DNA from: Bacteroidales bacterium
GTDB lineage: Bacteria; Bacteroidota; Bacteroidia; Bacteroidales; F082
DNA length: 46,852 bases
Reading direction: 5' to 3'
Assembly: GCA_017428285.1 (NCBI GenBank)
Contig: JAFRRE010000114.1
Location: 1 to 46,852, forward strand
Both the position numbers and the translations under genes were made by a program. Shown here one piece after another: positions 1-46,852 of this stretch; position 1 is the stretch's first letter, and the number at the start of each line of letters is the position of its first letter. The notes under the pieces were generated by a model. That model did no database searches and had not been told where the DNA came from. It saw only the letters and a list, made by a program, of their open reading frames with translations.

Positions 1-495
1 GCCAAGCATTACAAAACCGGCGAGCCTATGCCCGACAGTCTCATCACCAAGATTGAGAACAGTGCTTTGTTCAACCAAGGCTTCATGACCACCGAACTCA
101 TCGCCGCCTCCATCCTCGACATGAAGTTCCACGAAATCACCTCCATCGACGAAATAAAAGCCCTTGACGTGGATGCTTTCGAGAAGCAGCAGATGGACGC
201 CATCGGCCTGATGCCCGAAATTCTGCCCCGTTACCGCTCAACCAACTTCAGCCATATCTTCAATGGGGGCTATAGCGCCGGCTACTATGCCTACACTTGG
301 GCTGAGGTGTTGGACAAAGATGCCTTCAACTACTTCAAAAGTTCGGGCAACCTCTTCAATCCTGAGCTTGCAGCTTCGTTCCGTAAGAACTGCCTGCAAG
401 AATGCGGCAACGATGAAGGCATGGTGCAATACCGCAAGTTCCGTGGCCAAGACCCTGACTATGAGCCTTATCTGAAGGCCCGTGGACTGAAATAA
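1..495 (+). CDS. M3 family oligopeptidase / dipeptidyl carboxypeptidase, C-terminal part (5' end outside window)
   Basis: The reading frame is open from base 1 and ends at TAA 493-495, so only the last 164 codons are present. The segment with FSHIFNGGYSAGYYAYTWAE, followed by LDKDAF and a tail ending near YLKARGLK, is the typical C-terminal substrate-pocket region of M3 zinc oligopeptidases (Dcp/OpdA type). The GY(S/A)AGYY loop lines the active site in this family. The HExxH zinc motif would lie upstream of the window, so activity cannot be judged here. An internal ATG at 28 is not a likely start because the homologous sequence continues through it. These enzymes cleave short peptides, as cytoplasmic or periplasmic forms. 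A terminator follows and the next gene is convergent. Confidence 0.9.
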   Translation, partial: AKHYKTGEPMPDSLITKIENSALFNQGFMTTELIAASILDMKFHEITSIDEIKALDVDAFEKQQMDAIGLMPEILPRYRSTNFSHIFNGGYSAGYYAYTWAEVLDKDAFNYFKSSGNLFNPELAASFRKNCLQECGNDEGMVQYRKFRGQDPDYEPYLKARGLK

Positions 496-497
496 TG

Positions 498-571
498 TTG
501 TAAGGCTATCGTAAGCACGGCAGCCCATGCGAAATCCGCACAGCGGTTGCCACAATGTGACGGCCTTACAA
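498..571. repeat. 74-bp element with 9-bp perfect inverted ends
   Basis: TTGTAAGGC at 498-506 is the exact reverse complement of GCCTTACAA at 563-571. The element starts two bases after the peptidase stop codon and ends just before the terminator. It could fold as one long-range stem or be a small dispersed palindromic element. No open frame lies inside. Whether it recurs elsewhere is unknown. Confidence 0.4.
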
Positions 572-577
572 ACAAAA

Positions 578-611
578 AAAATCCCGATGAACGATTGTCC
601 ATCGGGATTTT
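578..611. terminator. Bidirectional rho-independent terminator between convergent genes
   Basis: A perfect 12-bp stem (578-589 pairs with 600-611, core ATCCCGATG / CATCGGGAT) encloses a 10-base loop. An A-run on the left and a T-run on the right give the hairpin a U-tract in both directions. It separates the plus-strand M3 peptidase from the minus-strand capsule locus and probably ends both transcripts. Confidence 0.85.
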
Positions 612-633
612 CTATTTCCGCATCAGTTTACAT

Positions 634-1362
634 TCAGCCGACCAACTTCTTATTGTTTTCAATCAGCTGCTCAAGCCGCTCGATGTTTTTATTGCTTAAA
701 CGGATTTCAGGGAGAAAGCGCTCATAATTGCTGAGTCCATGCATGTCGGAACCCACATAATCATACAAGCCTTCTTTCAGCAAATACTGTGACTTGGCTA
801 CCGCATTACTTCCATAAGCACCCGCAAGCGACAATATATTCAATTGGAACTTGAATCTTTTATCTACCCATTTGAAATAATCATCCTTATTGGCATATTC
901 GTATCGCTCTGGATGTGCGATAACCGGTTGATAGTCAGAACACATGATCTCGTAAAGCATTTCGGAAACGCCTTGTTCGCACATCAAATAGGATGTTTCG
1001 CACAATACGTGGGTACCCTGCTTGTCCAACGTCAGGAAGCCTTGTTTGAAATGCTCCAAAAATCGGGCATCCATCATATACTCTCCAGCAATATGCAACT
1101 CAATGCCACACACCCTGGCGGCTTCTTCCTTGTAAGCTTCAAACTTGGCAGTAATCGTGGTGCGGTTGTTGTCGGGATAGTCTTTCATAAAATGGGGCGT
1201 CAGCACCATCTTCTTTATGCCATGCTCCTCAAGTTTCTTCAAAGCATGCAAGGATTTCTCCACTGTGGAAAAGCCATCGTCAACACCAGGAAGAAGGTGA
1301 CAATGCAGGTCTGTGGCACCCTTGAAAATGTCTTGGGGGAGTTTGTTACGGAAGCCAAACAT
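634..1362 (-). CDS. CpsB/YwqE-type tyrosine-protein phosphatase (PHP domain)
   Basis: This 242-residue protein matches the CpsB/CapC/YwqE family of manganese-dependent PHP phosphatases, which dephosphorylate the tyrosine-rich tail of capsule BY-kinases. The metal-binding motif TDLHCHLLPGVDDG lies at about residues 17-30, and further conserved segments include LTPHFM, a central GEYMMD segment, VIAHPERYEYA and YVGSDMHG near the C-terminus. Length is normal. It lies 10 bp downstream of the Wzc-like kinase gene, its expected substrate, and is the last gene of the capsule run before the terminator. The kinase/phosphatase cycle is known to tune polymer length and export in related systems; here it is inferred from context. 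Confidence 0.92.
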   Translation of the reverse strand: MFGFRNKLPQDIFKGATDLHCHLLPGVDDGFSTVEKSLHALKKLEEHGIKKMVLTPHFMKDYPDNNRTTITAKFEAYKEEAARVCGIELHIAGEYMMDARFLEHFKQGFLTLDKQGTHVLCETSYLMCEQGVSEMLYEIMCSDYQPVIAHPERYEYANKDDYFKWVDKRFKFQLNILSLAGAYGSNAVAKSQYLLKEGLYDYVGSDMHGLSNYERFLPEIRLSNKNIERLEQLIENNKKLVG

Positions 1363-1372
1363 AGACTATCTA

Positions 1373-3913
1373 TTATTCCTTACCGTCATCATGCATCTTG
1401 CTCACATGATTGCTAGAGTGAAGATGGTGATGGTGTTTCTTCTTGAAGATACGTTGATACCACTTCTTCTTCTTATGTTCTTCTTCATCACCATAGCCGT
1501 AGCCATATTCGCTGCCATAACCGTAGCCGTAACCGTAGCCGTAACCGTAGCCGTAACCATAACCATAATAGCCATAGCCACGTCTCTTCTTATTTACGCC
1601 ATTCAGAATTACGCAAATATTAGGATAAGTCTTGTCTTTATAGAATTTATCCACATCGAAGAGCAATCGCTTATCCGCCTTACCTGCCCTCAGCACCATG
1701 ATTGTAGTATCTGCCACGCGCTTCACAATGTCAGAGTCGGCTACCATACCCACAGGAACGTTATCCAAGAAGATATACTCATAACGTTTGCGTAGTTCAG
1801 CCATCATATCCTCCAAACGCGTGCTCATCAGCAACTCAGCAGGATTGGGTGGCACCGGGCCCGAGAAGATGATGTCGAGACCAGGAGTATTGACATCGGA
1901 ATGAATAATGTCGTCAATCGAATCGGTTTTACCAGACAGATAGTTGGAGACACCCGCTTTGGTAGAAACATCGAACACTTTGAACAAGGTACCCTTACGG
2001 ATATCCAAGTCAACCAGCACAGTCTTTCTCTTTGCCAAAGCGAAACTGGTGGCCAAATTGGTGGAGATAAATGTCTTTCCTGAAGAAACCATGAACGAGG
2101 TGAACATGATAGCATGGGCTCCTTCTTTCCTGTCTTTCATATACTCCAAACTAGATCGGATAAGTCGGAACGACTCGGAAAGTGAATCTCGGCCATTCTC
2201 ACGCACCCTGATGGCATATCCCTGCATATCCTTCTCAAACGGCACATCTCCAAGGAAGGGAACATTGGAAGCCTTTTGCACGTCCACCCTGTCATGAATT
2301 GTCGTATCAAGTAAATTCTTAAGTATCAAAATGACAATCGGAACAGCCAGACCAATAAGAATACCAATTATTGTCGATCTTCGTTCGTCTGGTGCAACTG
2401 GCGTGTAATAAGGATGTGCATAGTCAATCACTTTACCTGTAGCTTCCAGTTGGGGACTTGTCATCAGCAGCTCCTCACGCTTGGTTAGCAGCTGCAAATA
2501 AAGGCTTTCCTTGATGCCTTGCATACGCTCGACTGAGCCCAATTCCAACTGGGCAACAGGAACACTTTGGATTTGGGAATTGGCAATGTTCCGATCACGA
2601 TTTGCAGCATCGATACGATCTTCCAAACCTTGCAGATTGATCTCGAGAACTGCGACAATGCTGGCATGGAGATTCACCTGTTCTTCCATTAAATTCTGGG
2701 CAACCGGGTTATTGATCGTACCATCAGCCTTATATTTCTCAATTTTGACCAGGTTGTCATTGTATGTGTTGATAAGTGTAGAAGCCTCGGATGATACAGT
2801 AACCGCACCAATAGGAATCATCTGGTCTGTATTGTTCTTGGTAAAATTGAGCAGATATCGCACCATATCAGCTTGGGCATCCAACTTTTTCGCTTCTTCC
2901 GTCAATGCCGTACTGGCTGCCATATAGGCCTGACCATAGCTCTTCGTATCAATGATATTATGACTACGCTTGAAATCGACAAACACTTTTTCGTTTTCAT
3001 TGATGTCATTCATCAAATACTCGATACGTTCATTGATAAAATTCTCTGTATAGTCGAGCACACGTTGCTGGTCATCAATGGACTCTTGGTTATACACCTC
3101 CATCAAAGTGTTGAGCACATCAGCAGCGCGTAAAGGTGAGGTGTCGCTAACTGAAAGCCTCAGGACTGCATTACCTGCATTTTCCCTTCTCACAGAGATG
3201 CGTCCACGATAGATTGAAGCTACCGTCGAAATCGGACGATGGTTGACCGTAATGGCTACATCATAAAAGTCACCATATCGCCATGTAGGCTTCACAACAA
3301 CCTTGCCAACTGGAGATATTACGGTATCATTCAGGCGCACCGTCATTGCAGGAATATCGCCACCAAAATCATCAAGAACAACATGTTCCTTATCGACCGG
3401 CTTCACACTGAAAGAGGCTTTGGCCTGTTCATCCATCTCAGGAAAAACGACTTCAATTGGCGAATCCTTATAGAGATCCCTGTTACGCTTTGAGACTTTT
3501 GTCTTATAGGAATATGAAACATTCAGGTTCAATTCGCGCACCATACTTTCCATAATCGACTGAGAGGTCAAAACCATCATCTCATTGTTGATGGTGCTAA
3601 CAACAGGGCCACCTCCAAGGCTACCCAGCGCTGTAGAAGCACGAAGCGATTCCGAACCGCTGCTTGTCAACGAACTCTTAATCAGAATGGTCGCACTACT
3701 TGCATATATCCGTTCTTGCTTGCTGACGATGTAGTAAGCAACAACACCACCAATCAAAGCGCAAATGACAAACCAATGCAGGTTGCGCAATACCAGAAAG
3801 ACCAAATCCTTGAACTTAAAGCCGCTATTGGCGCTTTCATCAAAAAAAGTATTAATGTCTTCTGGCCTCTTGTTCGCGTTGTTGATATCGTTGGGATTGT
3901 TGTTAGTTGCCAT
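1373..3913 (-). CDS. Wzc-like polysaccharide co-polymerase with C-terminal BY-kinase
   Basis: This 846-residue inner-membrane protein has the Wzz/PCP-2a architecture. One membrane segment is at about 45-64, a long periplasmic coiled-coil region follows, a second membrane segment is at about 513-531, and a cytoplasmic tyrosine kinase completes it. Walker A is SSGKTF (610-615, similar to the Wzc-type variant), Walker A' is VLVDLDIRKG (632-641) and the Walker B-like segment is YIFLDN (713-718). The tail (780-807) is an extreme Gly-Tyr alternation, the presumed autophosphorylation cluster, followed by a Lys/His-rich end. It should control chain length and couple assembly to the OPX pore encoded just upstream. 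The phosphatase gene follows after 10 bp. The tail is encoded by in-frame 12-bp tandem repeats. Confidence 0.93.
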   Translation of the reverse strand: MATNNNPNDINNANKRPEDINTFFDESANSGFKFKDLVFLVLRNLHWFVICALIGGVVAYYIVSKQERIYASSATILIKSSLTSSGSESLRASTALGSLGGGPVVSTINNEMMVLTSQSIMESMVRELNLNVSYSYKTKVSKRNRDLYKDSPIEVVFPEMDEQAKASFSVKPVDKEHVVLDDFGGDIPAMTVRLNDTVISPVGKVVVKPTWRYGDFYDVAITVNHRPISTVASIYRGRISVRRENAGNAVLRLSVSDTSPLRAADVLNTLMEVYNQESIDDQQRVLDYTENFINERIEYLMNDINENEKVFVDFKRSHNIIDTKSYGQAYMAASTALTEEAKKLDAQADMVRYLLNFTKNNTDQMIPIGAVTVSSEASTLINTYNDNLVKIEKYKADGTINNPVAQNLMEEQVNLHASIVAVLEINLQGLEDRIDAANRDRNIANSQIQSVPVAQLELGSVERMQGIKESLYLQLLTKREELLMTSPQLEATGKVIDYAHPYYTPVAPDERRSTIIGILIGLAVPIVILILKNLLDTTIHDRVDVQKASNVPFLGDVPFEKDMQGYAIRVRENGRDSLSESFRLIRSSLEYMKDRKEGAHAIMFTSFMVSSGKTFISTNLATSFALAKRKTVLVDLDIRKGTLFKVFDVSTKAGVSNYLSGKTDSIDDIIHSDVNTPGLDIIFSGPVPPNPAELLMSTRLEDMMAELRKRYEYIFLDNVPVGMVADSDIVKRVADTTIMVLRAGKADKRLLFDVDKFYKDKTYPNICVILNGVNKKRRGYGYYGYGYGYGYGYGYGYGYGSEYGYGYGDEEEHKKKKWYQRIFKKKHHHHLHSSNHVSKMHDDGKE
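1521..1556. repeat. Three perfect 12-bp tandem repeats encoding the kinase Gly-Tyr tail
   Basis: The unit CCGTAGCCGTAA occurs three times without change (1521-1532, 1533-1544, 1545-1556), with degenerate copies on both sides across about 1497-1581. Each unit encodes four residues of alternating Tyr and Gly on the minus strand, so gain or loss of units keeps the reading frame. Confidence 0.85.
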
Positions 3914-3981
3914 AATAATATGTTGTTTAGATATATGGAGAGAATCCTTATAATTATTTAATGAAAAAACATTGCGTTAAA

Positions 3982-4791
3982 TCACCAAGTCCAATTTTCG
4001 AACAGTTTATAAAGTGTGACAACAGATACTGCCGAGGTAACCAAGCCAGTGATTGACGAAATGAAACCAAGAACCGTATTCAAATTGGCATTGAAGAACT
4101 TGTACGGGCGTTCCTCGGTGAAAATGATGTCATTCTGTTGAAGCACAAAAAACTCATCATTGAAAATATCTGTGGAACGAGGATCAAGATAATGTATCAC
4201 ACGTCTGCCATCCACTTCTCGCATTACCCCAATACGGTCACGTCGGGTATACCAGTCCAAACCACCAGCCAAAGCCAAGGCTTCAAGGAAGGTGCAACGC
4301 TCATTGGGAACATTGATCACCTTGCCGCCTGAACTGGATAACAAAAATATTTTAAAATTCAAGAAACGAGCTATCACAAAGGGGTCTTTAAGCTGTCCAT
4401 TACGTATGAGCTGCGCAGCAATGGTATCTTGCAGCTGCAAGCGCGTTAAGCCTTCAACATGGAGCTCACCCAACACAGGGAACCGAATATTACCATCAGA
4501 ATCAACAAGATAACCCGACATGGAAGAACCGCCAAGGCCACTATTGCTTTGTCCCATAGATTGAACGGCATTAAAAGGCTTGAGCAATTCATCATCCTTT
4601 CCTGTATTACTCAAAACCATAATTCTCAACTCATCGAAAGGAGCCACTGTGGCTTCTAACGACTTATTGAGGGGCAAACCGTCCTTGGGCATATCCTGCA
4701 GGTAACGGACACTCTTCGGCGTGACACATGATGATGCCGAAACAGCCAGTATTACTAAGAGAAAATAAAAGATAATTCTATTTGTTTTCAT
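3982..4791 (-). CDS. Polysaccharide export outer-membrane lipoprotein (Wza-like OPX)
   Basis: Starting at the ATG at 4791, the protein is 269 residues with a lipoprotein signal peptide and a cysteine at residue 22 (context AVSASSC). A poly-export domain (APFDELRIMV) and an SLBB-like segment (VPNERCTFLEALALAGG) follow, and a hydrophobic C-terminal stretch around 239-260 would form the outer-membrane helix. It forms the outer-membrane exit channel partnered with the Wzc-like protein, whose gene starts 69 bp downstream. An upstream in-frame TTG at 4824 is rejected because it falls inside a promoter match at 4822-4829 and would give a poor signal peptide. At 269 residues it is shorter than E. coli Wza (about 380), as is common in Bacteroidota. 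Confidence 0.92.
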   Translation of the reverse strand: MKTNRIIFYFLLVILAVSASSCVTPKSVRYLQDMPKDGLPLNKSLEATVAPFDELRIMVLSNTGKDDELLKPFNAVQSMGQSNSGLGGSSMSGYLVDSDGNIRFPVLGELHVEGLTRLQLQDTIAAQLIRNGQLKDPFVIARFLNFKIFLLSSSGGKVINVPNERCTFLEALALAGGLDWYTRRDRIGVMREVDGRRVIHYLDPRSTDIFNDEFFVLQQNDIIFTEERPYKFFNANLNTVLGFISSITGLVTSAVSVVTLYKLFENWTW

Positions 4792-4821
4792 CACTATAAG
4801 TATTTCTATCTCTTTGGGGTG

Positions 4822-4829
4822 CAAAATTA
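4822..4829 (-). promoter_or_regulatory. Candidate Bacteroidota -7 element for the OPX-kinase-phosphatase genes
   Basis: On the minus strand the sequence TAATTTTG fits TAnnTTTG. Transcription would begin near 4815, giving a leader of about 24 bases before the OPX start at 4791. This suggests the export-control trio can be transcribed separately from the genes upstream. I see no clear -33 TTTG box at the right spacing. Confidence 0.5.
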
Positions 4830-4881
4830 CAAATATTTTTCGGATAAAAAGGCATAAATATCACGGAAAAACGACAAAAAA

Positions 4882-5673
4882 TCAATTGAGCCACACCATC
4901 AATCCTTTCACCATATTTTTGGTTGATTGCGTGGCCTTTTCTTTGAGCCATTCGTCACGTCGGTCCGTCCAACGTTGGGGATGGGTTGTCATCATCAGCT
5001 GCTTAGGCAGTTTCTCCTTTTTGATGGCATCAATAACGTCGTCAGTACCATGGAAAACCAGCTCTTGCCGAATCCATTCATCCTGATAGATGGGCACTTT
5101 GTCACGCAAGCTCACATTGAAGCCATCCCATCGGCGGCCCGTATCGGTTAGATAGAAGACCGTTGAGAAATCGACATCAAAATATGGTTCACCGATAATG
5201 CCAAAATCATGATAGTCATACCGTTTCCATAGGTCGCGTCCGTCAAATTTGCTGCGCGGTGCACCATGCATACAGATGGTCTTCACAGGATAGAACTGTC
5301 GAAAATAGGCCAATTGCTTTTCGAAATGTTCGACAGATTTTTCCGCATTACCCCCACAAATGGCCATATCCTCGTAATGATAACCGATTTCGTGACCCAT
5401 TTCAGCAATGGCTTTTATGATTTCAGGCCTGTTGCTTTGCTCAACCACACGGAAATAGTATGACGCAACCAACCCTAATGAATGCTCGATTTTAGCAGTA
5501 GCAAGAGAGTTCTCGGCTTTCAAGTCCACATCGTGGCGAAGGATGACAAACCTAACACCGTTTAAAGACTCTTTTCCCAAACAGTATTGCTCAAATGTCA
5601 AAAAACGATAGCCTCCCTCTTTCAGGCCTTTAAGCAGCTCGGCATATTTCTTCAACGTGAAATCTCTGCTCAT
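4882..5673 (-). CDS. NodB-like polysaccharide deacetylase family protein
   Basis: The 263-residue protein has the divergent polysaccharide-deacetylase fold seen in many surface-polysaccharide clusters. The metal/catalytic motif LRHDVD is at about 45-50 and GHEIGYHYED at about 93-102, with ICMHGAPRSKFD further on. There is no signal peptide, so a cytoplasmic substrate (lipid-linked or nucleotide-linked N-acetyl sugar) is more likely than extracellular polymer. Its ATG overlaps the stop of the preceding DUF354 gene (ATGA at 5670-5673), so the two are translationally coupled. It is the last gene of a three-gene overlapping cassette. The exact substrate cannot be told. Confidence 0.8.
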   Translation of the reverse strand: MSRDFTLKKYAELLKGLKEGGYRFLTFEQYCLGKESLNGVRFVILRHDVDLKAENSLATAKIEHSLGLVASYYFRVVEQSNRPEIIKAIAEMGHEIGYHYEDMAICGGNAEKSVEHFEKQLAYFRQFYPVKTICMHGAPRSKFDGRDLWKRYDYHDFGIIGEPYFDVDFSTVFYLTDTGRRWDGFNVSLRDKVPIYQDEWIRQELVFHGTDDVIDAIKKEKLPKQLMMTTHPQRWTDRRDEWLKEKATQSTKNMVKGLMVWLN

Positions 5674-6755
5674 CTGAATTGGGATTGAAATTCAGGTTGA
5701 TCTATAATGGTTTGCCTGCTTTGGGGATAGTTCTCGACAAACCAAACCAAAAATCGGGTATAGTCGATTTTGGCGGCCAGCATACGTTGGCGGCGCAACT
5801 GCCACTCCCCTTTCAGGTCGGGCATAGACAACAACTCTTCAATTTTGGCGAAGAAAGCCTCATGATGCTCAGGCAGAAATGAATAGCACAAACCGTACTG
5901 CCGCTCCAATTCATTGGGCACCGACAATCGGCCTGCGAAACTGTTGCATTTGACTGCAGGAGTACCCAGCACCGCAGCCTCGGAAGTCATTGTCTGGCTA
6001 TCGCCCACAAACATCGTGGCATAATACATCAACGAATGCGCCTTATCGGGCGATACCGTCAACTGATAAGGCTTGAATTCATCATCTATGTTCCGCTCGG
6101 TAGTGATGAAGACCTTTCCAAGGGCTTGCAAACGTTCCACCAGCCGACGTTTGTTTTCGATGGACAAGCCCTCTGCACCAATGTCATGATGCGCCTTGAA
6201 GGCATTGAACCTCAAGATGAAATAGGGCTCTCCTTCCTCAACGCCTGCATCACGCAACACGCTCGGGTCGGGAGCAAACCAGTTCGGATGCAGATAAGCC
6301 ATCTCATGATAAGTACCTACATAGACAGCTTTGGAGGATTTTCGTTTGATGGCAGAAGGTGTCAGTATTGTGTCAGCAAAAGGATGCCCGAACTTGACAA
6401 ACAAAGGCTCCGCCTCATCGTCATCATCATCCAAAATGATGCTTTTCATCCTATTCAACCTGCTGACATGGGGAATATTAATCGATGAACCCAAACCAAT
6501 ATCCGTATGATGTTCACGAACAATCTTCAACAAACGCTTGTCATAAACCAACTGGTCCATACCCTTTTTCATAATACCGTCGTCTTTCTTGCCAATGTTG
6601 ACATATGGAATGCCATACAAATCAAGCAACTTCATCGCCGAAGGAATCTCCTTGACTACGACAAGCACTTCATGCCCCTTTTCGACCAGCATTTTATATG
6701 CATTGCGATACAAATGCACATGGGCTGGATGATTTATGTCGATTAAAATATTCAT
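5670..6755 (-). CDS. DUF354 family protein (UDP-GlcNAc 2-epimerase/GT-B-like)
   Basis: The 361-residue protein begins MNILIDINHPAHVHLYRN, the hallmark opening of DUF354 proteins, which have a GT-B-like fold related to UDP-GlcNAc 2-epimerases and glycosyltransferases. Further family-like stretches include GLGSSINIPHVSRLN, FILRFNAFKAHHD and the nucleotide-site-like GDSQTMTSEAAVLGTPAVKCN. Function is not established for the family; members recur in exopolysaccharide clusters beside deacetylases. It overlaps the FemAB-like gene upstream (ATGA at 6752-6755) and the deacetylase downstream by the same 4-bp arrangement, so all three are probably made in a fixed ratio. Confidence 0.82.
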   Translation of the reverse strand: MNILIDINHPAHVHLYRNAYKMLVEKGHEVLVVVKEIPSAMKLLDLYGIPYVNIGKKDDGIMKKGMDQLVYDKRLLKIVREHHTDIGLGSSINIPHVSRLNRMKSIILDDDDDEAEPLFVKFGHPFADTILTPSAIKRKSSKAVYVGTYHEMAYLHPNWFAPDPSVLRDAGVEEGEPYFILRFNAFKAHHDIGAEGLSIENKRRLVERLQALGKVFITTERNIDDEFKPYQLTVSPDKAHSLMYYATMFVGDSQTMTSEAAVLGTPAVKCNSFAGRLSVPNELERQYGLCYSFLPEHHEAFFAKIEELLSMPDLKGEWQLRRQRMLAAKIDYTRFLVWFVENYPQSRQTIIDQPEFQSQFR

Positions 6756-7753
6756 GCTTTCTTCAATACTTTTACGGCCATCTTACCGATACCAAACAGC
6801 AAGCGGTTGCACACATGGACATAGCGCCCATATTCCACTAATTCGCCTCCGAACTTCAACTTGAAATCACGAACACCATAGCCTCCGTCATCAGGTTTAC
6901 CGGCTCCCATGAAATCAAACCTGGGCATTCCCTCTCTTGCCGCACAACTAACACCGGCATAATTGACCATCACCGAAGGCGACAACGACTTGTAATTGTA
7001 GTCATCACCACATGCCAACCAGGCATAAACCGCCCTATGTTCCAAAGCCACACACACCAAACCGCCAAGTAATTGTCCTTCTGCGTTTTTGGCCACGAAA
7101 AACCGTGATGAAGGAATTGCTCTGAGCTTCTCAAAAAACTCGAATGGAAACAACGGCGTTTTAACCTTTATAGTATATAATTCCTCAAGCATCAAATACA
7201 GTTGCCTCAAATCATCCGCACTTGGGTTTTCATCGATGACAACGCCATTATCCAATGCTTTTTTGATATTGCGCTTTCTATTCCTATCCAACTTGCTATT
7301 AACCAAATCCATAGAAGTCGTATCCACTTGAACATCATAATGTGGTTCATAGCTGAACCCCGATTGTTCGAAAACCGTCCGCCAACGAGTATAGTCATTG
7401 AAATTACGGGTTTCGATGAATATCGCTTTTTTCCGAAGCCCCTTAATCAAAGCCGACAATAAAAAAGCAAGCTCTTCATCCGTAATCTCATCCGACAATA
7501 GCGGTCCTCCAACAACAATCGCCCTTCGGGAAAAAAACTGTTTTATCTTTCCTCCGTCTTTTTGAATATAGCCGACAACCAAGCCCCTCAGTTGTCCGTC
7601 TGACTCAACTGCAAATGCAAACGCCTCAAAAAAGGAAAGGTCTTTAAAAAACATATAAGCTTCCCTGGTTTGGAACCATGTCGCCATCGGCGATTGTTTC
7701 ACCAATTCCGACCACAATACCGGGTCAATGTGTTCACCATCAATGATTCTCAC
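6752..7753 (-). CDS. FemAB/GNAT-type acyl- or aminoacyl-transferase
   Basis: The 333-residue protein resembles the FemAB-like/BioF2-like GNAT superfamily found in polysaccharide clusters. Typical segments are SPMATWFQTREAYMFF near the N-terminus, LDRNRKRNIKKALDNGV in the middle, and GGLVCVALEHRAVYAWLACG with FDFMGAGKPDDGGYGVRDFKLKFGG written here only as short pieces: FDFMGAG, GVRDFKLKFGG. FemX-type enzymes move amino acids from aminoacyl-tRNA onto lipid-linked muropeptides; polysaccharide-cluster members probably acylate an amino sugar, an inference. The start is a GTG at 7753, overlapping the end of the GT4 gene by 14 bp; the next in-frame ATG would remove conserved N-terminal sequence. Confidence 0.8.
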   Translation of the reverse strand: MRIIDGEHIDPVLWSELVKQSPMATWFQTREAYMFFKDLSFFEAFAFAVESDGQLRGLVVGYIQKDGGKIKQFFSRRAIVVGGPLLSDEITDEELAFLLSALIKGLRKKAIFIETRNFNDYTRWRTVFEQSGFSYEPHYDVQVDTTSMDLVNSKLDRNRKRNIKKALDNGVVIDENPSADDLRQLYLMLEELYTIKVKTPLFPFEFFEKLRAIPSSRFFVAKNAEGQLLGGLVCVALEHRAVYAWLACGDDYNYKSLSPSVMVNYAGVSCAAREGMPRFDFMGAGKPDDGGYGVRDFKLKFGGELVEYGRYVHVCNRLLFGIGKMAVKVLKKA

Positions 7754-8675
7754 GTCTCAATACCCTTTCGTATATCTCAAAAAGTTGTTTTGCCACTAGT
7801 CGGTTATCCAAGCTGTCTGCCACTATCTTTTTTCTACCATCCGTCTTGCGCCCAAACGCAAATGCTTTCCCGAGAAGATTCGCCAAATCGTTCGGATTCC
7901 GGGAATCTGAAACAAAACAGCCTTCCAACCCCTCAACACGTTCCTTCACATCACCTACATCCACGCTCACTATAGGACAACCACAAGCCATGGCTTCCTT
8001 GATGACTTGAGGAGAACCTTCCGTCTGTGAGGTCATCAGGAAAGCATCAGCGGCACACATGAGCAGGGTCACTTCTTCTCTTGAATAACCTTTCAATTCG
8101 AGCAATTCCGTTTGATTATCATGCAAGCAGGCAACCGTATCTTTTGCCAACGGAGCGTTTTTCACCGGAATGTCAAATGCACCAGCAAAAAGAACATATT
8201 TCCTGTCATCCTGCAAGCCCATCTTCCGCCTTGACTCGGCTCTTTCTGTCAGCTGCAAGTCGGACAAGTCGATGCCACAAGGCAAGAGTATGTATTTCTT
8301 TTTTGGTTTGGCGATTTCCAATGTTTTCCGAGAAACAAACACATTCCATGCCGACAAGCGCATGGCCATTTTTGAAAAAGGCAAAACCTTTTTGTCGTTG
8401 ATGTCAGAACCATGATAGGTGGTCACAACAGGAACGTGGCGCTGCAAGTTGGCCAAAAGCCCTGACAAACCATAATGTGCATGGATGACATCTGGGCAAA
8501 ACGCCTTAATCTTCCTCTTCAGCAAAGGCAGATTCCTCAAATAGCCTAGCAACCCTTTGCCTTGCAATCCAAAGAACTCTATTGAGCAGCCCTGCTTTTT
8601 AAGTGCCTCGACCTGTTCGACAATGAAGGGTGCAAAACGGCCTTTGTTGAACGAAGCGACAACAAGTATTCTCAT
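7740..8675 (-). CDS. Glycosyltransferase family 4 (GT-B)
   Basis: This 311-residue protein opens MRILVVASFNKGRFAPFI, with VIHAHYGLSG at about 63-72, TTYHGSDIN at 85-93 and the retaining GT-B motif EGSPQVIKE at 219-227 followed by AMACGCPIVS. It is short for GT4 (commonly 350-400 residues), but both Rossmann halves and the double-Glu motif are present. It would add one sugar to the lipid-linked repeat unit at the inner face of the membrane. Its ATG overlaps the stop of the membrane GT-C gene (ATGA at 8672-8675). Donor and acceptor are unknown. Confidence 0.9.
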   Translation of the reverse strand: MRILVVASFNKGRFAPFIVEQVEALKKQGCSIEFFGLQGKGLLGYLRNLPLLKRKIKAFCPDVIHAHYGLSGLLANLQRHVPVVTTYHGSDINDKKVLPFSKMAMRLSAWNVFVSRKTLEIAKPKKKYILLPCGIDLSDLQLTERAESRRKMGLQDDRKYVLFAGAFDIPVKNAPLAKDTVACLHDNQTELLELKGYSREEVTLLMCAADAFLMTSQTEGSPQVIKEAMACGCPIVSVDVGDVKERVEGLEGCFVSDSRNPNDLANLLGKAFAFGRKTDGRKKIVADSLDNRLVAKQLFEIYERVLRRENH

Positions 8676-10066
8676 GTCAAACCTCTACCTGCCAGTTTAA
8701 TCCATGCCCAAAGCACATTGGCGACACAAATAACCACCATCCAAATCATATATAATCGTTTATGCTTGTTGGTCAGTTGCGAAACGCCATAGGCTGCAAA
8801 CAGCAATTCAAAAGCCAACACGGGGAAGTGGAATCGTTCGGAGTGGGCGAAATTACTAAACACCAGAACCACCAAATAGCCGCCCATAAGTGCCAGAGGA
8901 AGCACGTGTTTTCGCCATTCACGCCGTTTCAACAATAAAAACAACGCAAAAATGGTCAATCCGGAAATGATATTTTTGACAAAGTTCGCTCCACCCATCA
9001 TCATCTGATTCTCCTGACCAAAAACTTCCACCATTGTAGAGAATGGAATAGTTAAAATCAGAGGAGCAAACACAGCGGCCGAAGCATATTGTGCGAATGA
9101 GTTGGTCTCAGCGCGCCACTGATAACCAGTTTCCTGATTGGATGTTCTACTCGCCCACAATTCAGCACTCTCTTCCAGCAACTCAACACCTACCGTCATA
9201 AACATCCAAACGGTAAAAACAATACCCAACACAATCTTTTGCCAAACTTGCAATTGCTTTTGCGAACCAATAATAAAAGCAAGGGCCAATGATGCGACCA
9301 TCACTGCCGCCATAGCAGTGCGAAACGTCAGCATTGCAGCTGATGCCATTAAAGGTATAATAAGGTTTTGTATCTTAAGTTTTGACGAATGTAGAGCCAA
9401 ATCCGCACGTTCGACAAACAAGACAACCAAGAACGTCATCTCAATCTCTTTCAAAGTAACGCCACAATAAAACCATGCATTGGGAATGAGCATATAAAAA
9501 ATAGCAGCAATGCGTCCAACAGACTCCCCAAAGTTGCGTTTGCCCAAATTGTAGAGCAACAGGCAGGTAAATGCATCAATGAAGCACTTCACTACACGTC
9601 CCACCAACACATGGGGGCCAAAAGGCAAATACAAGATTGCCAACCACCAGCAATAGCCTGAATCAGAGTAGTCAATATAACTACGAAGGTAATTGTGGAA
9701 TTCCTCGTAGCTGCCTTCATACCACCTTTGCGCCACATCCTGATACAAGAGCTCATCACCTGCATAATAGGCATGAGGTATCTCCGTCTCACTAATATAA
9801 TAGAAATAAATAAATATCACATAAACAAGGCGGATCACCAATGCCGTGAAAAACACCCTCCTTTGGTATACTTGCTCAGGGCACTGTCCCCATCTCATCG
9901 TCAGTTTGCTGGCAAATGTAAAGAACAGAATCACTGCAGCAAAGCCAAACACAACAAACTTGAGAGGGAGCATGTGATTCATGAACAAGGCACTTACCAA
10001 GGCTAAGGTAATAGTGTAGCACAAGATAGCACGCCTCGAGAAATAATTGGGGAAATAAGTCAGCAT
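8672..10066 (-). CDS. Polytopic membrane protein, probably GT-C (GT39-like) glycosyltransferase, possibly polymerase
   Basis: The 464-residue protein has about 10-12 predicted membrane spans. After the second hydrophobic block an extracytoplasmic loop carries YAGDELLYQD (101-110), like the acidic motif in the first loop of GT39/PMT-type GT-C enzymes. The stretch GRVVKCFIDAFTCLLLYNLG followed by GRIAAIFYMLIPNAWFYCG is also typical of GT39-like proteins. Such enzymes use a polyprenyl-phosphate-linked sugar on the outer face. A Wzy-type polymerase is the alternative, and polymerases are too diverse to exclude by eye. It is the only large polytopic candidate for that step in the window. Confidence 0.75.
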   Translation of the reverse strand: MLTYFPNYFSRRAILCYTITLALVSALFMNHMLPLKFVVFGFAAVILFFTFASKLTMRWGQCPEQVYQRRVFFTALVIRLVYVIFIYFYYISETEIPHAYYAGDELLYQDVAQRWYEGSYEEFHNYLRSYIDYSDSGYCWWLAILYLPFGPHVLVGRVVKCFIDAFTCLLLYNLGKRNFGESVGRIAAIFYMLIPNAWFYCGVTLKEIEMTFLVVLFVERADLALHSSKLKIQNLIIPLMASAAMLTFRTAMAAVMVASLALAFIIGSQKQLQVWQKIVLGIVFTVWMFMTVGVELLEESAELWASRTSNQETGYQWRAETNSFAQYASAAVFAPLILTIPFSTMVEVFGQENQMMMGGANFVKNIISGLTIFALFLLLKRREWRKHVLPLALMGGYLVVLVFSNFAHSERFHFPVLAFELLFAAYGVSQLTNKHKRLYMIWMVVICVANVLWAWIKLAGRGLT

Positions 10067-10108
10067 ATCTTTGTTTTCAAATTCGTTGCAAAAATACTCA
10101 ATATCAGT

Positions 10109-10828
10109 CTACCCAAGAATGCGTCTCTTAAACTTTATCAATCGGGTCATGTTTTTCTGTCCGACGATTCTGCAAATTCTCGCTTTCCAGCCAGCATCAT
10201 TTTCATCCCATGAGCCCAAGCCCCGATGCTCGCAAAATGTGTTTTCCGTACACAGATATTCTCCAGTGGTCTGTCGTGGACAAAAATACTCCACTGGAAA
10301 GACATGCAAGTCTTTATAGTCTTGTTCCATGCCATTCTGCACAAAACCATTCCTCTGCATCTTGGCTGTGACAAATTGGACGTTGGTAGTCAGGTCAGGC
10401 GTGCCGTCAGCATTCAGAAAATGCCGTCCTTCATAGGCTTCCAACATCTCCGTTACCCATTCGCCATGAGCTTCGCTTGCTATCACACCCATCATCAATG
10501 GACTATGCTTGCTGCCCTCAAAACCAGCAAACGACCTCCATGACAGCAGGTCATCAAATGGTTTAAAAACCTCAAAATCAACATCCATGTAAATTCCGCC
10601 CTCCTGCTCCAAAGCCCAAAGACGCACATAATCGCTTACGAAAGCAAACTTACGAACTTCATAAGCCTCTTTGGTGTAGGGAACGAAATTTACGTCGAAA
10701 TTTTCCTCGTTCCACAGCTTATATTCATAGTCGGGCATATATTTATGCCATGAGGCTATGCAGTCCTTTGCCAATTCAGGCATCTCACCTCGCCCAAACC
10801 AACAATAATGTATCTTTTTAGGGATCAT
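10109..10828 (-). CDS. Glycosyltransferase family 32-like (DXD sugar-binding) capsule transferase
   Basis: From the ATG at 10828 the protein is 239 residues and begins MIPKKIHYCWFGRGEMP, the classic GT32/OCH1-like opening. The substrate-binding region FAFVSDYVRLWALEQEGGIY leads into the DXD motif as MDVDFEV (residues 81-87). These GT-A transferases use nucleotide sugars at the cytoplasmic face. An in-frame TTG at 10840 could extend the protein by four residues, but IPKKIH normally follows the start Met directly. It stands 42 bp upstream of the membrane GT-C gene stop-to-start and 31 bp after the GT2 gene. Confidence 0.92.
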   Translation of the reverse strand: MIPKKIHYCWFGRGEMPELAKDCIASWHKYMPDYEYKLWNEENFDVNFVPYTKEAYEVRKFAFVSDYVRLWALEQEGGIYMDVDFEVFKPFDDLLSWRSFAGFEGSKHSPLMMGVIASEAHGEWVTEMLEAYEGRHFLNADGTPDLTTNVQFVTAKMQRNGFVQNGMEQDYKDLHVFPVEYFCPRQTTGEYLCTENTFCEHRGLGSWDENDAGWKARICRIVGQKNMTRLIKFKRRILG

Positions 10829-10859
10829 AACTCCAACCAACAGACTTTAACTAAAGCAA

Positions 10860-11822
10860 CTACCTTTTTGAGAGCAGTTTCTGCTTTACTTTAGATCCAA
10901 CCATCTTCATCAAATTCTCAGCTTTCAGCATGAACAATGGCTTTTTATATTGATTTCTTATTTGTTTTGGTTGCAACTCCCAATTCACCTTTGCCAATTC
11001 ACGTTTGGCATCTTCATGAAATTCAGCAGAGAGATAATAGGGCATCAAACCGTATGTACGCAGATTGTCGATCAATTGCTTAAAGTCATGATTGCATTTC
11101 TCTTCCCCCTCTAAAAGCCCCAGATTCCAAAGCATGTGATCCTTGGGGTTGTGAAGTCGGCCTACCCCACGGTTGGCTCCATCAACATCTTGATTGTAAT
11201 AGGCCAAGGGCTTATTAACAAACGCCACCTTGTATTTCAATGCTATCCTAACCCAAAGCAAAAAATCCTCACCCAACTTGATTCCTCTCGGAAAGCCTTG
11301 CATTTCATCAAATACGCCTTTCGGAATACACACTGCTCCTGTCCACAGAGGCATATACATGGTCTTGGCATACACTTGACAATAATTGATATACCCTTTT
11401 ACAAAGCCTTCTTCAACGCCTATCGAAGCCACACGAGTCTTATGTCTTGCTTCATTCACGATTGTGTAATTGGTGCCGTAAATGCCAGCTTCAGGAAACT
11501 CAACAATCAACTTATCCATTTCTTCAAGGAAAGTAGGTTCCCACCAGTCATCAGCATCCAAAAAGCAAACGTAATCCCCTTGCGAAGCGGCTACGCCGTT
11601 GTTACGAGCCACACTCACCCCTGCGTTCTCCTGGCGACACAAGCGACATGTAGAACGATGGCCTTCTATGGCATTCGAAGCAACCTCATACGAATTGTCC
11701 TTACTTCCGTCATCTACAATGATCAGCTCAAAATCCTTGAATGATTGAGCCAATACGCTTCCGATAGCTTTGGCAACGTAAGGGGATTTGTTATATACCG
11801 GGATGATGACGGAAAATCTCAT
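10860..11822 (-). CDS. Glycosyltransferase family 2
   Basis: A 320-residue GT-A glycosyltransferase. It opens MRFSVIIPVYNKSPYV, with the nucleotide-binding VDDGSKDNS at 36-44 and the metal-binding DADDW at 89-93, then ENAGVSVARNNG between them at 65-76. The C-terminal third contains GEDFLLWVRIALKY, the usual ED acceptor-side motif. It would add a sugar to the growing lipid-linked unit. Its ATG follows directly on the TAA of the WcaE-like gene with no spacer, so reinitiation or coupling is likely. Donor specificity cannot be read from sequence. Confidence 0.93.
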   Translation of the reverse strand: MRFSVIIPVYNKSPYVAKAIGSVLAQSFKDFELIIVDDGSKDNSYEVASNAIEGHRSTCRLCRQENAGVSVARNNGVAASQGDYVCFLDADDWWEPTFLEEMDKLIVEFPEAGIYGTNYTIVNEARHKTRVASIGVEEGFVKGYINYCQVYAKTMYMPLWTGAVCIPKGVFDEMQGFPRGIKLGEDFLLWVRIALKYKVAFVNKPLAYYNQDVDGANRGVGRLHNPKDHMLWNLGLLEGEEKCNHDFKQLIDNLRTYGLMPYYLSAEFHEDAKRELAKVNWELQPKQIRNQYKKPLFMLKAENLMKMVGSKVKQKLLSKR

Positions 11823-12656
11823 TTATACTGCGATTTTTTTCTGTTTCTTTTTCTCCAACTTGAACAAGCAACGCTCTAGAAACGACATCATCTTATAACT
11901 CCATGGATGTCTTTGCAAACGATTGATCTGTTCGATAGGAAAAGCATATCGCTCATAATCTTTCAAGACAGCCTCAGGAAACAATTGCTCTAATACTTGC
12001 TTTCGCTCGGTTTGATCCAATTCCTTGCTGGTTTCGCTAATTCCCGTCATGTCAAACAAGGTAACATCCATATCCACATATTTAGGTTTTTCATCTCCCA
12101 ATATGATGGCTTGCAGATACCATTTCCAATCTGAAACAATTTTCAGGCTCTCATCATAATAGCCATATTTATCGAACAAATCACGACGGATATAAGCTGG
12201 GTCGTGGTTCAACGTTCCCGTATACATTCCGAGCATGGTGATTTCCTGTCCTGCAAAACTTTTGTCCACCATCCTATAACCATCCGGGAAACATTTGACC
12301 ATATTACCGTATAAAACCGAGGGGGCACCTGTCTCCCCTAATGCAGACAACATGCGTTCGGTCACGTCCTCCTTTGCCAAGCTGTCACCCGAATTAAGGA
12401 TTTGTATATAATCACCCGAAGCCATGCGGATACCCTTATTCATGGCGTTATAAATACCCGAATCCGGTTCTGACACCCATTTCAGATGCCCGAATTTGGA
12501 TTCAAATGATTTAATAACCTCAACACCGCCATCGGTGGAGGCTCCATCAACAATAATGTACTCAAATTCCTTATAGGTTTGAGCTGCTACGCTCTGCATG
12601 GTCTTTTCAAGACCAGCGGCATTGTTGCGATTGATAGTAATAATGGATAGTTTCAT
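11823..12656 (-). CDS. Glycosyltransferase family 2, WcaE-like
   Basis: This 277-residue GT-A enzyme belongs to the WcaE-like colanic-acid subgroup: MKLSIITINRNNAAGLEKT, then VDGASTDG at 36-43, SEPDSGIYNAMNKG at 62-75 and LNSGD at 87-91 in place of the usual DxD. The subgroup is about 250-290 residues, as here. The C-terminus ends in a Lys-rich tail. It likely transfers a hexose at the inner membrane. The GT2 gene after it starts at the very next base. The acetyltransferase gene upstream ends 2 bp before its ATG. Confidence 0.9.
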   Translation of the reverse strand: MKLSIITINRNNAAGLEKTMQSVAAQTYKEFEYIIVDGASTDGGVEVIKSFESKFGHLKWVSEPDSGIYNAMNKGIRMASGDYIQILNSGDSLAKEDVTERMLSALGETGAPSVLYGNMVKCFPDGYRMVDKSFAGQEITMLGMYTGTLNHDPAYIRRDLFDKYGYYDESLKIVSDWKWYLQAIILGDEKPKYVDMDVTLFDMTGISETSKELDQTERKQVLEQLFPEAVLKDYERYAFPIEQINRLQRHPWSYKMMSFLERCLFKLEKKKQKKIAV

Positions 12657-12658
12657 AG

Positions 12659-13309
12659 CTATTCTTTTAAGAATGCTTCAACATCCCAGAAATCCCGTTC
12701 TATCTTTTTCAAATCTTCTTCCGTTCCATTCCACCACTGCCTTTCAAGCAAGGCTTTTATCGTGTGTTCATCAAAACGATATTTTACCACTTTGGCTGGT
12801 ACACCAACCGCAACAGCATACGGAGGAATATCTTTCGTTACTACCGCACCTGCTCCGATCACGGCGCCGTCTCCCACCTTCACACCATCAAGCAAAGTAA
12901 CATTGGCACCAATAAAGACATCATTGCCGATTGTTGTTTGCTTTGATTCCTCAATCTTGCATCCGTTGCACAACGACACCCCATTCTGTCTCGCTGTGGA
13001 ATAGAACATAGGGGCTGTAGAAATCCCATTTGTAGGATGGATTCCCAAACCACAACAAAAATTCGGCCCTATGGAGCAGAACTTGCCAATAACACAATTG
13101 GAGACATTCGAGTTTTTAGCAATATACGAATAATCACCCAACCGTACCCGATGCAGAAAAAATGGAGCCAACACATTGGTATGATTTCCAAATTCAGTAT
13201 ACGCTTTTTCGGAACGTACCAAAGAATAGCCCGTCGTCTTGCCAATGGGGATAATCGGTCGGTCAAGCCAACGACCCAATAATTTTTGGATATAGTACTT
13301 GATTCTCAT
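12659..13309 (-). CDS. Left-handed beta-helix (hexapeptide) O-acetyltransferase
   Basis: Starting at ATG 13309 the product is 216 residues: a short basic N-terminus ([14 protein letters not shown]), then hexapeptide repeats such as [19 protein letters not shown] and [16 protein letters not shown], and the usual terminal [20 protein letters not shown]. The catalytic His region is GLGIHPTNG. It uses acetyl-CoA to acetylate a sugar of the capsule unit. The longer frame from 13396 is rejected: the ATG at 13309 makes a perfect ATGA overlap with the stop of the preceding transferase gene, and the extra residues are just that gene's other frame. Confidence 0.92.
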
Positions 13310-14280
13310 TTCCTTTTCAACCAAGGCCCTTGATGCCCCACGAGTCTCTTCAGCCTTTTGTTCAACAAATGATAATGTGTCTTTGCTTTTCCCCAACCCG
13401 ATTTTCCAGGTTCAAAATACCGGAAATGGAACTGGCGGTCGGCTTCCCTTTGAATCTCACATGAAGATGGATGGACAAGAGGCAAAACAGGTTGTGTCGG
13501 TACATTATCAATCAAATTACCAGCACGCATTCTATGCGTGGCCTCTCCTACTGTTCCAATATTGCTTGACAAATTCACATTGGGAATAATTCCTTTTCCA
13601 TGATGCAGCCAAATCGACATGAAGAACTGCATATCCCAACTGCGTCCGCCACATCCGTCTTTATGCACTTCACCAAGACGGTCGCACCAATATTCGCGCT
13701 CCAAAGCGCCACAGCCATACCAGCTCAATGCCTTACCCAATTGTTGACGCGAGACATCCAACAAGCGAAGGTCGAATCGTTCCCATACACGGCGCCACGT
13801 GGCCCATGCACATAGGTTGCGATTCATCATACTGAAATAATAGGATCCATCACCCCATCTCTGTGTGTCCACATTCATGCTCCCAATGGCACATACCGAT
13901 ACATCATCCTTATATTTCAGCAGCAGTTCTTCCGCATAAGGGAAAAAATCGGGATGTGGGACCGCATCGTCTTCCAAAACAATTCCCATTTCATTTTCTG
14001 AGAAAAACCAATTAAGCGCTGTCATAGGTCCCGGACCACAGCCTAAGTTTTTCTCAGAAAACAATGTGTGCAGGCAAACATCAGTGCCCTCTGTCAAGCT
14101 TTTCACCACTTGCCTGACCTCAGCACATTTCTTCAAATCATTCCCATTTCCCACCCGAGCACCGTCTTGAAACACATACAAATCTCGGGGTTGGGCAGCC
14201 ATGATGGCTTCCAACACCCGTCGCGTATGCTCAGGACGGTTAAAAGTGACGATGAGTATGGGAGTACGGAAATCGCTCAT
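13306..14280 (-). CDS. Glycosyltransferase, GNT-I/HlpA-like GT-A family
   Basis: From ATG 14280 the protein has 324 residues. It opens [20 protein letters not shown] and carries [20 protein letters not shown] at 74-93 and the DxD-like [13 protein letters not shown] at 101-113, the pattern of 'hemolytic protein HlpA-like' transferases related to GNT-I. The segment [16 protein letters not shown] is also typical. It acts on nucleotide-sugar donors in the cytoplasm. Both ends show ATGA overlaps (14277-14280 with the acetyltransferase upstream, 13306-13309 with the one downstream), so it is sandwiched between two coupled acetyltransferase genes. A TTG at 14286 would add two residues and is less likely. 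Confidence 0.88.
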
Positions 14281-14936
14281 TCCCAATTTTCAATTTTTTT
14301 AATAGGTTTGGCCGGATTGCCTACCACTACGGTATTGTCAGGCACATCTTTTGTCACCAATGAACCTGCCCCCACCACTGCTCCACTTCCAATAGTGACA
14401 CCTTTCAATATAGTTGCATTTTTTCCTATCCAAACATGGTCGCCGATGATGACAGGTGCAGCCACCTTTTCCTTGTTGCCATCAATACAATGGGAATCGG
14501 AATCGGCAATGCTCACATTGTCGGATATAGAACACCTTTTTCCTATCTCAATATGATGAAAGCAGTTCAAGGTTGAATTGGTATTGAGGACAGACCAACC
14601 ACCATGTAACACCAACTTGGCACCTGGCGCCACATAGATTGATGCACCTTGGAATAACTTAAAATCCCCTTTACACACAAAAGTGCTGCCTCTATCAAGC
14701 CTAAACTCAGACACATAACGGCGCTTCCTTGTAGCAAACCATGTGTCATTGATTGCCAACTCACCTGATTCAATTCTCACATCAGCATTCTTGGCAATCG
14801 AAACGATTGATTTAGGGCATATATGAAAAGATGCACTACGCGACAGATGCAACCGAAACCTCCAATAAATGGTTTTCAGGACATCGTATTTGGTAAAGAA
14901 CGTCTTTGCCTTCCTAATTTTATTCCTCAAACCCAT
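14277..14936 (-). CDS. Left-handed beta-helix acetyltransferase (WbbJ/colanic-acid type)
   Basis: This 219-residue protein has an N-terminal beta-rich segment and C-terminal hexapeptide repeats: [20 protein letters not shown], the catalytic-like [27 protein letters not shown] and the signature [20 protein letters not shown] followed by GNPAK. Such enzymes O-acetylate glycan units from acetyl-CoA. It differs from the other acetyltransferase at 12659 in having the longer middle domain. The start ATG lies 12 bp after the stop of the GT-D gene. It couples to the HlpA-like gene through ATGA. Confidence 0.92.
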
Positions 14937-14948
14937 TTCGTTTATATT

Positions 14949-15896
14949 TTACCAATACCTTGAGTTTTCAACTTTTTCAATTCCCTTTGGCGTTTCGGCC
15001 TGACTTGGCCGAACCCACTTCTCGTTAATGAGACTTGCCAAGTTTTTCTTGCTTTCAGACGCATTGGATCGTATTCCAAACAAATATTGCGCAGCGCCTC
15101 CCAGATGCACAGCTTTCTTCCCTATCCGCTTTACATAAGCCGCCAATGGAAATCCATACGCACCACAACCGATGATGGCAATATCAAAATCACGTTTGTC
15201 AATCTCCGTCTCCATCCATTGCAAGGCTTGAAACCAATCATCGAAGCCATCTGGTTTGTTACCTGCGATGGATTGAACGGCTTTGAGTGTTTGTAGTTCA
15301 TAGTTAGGCATCAACCGTTTGTCGGCAAACAGATGCTCGTAGCAGCCTTTTTCATGCTGCTTCCTAATTGTGTCTTCAAATGGATGGATAACCAGCACCT
15401 TCTTGCCTTCCAATGCAGGCGTCCAAGGGTTATCGAAATAATAAGGCTCCAAGGCATACAACGGGACGCGAATCGTTTGAGGCAAATAATGCATTACCGC
15501 AGCTTCTTCTTTCCGCCAACTTCCCAGCATATCTACCAGAGGCATACACTCCTGCATCAACTGGCCAAAGCGATCGAGCATTGGTTTTGTCGCGGGGAAA
15601 AAGCCCGCGTTGATATGCATCGTTCGTTTGGTACTCGGAGCATAGCCCCAGGAAGGTATTTCTCCTTTCACAAACCGAATAGCATTTTTCGCTGTAGGCG
15701 GAAACATATAATCTACGACAGCCTGCAACTCTACCGATCCGAAACGGGCTATCATGCAAGGCTTGTCGGAGAGAAGCATCCCATGTATCAACCGTTGTGC
15801 TTCGGAAGGCTCGGTCAGAGGCACTTGGTTCTCCTCGTATGTGAAACTTTTCTTCCCTTTAAGGGCAATCAGTATTTTTCTGCCCACTTCCATCAT
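14949..15896 (-). CDS. GT-D fold-type glycosyltransferase-like protein
   Basis: The 315-residue protein shows the pattern I associate with GT-D-like capsule proteins: CMIARFGSVELQAV at about 47-60 (RFGxxE motif), VLVIHPFEDTIRKQHE in the middle, and near the C-terminus FDIAIIGCGAYGFPLAAYVK then AVHLGGAAQYLFGIRSN. The GT-D fold was first described for DUF1792 of a streptococcal adhesin glycosylation enzyme, where an R-x-G-D/E type motif takes the place of DxD. No signal peptide is present. Starts at ATG 15896 or 15893 are both possible; the TTG at 15905 is less likely. Donor is unknown. Confidence 0.72.
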   Translation of the reverse strand: MMEVGRKILIALKGKKSFTYEENQVPLTEPSEAQRLIHGMLLSDKPCMIARFGSVELQAVVDYMFPPTAKNAIRFVKGEIPSWGYAPSTKRTMHINAGFFPATKPMLDRFGQLMQECMPLVDMLGSWRKEEAAVMHYLPQTIRVPLYALEPYYFDNPWTPALEGKKVLVIHPFEDTIRKQHEKGCYEHLFADKRLMPNYELQTLKAVQSIAGNKPDGFDDWFQALQWMETEIDKRDFDIAIIGCGAYGFPLAAYVKRIGKKAVHLGGAAQYLFGIRSNASESKKNLASLINEKWVRPSQAETPKGIEKVENSRYW

Positions 15897-15915
15897 CCCT
15901 AACAATTTAGTCTAA

Positions 15916-16833
15916 TCACAACCAGTTTGCACCTTTTTTCTTGTTCTGCTCCCTCGATTGCTCGATGCTATCCTTATGTTCACGCAAATAGCGATAAGCA
16001 TCCCAATTCTCCTTGAATGTGGCCTTGTGGAAAGTCAGTAATTTCATCACTGCCGTTCTTCGATAATGCCGCATCATATCATCAACCTGTGTATCAGGAT
16101 ATTGGATATCAGTAGCACGTTGCAGCAGCCATTTGTCGAAAGCCATCCCATATCCTTTGGGCTGTTCCACTCGGTCTTTGCAATCATGCACAACCATGAC
16201 ATGAGGTGTCAAACCCACTTTCAGTCGATGATAAAGCACTCGGCTCAAATAGTTCCAATCCTCTCCATAATGCAAATACAACGGGTCGAAACCTCCCACT
16301 GTCTCCAACGTTGTTCGAGGCATCAACCACGCCGCTGCATTGATTTCGGCCACGGAATACACTTCGTCAACCGTCCCCATCATCAAGTCGCTGAAAAGCC
16401 TCAAATTCACATTGTCGGGATTGACAAGAAACTTGACAACGCCATTCAACACTTTCGTCTTCTCCGCATTCACCTGCACCGGGCCCAACAAGCCATATTC
16501 CAAATGCCTCTGATGAATGTCCACCAAATTCTCTAACGTATCCTTCTCCACCCAAGCGTCTTGGTTGAGCAAAAACACATAGTCGCATCCATGATCCATA
16601 GCGTAGCGCATCGCTATATTGTTGGCGCGACCAAAGCCCAAGTTCTCCTTCGACTCTATCAAATGGATCTCGGGATAGTGTTCTCGGATATATTCCACCG
16701 TGCCATCATTGGAGGCATTGTCGACCACAATGGTCTGCACAGGAATGGTGGATTCACGCAATGAGCCAAAGCAACGGTCATACCATAGCTGGCCTTTATA
16801 GGTGACAATAATTACAAACAGCTTTACACTCAT
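15916..16833 (-). CDS. Glycosyltransferase family 2, rhamnosyltransferase-like
   Basis: A 305-residue GT-A enzyme with FVIIVTYKGQLWYDRC near the N-terminus, VVDNASNDGT at 36-45, KENLGFGRANN at 62-72 and FLLNQDAWVE at 87-96, the arrangement of rhamnosyltransferase-like GT2 proteins (WbbL/RfbF type). LHYGEDW in the C-terminal half supplies the ED motif. Its ATG overlaps the TGA of the SGNH-like gene (ATGA at 16830-16833). It would transfer a deoxyhexose or hexose to the lipid-linked unit; rhamnose synthesis genes are not in the window, so the donor is uncertain. Confidence 0.9.
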   Translation of the reverse strand: MSVKLFVIIVTYKGQLWYDRCFGSLRESTIPVQTIVVDNASNDGTVEYIREHYPEIHLIESKENLGFGRANNIAMRYAMDHGCDYVFLLNQDAWVEKDTLENLVDIHQRHLEYGLLGPVQVNAEKTKVLNGVVKFLVNPDNVNLRLFSDLMMGTVDEVYSVAEINAAAWLMPRTTLETVGGFDPLYLHYGEDWNYLSRVLYHRLKVGLTPHVMVVHDCKDRVEQPKGYGMAFDKWLLQRATDIQYPDTQVDDMMRHYRRTAVMKLLTFHKATFKENWDAYRYLREHKDSIEQSREQNKKKGANWL

Positions 16834-17777
16834 AGGAGGTTCCTAATGCCAATCGAATCAAGTTTACGACACAGTTCAATAGTAAACAACTCTGCGCCTT
16901 TACTATTCAAATGGCTGTAATTATAATAATTGGTTGAGTCTCTTGAAATATCGGAATGGTAAAAATCCAATATCGGCATATTGTATCTACCTGCGACCGC
17001 TTCAAAAATGGAATCACTTTCCCTAAGATTTCCAACATGCTCCAAAATGGGATAACACATTGGATATTTCACAAAAACCAATTTTATTCTTTCTCTATCA
17101 CAATTTTCAGCAAACCTTTCCAACTCATCCACCAACTTCATATCAATAGAATCGCACACTTTCTCGGGTATCCCTTCTGATGACCATGAATTATCATTTC
17201 CTCTAAAACCCTTATGCATCCCGCCATCTTGAAAATCAGAATTCCCCCAAAAAGCGGACACGCCATTTTCAAAGTCTTCACGATAGCCAAAATAACGGTA
17301 AAGAGGAAGGTGTCTGTCTAACCATGTGATATGCTTCGCCTCTGCCACCTGTGAAATCAAAGTCTCATCGTTAATATATGGGAAGAATTGTTCCCGATCA
17401 TACGCTTCATCTGCCATAATTGAAAACGTGCCAAAAAAGCAAACATTGAGCAGAATCACTTTCGGCTGGGGATTAAAACGCCTATAAGTCTCATAACGAA
17501 TCAACTGATAACGCAGCGTATGGCCATCTATACCCAAATTATAGGTGTTAAGGCCCAACATTGAGTCCATTATAAACGTATTGTAACTACCCCAAGCTTG
17601 TGAGTTACCTAACACCACCAAGTCAGCATCGATTTCGCCTCCATAAATATCATTCCATACCGCATACCTCCTAATATCCGTTTTTCTCAATCCTGACGAC
17701 ACCATCCAATCAACAAGGATGGAGGTCAGAAGAAGGATCATAAACCAAATCAGAAAACGGACTATAAACTTTTTCAC
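16830..17777 (-). CDS. SGNH hydrolase-like membrane-anchored protein, MBOAT partner
   Basis: The 315-residue protein has one N-terminal membrane segment (about 7-26) and then a periplasmic domain. DLVVLGNSQAWGSY at 52-65 places a nucleophile Ser at 59, and YSHLNSKGAELF places a His at 289, as in SGNH/DltD-like proteins. The Asp normally three residues before that His is Asn286 here. Its gene follows the MBOAT gene by 6 bp, so it probably takes an acyl group exported by the MBOAT protein and attaches it to the glycan. The start is GTG at 17777. A purely structural role is possible given the missing Asp. Confidence 0.72.
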   Translation of the reverse strand: MKKFIVRFLIWFMILLLTSILVDWMVSSGLRKTDIRRYAVWNDIYGGEIDADLVVLGNSQAWGSYNTFIMDSMLGLNTYNLGIDGHTLRYQLIRYETYRRFNPQPKVILLNVCFFGTFSIMADEAYDREQFFPYINDETLISQVAEAKHITWLDRHLPLYRYFGYREDFENGVSAFWGNSDFQDGGMHKGFRGNDNSWSSEGIPEKVCDSIDMKLVDELERFAENCDRERIKLVFVKYPMCYPILEHVGNLRESDSIFEAVAGRYNMPILDFYHSDISRDSTNYYNYSHLNSKGAELFTIELCRKLDSIGIRNLL

Positions 17778-17783
17778 AATGCT

Positions 17784-19226
17784 TCAAAATTGGAAATATA
17801 TAAAACTCTCGGCACGACCACCAAACCAGAACAATGCGGCAACCATCACATAATAGATGCCAAACTTCAGCACATGACTCTTTATACCACTCAAATCGAA
17901 GGCATGTTCCTTGTTGCGTTGAAGCCATTCGACCACAAGCATCAGCACGATGCTTATTATTACTGGAAGATAATAATGTCGGCTATCCAACCATGGAACC
18001 GAAAACAGACTCTTGTTGAACAGCCTGCATATATAGTTCCAAGCCTCTTCAATAGTATTCGCCCTAAAAACGATCCACCCCACTACGGCCAGAAAGAAAG
18101 TCAGCAACATTTGGCCCATTTCTTTCAATGAAGGGAAAAAACGCCCCGTTGCCACCACATCGGTATGTTTCCGATTCTTTCCCAGCAATATCAGAGGAAG
18201 GAAAAGCAACGCATGATAGGCTCCCCACACAATGAAAGTCCAATTGGCGCCATGCCAAAACCCGCTTAGCAGGAAGATGACAAAAGTGTTGCGCACTACC
18301 TTCGCTTTCGACACGCGGCTACCGCCCAAGGGTATGTAGACATAATCGCGAAACCATGTTGTCAGTGAGATGTGCCAGCGACGCCAAAATTCAGCAATAT
18401 CACGGCTGAAATACGGCACATTGAAGTTGCGCATCAACTTAATGCCAAAGAGCTTGGCCGTACCGATGGCAATATCCGAATAGCCCGAGAAGTCACCGTA
18501 GATCTGGAATGTAAACAAGACAGCCGCCAACAACAGCGTGCTCCCTGACTGCGACTGATAATTGGAAAACACCTGATCAACATAAACAGCACAATTGTCA
18601 GCCACCACCATCTTCTTGAACAAGCCCCACAAGATTTGCCGCAAACCATCGACGGCTGTGTCGTAGTCAAATCTTCGTGGCTTCTCAAACTGAGGCAACA
18701 AGTTTGTAGCACGTTCGATAGGGCCAGCCACCAATTGAGGGAAGAAGCTCACAAAAGCGAAAAACTGAGCAATGTCGTGCGTAGGCTTCAATTTGCCCCT
18801 ATACACATCTATGCTATAGCTCAAAGCCTGGAAGGTATAAAAGCTGATTCCCACGGGAAGAATGATGTTGAGCAACAGCCCTTCTTTTTTCCCTCCAAGA
18901 AACGCATCGGCAAATGCCCCTACAAAAAAGTCATAGTATTTGAAAACGCCTAGAATCAGCAGATTGATTACAATGTTCAAGACGCTCACCGCTTTTGCCT
19001 TCTTGGGTGTCGCCTTAAACTTCTCTATCAACAAGCCACTCCCCCAACTACAAAGTGAAGTAAAAGCCATCAAGAAAAGGAATCGCCAGTCCCACCAGCC
19101 GTAGAACACATAGGAAACGACCACGATAAAGAGATTCTGCAGCTTAAGATTTCGGTTGAACACGAACCAATAGAGCAGAAAGACTATCGGAAGAAATATA
19201 GCAAACTCTATCGAATTGAACAGCAT
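17784..19226 (-). CDS. MBOAT-family O-acyltransferase (AlgI/DltB-like)
   Basis: A 480-residue polytopic membrane protein with the full AlgI signature: FYTFQALSYSIDVYRGK at about 129-145, FFPQLVAGPIERA at 161-173, FWRRWHISLTTWFRDYVYIP at 280-299 with His285, and SGFWHGANWTFIVWGAYHAL at 321-340 with the expected catalytic His325. The family moves acyl groups, usually acetyl, across the inner membrane for secreted polysaccharides such as alginate. The SGNH-like gene directly downstream is the expected partner. Length is normal. Substrate here is presumably the capsule polymer, by context. Confidence 0.93.
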   Translation of the reverse strand: MLFNSIEFAIFLPIVFLLYWFVFNRNLKLQNLFIVVVSYVFYGWWDWRFLFLMAFTSLCSWGSGLLIEKFKATPKKAKAVSVLNIVINLLILGVFKYYDFFVGAFADAFLGGKKEGLLLNIILPVGISFYTFQALSYSIDVYRGKLKPTHDIAQFFAFVSFFPQLVAGPIERATNLLPQFEKPRRFDYDTAVDGLRQILWGLFKKMVVADNCAVYVDQVFSNYQSQSGSTLLLAAVLFTFQIYGDFSGYSDIAIGTAKLFGIKLMRNFNVPYFSRDIAEFWRRWHISLTTWFRDYVYIPLGGSRVSKAKVVRNTFVIFLLSGFWHGANWTFIVWGAYHALLFLPLILLGKNRKHTDVVATGRFFPSLKEMGQMLLTFFLAVVGWIVFRANTIEEAWNYICRLFNKSLFSVPWLDSRHYYLPVIISIVLMLVVEWLQRNKEHAFDLSGIKSHVLKFGIYYVMVAALFWFGGRAESFIYFQF

Positions 19227-19251
19227 CTTCTCACTATTATAATCAACTCCC

Positions 19252-20100
19252 TCAATTCAGCCTATCAAGGATTCTATAGTATTGACCCAAAATCTTAGCC
19301 CACAACATCGGGCAATGCCTTCCATAAATCCAGTAATAAAGATTGAAGACTTTTTCCTTATCTTCGTGATGCTTGTGATAATGGTGCATCAGCCAAGCAG
19401 GCTTTTCGCTCGGTGCAAACTTGGTGGTTTCGTTACTATGCTTCACGAACTCGATTCCTTCAAAATTGCGCACAGTTTTCCCTTCGGGCAAAAAATACTC
19501 GCATCGCATTCCGCATTCCTTCAACACCAAAGGGAAGGACAATTGGTCTCTGCGTGAATAGTTTTCAATATACTTCCACCACAAAGCATCCATTTCTTTC
19601 ACATCATCACGCGTATGCATCCTGAAAAGCATGCCGGTTTCGATGATTCCGTTGTGTTTGGGATAGTCACGATTGCGCAACAAATGTCCCCAATCAACGA
19701 CAGTCTTTTCTCTTTCGTAGTGGAAATCCAGCACATTAAACATTTCCTCATATACGCAATCACAAAGCACATGCTTGACGCTGGCAACCGCCACTTTCTT
19801 CTCAACCAACTCGACAAACCTGTCGTAAACACACTGGTTTTTGATCCTGATGTTGGCATCGAGCCACAATGAAGCTTCAAATTGTGGCAACAAAGATTCC
19901 GGATGCGTTTTCACATAACGGGCTATCTTGGTTTGTATGGGGTTAACATAATCAACGCGCTTGATTTGCCAAACCCCCATCTTCCCTTCAGGAAGATAGT
20001 TGGAAAACAACACATATTCAAACCGATCGTCAACTACAGCGGGTTGTAAAGGGTTGTCATATTGGCCTATAATCGCGCTATAGATCACAAATCTTTTCAT
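19252..20100 (-). CDS. DUF616/TOD1-like glycosyltransferase-domain protein
   Basis: From ATG 20100 the protein has 282 residues. Features of the DUF616 (TOD1/MUCI70) family are IYSAIIGQYDNPLQP at 6-20, YVLFSNYL, IARYVKTHPESLLPQFEASL and the DxD-like WLDANIRI at 79-86. DUF616 proteins are GT-A-like and occur in plant cell-wall and bacterial polysaccharide pathways; activity is poorly defined. The sequence GGGGAAAG a few bases upstream of 20100 supports that start over the in-frame ATG at 20115 or GTG at 20124. It lies between the Wzt and MBOAT genes. Confidence 0.82.
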   Translation of the reverse strand: MKRFVIYSAIIGQYDNPLQPAVVDDRFEYVLFSNYLPEGKMGVWQIKRVDYVNPIQTKIARYVKTHPESLLPQFEASLWLDANIRIKNQCVYDRFVELVEKKVAVASVKHVLCDCVYEEMFNVLDFHYEREKTVVDWGHLLRNRDYPKHNGIIETGMLFRMHTRDDVKEMDALWWKYIENYSRRDQLSFPLVLKECGMRCEYFLPEGKTVRNFEGIEFVKHSNETTKFAPSEKPAWLMHHYHKHHEDKEKVFNLYYWIYGRHCPMLWAKILGQYYRILDRLN

Positions 20101-20182
20101 GTTGTCTTTCCCCATTCTCTTCACTTTATTGGTAAAAGCACTATTAACCGCGACACATCAAATAGTAAAACGTTCAACATGC

Positions 20183-21478
20183 TTAAACCAATTCGCTTTG
20201 CCCCTTGAAATAAATACTGCCGTTATAAGATGGCCAAAAGGCAAAATCGTCTTTTTTCACAACGTCAGCATACGCAACCGAGAAAGCCAACACGTTGTGG
20301 ACAACATCATAGTCCTTCAACCCTACATGAACGTCTTTCAGGCCAATATTGAAACCAACTCCATATTTGCCTTTGGCCAAATCATGGTGTTCAATAACGG
20401 TTCTACACACAAACTCTCCGCCGACTTTCACTTTCGAAAGATCAAGGTAATCTGAAATGTAACAACCCACGCGAATGTCTGATTGGTTGTTTAACATGAC
20501 TTCTATTGTAGCCTTGTCAACCGGCTTGTTCTTGCGCATCTTGACTTCAAACTCCAAAGGCTGGTTGGATGCCATCTCATTCACATCACCCAACATTTTC
20601 GCCGATAGAAACTCGATGTCTCGGCTCGTGTATTCATAGTTTCTATGCGCATCCGTAATATCCGCACAAGAACATAAGACCGACAAATTACTGCCTATAT
20701 ATTCATTCACACACTCGTCTGCCGTACCCATCATTTTCACGCTTCCTTTGTCAAGAACAACGCCAGAGATACATAATTGCCTGATACTAGCCATATTATG
20801 ACTAACAAACAGCACAGTCCTTCCTTCGCCTTGGCTCACATCCTGCATCTTGCCGATAGCCTTCTTCTGGAACTCGGCATCGCCCACGGCAAGCACCTCG
20901 TCAACCACCAGAATCTCCGGATCGAGATGAGCAGCCACCGCAAAACCAAGTCGAACGGTCATGCCACTGGAGTAACGTTTAACTGGCGTGTCAATATAAC
21001 GCTCACAACCAGAAAAATCGATGATGGCATCTATCTTTCTGTTGATTTCCTGTTTGGACATTCCTAGAATAGCACCATTCATATAAATGTTCTCGCGACC
21101 AGTGAGTTCAGGGTGAAAGCCTGTTCCCACTTCAAGCAACGAACCTATTCGGCCTCTGGCCTTTATGGTGCCCGTGGTTGGTCCGGTCACTTTGGAGAGC
21201 AACTTCAAAAGAGTACTCTTTCCAGCGCCGTTCTTGCCGATGATGCCCACCACATCGCCTTGTTCCACCTTGAAATCGATATCCTTCAAGGCCCAAACAT
21301 AATCGCTGTCGGCGGCTTTGGAACGGTCGTTCACCGAACCCACCTTGAGGAACGGGTCTTCCTTGCCCAAAACATTCATCTGCCACCACCTTTTAAGGTC
21401 GTTGCTCAAAGTACCACTTGACACCAAACCCAAGCGGTAGAGTTTGCTAATGTTGTTGAATTCTATTGCTGTTGCCAT
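20183..21478 (-). CDS. Polysaccharide ABC exporter ATPase with C-terminal carbohydrate-binding domain (Wzt-like)
   Basis: The 431-residue protein has a complete ABC ATPase in its first 255 residues: Walker A GKNGAGKS (81-88), signature YSSGM (169-173), Walker B EILVVDE (188-194) and H-loop SHNMAS (226-231). The characteristic TGRENIYMNGAILGM of the polysaccharide-export subfamily is present. Residues about 280-431 form an extra beta-rich domain like Wzt-C, which in O-antigen exporters binds a modification at the non-reducing end and so gates export. It should pair with the permease at 25612, although four genes lie between them. Confidence 0.93.
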   Translation of the reverse strand: MATAIEFNNISKLYRLGLVSSGTLSNDLKRWWQMNVLGKEDPFLKVGSVNDRSKAADSDYVWALKDIDFKVEQGDVVGIIGKNGAGKSTLLKLLSKVTGPTTGTIKARGRIGSLLEVGTGFHPELTGRENIYMNGAILGMSKQEINRKIDAIIDFSGCERYIDTPVKRYSSGMTVRLGFAVAAHLDPEILVVDEVLAVGDAEFQKKAIGKMQDVSQGEGRTVLFVSHNMASIRQLCISGVVLDKGSVKMMGTADECVNEYIGSNLSVLCSCADITDAHRNYEYTSRDIEFLSAKMLGDVNEMASNQPLEFEVKMRKNKPVDKATIEVMLNNQSDIRVGCYISDYLDLSKVKVGGEFVCRTVIEHHDLAKGKYGVGFNIGLKDVHVGLKDYDVVHNVLAFSVAYADVVKKDDFAFWPSYNGSIYFKGQSELV

Positions 21479-21494
21479 ACTTTTTATAATTTCC

Positions 21495-22493
21495 TCAAAC
21501 GAACCACTTTAACACTTTATCTATAGCACGAACCAAAAACTTGTCAGATGAATGCATCGTAGACCGCAAATGCTTATGGAGCAGCTTTTGCATACCCGTC
21601 CTCGGATCTTTGATTCCATTCCTTTTCATCCAATCCTCATCCCATATATCAAGTAAAGCGAACTTCTTGATCCCATCTTTTTGAAAATAGCTTAGGATTT
21701 CGTTGGTGTAATATGCACCTTCATCATCCATGTCAATGTATTTCCAAATATCAAGACCATTCTTTTCATAAAAGCAATATGCATCTTGAGGAACATCGAA
21801 ATAATCCAACTCTTCTTCACTATGATATTGCCTATATAATGACACCATACTTGTTTTTGGATTCTGTCCTATTGTGGAAACCTGATAGAACCGCTCTTTG
21901 TTTTTTTGCCTCAATTCATTGACCCGAGCCAAATGAATGGAACAAAAATCATCCAAAAGGATCTTATGCGAATCATCCGCATTTGGCGGCCAAGGCAAAC
22001 GCCATTCATGAATGAAATTATCAGGGAACGTCCCCTCCCACAGTGTTTCCGACTCATGCACACCCCAATAATAATGCTGGAATGTGCTGTATTTTGTAAT
22101 ATCATTTCGCTTCAGATTCATCCACCGCCAACAAAACGAATCATCCGGTTTTGACTTGAGGATTTTTTCCCAATCGGCTGTGTTGACAAAATCGCCCGAA
22201 AGGAACTCATCGGCATCCAAAGCAAAAAGCAGCTTCTCTCCCTCAATCTTTTTCGCCTCCTCAAACAACAGTCTTCTCGTGGCTGCCATGTGCATCTCTT
22301 TCCGATTGTTGTCAATCAAGATCACCTTAGGAAATTCCCTCGCAATCTCGCGGCTGCCGTCTGTCGACATTTGGTCGGCAATGATAATGTAATCTGCCCA
22401 CAAGGAGGTGGCTTCCAAGAAAGCACGGAGCACCCATGCTTCATTACGGACGGGAGTGAGGACAACTTTCAAAGGTTCCATTTGCATTTCCAT
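21495..22493 (-). CDS. Glycosyltransferase family 2
   Basis: A 332-residue GT-A family protein with VLTPVRNEAWVLRAFLE at 11-27, IIADQMSTDGSRE at 37-49 and ALDADEFLSG at 91-100 (metal-binding DADE). This opening resembles the WaaE/KdtX-like GT2 branch. The rest is less conserved, with several Trp-rich segments. It starts 2 bp after the LicD stop and ends 16 bp before the Wzt start, placing it inside the exporter half of the locus. Several in-frame ATGs occur in the first five codons; the first is used here. Confidence 0.88.
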   Translation of the reverse strand: MEMQMEPLKVVLTPVRNEAWVLRAFLEATSLWADYIIIADQMSTDGSREIAREFPKVILIDNNRKEMHMAATRRLLFEEAKKIEGEKLLFALDADEFLSGDFVNTADWEKILKSKPDDSFCWRWMNLKRNDITKYSTFQHYYWGVHESETLWEGTFPDNFIHEWRLPWPPNADDSHKILLDDFCSIHLARVNELRQKNKERFYQVSTIGQNPKTSMVSLYRQYHSEEELDYFDVPQDAYCFYEKNGLDIWKYIDMDDEGAYYTNEILSYFQKDGIKKFALLDIWDEDWMKRNGIKDPRTGMQKLLHKHLRSTMHSSDKFLVRAIDKVLKWFV

Positions 22494-22495
22494 GA

Positions 22496-23371
22496 TTATT
22501 TCTTGAAAAATTCGGTATATGGGACATCTGGGTCAAACTCAAAATAGTCGTGCGTCGACTTGTCGTCGGGAAACCGCATGTAATCGCCATACTGTCGTTT
22601 AAGTATCGCCTCAAAACCTACTGGAGCATTGAGTTTCTTACCTTCAAAATCCAGCTGCACCGCATTAGCCCAATCGCTGCGGTTCCACACGAACTTCTTA
22701 TGGTAACCGAAATCGAGATGCGCGACTTCCTTACAATCTTTCCCTGCAAACTTACCCGCATTCTTGTGATAGATGCGAAAAAGCTGAGTTGCATCAGGAC
22801 TATGGTAAACCAAACGATAGACAAGACGTTGCAAGGCATGTTTAGCATTGGCGGTCAATCCGCCTTCCACAGGCTTGTCGAAACAAAAACGCTGCATTTT
22901 TGCAATCTCATTCAACTTTCGGACATACAAATTACGTCGCCACTTGCCATCTGGAATCTCATCCAAGCAAAACACGTCAATGAACATCCCGCAATTGATG
23001 CCTTTACTATATTCAGCCTCCGAAGCTGCTGTACCCCTTTCATCCCTAATCTTGACATAAGTGCAGAAAAAGCGCCCCTGTTCGGTGACAGGTGTCTGGA
23101 AAAACAACGGCTTCTCGAATGCGGTCGGTCCTATCTCCAAGAGCTTGTTGAAATCCTTTCTAGGCATGGCCATATCGATGTCGTTGTCCCATGGGATAAA
23201 ACCTTTATGACGCACTGCTCCCAGCAAGGTTCCTCCCATAATGTAATAGGTCAGGTCATGCCTCTCACAAACAGAGACAAAACTCTTGACCATATCCAAC
23301 TCCATGGCCCATACTCGTTTCATCTTGGCTGAAACTTCGAAGCCGCAAATAACTTCTTGCTCTAGATTCAT
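22496..23371 (-). CDS. LicD family phosphotransferase
   Basis: A 291-residue LicD/fukutin-type nucleotidyltransferase-fold protein. The core motif reads GGTLLGAVRHKG at 46-57 and WDNDIDMAMPRKDF at 61-74, including the metal-binding DxD pair. LicD proteins move phosphocholine or another phospho-substituent (for example ribitol-, glycerol- or ethanolamine-phosphate) from a CDP donor to a sugar. No licA/licC choline genes are visible, so phosphocholine should not be assumed. A terminal phosphate group could be the cap that the Wzt tail reads, which is speculative. Length is normal. Confidence 0.9.
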   Translation of the reverse strand: MNLEQEVICGFEVSAKMKRVWAMELDMVKSFVSVCERHDLTYYIMGGTLLGAVRHKGFIPWDNDIDMAMPRKDFNKLLEIGPTAFEKPLFFQTPVTEQGRFFCTYVKIRDERGTAASEAEYSKGINCGMFIDVFCLDEIPDGKWRRNLYVRKLNEIAKMQRFCFDKPVEGGLTANAKHALQRLVYRLVYHSPDATQLFRIYHKNAGKFAGKDCKEVAHLDFGYHKKFVWNRSDWANAVQLDFEGKKLNAPVGFEAILKRQYGDYMRFPDDKSTHDYFEFDPDVPYTEFFKK

Positions 23372-23414
23372 TAAAACTGATTTGATGGTTTATATATCCA
23401 ACACATGTACATCT

Positions 23415-24563
23415 TTATTTCGTCTCCAAAACCGAATTGTACACCTCCATGATCTTAGAGCCATATTTCTCGATAGACAGATTCTGCTTAGCAAACTCCT
23501 GTGCTCTCAAGATTATATCTTCCTGATCGGTTGTACACACTTTATGCATCAGGTCGGCACACTCCTCTACCGTTTTGAACAAATAGCCAGTCTCTCCATC
23601 TTTTACCAAATCCAAGGTGCCGCCCGAAGCAAATGCAATGACTGGACAGCCATAAAACATAGCTTCGGCAGTTGTACGCCCCATACCTTCGTTGACAGAT
23701 GAATTGATAAATGCCATGGCTTGGGAAAAAAATGGCTTTACGTCTTTCTGAGCAGGAATGAAATCAACATATTCAGCACAGCCATAACCATCAGCAATAG
23801 CCCTCAATTCATTTTCGTATTCTTTATCACAAATTCCAACTATTTTCAAACGGATTCTATTTGATGAGTTGAACAAATTGCTCATGCCATAGGCAGTGAT
23901 GGTCTTGCTTATCCCCTTCCCCTCAGTCACCCATTGAGAACAAAACAAAATATACGGTTGCTTTACTTTCTCATAGCAGCAATCATTGACACTACGAACT
24001 GCGTCCCAAACCATCCAAGTATTCTCTTTCTTCAAACCCCAATGCTGACAACAGGGATTTGAAACTAGAACCCTAGCACCGGCAGCATTCATCATTTGCT
24101 TGAGATGAGGTAACCCATAGCTTAATTCACCTTGTATATGCACGCCCACATCCAGATACTCCCTAACATGCCATATATGTTTGATCTTTAATATTCTAGA
24201 AAGATAGTATCCCGAACAAATCGTTGAAGTATTGGTGTGAATTAGATCAATATGACTGACCGACAACCCTGTCTTCACTTTTTTTATCATCCTCCGAGTC
24301 AGTCGATAATCCCTAAACAGCCTTAAATGCCATGGATGAGAAAGATAATGGCGCCAGCCACGCGGCGGCCCGAAAACAGTCGATGAAGGACAAACATAGC
24401 ATTCTATTCCATGGCCAACAAAGTAATCAAATACATCTCCCTTGCCGCTTACAAAGACTATAGGTTTAACTTCCTCCTTGACTGATTCTATCAAATCTAT
24501 CAAAGATTGGCCAGCTCCATTCGTTGCCCCACCAGCATTACTTAAAAACAAAACAGAAATCAT
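23415..24563 (-). CDS. Glycosyltransferase family 4 (GT-B)
   Basis: A 382-residue GT-B glycosyltransferase. The N-terminal half opens MISVLFLSNAGGATNGAGQS and contains IDLIHTNTSTICSGYYLS; the C-terminal half has ILFCSQWVTEGKGISKTI, AFINSSVNEGMGRTTAEAMF with the two Glu residues at 292 and 300, then GCPVIAFASGGTLDLV. This is the retaining GT4 pattern. Length is typical. It works at the cytoplasmic face on the lipid-linked glycan. Both flanking gaps are about 40 bp, suggesting the same transcript as its neighbours. Confidence 0.92.
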   Translation of the reverse strand: MISVLFLSNAGGATNGAGQSLIDLIESVKEEVKPIVFVSGKGDVFDYFVGHGIECYVCPSSTVFGPPRGWRHYLSHPWHLRLFRDYRLTRRMIKKVKTGLSVSHIDLIHTNTSTICSGYYLSRILKIKHIWHVREYLDVGVHIQGELSYGLPHLKQMMNAAGARVLVSNPCCQHWGLKKENTWMVWDAVRSVNDCCYEKVKQPYILFCSQWVTEGKGISKTITAYGMSNLFNSSNRIRLKIVGICDKEYENELRAIADGYGCAEYVDFIPAQKDVKPFFSQAMAFINSSVNEGMGRTTAEAMFYGCPVIAFASGGTLDLVKDGETGYLFKTVEECADLMHKVCTTDQEDIILRAQEFAKQNLSIEKYGSKIMEVYNSVLETK

Positions 24564-24601
24564 CTATGAAAAACCCAAAAACCAAACTATAAGTCTTTGC
24601 A

Positions 24602-25582
24602 TCATTCATTTATCAAACCAGCGTATGTCTCATACATCTTTGGGAAATACCAAGAAAGCAAGAAATTCGCTTTCTTCCTCAATGAGAAATCTCTCATGAA
24701 AAGGAATTCCCGTCCTGTCTTCTTAATAATTTCCTTTCCCAATCTCCTATAGTCATCTTCAAACTCCGTACCTTTCTCTTTTTCACGCCGTTGCAACATC
24801 TGAGAATACCCATAATAAAGTATCCAAGCGCGATATTTCTTCTCATTCTTCCCAGGCAGAATGTAATCCAACATTTTGAAACGGTTTTTAGTGTTTAGAT
24901 AGAGCCGTTTGGCATTGTATGAAGGATTACGCTGGAGCGAATTGGGATTACTGAAATACCAGTACAACGGCTCAGGAACGAACGCTGCCTGATCTATACG
25001 TTGATACACTCTAATATTGAAATCCTGGTCCTGTATGCTGTAAGCATCATTCAGAAAGAGGCCGTCGATAAGTGTACGCTTGTAGAGTTTATTCCACACC
25101 ACACACCATTTCATCATCACCTCCGACAGCATCTCAAATATCATTTGTTCCGTCGAGACTATTTCTACCGGTTTCCTATTTCGCGGGCAATGTGTATCCT
25201 CCTCCAACGAATCAGTCCTTACAAAGTCGAAAGCGGCCAGTTCAAGACCTGTTTCCTTTATGGCTTCCATCAACGCCTCTATGGCTTCCACATGGATATA
25301 ATCGTCACCATCCATGAAATAGACGTAGTCGCCTTTGGCGTCCCTCAGCCCGGTATTCCTCGGCCCGCTTACCCCCGTGTTTTTCTCATGATGGATGACG
25401 CGAAAACGGTCATCTTGTTGGCAATACTCATCACAAAACTCACCTGAACCATCTGTAGAACAATCATCCACCAAAATCACTTCCAAATTCCGATAACTTT
25501 GCTCGCGTACACTATCAAGGGTCTTTGGAAGATATGTCTTGCAGTTATAGACATTGATGATAACACTTACCAATTCATCCAT
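24602..25582 (-). CDS. Glycosyltransferase family 2
   Basis: From ATG 25582 the protein is 326 residues: MDELVSVIINVYNCKTYLPK, VDDCSTDGSGE at 38-48, NTGVSGPRNTGL at 68-79, and the metal-binding FMDGDDYIH at 89-97. The ORF can be opened further to a TTG at 25609, but the conserved beta-strand begins right after the ATG, so 25582 is preferred. The C-terminal part ends in a Trp/Tyr-rich segment common in capsule GT2 enzymes. It lies directly downstream of the ABC permease gene. Confidence 0.92.
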   Translation of the reverse strand: MDELVSVIINVYNCKTYLPKTLDSVREQSYRNLEVILVDDCSTDGSGEFCDEYCQQDDRFRVIHHEKNTGVSGPRNTGLRDAKGDYVYFMDGDDYIHVEAIEALMEAIKETGLELAAFDFVRTDSLEEDTHCPRNRKPVEIVSTEQMIFEMLSEVMMKWCVVWNKLYKRTLIDGLFLNDAYSIQDQDFNIRVYQRIDQAAFVPEPLYWYFSNPNSLQRNPSYNAKRLYLNTKNRFKMLDYILPGKNEKKYRAWILYYGYSQMLQRREKEKGTEFEDDYRRLGKEIIKKTGREFLFMRDFSLRKKANFLLSWYFPKMYETYAGLINE

Positions 25583-25611
25583 AAAAGCGTTTAAAGCAAA
25601 ACGAACCAAAC

Positions 25612-26490
25612 TTACACAGTATCCATAAAGCTCTTCTGCACCTTGTTGAAAATCAGAATGCCTATGAAGAGCACGACCAACATAAAGCCAAAGCTATAGG
25701 CCAACCAGCCCCAGCCGACAAACTGACCTGCCCCCAATGCGCCATACTTGAAGGCCTCGATAACGGGTGTTACCGGATTGAGGCACATGACGCTGGCAAT
25801 GTCGAGTCCAAATTTTTCTTTTCCAGCCACTTGACTCAAAGGATAAACAATTGGCGTGGCATACATCCACAAAGAGATGAAAAAGGAGAAGAGAATCTGC
25901 AAATCACGATATTTTGTCGTCATCGAGGAAATAATGATGCCAAAGCCTAAAGCCAAACCTGCCATCATTACTACCAAAAGCGGGAACAACAACAGATACC
26001 AATTGGGGCTCGGTGCTTCTCCCACGATGACATAATAAATATAAACCAAAACAAAAAGTCCCAGCTGGATACCAAAACGCACCAGATTGCTAATGGCTAC
26101 CGATAGTGGCATAATTAGCCTTGGAAAATACACCTTGCCAAAAATGCCGGAATTAGTCACAAAGGTATTGGAAGTCCTGGTAAGACAATCAGAGAAATAT
26201 TGCCACATGGCAATGCCACCTAAATAAAACAAAGGTTGTGGAATACCATCGGTGGGGATGCCCGCAATGCCTCCAAACACCACCATATACATGAAAACCG
26301 TAAAGGCAGGTTGGATAATCCACCACAAGGGGCCCAAGACGGTCTGTTTGTATTGCACTGCGATTGTGCGCTTCACAAAAAGCGTCAATAGGTCACGATA
26401 ATCCCAAATTTCTTTCAAATTCACCTCAAAAAGCTTGTTTCGAGGCTTGATAATGGTGGTCCAGTTTTCGTTTTCTTTTGTTTGACTCAT
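25612..26490 (-). CDS. Polysaccharide ABC exporter permease (Wzm-like)
   Basis: A 292-residue inner-membrane protein with six hydrophobic segments and the ABC-2 polysaccharide-exporter pattern: an amphipathic start with LKEIWDYRDLLTLFVKR, then FVTNSGIFGKVYFPRLIMPL in the middle and ATPIVYPLSQV, LNPVTPVIEAFKYGALG near the C-terminus. With the Wzt-like ATPase at 20183 it would move finished undecaprenyl-linked glycan across the inner membrane. It is the first gene after a 192-bp spacer holding a promoter candidate, so it may head its own transcript. Confidence 0.93.
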   Translation of the reverse strand: MSQTKENENWTTIIKPRNKLFEVNLKEIWDYRDLLTLFVKRTIAVQYKQTVLGPLWWIIQPAFTVFMYMVVFGGIAGIPTDGIPQPLFYLGGIAMWQYFSDCLTRTSNTFVTNSGIFGKVYFPRLIMPLSVAISNLVRFGIQLGLFVLVYIYYVIVGEAPSPNWYLLLFPLLVVMMAGLALGFGIIISSMTTKYRDLQILFSFFISLWMYATPIVYPLSQVAGKEKFGLDIASVMCLNPVTPVIEAFKYGALGAGQFVGWGWLAYSFGFMLVVLFIGILIFNKVQKSFMDTV

Positions 26491-26511
26491 TTCAAAAAAA
26501 TGTAAAGCTTC

Positions 26512-26568
26512 GCCACTTGACTCACATCAAGAAAGCATAACTATTTATGTATAAGCCACTTGTCTCAC
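26512..26568. repeat. Pair of 14-bp direct repeats in the leader of the exporter transcript
   Basis: GCCACTTGACTCAC (26512-26525) and GCCACTTGTCTCAC (26555-26568) differ at one base and start 43 bp apart. They sit between the promoter candidate at 26630-26637 and the permease start codon, so they would be transcribed into the 5' leader. A short hairpin CATAA/TTATG lies between them at 26536-26549. Confidence 0.5.
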
Positions 26569-26629
26569 GCATAAGATGGTGGCATTTCTATCCGTAATCA
26601 TGGGCATAATTACCCAATATTACAGCCTG

Positions 26630-26637
26630 CAAAAATA
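26630..26637 (-). promoter_or_regulatory. Candidate -7 element upstream of the Wzm-like permease gene
   Basis: Minus-strand TATTTTTG fits TAnnTTTG, in a very AT-rich stretch within the 192-bp spacer between the sugar transferase stop and the permease start. A TTG lies upstream at closer than usual spacing. Transcription from here would give a leader of about 135 bases. The spacer contains no gene. Confidence 0.4.
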
Positions 26638-26682
26638 TAGATTATTTTTCAATAAAAAAAGCAAAAATACATTTAGCTTTTT

Positions 26683-27804
26683 TCACTTAGACCTCTTCCC
26701 TTTAAAGAGGATGTTGGCTATGATTTTCCAAAAGTATGTCCAGTCGGTACGGAAGGGGTGTTCCAAATAAGCCTTCAAATAACGCATCTCGCTCTCCTGG
26801 ATCTCATCAAGCGTTTCGGGCATGTCGACATAAAAAGGAGGAAGAAGTCCGGGCTTTGTCTTGATTCTAAGCTCTTGTAACTCTTTATTGTACAAATTGA
26901 AATACTGTTGGCTAAGCGGCCTCACTCCAACTATCTTCATCTGCCCTTTTATCAAATTGATGACCATCGGCAATTCATCGAGCCAGGTCTTTCTTAGGAA
27001 CCGTCCCCATTCGGTCACTCGATAGTCATCATAGAATTTGCCACCCACATCCAAGTCGTTGTTCTCATAGATATAAGTCTGCAAATACTCCGAATAGGCA
27101 TACATTGTCCTAAACTTGAAGACATTGAAAAGCTTGCCGTCTTTTCCGTATCTTCTCAACCGAATCAGTGCACCATAAGTGTGCTGGTCCTTGCTGGGAA
27201 GACGCTTCTTTTGGGCAATCACACAATAACGGTCGTGGATATACTGCTCACCGACCACCTCGAAACCACAATAATACAATCTACCCAACACCTCAGGCCT
27301 AGGGAAAACTTTCCTCACTTTTCTCGTGCAGAAATAATAAAACCTACGGGTCAATCCGACCTTTGGGCACACCCTATGCCACAGGAAATCAAAGAAATAG
27401 ACAATATAGGCAATTATTTTAGGATACTTACTGAAAATCTGTGCCCTACGCTTTTGGGAGGTGTCGAAACCACAAACAAAATAGCCATCTTGCTTCAATT
27501 TGGCGTTGGCACTACGCAAGTAACTATTCAGATGACGAACGGCATTCAGATGCTCTTTAGCAAAAAGCACTTCGGCTTCTCCATCAGGCACTGCCCAAGT
27601 CTTATCAGCAAAATCGTTGAGCCATTGCGAACGCTCGGGACTTCGTGGCGTTTGGGCCACCTCAATCAGCTCACGAAGCTGTTCGGGAGCATGGTCAAAC
27701 TCAAACATCGGGGCATGCTGGGTCTCGGTCACGGCAAGATACTCCATTACCTCGTCGTAATTGTCGCGAGCAATCATATTGCTGATAAATGACCTAAAGC
27801 CCAT
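26683..27804 (-). CDS. Initiating sugar transferase with methyltransferase-like N-terminal region
   Basis: The C-terminal half of this 373-residue protein is a bacterial sugar-transferase (phosphoglycosyl transferase) domain: VFKFRTMYAYSEY at 228-240, GRFLRKTWLDELPMVINL at 267-284 with the catalytic Asp-Glu at 276-277, and KIVGVRPLS at 290-298. It should load the first sugar phosphate on undecaprenyl phosphate. Oddly, the re-entrant membrane hairpin that normally precedes KFRTM is absent. Instead residues 1-200 resemble a degenerate SAM-methyltransferase fold (LKQDGYFVCGFDTS, RPEVLGRLYYCGFEVV) with a hydrophobic patch at 127-142. Similar fusions occur in other Bacteroidota as far as I recall. 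Confidence 0.85.
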   Translation of the reverse strand: MGFRSFISNMIARDNYDEVMEYLAVTETQHAPMFEFDHAPEQLRELIEVAQTPRSPERSQWLNDFADKTWAVPDGEAEVLFAKEHLNAVRHLNSYLRSANAKLKQDGYFVCGFDTSQKRRAQIFSKYPKIIAYIVYFFDFLWHRVCPKVGLTRRFYYFCTRKVRKVFPRPEVLGRLYYCGFEVVGEQYIHDRYCVIAQKKRLPSKDQHTYGALIRLRRYGKDGKLFNVFKFRTMYAYSEYLQTYIYENNDLDVGGKFYDDYRVTEWGRFLRKTWLDELPMVINLIKGQMKIVGVRPLSQQYFNLYNKELQELRIKTKPGLLPPFYVDMPETLDEIQESEMRYLKAYLEHPFRTDWTYFWKIIANILFKGKRSK

Positions 27805-27818
27805 GCCCGTCAGCGATT

Positions 27819-28949
27819 TTACTTCTTCAAAAAGTCACGAACAGCAGTACAAATCCTATCTTGATCCGTTTCGGAAAGATAGGGATGTATCGGCAGCGAA
27901 ATAACCGTATCGGCCAACTGGTCGGATACAGGACAACGGTTGTCGTCAGGGTTCAGATAGTTGAACGCTGTCTGACGGTGCATCGGGATAGGATAATAGA
28001 TCGCAGTAGGTATATCGAGTGCCTTCAACGCAGCTTGCAATCCAGTCCTAGCCTCCTTGTCCTCAAGCTGTAATGTATATTGCGCCCAGCTGGAATAGAA
28101 GCCTTCAGGCACAATCGGGGTCTTCACCACATCCTTCAGCTTCTCAGTATAACGAGCTGCCACTTTGTTGACATCAACCAATTCATATTCCTTGAAAGCT
28201 TTGAGCTTCACCAAGAGGATAGCCGCCTGGATGCTGTCCAAACGCGAGTTCATACCAATACGCACATTGTCGTAACGGTCGCTGCCTTTGCCATGAATGT
28301 GATAAGACTCAAGCAACTCGGCCCACTCATCGTTGTCGGTGAACACCGCTCCTCCATCGCCGTAGCAGCCCACCGGTTTGGCAGGGAAAAACGAGGTGGT
28401 GGAAATATCACCAAAGGTGCAAGCCTTGCGGTCACCGATTCGGCCACCAAAGCCTTGCGCTCCATCTTCAAGGACATAAAGCTTGTGTTTGTCGGCTACC
28501 TTTCGGATAGTCTTGAAATCGGCGGGCAGACCGAACAAGTCGACAGCAATGACAACGCGAGGTGTAAGTTTTCCAGCCTTAATAGTCTGCTCAATCTTAC
28601 GCTCAAGATCGTCCACATCCATATTGAAAGTGTCCTTGTCGACATCGACGAAAACAGGTGTCGCGCCTTGCATGGCAATCACTTCCGCTGAAGCAAAGAA
28701 GGTGAAACTGGGAACAAAGACAGCATCGCCAGGCTTCACATCCCACACCTTCAAGGCAAGAAGCAAGGCATCTGTGCCGCTATTGCAAGCCACGCAATGC
28801 TTTACGCCAACATAATCGGCGAAAGCTATTTCCATCTCCTTGATTTTCGGGCCCATGACATAGGCGCTGGAGGACACCACATCAAGGATGGCCTTATCCA
28901 TTTCGTCCTTGAGGACATTATATTGGGTTTTTAAATCTCTGAATTGCAT
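27819..28949 (-). CDS. DegT/DnrJ/EryC1/StrS aminotransferase, WbpE-like
   Basis: A 376-residue PLP-dependent sugar aminotransferase. SGTDALLLAL at 57-66 binds the cofactor phosphate, EDGAQGFGG at 161-169 binds the ring, and Lys191 in SFFPAKPVGCYGDGG should form the Schiff base. The sequence is closest in pattern to WbpE/WlbC enzymes, which aminate the 3-keto position of a UDP-N-acetyl-hexuronate. The next enzyme of that pathway, a WbpD/WlbB-type acetyltransferase, is encoded 47 bp upstream, which supports this role. The oxidase and dehydrogenase steps are not in the window. Confidence 0.93.
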   Translation of the reverse strand: MQFRDLKTQYNVLKDEMDKAILDVVSSSAYVMGPKIKEMEIAFADYVGVKHCVACNSGTDALLLALKVWDVKPGDAVFVPSFTFFASAEVIAMQGATPVFVDVDKDTFNMDVDDLERKIEQTIKAGKLTPRVVIAVDLFGLPADFKTIRKVADKHKLYVLEDGAQGFGGRIGDRKACTFGDISTTSFFPAKPVGCYGDGGAVFTDNDEWAELLESYHIHGKGSDRYDNVRIGMNSRLDSIQAAILLVKLKAFKEYELVDVNKVAARYTEKLKDVVKTPIVPEGFYSSWAQYTLQLEDKEARTGLQAALKALDIPTAIYYPIPMHRQTAFNYLNPDDNRCPVSDQLADTVISLPIHPYLSETDQDRICTAVRDFLKK

Positions 28950-28972
28950 ATGTTTTAATTGATATTGCGTAT

Positions 28973-28999
28973 GTAGAAACGTACGGCCTACGTCTCTAC
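28973..28999. repeat. Palindromic repeat overlapping the stop codon of the WlbB-like gene
   Basis: GTAGA-ACGTA (28973-28983, one base between) pairs with TACGT-TCTAC (28989-28999), leaving a 5-base centre. On the minus strand the terminal GTAGA supplies the TAG stop of the acetyltransferase gene at 28996-28998. The arm GTAGAGACGTA resembles widely seen palindromic repeats beginning GTAGAGACG in other bacteria. Confidence 0.6.
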
Positions 29000-29553
29000 A
29001 ATAATTCCAATTGTCCGTTATTTAATTTGTATTTCCGACCACATTCACATTGCAGAGTCGCGTCGAGGCGTTTGCCGCATTCGCACACCCAGCCTATCTG
29101 TCGTGCGGGTACACCAGCCATCAAAGCATATGGTTTCACGTCCTTGGTCACCACGGCTCCGGCAGCAATGAGAGCGCTTTTGCCCACGGTGTGGCCGCAG
29201 ACCACAGTGCAGTTGGCACCCAAAGAAGCGCCTTCGCAAATCTTGGTTTTGGCATACACGCCATGTACGGGAAAATGCGCACGCGGCGTAGTCACATTGG
29301 TGAAAACACAACTTGGTCCGCAGAACACATTGTCCTCAATCTCAACACCTTCGTAAATAGAGACGTTATTCTGCACGCGAACACCGTTGCCAATCTTCAC
29401 GTTGTTGCCCACGTTCACATTCTGTCCGAAAGAACAGCCTTCGCCGATGACGGCACCTGATTGGATATGACAAAAATGCCAAATCTTAGTCCCTTTTCCT
29501 ATGCTCACGTTGTCATCAACGTAACTGCTTTCGTGTATGTAATAGTCGTTCAT
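28996..29553 (-). CDS. UDP-2-acetamido-3-amino-hexuronate N-acetyltransferase, WbpD/WlbB-like
   Basis: A 185-residue left-handed beta-helix enzyme with the WbpD/WlbB pattern: [52 protein letters not shown] and [20 protein letters not shown]. It acetylates the 3-amino group made by the WbpE-like aminotransferase encoded next, giving a UDP-2,3-diacetamido-hexuronate. The C-terminus carries four cysteines as CECG at 157-160 and CECG at 169-172, a likely zinc ribbon. The gene ends inside a palindromic repeat that provides its stop codon. It is the first clearly capsule-related gene on this strand. Confidence 0.92.
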
Positions 29554-29590
29554 TTTTTTACTTCATAATAATAAATCGGCGCTTCGATGC

Positions 29591-29605
29591 TTCGGCTGTG
29601 CTCAG
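29591..29605. repeat. TTCG...GCTCAG-type short repeat between the LutA-like and WlbB-like genes
   Basis: TTCGGCTGTGCTCAG resembles the elements at 30878-30896 and 38805-38830 (shared TCG and GCTCAG blocks) and is followed by two further CTCAG units within 30 bp. It occupies the 76-bp spacer between the two genes. Confidence 0.45.
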
Positions 29606-29629
29606 CAACCGCAAACTCAGCGACCTCAG

Positions 29630-30352
29630 TTACTCCCATCCCGAGGCCAACACGTCGGCGATATGAATCACCTTAATGGGCAAGCCTTCCTTCTCAATAT
29701 ACGCTTTCTGATGCATCAAGCATGTCATGTCGGTAGAAACGATATACTCTGCACCAGTATTCAATGCATTTTTCACCTTATGACTTGCCATACCCATGGC
29801 CAATGTCTCATTGTTGACCTCCAGTGAGAAATCGGCACCACAGCACATATCGGTCTGCTTCATCTCAACCAGTTCAAGACCTCTCACCTTCGATAGCAAC
29901 TGACGCGCCTCCTTGCCGAGTCCCAAGCCTCTCAAGGCGCTACAGCTGTCATGGAATGATACTTTATATGGGAATTCTGCACCGAAATCATCAAAATACA
30001 CTTTATTGACCAAAAAATCGGTCAATTCGTAGACATTAGCCACCATCCGCTTGAAATTCAAGTGATTGGCGGTATTGAAAAACAACTCGGGATAGCGTTT
30101 TTTGATGTAATGCACACAAGCCGCCGAGGGTGCCACTACCGGACCATCGTATGAAAAATCGTTGAGAAACTTGTCACCCAATTCCTTGGCCTCTTCAGTA
30201 AAGCCGGCATTGTAGGCAAAACGTCCACAACAAGTCTGCTCAGGATTGTACTCCACCTCAACGCCCGTACGCTCCAATAATTTCATGGTATGGGCAGCCA
30301 CAGTGGGGAAAAACTGGTCGATGATGCATGGTACAAACAGCTCAACTTTCAT
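29630..30352 (-). CDS. LutA/YkgE-like (Fe-S)-binding oxidoreductase subunit
   Basis: This 240-residue protein consists of two CCG domains: VPCIIDQFFP with QTCCGRFAYNAG at 39-50, then HDSCSALRGLGL at 134-145 and TDMCCGADFSL at 167-177. This is the LutA form of the cysteine-rich domain found in lactate-utilisation and heterodisulfide-reductase-type complexes. LutA normally works with LutB and LutC, which oxidise L-lactate; neither is next to it here. It has its own promoter candidate and is followed by capsule genes. The role without partners is uncertain, and partners could be encoded elsewhere. Confidence 0.9.
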   Translation of the reverse strand: MKVELFVPCIIDQFFPTVAAHTMKLLERTGVEVEYNPEQTCCGRFAYNAGFTEEAKELGDKFLNDFSYDGPVVAPSAACVHYIKKRYPELFFNTANHLNFKRMVANVYELTDFLVNKVYFDDFGAEFPYKVSFHDSCSALRGLGLGKEARQLLSKVRGLELVEMKQTDMCCGADFSLEVNNETLAMGMASHKVKNALNTGAEYIVSTDMTCLMHQKAYIEKEGLPIKVIHIADVLASGWE

Positions 30353-30374
30353 GACATAGTATGCAAAAATCGCG

Positions 30375-30382
30375 CAAAAGTA
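30375..30382 (-). promoter_or_regulatory. Candidate -7 element upstream of the LutA-like gene
   Basis: Minus-strand TACTTTTG fits TAnnTTTG and lies 23 bases before the start codon at 30352, giving a leader of roughly 15 bases. A TTGG/TTAG pair lies at about the -33 distance. It lies in the 77-bp gap after aroA. Confidence 0.5.
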
Positions 30383-30429
30383 CGGATTTTCTTAATACTA
30401 AGGCCAATAATTCTTAAAAACTGGTGTTT

Positions 30430-31605
30430 TTACCTCATTAACTGGCAAAAAGAGGCATCTTCCCAAAACCTTGGGTACGATTTTTCTACCACTTCGGGAT
30501 GGTCGAAATGGACAGGGCCAACGAGCATCGATAACGGTGCCAAAGCCATCACGATGCGATGGTCGTTGTGAGCGCAAAAATGCACGGGATGTTGACTCAA
30601 TTTCGCCAATTCAGTTTGCATTGCCTCTACCCTATCTGATTCCTTAAGATGCAGATTATCAAGACCTAGAAACCTAGCTTCAAGGCCCAATCCTGCACAA
30701 GTGGCCGCCATGGTCGGATAGAGGTCGGGATGGGCTGAGAAATCAAAACAGAGCGGGCGTTTTTCAAAAGGTATTTTTCGTAGGACAACAACCATATCTT
30801 CAACAAAAGTTCCAACCCCCAATTGCCTCATCCAATCCACGATGACCACATCACCTTGTAGGCTAGAAGTCCCTGAGCCCTGAGCCTGTCGAAGGGTTGA
30901 AGGGCCGACCAATCCATGCAACCTGATTTTGCATTCCTCGCTCAATGCTGCCATTTCATACCAATAGGAAGCTGCACTCCAATCTGCCTCGATCTCAAAA
31001 TCCATTGAATGATAATGCTTTGGAAACACTTTTATCATCCTATCATTTTGCTCAATCTTTGCGCCAAAATGCCGCATCATGGTCAAGGTCATTTCGAGAT
31101 AGGGCAAAGAACTAAGTTCACCAATCAGTTCCATTTCAAGACCTTGTGGCCACATTGGAGCTGCCAAAAGCAAAGATGAGGCAAACTGACTGCTTTGACT
31201 CATGTCGACGGTGACTTTACCGCCTAAAATCGGCTTCCCAACAATTCGCAAAGGCATAGAGCCCTCTTTTTCAACATACTGGATATCTGCCCCTAGACCT
31301 CTCAATGCCTCCACTATAGGAACCATGGGGCGCTGCTTCATTCGCTCCGTGCCCGTCAAGAGCCAATCTCCTTCATGACACGCAAGATAAGTCGTTAGGA
31401 AACGCGCCGCCGTACCGCAGTCGGCGATGTCAATGAGGGTATTGCCAAGTCGGATTTCGTGCAAGGCATGGGCCAGACAGAGCGTGTCATTGGAGTCAGA
31501 AAGGTTCTGGAAATCAGGCGCGAAACCGCCATAGGCGGCAATCATCAAGGCGCGGTTGCTTTCGCTTTTGCTGGCAGGCAAATTAATGTCACAATGTAGT
31601 TTCAT
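30430..31605 (-). CDS. aroA: 3-phosphoshikimate 1-carboxyvinyltransferase (EPSP synthase)
   Basis: A 391-residue EPSP synthase of the shikimate pathway, forming EPSP from shikimate-3-phosphate and PEP in the cytoplasm. Conserved segments are LPASKSESNRALMIAA (Lys13, Arg18), DCGTAARFLTTYLA at 62-75, LTGTERMKQRPM at 83-94, EADWSAASYW at 206-215, SLQGD at 248-252 and LHLKESDRVEAM. It is shorter than most (about 430), as in Bacteroidota. Residues about 236-247 (STLRQAQGSGTS) interrupt the normal join between GLVGP and SLQGD and are encoded by a dispersed-type repeat. The ATG overlaps the aroB stop (ATGA at 31602-31605). Confidence 0.95.
   Translation of the reverse strand: MKLHCDINLPASKSESNRALMIAAYGGFAPDFQNLSDSNDTLCLAHALHEIRLGNTLIDIADCGTAARFLTTYLACHEGDWLLTGTERMKQRPMVPIVEALRGLGADIQYVEKEGSMPLRIVGKPILGGKVTVDMSQSSQFASSLLLAAPMWPQGLEMELIGELSSLPYLEMTLTMMRHFGAKIEQNDRMIKVFPKHYHSMDFEIEADWSAASYWYEMAALSEECKIRLHGLVGPSTLRQAQGSGTSSLQGDVVIVDWMRQLGVGTFVEDMVVVLRKIPFEKRPLCFDFSAHPDLYPTMAATCAGLGLEARFLGLDNLHLKESDRVEAMQTELAKLSQHPVHFCAHNDHRIVMALAPLSMLVGPVHFDHPEVVEKSYPRFWEDASFCQLMR
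30871..30896. repeat. CCCTTCGACAGGCTCAGGG-type repeat inserted in frame in aroA
   Basis: The plus strand holds CCCTGAGCCTGTCGAAGGG at 30878-30896, preceded by a second CCCTGAGC at 30871-30878. On the coding strand it encodes part of STLRQAQGSGTS, extra residues between two conserved EPSP synthase segments. Short sequences of this kind are known as dispersed repeats in many bacterial genomes. Confidence 0.75.
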
Positions 31606-32720
31606 CGGCGGGACAGGTTGATTATGTAGTGCAAAGCCGCTTTCACCAATTCCTCTTCAACATCAACACCCCACACTGGCATTCCAACTGCTTCAAGCAG
31701 AACGAATTGTGGGTTTTCTCCTTTGTTTTTCTTGTCGTGAACAAGATAACTCAAAATCGGCTCAATATCAGCTTCCGAAAGCGAGATTTCCGCTTCAGAA
31801 AGCAACATAGGCAACTTTGCCTCGTAGTCTTTCAGGACTTTTTCATCAAGGCAACATTGCTTAACGGATAGCCATAAAGCACCAACCATGCCCAATGCTA
31901 CCGCCTCTCCATGAAGCAAGGGATGATCCGTTGTTAAGCAATAGCTTTCGATGGCATGGCCCAGCGTATGTCCAAAGTTCATTATCTTGCGCAAGCCTTT
32001 TTCAGTCGGGTCTTTTGCCACAATGTCCCGTTTGATTTCACCACATCGAACGATATGCTGCTGATAGTTCTCCAAATTGACATTCAGTAAGTTGGCATCA
32101 GCAATAAAGCCGTATTTCAGCATTTCGGCCAAACCAGAATGGATTTCCCTTGGGGGCAGAGTCTCCAAGAAAACAGGATTGATCATCACATCTTCCGCCT
32201 CAGCGAAGGTGCCGATTTGGTTTTTCGCCCCACCGAAATCGATGCCCGTCTTCCCTCCTATCGCTGCATCAACCATAGCGAGCAATGTTGTCGGAACATT
32301 AATGAACTTGATACCGCGCTTGTAAGTAGAGGCTGCAAATCCACCCAAGTCGGTAATGGTTCCGCCCCCGAGGTTGATAAGCATAGCGTTACGGTCGGCA
32401 TGATGCTTCATCAAAGCTTTCCAAATGCGTTGAACAGTTTGCAGGTTTTTGTATTGTTCGCCCGCCTTGATAACAATCTCAATTGCCGAATCACAATGCA
32501 GCCAATGAGCCACTTCGGGTAGCCAAAACGGGGCTACATTCTCATCGGTGAGGATGAAGACTTGAGAGGTTTCAGAAAGCATAGATTCCAAGCTCCCCGC
32601 TACCCTCCGCAGGAATGACATGCTTTCTGAAGCCTTAGGATGCATGTCATTCCAAGGTTGGACAGTGCGCTGGCGGGAATCTATGCATTCTGAGGCTTGG
32701 TTCATTTTCAAATCACACAT
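31602..32720 (-). CDS. aroB: 3-dehydroquinate synthase with repeat-encoded N-terminal extension
   Basis: The 372-residue frame contains a full AroB core: FILTDENVAPFWLP, GGGTITDLGGFAASTYKRG, NVPTTLLAMVDAAIGGKTG, HSGLAEMLKYGFI and MNFGHTLGHAIE. The enzyme makes 3-dehydroquinate from DAHP using NAD and a metal ion. Recognisable family sequence begins only at about residue 48. Nearly everything before it (residues about 8-47) is encoded by two palindromic repeats at 32572-32698. Possible starts are ATG 32720 (overlapping the tsaE stop by 8 bp), 32705, or internal Met codons at 32645, 32621 or 32582. Which one is used decides whether the repeat is translated. Confidence 0.93.
   Translation of the reverse strand: MCDLKMNQASECIDSRQRTVQPWNDMHPKASESMSFLRRVAGSLESMLSETSQVFILTDENVAPFWLPEVAHWLHCDSAIEIVIKAGEQYKNLQTVQRIWKALMKHHADRNAMLINLGGGTITDLGGFAASTYKRGIKFINVPTTLLAMVDAAIGGKTGIDFGGAKNQIGTFAEAEDVMINPVFLETLPPREIHSGLAEMLKYGFIADANLLNVNLENYQQHIVRCGEIKRDIVAKDPTEKGLRKIMNFGHTLGHAIESYCLTTDHPLLHGEAVALGMVGALWLSVKQCCLDEKVLKDYEAKLPMLLSEAEISLSEADIEPILSYLVHDKKNKGENPQFVLLEAVGMPVWGVDVEEELVKAALHYIINLSRR
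32572..32630. repeat. Palindromic element A in the 5' coding region of aroB
   Basis: The 59-bp element starts TCAGAAAGCAT (32572-32582) and ends with its exact reverse complement ATGCTTTCTGA (32620-32630). The similarity continues inward: the two 18-19 base ends differ only by a few bases near the ATTCC block. It shares the blocks AGATTCC and GGAATGACATGC with element B, which abuts it. Confidence 0.85.
32630..32698. repeat. Palindromic element B in the 5' coding region of aroB
   Basis: The 69-bp element begins AAGCCTTAGGATGCATG (32630-32646) and ends CATGCATTC-like on the other arm, reading GCATTCTGAGGCTT at 32685-32698; the two 23-24 base arms are inverted copies with about five differences. 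The arms include the same CATTCC / GGAAT blocks as element A, so A and B are probably two copies of one family side by side. Confidence 0.85.
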
Positions 32721-33156
32721 TATCAGTAAGCAATTCGCAGGTAATCACTCGCTCATCATCCGTTTCACCATGCTGAATCTCAACGCGAATGTATTTTTCG
32801 GGCAAAAGTGGTTCAATCATTTCAGGCCACTCAATGAGGCAGAGGTTGCCGCTGTCGAAATAGTTCTCATAGCCTATGTCATAGGCCTCTTCCAACTTCT
32901 TAATACGATAGAAGTCAAAATGATAGACCGACTCACCTTCTTCCGTAACGTATTCATTTACAATGGCAAACGTCGGACTATTCACCTCGTCGGTGACACC
33001 CATTCTGTGACATAAGTTTTTGATTAGCGTAGTCTTGCCCGCACCCATTGACCCGTAGAACGCGATGATGTCGGCTTGATCACGCAGGGAAATCAAGTAT
33101 TCGGAGATTTCCGAGAGTTGCTCCACACCGCTAATATGGAATTCTTTGGAATTCAT
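32713..33156 (-). CDS. tsaE: tRNA threonylcarbamoyladenosine biosynthesis ATPase TsaE
   Basis: A 147-residue P-loop ATPase with Walker A YGSMGAGKTTL at 34-44, then VNSPTFAIVNEY, YHFDFYRIK, and CLIEWPEMIEPLLP, all standard TsaE segments. With TsaB, TsaD and TsaC it makes the essential t6A37 modification of tRNAs reading ANN codons. Length is normal. Its stop overlaps the first possible aroB start by 8 bp (ATGTGTGA), coupling it to the shikimate genes. A promoter candidate lies 20 bp upstream. Confidence 0.95.
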   Translation of the reverse strand: MNSKEFHISGVEQLSEISEYLISLRDQADIIAFYGSMGAGKTTLIKNLCHRMGVTDEVNSPTFAIVNEYVTEEGESVYHFDFYRIKKLEEAYDIGYENYFDSGNLCLIEWPEMIEPLLPEKYIRVEIQHGETDDERVITCELLTDNV

Positions 33157-33175
33157 TTCTTTGGAATTTGCGCTG

Positions 33176-33183
33176 CAAAGATA
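33176..33183 (-). promoter_or_regulatory. Candidate -7 element for tsaE-aroB-aroA
   Basis: Minus-strand TATCTTTG fits TAnnTTTG, 20 bases before the tsaE start at 33156. The -33 position would fall inside the left arm of the nested inverted-repeat element at 33196-33325, so that element may have shaped this promoter. Confidence 0.5.
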
Positions 33184-33195
33184 ATACTTTTTTTA

Positions 33196-33325
33196 GAGAT
33201 TCCCTTCGGGAATGGAAGACGGTTTGTTTTGTAAACCGCGGCGGCTTGTGGAGCCTACGCATAGTAAGCCCTACTTGCCGCCGCTGGAAACGTATAAAAG
33301 ATAATCCATTCCCGAAGGGAATCTC
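33196..33325. repeat. 130-bp nested inverted-repeat element between porX and tsaE
   Basis: A perfect 21-bp inverted repeat bounds the element (33196-33216 and 33305-33325). Each arm is itself a hairpin (ATTCCCTTCGGGAAT). Inside, GCGGCGGC (33238-33245) pairs with GCCGCCGC (33277-33284), and GGTTT/AAACC (33221-33237) makes a further small stem. There is no open frame of note. It starts 5 bp after the porX stop on the transcribed strand and could be a MITE-like element, a transcribed structured RNA, or a terminator-like structure. Confidence 0.8.
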
Positions 33326-33330
33326 ATCCT

Positions 33331-34884
33331 TTACTTCGCCGTGAGATGCGTCACCGGAATCAGCATTTCGTTCATGGAGATGCCTCCGTGCTGGAAGGTG
33401 TTGCGGTAATAGCTCACATAATAGTTGTAGTTGTTCGGGTAGGCGAAGAAGTCGCTTTCACCAGCAAAGACATAGGTTGTGCTGAGGTTGACCTTAGGCA
33501 GGAATATCTTCTCTGGGTCTTTCACCTCGAAGACTTCCTTGGGGTTGTATTTCAGGTTCTTGCCGTACTTATAGCGCAAGTTGGTGTTGACCTCACGGTC
33601 GCCAAGGATGCGGACGGGCTTTTCAACATAGGTGGAGCCATGGTCGGTGGTGATAATCATATCGCAGCCCTTCTCCGCGATGAAACGCATCATATCAAAG
33701 AGGCTGGAATGTTCGAACCACGAGTACATCAGTGAACGGTAGGCTTCCTCGTCATCGGCCAGTTCACGGATGATTTCCATCTCAGTACGAGCGTGTGAAA
33801 GCATGTCAACGAAGTTGTAAACAATGACATTCAGCTTGTTAGGCATCAGGTTGGCCATCTGTTCGTAGAGTTTCTTGCCCGCTTGCAGGTTCAACACCTT
33901 ATTATAAGAGTACTTGATGTTCTTTCCAAAACGCTTCAGCTGCTCACCAAGCAGTTCGCCTTCATACTGGTTCTTGGTGCCTTCTTCCTCCTCATCGACC
34001 CACCATTTCGGGTAGCGGCGACGGATTTCAAGAGGCATCAGTCCAGCAAAGAGGGCATTGCGTGCATATTGTGTAGTTGTAGGCAGAATGCTGTAATAGA
34101 TATCATCGGCCTCCACGCGGAAATAGGTCTCGATGAGCGGCTGGATGGCCTTCCATTGGTCATAGCGCAGATTATCAATGACAATGAGGAAGAGTGGTTT
34201 GTCGCTGTCATCGAGGCGTGGAATCACCTTGTCGCGCACTACGGTATGCGACATGACGGGTTTCTCCGACTTACCTTGGATCCAATCGACATAGTTTCGT
34301 TCAATGTAGCGCGTAAACTGCGTGTTGGCTTCCTGTTTCTGGTCAGCGAGAATGCCTTTGATGCCTTCATCGGTCGATTTTTGCAATTCCAACTCCCAAC
34401 GTACCAAATTCTTATAGAGGTCAACCCACTCATCGAAGTTAAGGTTGTTGTTAAGATCCATGCTGATTTTGCGGAATTCCTGCTGGTAGCTCATCGTCGA
34501 CTTCTCATCGCGAAGTTTCTTGTTCTCGAGGTTGCGTTTCAGCGAAAGCAGGATTTGGTTCGGGTTAACAGGCTTGATGAGGTAATCCGCTATGTTTGAT
34601 CCAATTGCATCTTCCATGATTCGTTCCTCCTCGCTCTTGGTAATCATCACCACGGGGAGGTTAGGATATTCGCGTTTGATGACTTCGAGCGCCTCGATGC
34701 CCGAGATACCTGGCATCTGTTCATCTAGGAAAACAATGTCGAAATGACGTTGGCGCACAAGGTCGATGGCATCGGAGCCGTTGTTGGCCGTAACTACTTC
34801 ATAGCCTTTCTGTTCCAAAAACATGATATGGGGCTTCAGGAGATCAATCTCATCGTCAGCCCAAAGGATTGTGGTTTTGTCCAT
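33331..34884 (-). CDS. porX: PorX: response regulator with PglZ/alkaline-phosphatase-like effector domain
   Basis: The 517-residue protein has an N-terminal receiver domain (phospho-acceptor Asp54 in VFLDEQMPGISG, switch residue context VVMITKS, Lys in YLIKPVNP) and a C-terminal PglZ alkaline-phosphatase superfamily domain with ILPTTTQYARNALFAG, YNFVDMLSHAR and IITTDHGS as metal and nucleophile motifs. This is the PorX architecture. PorX works with the PorY kinase and an ECF sigma factor to control type IX secretion, and its effector domain has been linked to oligonucleotide hydrolysis. Other genes in the window (T9SS-domain peptidase, DUF4835) fit a T9SS-bearing cell. Confidence 0.94.
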   Translation of the reverse strand: MDKTTILWADDEIDLLKPHIMFLEQKGYEVVTANNGSDAIDLVRQRHFDIVFLDEQMPGISGIEALEVIKREYPNLPVVMITKSEEERIMEDAIGSNIADYLIKPVNPNQILLSLKRNLENKKLRDEKSTMSYQQEFRKISMDLNNNLNFDEWVDLYKNLVRWELELQKSTDEGIKGILADQKQEANTQFTRYIERNYVDWIQGKSEKPVMSHTVVRDKVIPRLDDSDKPLFLIVIDNLRYDQWKAIQPLIETYFRVEADDIYYSILPTTTQYARNALFAGLMPLEIRRRYPKWWVDEEEEGTKNQYEGELLGEQLKRFGKNIKYSYNKVLNLQAGKKLYEQMANLMPNKLNVIVYNFVDMLSHARTEMEIIRELADDEEAYRSLMYSWFEHSSLFDMMRFIAEKGCDMIITTDHGSTYVEKPVRILGDREVNTNLRYKYGKNLKYNPKEVFEVKDPEKIFLPKVNLSTTYVFAGESDFFAYPNNYNYYVSYYRNTFQHGGISMNEMLIPVTHLTAK

Positions 34885-34932
34885 AGTTTGATTATTTTAT
34901 ATGGAAAACGGAAAAACGGGGCTTTTATTTTA

Positions 34933-34952
34933 ATCCGATGAATATATCGGAT
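34933..34952. promoter_or_regulatory. Palindrome upstream of the toxin-antitoxin operon, possible operator
   Basis: ATCCGAT (34933-34939) and ATCGGAT (34946-34952) form a perfect 7-bp inverted repeat with a 6-base spacer. It lies 14 bp before the -7 candidate at 34966-34973, where a bound antitoxin would block RNA polymerase. The porX promoter must also lie in this 108-bp divergent region. Confidence 0.55.
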
Positions 34953-34965
34953 AAAAGATTTTGAT

Positions 34966-34973
34966 TATTTTTG
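34966..34973 (+). promoter_or_regulatory. Candidate -7 element for the toxin-antitoxin/HD operon
   Basis: TATTTTTG fits TAnnTTTG and lies 19 bases before the antitoxin start at 34993. The palindrome at 34933-34952 overlaps the expected -33 region. Confidence 0.55.
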
Positions 34974-34992
34974 CGGCGTAAAAGTCAATAAA

Positions 34993-35223
34993 ATGGAAAC
35001 GATAACATTAAGGTATGAGGCAGGCGGAGCTTTTGCAAATGCTTTAGCGGATTTTTTGGCTAAAAACGACGGCTATAATGTCATGGAAAAGAAAACCACA
35101 GCAAAGTGTAAACGTAAGACTAACTATGAGTTAACCCTTGAAGCCTGCAAGGAAGCCGATGAGGGAAAAGGAACGTTATTTACTGATTTTGAGGAATTCA
35201 AACGCCATATCCATGCTTTATGA
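34993..35223 (+). CDS. Probable antitoxin of a YafQ-type toxin-antitoxin pair
   Basis: A 76-residue protein whose sequence I do not recognise as a specific named family. It opens METITLRYEAGGAFANALAD, has a basic middle (TTAKCKRKTNYEL) and an acidic, helix-prone C-terminus (ACKEADEGKGTLFTDFEEF), the usual layout of type II antitoxins that cover the toxin with their C-terminal half. Its stop overlaps the toxin start by 11 bp. It follows a promoter and palindrome typical of autoregulated pairs. Identification rests mainly on size, position and the toxin beside it. Confidence 0.8.
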   Translation: METITLRYEAGGAFANALADFLAKNDGYNVMEKKTTAKCKRKTNYELTLEACKEADEGKGTLFTDFEEFKRHIHAL

Positions 35224-35494
35224 CGTAAAAACAACAGGCAAATTTGACCACGACATCAAACTTGCCAAAAAACGAGGCCTCGATGAAAACGACCTTTTTG
35301 AAGTGGTGAAGAAACTGGCCAACGATGAAAAATTACCTGCCAAAAACCACGATCACGCCTTGAAAGGCGATTTTAAAGGCAAACGAGAATGCCATATCAA
35401 TCCAGATTGGCTTCTGATTTACAAAAAGGAAAAAACCATCCAACTCATCACACTGGTCCGAACTGGAACACACGCCGACCTATACGGAGAATAA
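35213..35494 (+). CDS. YafQ-family mRNA-interferase toxin
   Basis: From ATG 35213 the protein has 93 residues and fits YafQ of the RelE/ParE superfamily: FDHDIKLAKKRGLDENDL at 11-28, then HALKGDFKGKRECHINPDWL at 48-67 and LVRTGTHADLYGE at 81-93. The residues matching E. coli YafQ catalysis are present (His48, His61, Asp65, His87), so it is probably active, cutting mRNA on the ribosome. The frame is open back to 35138, but the true start must be near 35213 because the antitoxin gene covers that region. The HD gene follows after 3 bp. Confidence 0.92.
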   Translation: MLYDVKTTGKFDHDIKLAKKRGLDENDLFEVVKKLANDEKLPAKNHDHALKGDFKGKRECHINPDWLLIYKKEKTIQLITLVRTGTHADLYGE

Positions 35495-35497
35495 GAC

Positions 35498-36730
35498 ATG
35501 GCTACCTCCCCAAACAAAAAGAAAATCTTCAACGACCCCATTTACGGCTTCGTCAGCATCCCTGATGAACTGCATTTCGACATCATCGAGCATCCTTATT
35601 TCCAACGACTTAGGCGCATCAAGCAGGTCAGCATGACCAATTTGGTGTATCCTGGTGCCAACCACACCCGTTTTGCCCACAGCCTTGGTGCCATGCATCT
35701 GATGCGACGCGCCATACAACTGTTGCGCGGCAAGGGTTATGAAATTACGGATGAGGAACTGGAAGCCGCTTCCGTTGCCATCCTGCTCCACGACAGTGGT
35801 CATGGCCCTTTCTCCCACACTTTGGAGAACAGCATTGTTCACGGCATCTCGCACGAGGAGCTCTCGTTGAAGGTGATGCAGAAGTTCAATGCCATCCATG
35901 AGAATCGTTTGGACATGGCCATCGAAATCTTTACTGGAAAGTATTACAAAGGTTTTCTTACCAAACTCATTTCCAGTCAGTTGGATGTCGACCGCATCGA
36001 CTATCTGAAGCGTGACAGTTTCTTCACCGGTGTGGCCGAGGGCAGTGTGAACGCAGAGCGTTTGTTGGAGATGATGGAAGTGGTCGACAACGACTTGGCC
36101 ATTGAAGCCAAGGGCATCTATTCCGTGGAGAGCTTCATTGTGGCACGACGTATCATGTATTGGCAAGTGTATATGCACAAGGCCGTGTTGAGTGCCGAGT
36201 ATATGCTGCGCAACATCCTGAAACGTGCCAAGATGCTCAGCCAGGAGCGCGACTTGTTTGCCACCCCTGCCTTGTCGTTCTTCCTGAAAAGCCAAAATCC
36301 TTTCGAAAGCGACGACCCCGATTTCGTGCTGGACAAGTTCTGCCAACTAGATGACTACGATGTAATGACGGCAGTAAAAGCCTGGTGCGACGATGAAGAC
36401 CGCGTCCTTTCCGAACTGTGCAGGCGACTGACGGACAGACATTTGTTCAAAATCGAGATGCGTGAAGGCGAGTTCGAACCGGACTATATCGAAGACATTC
36501 GGAACAAGATTGCCAGGCTGTATGGTTGGTCGTTGGAGGAGGCAGATTTCATGCTGTTGCAGGGCGTTTCATCCAACCACGCCTACCATCCCAAGAAGCC
36601 AGCCATTAACATTTTGTACAAGGATGGCACACTAAAAGACATCAGCGAGGCCTCCGACCAACTGAATATTTCGGTGCTCTCGCAGCCCGTGGTGAAGCAT
36701 TTCATTTGCTATCCGAAGGAATTGAAATAA
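35498..36730 (+). CDS. HD-domain phosphohydrolase (dGTPase/SAMHD1-like)
   Basis: A 410-residue HD-superfamily enzyme. NDPIYGFVSIPDE opens it, then HTRFAHSLGAMHLM at 56-69, the metal-binding ILLHDSGHGPFSH at 95-107, and LDVDRIDYLKRDSFFTG with the distal Asp. This is the SAMHD1/YpgQ-like group; members hydrolyse dNTPs or related nucleotides, but the substrate here is not known. In other Bacteroidales a similar HD gene usually stands near lpxD, as far as I recall; here it is 3 bp behind a toxin-antitoxin pair and probably co-transcribed with it. Confidence 0.88.
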   Translation: MATSPNKKKIFNDPIYGFVSIPDELHFDIIEHPYFQRLRRIKQVSMTNLVYPGANHTRFAHSLGAMHLMRRAIQLLRGKGYEITDEELEAASVAILLHDSGHGPFSHTLENSIVHGISHEELSLKVMQKFNAIHENRLDMAIEIFTGKYYKGFLTKLISSQLDVDRIDYLKRDSFFTGVAEGSVNAERLLEMMEVVDNDLAIEAKGIYSVESFIVARRIMYWQVYMHKAVLSAEYMLRNILKRAKMLSQERDLFATPALSFFLKSQNPFESDDPDFVLDKFCQLDDYDVMTAVKAWCDDEDRVLSELCRRLTDRHLFKIEMREGEFEPDYIEDIRNKIARLYGWSLEEADFMLLQGVSSNHAYHPKKPAINILYKDGTLKDISEASDQLNISVLSQPVVKHFICYPKELK

Positions 36731-36742
36731 ACTATGGCTAAA

Positions 36743-36788
36743 GGGGATTGCAAATCCCCATTTCCCCTTCTGCGGATTGCAAATCCGC
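36743..36788. repeat. Two covarying hairpins between convergent genes
   Basis: GGGGATTGCAAATCCCC (36743-36759) and GCGGATTGCAAATCCGC (36772-36788) each form a perfect 7-bp stem around the loop GCA. They differ at the second stem position, G-C in one and C-G in the other, so pairing is kept. They lie in the 73-bp gap between the HD gene and the convergent thioesterase gene and may act as a two-way terminator. Confidence 0.75.
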
Positions 36789-36803
36789 CGAAACCAAAGG
36801 AAA

Positions 36804-37262
36804 CTAGAACCTTTGGTTCATCGCTTTCGCCCGCTTCTTTGAGTCCTCCATTACCTCCAAAGCCTGCTGTTGCAAGAACCTTTCTTCTTCGGTTTCAGGC
36901 TCCAGCGTGATGCCGTGTGGGCGGGAATGGTGGTTTTCATCCAAATAGGAGAAGGTGGCGAAGCCGTCGGCAGCAATTTTTTCGGGCTCGCGGCTGCGGT
37001 ACATTTTCGTATATACCGTCAATGTACTGCGGCCCACGGAGATGACCTTGCTCTCGAAGGTAACGATGTCGCCCGCAAAAATCGGGAACTTGAAGTCGAT
37101 GCCGTGGAGCACGAGCAGGACAGTATCTTTTGTGTCAACATACTGCGCCACAGCAAAATAGGAACTCTCTAAAAAATACTCGGAGCAACGACCTGCGAAA
37201 AAGGTTTGGTGGTGATTGAGGTCGGCGAGTTTGATCAGTCTTTGGGAATAAGTGGATTTCAT
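36804..37262 (-). CDS. Hotdog-fold acyl-CoA thioesterase
   Basis: From ATG 37262 the protein is 152 residues with the 4HBT/hotdog pattern: HHQTFFAGRCSEYFLESSYF at about 17-36, GIDFKFPIFAGDIVTFESKV, then VGRSTLTVYTKMYRS and ADGFATFSYLDE. It resembles the YciA/BFIT acyl-CoA hydrolase group and would release free fatty acid from acyl-CoA in the cytoplasm. The frame extends upstream to 37319 through the repeat AACAATTCAACAA, which codes for a low-complexity Asn/Phe-rich stretch; the start at 37262 excludes it. Substrate chain length is unknown. Confidence 0.88.
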   Translation of the reverse strand: MKSTYSQRLIKLADLNHHQTFFAGRCSEYFLESSYFAVAQYVDTKDTVLLVLHGIDFKFPIFAGDIVTFESKVISVGRSTLTVYTKMYRSREPEKIAADGFATFSYLDENHHSRPHGITLEPETEEERFLQQQALEVMEDSKKRAKAMNQRF

Positions 37263-37376
37263 TATTGTTGAATTGTTGAATCGTTGATTGTTGAATTGTT
37301 GGCATTCAGCTGTCAGCAATCAGCTTTCAGCTCCGATTTAACCAAGCTGATAGCTGACTGCTGATGGCTGATAGCT
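37263..37376. repeat. Low-complexity repeat tract (AACAATTC and CAGC-TATCAGC types)
   Basis: Two kinds of imperfect tandem repeat meet here. At 37263-37301 the plus strand repeats units like ATTGTTGA. At 37303-37376 it repeats units like CAGCTGTCAGCAATCAGC, with a spacer at 37332-37346. The first lies in the thioesterase leader. The second encodes the last 20 or so residues of the MBL protein on the minus strand. Confidence 0.75.
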
Positions 37377-38134
37377 ATTTCAATTTTCATCCCATCGTAT
37401 GCGAGCATCATGCCTTCGGGCAACTCGCGGTTGACTTCAGCGGCGAGGCCCATGCTGTGGCTGCAATGCGTGAACCAGGTCCTCTTCGCTCCCACCCTTC
37501 GGGAAATTTCAATCGCCTCATCCAAAGTGAGATGCGAATAGTGTTTATTCTTTTGCAAAGCCTCAATAACCAGATATTCAACGCCTTGCAGTTTTTCAAT
37601 CGCTTCTTCGGATATCTCGCTCAAGTCGGTGACATAGGCAAAGTTACCAACACGGAAAGCATAACAAGTCAGGGTATAATGCTTCAGTTTGATGGGGATG
37701 AAATGCAAATCACCAATGTCGAAAGGTGTCTCATCAAGTCGATGGATGTCGTAGGTCGGAGCACCTGGATACGGATGCTCGTCGAAAGCGTAGGAATACT
37801 CGCGTTTGATTTCTGGCAAAGCGGTATCATCAACATAAAGCGTCATAGGCTTTTTCTGCTTGAAGATGTAAGGGCGGAGATCATCGAGGCCGCCAATATG
37901 GTCCTTATGCTCGTGCGTGATAAGCACCGCATCAAGCTTGGTGACATTTTCACGCAACATCTGCTGGCGGAAGTCAGGACCGGCATCCACGGCCACCGTC
38001 ACTTCATCGGTCTGAATCAAAATAGAAGTACGGAGACGCTTATCGCGAGGGTCTTTGGACTGGCACACGGGACAAGTGCAACCGATGACCGGGACACCTT
38101 GCGAGGTTCCGCTTCCTAAAATAGTGACAATCAT
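37313..38134 (-). CDS. PhnP-like MBL-fold metal-dependent hydrolase with repeat-encoded C-terminal tail
   Basis: From ATG 38134 the protein has 273 residues: MIVTILGSGTSQGVPVIGC, a Cys motif CTCPVC at 19-24 as in PhnP, and the metal site THEHKDHIGG at 73-82, with later His residues in THCSHSMG. PhnP is a phosphodiesterase on cyclic ribose phosphates; Bacteroidota homologues are of unknown substrate. AAGGAT precedes the ATG; the longer frame to 38233 lacks family sequence. The last ~20 residues (from about AISHQQS) are encoded by the CAGC-type repeat and extend past the usual family end. Confidence 0.88.
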   Translation of the reverse strand: MIVTILGSGTSQGVPVIGCTCPVCQSKDPRDKRLRTSILIQTDEVTVAVDAGPDFRQQMLRENVTKLDAVLITHEHKDHIGGLDDLRPYIFKQKKPMTLYVDDTALPEIKREYSYAFDEHPYPGAPTYDIHRLDETPFDIGDLHFIPIKLKHYTLTCYAFRVGNFAYVTDLSEISEEAIEKLQGVEYLVIEALQKNKHYSHLTLDEAIEISRRVGAKRTWFTHCSHSMGLAAEVNRELPEGMMLAYDGMKIEIAISHQQSAISLVKSELKADC

Positions 38135-38184
38135 ATCCTTATATTTTTTCAAGCATTCATGAATGCCTTGACAAAATTTTAGCG

Positions 38185-38192
38185 CAAAATTA
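38185..38192 (-). promoter_or_regulatory. Candidate -7 element for the MBL-fold gene
   Basis: Minus-strand TAATTTTG fits TAnnTTTG, 51 bases before the start at 38134. A second match, TATTTTTG, lies close upstream on the same strand. It is in the 111-bp divergent region shared with the DUF6913-like gene. Confidence 0.5.
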
Positions 38193-38233
38193 GCGTTTTT
38201 TGCAAAAATAAGCGTTATCTCATAGAAAAACAC

Positions 38234-38241
38234 TACATTTG
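38234..38241 (+). promoter_or_regulatory. Candidate -7 element directly before the DUF6913-like start codon
   Basis: TACATTTG fits TAnnTTTG and ends four bases before the ATG at 38246. If it is used, transcription begins at or within a few bases of the start codon, so the mRNA would be nearly leaderless. Confidence 0.45.
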
Positions 38242-38245
38242 CAGC

Positions 38246-38800
38246 ATGAATTTTTCATCCTACCTCAGAAACAGGGCCTTAAAAAAAGCCTTGGAGCAGT
38301 TCCTCGCTGAAAAACCTATGGTAAAAATGCCTAATCTTCAGCGACTTAGCTCTATTTTGATTATCTTAGACGAAGGCGACAAAAGCATCGTCAAGAACAT
38401 TGAGAGCAGTGCGAAAAGTCTGTTTGGTGCCAGCCGTTGCGGATTTGTCATTCTTTGCAACCAGATGTCAGACACTATCCTGCAAAGCGACCTCTATACC
38501 GAGATTACGCCCAAAGACTTCGGTTTCATGAGTGTGCTGAAACCTGACAAGCACGAATTCATCAAAAAGCTGCCTTTCAGCGCAATACTCATCAATATGG
38601 CGGGCAAGAATGCGGATGTCAGCGACTACCTCTGCACCCTGCCCAAGACAGACTTCAGAATTTGTTTCCACGAGAGCAAGAACCAAGCCATCTATGATTT
38701 GATCATCGAGAATCCTCGAGCCACCGACCCTGTTTCGAACATCCATGTGTTGCATAATTACTTAAAGGCTCTGTCGGGGCCAACTGCACAGAATCCATAA
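38246..38800 (+). CDS. Conserved Bacteroidales protein, DUF6913-like
   Basis: A 184-residue protein of unknown function. It has no signal peptide or membrane segment, a basic N-terminus (SYLRNRALKKALEQF), a central LIILDEGDKSIVKNIESSAK and alternating strand/helix segments such as PFSAILINMAGKNADVSDYL. I associate this pattern with DUF6913 proteins, which often lie upstream of dapA in Bacteroidales, as here (48 bp). There are no recognisable catalytic motifs. A palindromic repeat lies between its stop and dapA. Name assignment is from memory and tentative. Confidence 0.75.
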   Translation: MNFSSYLRNRALKKALEQFLAEKPMVKMPNLQRLSSILIILDEGDKSIVKNIESSAKSLFGASRCGFVILCNQMSDTILQSDLYTEITPKDFGFMSVLKPDKHEFIKKLPFSAILINMAGKNADVSDYLCTLPKTDFRICFHESKNQAIYDLIIENPRATDPVSNIHVLHNYLKALSGPTAQNP

Positions 38801-38804
38801 ATAC

Positions 38805-38830
38805 GGGCCCCTCGGCATGCTCAGGGGCCC
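38805..38830. repeat. Palindromic repeat before dapA, same family as the aroA insert
   Basis: GGGCCCCT (38805-38812) pairs perfectly with AGGGGCCC (38823-38830) around a 10-base loop containing GCATGC. Its core TCGGCATGCTCAGGG matches TCGACAGGCTCAGGG of the aroA insert at 13 of 15 positions. There is no T-run, so it is a weak terminator at best. Confidence 0.75.
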
Positions 38831-38848
38831 TTAACTCAGCATATATCT

Positions 38849-39736
38849 ATGAAATACAATCCATTTAAAGGTACGGGCATCGCCCTCATCACTCCATTTA
38901 AAGCCGACCATTCCGTCGATTTCGAGGCTTTGACAAAAATCGTCAACCATGTCATCGACAATGGCGCCGACTTCTTGGTCGTTTTAGGCACCACCTCAGA
39001 AGCCCCTACCCTTTCAGCCGAAGAAAAGAAACTGGTCATCAACACGATATTAAATGCCAACAATGGACGTTTGCCCATCTTGCTCGGCATGGGCGGCAAC
39101 AACACACAAGCCGTCATCGAAGCCATCAAAGCACAAGACTTTACCGGCATCCAAGGCATTTTGAGCGTCGTACCCTACTACAACAAACCCAACCAACGCG
39201 GCATGAAAGCCCACTTTGAGGCCATCGCCAATGCCAGTCCTGTGCCTGTCGTGGTTTACAATGTGCCAGGCCGCGTGGGCGTGAACCTACAAGCCGCCAC
39301 CTGTGTGGAATTGGCAAAACATCCCAACATCATCGCTGTGAAGGAGGCTTCCGGCAACTTGCAGCAAATCATGGAGATCCTGCGCGACAAGCCCACTGAC
39401 TTCGATGTGCTTTCGGGCGACGACGGCATCACACAGCCATTGATGGCTTTGGGCGCTCAAGGTGTGATTTCGGTGGCAGCAAATGCCTACACGAAGCCTT
39501 TCAGCCGCATGATGCGTGCCATGAAAGAAGGTCGCACCGAAGAAGCCTTACACCTTCACTATGCCATGCTCCGCATGAACCAACTCATCTTTGCCGATGG
39601 CAACCCTGCGGGCATCAAATGCTTGATGAACCACATGGGACTTTGCCAAAATGTGCTAAGGCTGCCTTTAGTTCCTGTGAACGAAAAGGTGGAAACGGAT
39701 ATTTTTGAAGAATGGAAACAATTGAAAGACAAATAA
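38849..39736 (+). CDS. dapA: 4-hydroxy-tetrahydrodipicolinate synthase
   Basis: A 295-residue class I aldolase of the lysine/diaminopimelate pathway, condensing pyruvate with aspartate semialdehyde. GTTSEAPTLS at 47-56, the proton-relay Tyr137 in VVYNVPGRVG and Schiff-base Lys165 in IAVKEASGN are in place, as is SGDDGITQPLMALGAQGVIS. Length is standard. Diaminopimelate feeds both lysine and peptidoglycan. The M14 peptidase gene follows after 10 bp. The repeat at 38805-38830 lies just upstream of its start. Confidence 0.96.
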   Translation: MKYNPFKGTGIALITPFKADHSVDFEALTKIVNHVIDNGADFLVVLGTTSEAPTLSAEEKKLVINTILNANNGRLPILLGMGGNNTQAVIEAIKAQDFTGIQGILSVVPYYNKPNQRGMKAHFEAIANASPVPVVVYNVPGRVGVNLQAATCVELAKHPNIIAVKEASGNLQQIMEILRDKPTDFDVLSGDDGITQPLMALGAQGVISVAANAYTKPFSRMMRAMKEGRTEEALHLHYAMLRMNQLIFADGNPAGIKCLMNHMGLCQNVLRLPLVPVNEKVETDIFEEWKQLKDK

Positions 39737-39746
39737 TTATCTATAA

Positions 39747-42281
39747 ATGAAAACACTACGCTATTTTATTATTCTTTTGGCCACAGTGATTTGTGGTGAC
39801 ATTTTTGCCCAAAAGAGCCAGCAAGAGCTGCGTCAGCTCATGCAACAACGCAATGAGTATTATTTTACTTTTAACCTAAACGGCAACGATGACCTTAAAG
39901 CCATCGCCCATGCCGTTTCTGTCGACCAAGTTGATGGCAATTTGGTCACGGCCTACGCCAACAACGAGGACTTCGCCAACTTCCAAAAACTCGGGTATCA
40001 GTTCACGCTTCAAACCCCTCCCTCACTGCTTGAAAAAGTTGCCATGTGGGATGGCAGCAACCGTGCCGAGTACGATTGGGACAGCTACCCGACCTACGAA
40101 GCCTACGAAGCCATGATGTTTGATTTCCAAACTAACCATCCTGATCAATGTGAAATCATCACTTTGGGAACCTTGCCGAGCAACCGCAAAATATTGATTG
40201 CCCACCTCAACAACGGCACAACCGACGGCAAGCCCAAATTCCTCTACACCTCCACCATCCATGGTGACGAAACCACAGGCTGGATCCTGATGCTTCGCCT
40301 CATTGACTACCTGTTGGAGAACCCCGATGAACCTGAGGTGCAGAATGTGATGGACAATATCGACCTTTACATTGGTCCTCTCGCCAACCCCGATGGTACT
40401 TATCATGCCGGGAACAACAATGTGAACGGCGCCACCCGTGAAAACGCCAACGGCGTCGACATGAACCGCAATTACGCCGACCCACACGGCAGCCAACATC
40501 CCGACGGCAATGCCTATCAGACCGAAACCCAATGGTTCATGGACTTTGCCGCTGAAATCCCCTTTGTGATGGCTGCCAACTACCATGGCGGTGCCGAAGT
40601 GATGAACTATCCTTGGGACAACACCTACACCCTCCATTCCGATGACGCCTGGTATCAACTGATCAGCCATGAATATGCCGACGAGTGCCACAAGACCAAC
40701 CCAAACTACATGAACGAATACAATAACGGCATCACTAACGGCGCACAATGGTATATGATTGGCGGAGGTCGCCAAGATTATATGAACGGCTTTGCCCAAT
40801 GCCGCGAAATGACCATAGAATGTTCCAATACCAAGCTGCCCAACCCTTCACAATTGCCCAACTTCTGGAACATCAATAAAGCGTCGCTTTTCCTTTTCAT
40901 GAACCAATGCCTTTACGGCATCCATGGTGTGGTGACCGATTCCATCACAGGTGAGCCGCTTGAAGCCACCATCACCATCAGTGGACACGATGACCAGTAC
41001 TCCATTGTTGAGAGCCACATGCCCGTCGGTGACTTCCACCGTCCCATCAAGGGTGGCAACTGGACGGTCATCGTCAGCAAGGACGGCTATTGTCCGAAAG
41101 TGATTGAGGTCGATGTGAACGACTACGAGACCGTTAACCTTGATGTGCAACTTGTCCCCGGCAGCTGCCTCATGCCTATTTTCTATACTTCAACCACTCA
41201 AGTCTCACTGAGTGGTAGTGTCAACTTTACGGACAGTTCGTTTGGCGACATCGTTGCTTGGGAATGGACCTTCGAAGGCGGCACACCGAGCACTTCGACA
41301 CAGCAAAACCCAAATGGCATTGTTTACAATGAAGTCGGAGACTTCGATGTCACCTTGACCATCACTGATGCTGACGGCAACAGCGAGACCTTGATACGCG
41401 AGGACTACATTCAAGTGCGCGAGTCATACAACATGCAGAACGGCACCATCGAGACTTGCAATGCCCTGTTCTATGACAACGGCGGCCCCAACAACAACTA
41501 CAACAACAACAGAAACTACACTTTGACCTTCAAGCCTACCATCGAAGGCAATAGGATTCGCGTCAACTTTGTCGAGTTCAGTACAGAGTCTGGCTATGAC
41601 TTCCTCTATGTCTATGATGGCAGCACCACCAATGCCACGCTCATCGGACAATACGATGGCAATGAAGGTCCTGGCGAAGTGACCGCCACCAACGAAGAAG
41701 GCGCTCTTACATTCCGTTTCACTTCTGACCAAGCCGTGAACAACCCTGGTTGGGTTGCCACCGTGACTTGTATCAGCGGGAACCCGCTCAACATCGAAGT
41801 CACCGCCGACCCAGAGGTTCTCAACGAAGGCGAAAAGAGCCAGCTCAATGCGGTTGTCACTGGCGGTTCGGGTGAATACACATACGCTTGGGAGCCAATT
41901 GAAACCCTTGACGATCCGACCATTGCCAATCCTGTTGCCAGCCCCGTCGACCCCGAAACGGTCTACAAAGTCATCGTGACCGACAGCGAAGGCAACACTG
42001 GCGTGGGTGAAGTTACAGTCACTATTAGAGACTGGTCAGTGAATGAAATGGTCACCCGTCCGAGCATTTATCCTAACCCTAGCAATGGCACCTTTACCAT
42101 CCAAGCCATAGGCAATGTCGGATACAAGCTCTACAACAGCCTCGGCCAAGTTGTCGTTTCCGGACAATTCAGCGACAACAGCCATCAAATCAGTGGCGAA
42201 AACCTGAACCCTGGCATTTACTTCCTTCATATCAACTGCGAGAGTGGCAGCTTTGTCGAAAAGATAGTAATTGAAAAATAA
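39747..42281 (+). CDS. Secreted M14 zinc carboxypeptidase with PKD, CUB-like and T9SS sorting domains
   Basis: An 844-residue exported protein: signal peptide (1-21), M14 domain with STIHGDETTG (zinc His172, Glu175), ANGVDMNRNY at 234-243, NYHGGAEVMNYPW (zinc His280) and TIECS (catalytic Glu358). Next come a regulatory-like beta domain (GIHGVVTDSITGEP at 391-404), a PKD domain at about 480-557, a CUB-like domain at about 560-675 (DFLYVYDG), a second Ig/PKD-like domain, and a T9SS type A sorting domain from PSIYPNPSNGTF to the end. It would be secreted by type IX secretion and surface-attached, cleaving C-terminal residues from peptides. Confidence 0.94.
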   Translation: MKTLRYFIILLATVICGDIFAQKSQQELRQLMQQRNEYYFTFNLNGNDDLKAIAHAVSVDQVDGNLVTAYANNEDFANFQKLGYQFTLQTPPSLLEKVAMWDGSNRAEYDWDSYPTYEAYEAMMFDFQTNHPDQCEIITLGTLPSNRKILIAHLNNGTTDGKPKFLYTSTIHGDETTGWILMLRLIDYLLENPDEPEVQNVMDNIDLYIGPLANPDGTYHAGNNNVNGATRENANGVDMNRNYADPHGSQHPDGNAYQTETQWFMDFAAEIPFVMAANYHGGAEVMNYPWDNTYTLHSDDAWYQLISHEYADECHKTNPNYMNEYNNGITNGAQWYMIGGGRQDYMNGFAQCREMTIECSNTKLPNPSQLPNFWNINKASLFLFMNQCLYGIHGVVTDSITGEPLEATITISGHDDQYSIVESHMPVGDFHRPIKGGNWTVIVSKDGYCPKVIEVDVNDYETVNLDVQLVPGSCLMPIFYTSTTQVSLSGSVNFTDSSFGDIVAWEWTFEGGTPSTSTQQNPNGIVYNEVGDFDVTLTITDADGNSETLIREDYIQVRESYNMQNGTIETCNALFYDNGGPNNNYNNNRNYTLTFKPTIEGNRIRVNFVEFSTESGYDFLYVYDGSTTNATLIGQYDGNEGPGEVTATNEEGALTFRFTSDQAVNNPGWVATVTCISGNPLNIEVTADPEVLNEGEKSQLNAVVTGGSGEYTYAWEPIETLDDPTIANPVASPVDPETVYKVIVTDSEGNTGVGEVTVTIRDWSVNEMVTRPSIYPNPSNGTFTIQAIGNVGYKLYNSLGQVVVSGQFSDNSHQISGENLNPGIYFLHINCESGSFVEKIVIEK

Positions 42282-42316
42282 AAGCAGAATCCACTCGTTA
42301 GTAACGTAAAAATGAG

Positions 42317-42324
42317 TAATTTTG
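42317..42324 (+). promoter_or_regulatory. Candidate -7 element directly before bamD
   Basis: TAATTTTG fits TAnnTTTG and ends 7 bases before the bamD ATG at 42332; a GTTAG block lies near the -33 distance. The transcript would have a leader of only a few bases. Confidence 0.55.
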
Positions 42325-42331
42325 CAGCCCG

Positions 42332-43129
42332 ATGAAAAAAAGACTATTGATATTGGCCGTTTTGGGTCTCGTAGCCCTCACTTCGTGTAACGACTTCAAC
42401 CGATTGGTGAGAAGCACCGACAGCGAGATGAAGTACGAGGTCGCAGTGGATTACTTCGAGCGTGGCGACTACAACCATGCCCTCCAGTTGTTCGACCTGC
42501 TGCAGGCCTCGTTCCGCAACACGCCCAAAGGCGAGTCCATCACCTACAAAACCGCCTTGTGCTACTATTATCAAGATGACTTTGAAATCGCCGGCTACTA
42601 CTTCAACCGTTTCGTGCAGACCTATCCTTTCTCGAAAGATGCCGAGAAAGCCGCATACATGACTGCCTATTGCAGCTATCGCGTTTCGCCAGAGTCGGGA
42701 TTGGACCAAACCAACACCCACAGCGCCATCAAGCAGTTGAGCAGCTTCATCGACCGCTATCCGGAAAGCGACAGCCTCTACCGCGCCCAACAGTTGCTGA
42801 CCGAACTCAACGACAAGTTGGAGGAAAAAGACTACAACATCTGCCGGCTTTTCTACCGCATGGAGAACTACAGCGCAGCCATCACCTCGTTTGAGAACAT
42901 GCTGAAGAAATATCCCAACACTTCGCACCGCGAGGAGATTCTCTACGACATGGCCAAGACCTATTACGACTATGCGGAGAACAGCGTCACGGAAAAGCAG
43001 CGCGAGCGTTACGAGTCATGCGTCGAGCAGTGCAACACGCTGACTTACCTTTATCCCAGCAGCAAATATCTGCAAGACGTGAACGGCATTGCCGCCAAAG
43101 CAAGAAAGAAATTAGAAAACATCAAATAA
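42332..43129 (+). CDS. bamD: Outer-membrane assembly lipoprotein BamD
   Basis: A 265-residue lipoprotein (LVALTSC, Cys19) with TPR-like helices: YEVAVDYFERGDYNHALQLF, FNRFVQTYPFSKDAEKAAYM and FENMLKKYPNTSHREEILYD are the tandem helical hairpins of BamD. BamD docks on BamA in the BAM complex and helps insert beta-barrel proteins in the outer membrane. Length is close to other Bacteroidota BamD proteins. The omega-subunit gene follows after 2 bp, an arrangement common in this phylum. Confidence 0.95.
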   Translation: MKKRLLILAVLGLVALTSCNDFNRLVRSTDSEMKYEVAVDYFERGDYNHALQLFDLLQASFRNTPKGESITYKTALCYYYQDDFEIAGYYFNRFVQTYPFSKDAEKAAYMTAYCSYRVSPESGLDQTNTHSAIKQLSSFIDRYPESDSLYRAQQLLTELNDKLEEKDYNICRLFYRMENYSAAITSFENMLKKYPNTSHREEILYDMAKTYYDYAENSVTEKQRERYESCVEQCNTLTYLYPSSKYLQDVNGIAAKARKKLENIK

Positions 43130-43131
43130 CC

Positions 43132-43470
43132 ATGGATTTCAAGAAAATTAAGACCGAAACGACGGTGGTCACCCGTCAGAAAGACCAATTCTACAAAGGC
43201 ACAGGCAACATTTATGAGACCGTTGCCATCCTGTCCATCAGAGCCAACCAAATCGCCTCTGAGATGAAGGCTGAGCTCAACGAGAAGATTGAGTCGTTTG
43301 CTGCCGCCACCAACGACAGTTTGGAAGAAGTGTTTGAGAACAAGGAACAGATCGAAATCGCGAAGTTCTACGAGCGTTTGCCCAAACCCACGCTGATTGC
43401 CATCCACGAATTCCTCAACGACCAGATCTATTTCCGTAATCCCGCCAAGGAGAACCAGGAAGCTTTCTGA
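43132..43470 (+). CDS. rpoZ: RNA polymerase omega subunit (Bacteroidota RpoZ/Rpb6-like)
   Basis: From ATG 43132 the protein is 112 residues. NIYETVAILSIRANQIASEM at 25-44 is the omega/Rpb6-like core that wraps the beta' C-terminus, followed by a phylum-typical tail ending in ALHEFLNDQIYF-like sequence (here AIHEFLNDQIYFRNP). It promotes RNA polymerase assembly. The longer frame to 43018 is antisense-free shadow of bamD and is rejected because the conserved sequence begins at MDFKKIK. Tight linkage to bamD and DUF4835 is expected in Bacteroidota. Confidence 0.93.
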   Translation: MDFKKIKTETTVVTRQKDQFYKGTGNIYETVAILSIRANQIASEMKAELNEKIESFAAATNDSLEEVFENKEQIEIAKFYERLPKPTLIAIHEFLNDQIYFRNPAKENQEAF

Positions 43471-43497
43471 TTGGGAAACAACATAAAGGGAGAAGTC

Positions 43498-44418
43498 ATG
43501 AAAAGAGTCTTTGCCACACTACTCATAGCCCTCGGCTGCCTGCTCAGCTTCAGCACTATGCAAGCGCAAGAGCTACAATGCGACGTGCGCGTCAGTTCCA
43601 ACAAGGTGCCAGGTAGCGACAAGACCATCTACCAGAACCTGCAGACCTCCCTCTATGAGTTCATCAACAATACGAAATTCACGGAGATCAACTTCAGGCA
43701 GGCGGAAAAAATCGAATGCTCGATACTCGTTGACGTGAACAGCCGCGAGGGCAACTACTTCACCGCCGAAATCACCTTAGCTTTACGTCGCCCGGTCTAC
43801 AAGTCGAGCTACAATACCCCGATGTTCAACTACATAGACCGTAAATTCCATTTCGAATACACCGACGGACAGACGCTCGACTTCAACCCGAACACCTACA
43901 TTTCCAACATCACGAGCACTATTGGCTTCTACGTCTATCTCTTCCTTGGCATTGACTTCGACTCCTTCTCTCTCAACGGCGGCGATCCTTTCTTCGCCAT
44001 CGCAGAAACCATCGCACATGCTGCCCCACAAGACCCTGGGTCTGAAAATGGCTGGAGTTCGACAGGACGGCAAAACCGCTACGCCATCATCAGTGACATC
44101 ACCAGCTCGACTAACCAACCACTGCGCCAGTTCTTATACGACTACCACCGCAACGGTTTGGATATGATGACTGAAAAGCCTGATCAAGCCCGCGAAGAAA
44201 TGTTTAACGCCATATCGCATCTCCAGAGCGTTTACGAACGTAATCCTATGTGCTATTTCTTGCAACTGATTATTGAGAGCAAACGCGATGAAATCATCCA
44301 AGTATTCTCACAAGGTGATATGAAACTCAGGACTGGAGTTGCCAACGTCATGAAAGCTATTGATCCTTCGCAAACCTCGCGTTACGACGATATGCTGAAA
44401 AACACCGGTAAGCTATAA
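43498..44418 (+). CDS. DUF4835 family exported protein, PorD-type T9SS-associated
   Basis: From ATG 43498 (preceded by AAAGGGAGAAG) the protein has 306 residues: signal peptide MKRVFATLLIALGCLLSF with cleavage near TMQAQ, then ELQCDVRVSSNKVPGSDKTI, YDYHRNGLDMMTEKPDQAR and VYERNPMCYFLQLIIESK. This is the DUF4835 pattern, which some databases call type IX secretion protein PorD. It is periplasmic or outer-membrane associated; function is poorly known. The order omega - DUF4835 - recN is a common Bacteroidota arrangement. The in-frame TTG at 43471 is not used as the start here. Confidence 0.85.
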   Translation: MKRVFATLLIALGCLLSFSTMQAQELQCDVRVSSNKVPGSDKTIYQNLQTSLYEFINNTKFTEINFRQAEKIECSILVDVNSREGNYFTAEITLALRRPVYKSSYNTPMFNYIDRKFHFEYTDGQTLDFNPNTYISNITSTIGFYVYLFLGIDFDSFSLNGGDPFFAIAETIAHAAPQDPGSENGWSSTGRQNRYAIISDITSSTNQPLRQFLYDYHRNGLDMMTEKPDQAREEMFNAISHLQSVYERNPMCYFLQLIIESKRDEIIQVFSQGDMKLRTGVANVMKAIDPSQTSRYDDMLKNTGKL

Positions 44419-44431
44419 GTTTTCACATCTT

Positions 44432-46084
44432 ATGCTCAAGCAACTGCACATCAGTAACTACGCCTTGATTGACGAGCTGAATGTCAGTTTCGAGAGTGGT
44501 TTCAATGTCATCACCGGCGAGACTGGTGCGGGCAAGTCCATCCTACTCGGTGCTTTAGGCTTCGCTTTGGGCGACCGTACCGACACCAACGTGCTTTTCG
44601 ACAAAGACAAAAAATGCGTAGTGGAAGCCGAGTTTGAACTCGATGGCGAAAACCTGAGGCCTTTCTTTGAGGCAAATGACCTGGATTTCGAAAGCGAATG
44701 CATCTTCCGCCGCGAACTTAACCCGCAAAAGAAAAGTCGCGCTTTCATCAACGACACACCCGTGGCCTTGCAGACCATGAAAGAGATGGGGAGTCAATTG
44801 GTCGACATCCACTCACAGCATGATTCCCTATTGCTTACCGATGCCGATTTCCAATTGAGACTGCTTGATGACATTGCTCAAAATGGAGATGTTTTGGCAA
44901 AATACCAAACCGAGTACGCCAACTACAATGCCCTCAAGCGGAAACTGTTCGAATTGAAGGAAACCGCAACCAAAAACACTGCCGAGAACGACTACCTGAA
45001 ATTCCAATTGGATGAACTCGACAAAGCCCAGCTCAAGGAAGGCGAGTATGCAGACATCGAGCAGACCCTCGGTGTGATGGAAAACTCGGAAGAAATCAAG
45101 ACGCTTTTGGTGACCGCCAACGGGTTGCTTGACAATTCGGAAAACGCCATTTTGGGACAACTCAACGAACTTTCCTCCACACTGTCGCGACTACAGCATC
45201 TGCTACCCGACACGGAAAGCCTATATGAACGCATTGACAATCTGAAAGTTGAGTTAAAGGATATTGCTTACGACTTGCGCCGCAAGGAAGACAACACCCA
45301 ATTCGATGAAGAGCAACTGAAAAACCTTCAAGAACGCTACGACCTACTCAGCCGCCTGATGATGAAGCACCACCTCAACGATTTTGAGGAGCTCATCACA
45401 CTGAGGGACGGACTAAAAGAGAAAGTGAATGCCTTCGAAAACATCGATGAGGCCATTGCCAAGGCAGAAAAAGAGCTGAAAGAGAACGAAAAGCAGCTTT
45501 CAAGCCTCGCTAAAGCCTTGCACGACAAGCGCTGCCAAGCCGCCATAGCTTTCAGCGAGAAAGTCACGGCACTAGTTCAGCAGTTGGCCATGCCTTTTGC
45601 CCAATTCCAAGTCAGCGTGGAAAGCCAAGCTAACTTTGGCAGCAAGGGTTGTGATGAAATCCGTTTCCTCTTCTCTGCCAACAAAGGCATAGCTCCTGAC
45701 GACCTCCGTCGTGTGGCCTCGGGTGGCGAACTCTCGCGCCTAATGCTCTCCATCAAGAGCGCGGTCTCAAACTACAACTACATCCCCACCCTCATTTTCG
45801 ACGAAATCGACACGGGTGTTTCGGGCGAAGTGGCAGCCAAAATCGGAAGCATCATGCGCCAGATGGGAAATTCGCTGCAGCTTATCTCCATCACCCACCT
45901 GCCTCAAGTGGCCAGCCAAGCCGAGCATCATTATTTCATTTACAAGGACAACGAAGGCACGCGCACCCAATCGCACATCCGCGTTTTGCAACACGAAGAG
46001 CGCATCACCGAAATCGCCAAGATGCTCAGCAACGACCAAGTGACGCCCGAAGCTTTGCGGGCGGCAGAAGTGTTATTGAAATAA
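44432..46084 (+). CDS. recN: DNA repair ATPase RecN
   Basis: A 550-residue SMC-like protein: MLKQLHISNYALIDELNVSF, Walker A GETGAGKS at 29-36, a long coiled-coil middle (about 155-370), then the ABC signature VASGGELSRLMLSIK, Walker B TLIFDEIDTGVSG and the terminal SITHLPQVASQA. RecN supports recombinational repair of double-strand breaks. Length is standard. It is the last plus-strand gene, 13 bp after the DUF4835 gene. The convergent lpxA begins its stop 8 bp further on, leaving no room for a strong terminator. Confidence 0.96.
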   Translation: MLKQLHISNYALIDELNVSFESGFNVITGETGAGKSILLGALGFALGDRTDTNVLFDKDKKCVVEAEFELDGENLRPFFEANDLDFESECIFRRELNPQKKSRAFINDTPVALQTMKEMGSQLVDIHSQHDSLLLTDADFQLRLLDDIAQNGDVLAKYQTEYANYNALKRKLFELKETATKNTAENDYLKFQLDELDKAQLKEGEYADIEQTLGVMENSEEIKTLLVTANGLLDNSENAILGQLNELSSTLSRLQHLLPDTESLYERIDNLKVELKDIAYDLRRKEDNTQFDEEQLKNLQERYDLLSRLMMKHHLNDFEELITLRDGLKEKVNAFENIDEAIAKAEKELKENEKQLSSLAKALHDKRCQAAIAFSEKVTALVQQLAMPFAQFQVSVESQANFGSKGCDEIRFLFSANKGIAPDDLRRVASGGELSRLMLSIKSAVSNYNYIPTLIFDEIDTGVSGEVAAKIGSIMRQMGNSLQLISITHLPQVASQAEHHYFIYKDNEGTRTQSHIRVLQHEERITEIAKMLSNDQVTPEALRAAEVLLK

Positions 46085-46092
46085 GCGGGAAA

Positions 46093-46852
46093 TCAGTCTT
46101 CGTTACCGATGGCATTCTTCATGATGCCAATCTTGGAATTCTCAATGAAATCAAGGATGAAATCGCGGTCTTCCGAAACGGGAAGGTTCTCACGGATATA
46201 TTGCACCGACTGGCTGATATTCATTCCGACGCTGTAAATCACTCGATAGACATCCTGAATGGCATTGATGCGCTGACGGCAGAATCCACGACGCATCAGA
46301 CCAATGGAATTGACGCCTGCATAGCACACAGGATAGCCAGGGCCTGTCTTCACAAACGGAGGAATGTCCTTATTGACCAAAGCCCCACCGCAAATCATCA
46401 CGTGGGAGCCGATACGGCAGAACTGGCTCACAGCTGCCAAGCCGCCAAAGATGGCCCAGTCATCAACAGTAATATGACCCGCCAAAGTGGCCGCATTGGC
46501 CATGATGACATGGTTGCCAAGGTAGCAGTCGTGTGCGACATGGGTGAAAGCCATTAACAGACAATCATCGCCCACCACCGTCTTTCCTGAGGCAGCTGTG
46601 CCTTTGTTGACCGTTGCCGACTCGCGCACCGTGGTGCCGTCGCCGATATAGCAATAGGTGGTCTCACCTTTGTATTTCAAGTCTTGAGGAATGGCAGAGA
46701 TAACCGCACCAGGGAAAATCTTGCAATTCTTGCCGATGCGCGCGCCGTCCATGATGACAGCATTGGGGCCAATCCACGTGCCGCTGCCAATCTCCACGTC
46801 TTCGCCAATCCATGCGAAAGCCTCAATCTTTACATCTTCTGCGATGCGGGCA
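46093..46852 (-). CDS. lpxA: Acyl-ACP:UDP-N-acetylglucosamine O-acyltransferase LpxA (5' end outside window)
   Basis: The frame is open to the right edge; 252 codons are present and only the first few residues are missing. Hexapeptide repeats run through IGEDVEIGSGTWIGPNAVIM, TTVRESATVNKGT, and LLMAFTHVAHDCYLGNHVIM with the catalytic His of AFTHVAHD. The C-terminal helical domain follows from GVNSIGLMRRGF. The enzyme adds the first acyl chain of lipid A. In many Bacteroidales lpxA ends an lpxD-lpxC/fabZ-lpxA operon, which would lie upstream, outside the window. Confidence 0.95.
   Translation of the reverse strand, partial: ARIAEDVKIEAFAWIGEDVEIGSGTWIGPNAVIMDGARIGKNCKIFPGAVISAIPQDLKYKGETTYCYIGDGTTVRESATVNKGTAASGKTVVGDDCLLMAFTHVAHDCYLGNHVIMANAATLAGHITVDDWAIFGGLAAVSQFCRIGSHVMICGGALVNKDIPPFVKTGPGYPVCYAGVNSIGLMRRGFCRQRINAIQDVYRVIYSVGMNISQSVQYIRENLPVSEDRDFILDFIENSKIGIMKNAIGNED

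Follow-up and report, generated by a model that had tools for sequence, protein, structure and literature searches.

A dispersed palindromic element probably inserted in frame, as an inverted doublet, in the aroB gene of a Bacteroidales bacterium

The aroB locus and its counterparts in relatives

The window, i.e., the whole 46,852-nucleotide stretch of DNA analysed here, carries aroB on its minus strand as an open reading frame (ORF) of 372 codons that stays open across two palindromic units, A and B, which account for nearly all the residues ahead of residue 44, where the HMM match begins. The features of the locus, with loci and genomes of relatives designated by L and G numbers, are as follows.

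31602..32720, minus strand: aroB (3-dehydroquinate synthase) with the element-encoded N-terminal extension; ORF, TIGR01357 match (E 3e-96) over residues 44–359
32713..33156, minus strand: tsaE, the upstream neighbour, overlapping aroB; TIGR00150, E 1e-33
32718..32720, minus strand: ATG matching the ancestral aroB start and overlapping the tsaE stop; aligned by eye with L176, L182, L183 and L193
32688..32696, minus strand: copy 1 of a possible direct duplication, GCCTCAGAA (native form in L193, GCCTCAAAA); by eye
32685..32699, no strand assigned: outer arm of B, pairing with 32629–32643
32644..32684, plus strand: core of element B (41 nt), reading IDS..NDM in aroB
32629..32643, no strand assigned: inner arm of B
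32622..32636, no strand assigned: inner arm of A, overlapping the inner arm of B
32581..32621, minus strand: core of element A (41 nt), reading MSF..ESM in aroB
32566..32580, no strand assigned: outer arm of A, pairing with 32622–32636
32562..32570, minus strand: copy 2 of the possible direct duplication, ACCTCTCAA (GCCTCCCAA in L182), after which comes native GTC TTC ATC; by eye

The cores of A and B both have the form ATGTCATTCC..GGAATCTAT and their starts are 63 nt apart. The original prediction placed two tandem palindromic elements in the region encoding the N-terminus of AroB, in a frame open as far as the tsaE stop; the two units and the open frame are indeed there (the ORF runs to 32720 and the tsaE stop lies at 32713), whereas the same orientation is not, the TGTC ends of the units facing each other as in an inverted pair. 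Taken together, A and B constitute one 122-nt inverted repeat (69% identity, BLAST E 1e-14) and peptides of the IDS..NDM and MSF..ESM types are encoded on both strands of the pair. RNA folding of 136 nt yielded −59.5 kcal/mol as compared to −37.2 ± 3.9 for 200 shuffled sequences, none of which was as good (z = −5.74), the z values of the single units being −3.81 (A) and −2.32 (B). The internal Met codons proposed as alternative starts (32645, 32621 and 32582) are in frame, and two more are found upstream, at 32720 and 32705, the latter being the start of P0001, the AroB of the window as called in the protein database, which begins MNQAS.

Further copies of A or B were detected neither by BLAST nor by a fuzzy scan of the window, and the copy number of the element was measured in the genomes of relatives, the nearest of which (G001) has 51% of the window's sampled words in common. 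The records of the nearest relatives are assigned to Bacteroidales or Bacteroidia; some come from yak abomasum or goat reticulum, and one (L024) is entitled uncultured Bacteroidia bacterium RUG11691, where RUG presumably denotes a rumen genome.

Other traits were observed in the same region. Between 31431 and 31665, covering the 5′ part of aroA and the 3′ end of aroB, the alignment to G001 (C2) breaks and the flanks are ~96% identical, a pattern like that of a recombination tract; near the aroB/aroA junction of the same genome (G001:C2:60494–60520, L153) the palindrome TCATTGCGGGCGCAGACCCGCAATCTC emerged as a by-product of the fuzzy scan. The gap between porX and tsaE (33196–33325) contains a palindromic element of another kind, GAGATTCCCTTCGGGAATGGA, whose 21-nt arms are perfectly inverted and stand 88 nt apart. 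Finally, AroA of the window (30430–31605) scores 244 bits as compared to an NCBIfam aroA cut-off of 287 and appears to be a rather divergent EPSP synthase.

The aroB set (n = 31) comprises the window and the best 30 loci of the 90 genomes with a match to the long form used as query; 14 loci have the doublet, two have a deletion scar and 15 have neither, the 14/31 not being a frequency since the loci were chosen for their likeness to that query. Alignment with close relatives therefore reveals AroB both with and without the elements, and instead of an ancient, conserved N-terminus devoid of other copies, what was found are relatives with an empty site and many copies of the family. Where the site is empty, as in L193, the gene starts with MSDKLKNIITEASKVF; in the filled loci L182 and L183 the ancestral start (MSDKLKQTMVQAS and MSDKLNQTMTQAP) is followed by the doublet and then by MLSKASQVF or ILSKASQVF. 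Compared to the empty L193, L182 and L183 have 126 nt (42 codons) extra, after which the native sequence resumes and, because these two relatives retain the empty-site start upstream of these 126 nt, the extension sits behind the ancestral start codon. The scar of L195 and L196 (MRKVMDMLSKASQVF) represents a loss that keeps the frame and is bounded by two TATG sequences present in L177. On the AroB tree the long form is patchy, with seven changes, at least four of which are forced by well-supported branches; such a distribution is not that of one simple vertical insertion and suggests that recombination or repeated loss took place.

A dispersed family and its copies within genes

The family was searched in 99 genomes of the same genus with the pattern TCATTCCN{12,34}GGAATCTA, the reversed pattern serving as control. 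The former was found in 48/99 genomes and the latter had 0 matches in 99/99; 26 of the 99 have 7–49 matches, G032 being left out since its 13 matches belong mostly to another loop type. The matched sequences were inspected for part of the genomes, including G001, G025 and G053 in full, and the flanks were read for 83 copies (23/23, 30/35 and 30/39 from these three genomes, respectively). In the 83 copies TCATTCC and GGAATCTA are separated by 19–26 nt, the stem ATTCC/GGAAT is conserved, and an open frame is present on each strand of the core in 80 cases. The 97 places of three genomes include 20 adjacent pairs less than 200 bp apart, 19 of which are inverted, with either the heads (7) or the tails (12) facing. 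Across the phylum a looser pattern matched 96 of 395 genomes, mostly a few times, and the matches listed have mostly other loops; since it picks up other palindromes phylum-wide, a match to the pattern is not enough to define the family. An apparent second subfamily, with ends ATAGATAC..GGTATGACAT (ATAGATGC..GGCATGACAT in L182/L183), is likewise in frame and partly nested, at L224 and L225 (MnmL), L266–L268 (BirA) and L182, L183 and L195 (aroA). In L107 there is a cluster of elements, with two ORFs listed.

The anticipated further in-frame copies were encountered in the genomes of relatives, where the element is abundant and several copies lie in frame within other genes. Stop-free ORFs of at least 250 aa harbour 28 of the 83 copies (in 26 genes, two of which hold two each), a genic copy being thus defined by the open frame, so that gene-breaking copies would be missed or count as non-genic. 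Of the random positions in the same loci, 926/1496 fall in such ORFs, so that the copies are under-represented (binomial p 2e-7, with kinship ignored and shared-site copies of related genomes counted as independent); since copies are rarer in ORFs than random positions, genes probably do not tolerate the majority of the insertions that they receive. Ten of the 28 ORFs were scanned with HMMs and in eight the alignment continues across the insert, these being aroA, prmC, mnmL/ytqA (MnmL/YtqA) twice, a GT4 glycosyltransferase, GH20, a polyprenyl synthetase and BirA; as to the remaining two, only the pre-insert one of two EamA stretches was placed and the TopB insert is outside the part covered by the HMM.

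Orthologous loci were taken as the best 30 of the 92, 94, 92 and 90 genomes with a match for MnmL (plus L085), PrmC, BirA and aroB/aroA, respectively. Filled sites amount to 21/31 in MnmL, 16/30 in PrmC, 4/30 in BirA and 20/31 in aroA and every one of them is stop-free through the insert (21/21, 16/16, 4/4 and 20/20), the frames through the PrmC sites being open even though several PrmC matches were scored with one TAA. Single units add 51–66 nt in MnmL, PrmC and BirA and 39–63 nt, mostly 48, in aroA, lengths that are bound to be multiples of three, both anchors having been sought in one frame; none of the loci examined failed the anchors. In PrmC L240–L242, L245 and L246 one element is nested in the loop of a second one and the frame is maintained. 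Overall, the copies elsewhere occupy recurrent sites in either orientation, are sometimes nested, and have relatives with an empty site. A universal insertion quantum of 63 nt, which is both the aroB spacing and the commonest MnmL increment (11/21), was considered and discarded, other increments being 51–66 nt and those of aroA mostly 48.

As regards core length modulo 3, genic and other copies compare as 23/28 vs 14/55, a contrast that is circular for minus-sense copies owing to the open-frame definition, and the plus-sense genic copies compare with the others as 8/13 vs 14/55 (p = 0.02). Of the minus-strand frames, the one that genes use most often is open in 23/28 genic and 20/55 other copies (33.5 when shuffled); since the non-genic copies have it open less often than shuffled ones, this frame is not open by design.

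Arms, cores and the AroB extension

The arms differ from copy to copy and yet remain complementary, their mean score being 8.57 as compared to 1.41 (maximum 1.97 in 200 rounds) when the right flanks are swapped. At the MnmL site, where 18 of the 21 filled loci contain a simple unit, yielding 16 distinct arm pairs, and the three nested copies were left out, 167 of 192 arm positions are paired vs 139.5 ± 4.6 with shuffled partners, a value equalled in 0/5000 shuffles, and two or three pair types occur at five of the first 12 positions; these covariation shuffles ignore relatedness, and shared descent inflates tests of this type. At the aroA site the cores are found in both orientations, six reading MSF and 14 reading IDS. 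L177 and L185 have in common the 14-nt arms AAGCTTTAGTAAGC (left) and GCATACTAAAGCTT (right), down to an asymmetric mismatch, and yet their cores are in opposite orientations; the two cores are 82% identical after turning one of them, the between-locus background being 62% ± 9% and 4% of the background pairs reaching 0.80. Ten other flip pairs (0.59–0.82 identity) offer weaker support, 14% of the background pairs reaching 0.72. Covarying arms and core inversion would both fit template switching during replication.

Constraint on the extension was evaluated on the 14 long forms, over the last 45 codons before VFILTD, with bootstrap over codons. The dN/dS ratio is 0.44 for the extension vs 0.10 for the body of the enzyme, and the pN/pS ratio of the extension is 0.49 (bootstrap 0.33–0.73) in the coding frame, the two alternative frames giving 1.29 and 0.91. 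Thus, the extension behaves like a weakly constrained protein, part of whose codon signal could be mimicked by hairpin pairing or gene conversion. Its synonymous difference is low compared to that of the body (pS 0.24 vs 0.64) and the extension may therefore have spread by recombination, or else be younger than the body or conserved as DNA. In an AlphaFold model of AroB (mean pLDDT 60.5) residues 1–44 are below 50, and because residues 118–185 of the enzyme are equally so, the model says nothing about the extension.

Origin of the extension and comparison with known palindromes

Judging from the sequences of the relatives, the cell most likely produces AroB together with the N-terminal extension, which it would tolerate. 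Between the two outcomes originally envisaged, namely a repeat-encoded extension of about 40 residues or a start at an internal Met, the former is favored by the ancestral start found upstream of the insert in L182 and L183 and by substitutions that are protein-like in the coding frame only. According to the latter, the elements would in effect be an extragenic 5′ leader, with AroB starting at 32582 (MLSETSQ) or 32621 and the frame upstream being incidental. The AroB HMM match, which begins only at residue 44, the position of Met 32582 seven codons ahead of the first conserved strand and a warning that REPs in N-terminal coding regions are possibly misannotated (PMC3733652) would agree with such a leader, which is nevertheless rather improbable, given that the ancestral start MSDKL.. 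is intact and in frame in L182/L183, that the codon bias of the extension is present in the coding frame and absent from the other two, that the database proteins of relatives contain the extension, and that the same family lies in frame within domains of other genes. A more remote prospect is that the extension be an adaptive part of AroB, selected for regulation or for binding a partner; a dN/dS below 1 (0.44) and the retention of the extension in 14/31 loci are compatible with this role, which appears very unlikely in view of a constraint much weaker than that of the body, the precise in-frame loss in L195/L196, the 15/31 aroB loci devoid of an extension and the similar peptides found in unrelated proteins.

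As to mobility, the element might be a REP/MITE mobilised by a host Y1 (RAYT) transposase, Y1_Tnp genes being present in 8/8 high-copy genomes, and also in 5/8 of the zero-copy genomes tested. However, no element was found within ~1.5 kb of Y1_Tnp in the 20 loci examined out of 44 matches (12 of the 26 in high-copy genomes), the single fuzzy match near such a gene has three substitutions and belongs to a zero-copy genome (L156), and the CGTC REPs, as described in PMC3733652, lack a dedicated transposase; mobilisation by Y1 is held to be unlikely. A search of Rfam with window positions 32400–32900 gave no match at E ≤ 1.

The reading that we consider highly probable is that a dispersed palindromic element was inserted in frame in aroB as an inverted doublet, that the resulting extension is tolerated and that template switching edits arms and core. 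The doublet would have entered aroB behind codon ~13, adding 126 nt without a stop or a frameshift, perhaps with a short, 9-nt direct duplication (GCYTCNNAA in aroB and GCYTTRGAA in MnmL, by eye, with a third site in aroA L204). Inserts that keep the frame would survive within genes, helped by cores whose frames are open on both strands (80/83). Furthermore, a polymerase switching template within the hairpin would rewrite one arm from the sequence of the other, thereby keeping the arms complementary, and could invert the core. For AroB the extension would be a selfish and near-neutral addition. A bolder extension of this scheme, which we put forward only tentatively, is that the turnover of the core within a host gene (arm rewriting, inversion, nesting and deletion), with the protein left unbroken, continually supplies core enzymes with in-frame peptide inserts at fixed sites. 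Since the same sites occur filled, empty, flipped, nested or scarred within one species-rich gut genus, there is the opportunity to watch inserts arise, get edited and vanish, and to ask if bacterial proteins are shaped by template switching.

Rickettsia is the best-known case of palindromes inserted in frame within genes. The likeness to the Rickettsia palindromic elements (RPEs) suggested at the outset holds for behaviour, that is for dispersal and in-frame insertion, and does not extend to formal membership; the element works like an RPE, and the sequence feature compared with the RPEs is the ATGAC motif, as described in PMC3767692. In Rickettsia, RPEs are found as in-frame insertions within genes (PMC10969869, PMC3767692), and RPE-4, RPE-6 and RPE-7 have ATGAC in common and occupy the same loci of orthologues (PMC3767692). 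Similarly, the element described here is a short palindrome lying in frame in unrelated housekeeping genes (as judged from their gene families), is dispersed and multicopy, strikes the same orthologous loci in different versions and contains the ATGAC motif, here GGAATGACAT. On the other hand, the RPEs reported belong to Rickettsia and Wolbachia and measure 100–150 bp, whereas the present units are shorter, belong to a Bacteroidales genus and consist of cores of ~38–45 nt plus copy-specific arms; moreover, the core inversion and arm covariation seen here are not among the RPE properties described in the passages of PMC3767692 and PMC10969869 consulted. The two latter traits recall the inverted repeats of yeast coding DNA, in which template switching results in arm homogenisation and spacer inversion (PMC8604942), and stems can be preserved through template switching (PMC8794818); the yeast repeats, however, are short sequences belonging to the genes proper and not a dispersed inserted element. 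Among the matches listed from the open-licence literature (titles and beginnings of abstracts), no paper on such elements in Bacteroidales or Bacteroidetes was found.

A relationship can also be drawn with the CGTC-type REPs, to which RPE-4 and RPE-6 have been assigned and which occur in five phyla including Bacteroidetes, with intragenic REPs in several species, e.g., O. terrae and Thioalkalivibrio (PMC3733652, Di Nocera 2013). As described there, these have in common with the present element the motif (T/C)GTCATTCC..GGAAT, also (T)GTCATTCC..GGAATGAC, AT at the base of the stem, frequent dimers in opposite orientation, those of the CGTC-type REPs being predominantly head to head, some intragenic copies and no known transposase; likewise, the CGTC/TGTC tag is found here as TGTC in both window cores and in most of the listed flanks of the 83 copies. 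In the same description the tail is mostly CCA, unlike the CTA of both window units; since the search pattern requires CTA, this comparison concerns the window units, the other copies being no test of the tail. Unlike the stem of 8–9 bp and loop of 4–5 bp by which the CGTC-type REPs are defined, here 5 bp (ATTCC/GGAAT) enclose 19–26 nt, and RNA folding of unit A alone yields extra inner pairs and still an 8-nt loop. Another palindrome, CCGTCATTCCGGACTTGATCCGGAATC.., separates tsaE from aroB at L030 (~3821–4018) and L031 (~3834–4030), loci that seem to be identical with L186 and L188; aroB is there without the doublet and this palindrome looks like a CGTC-type REP.
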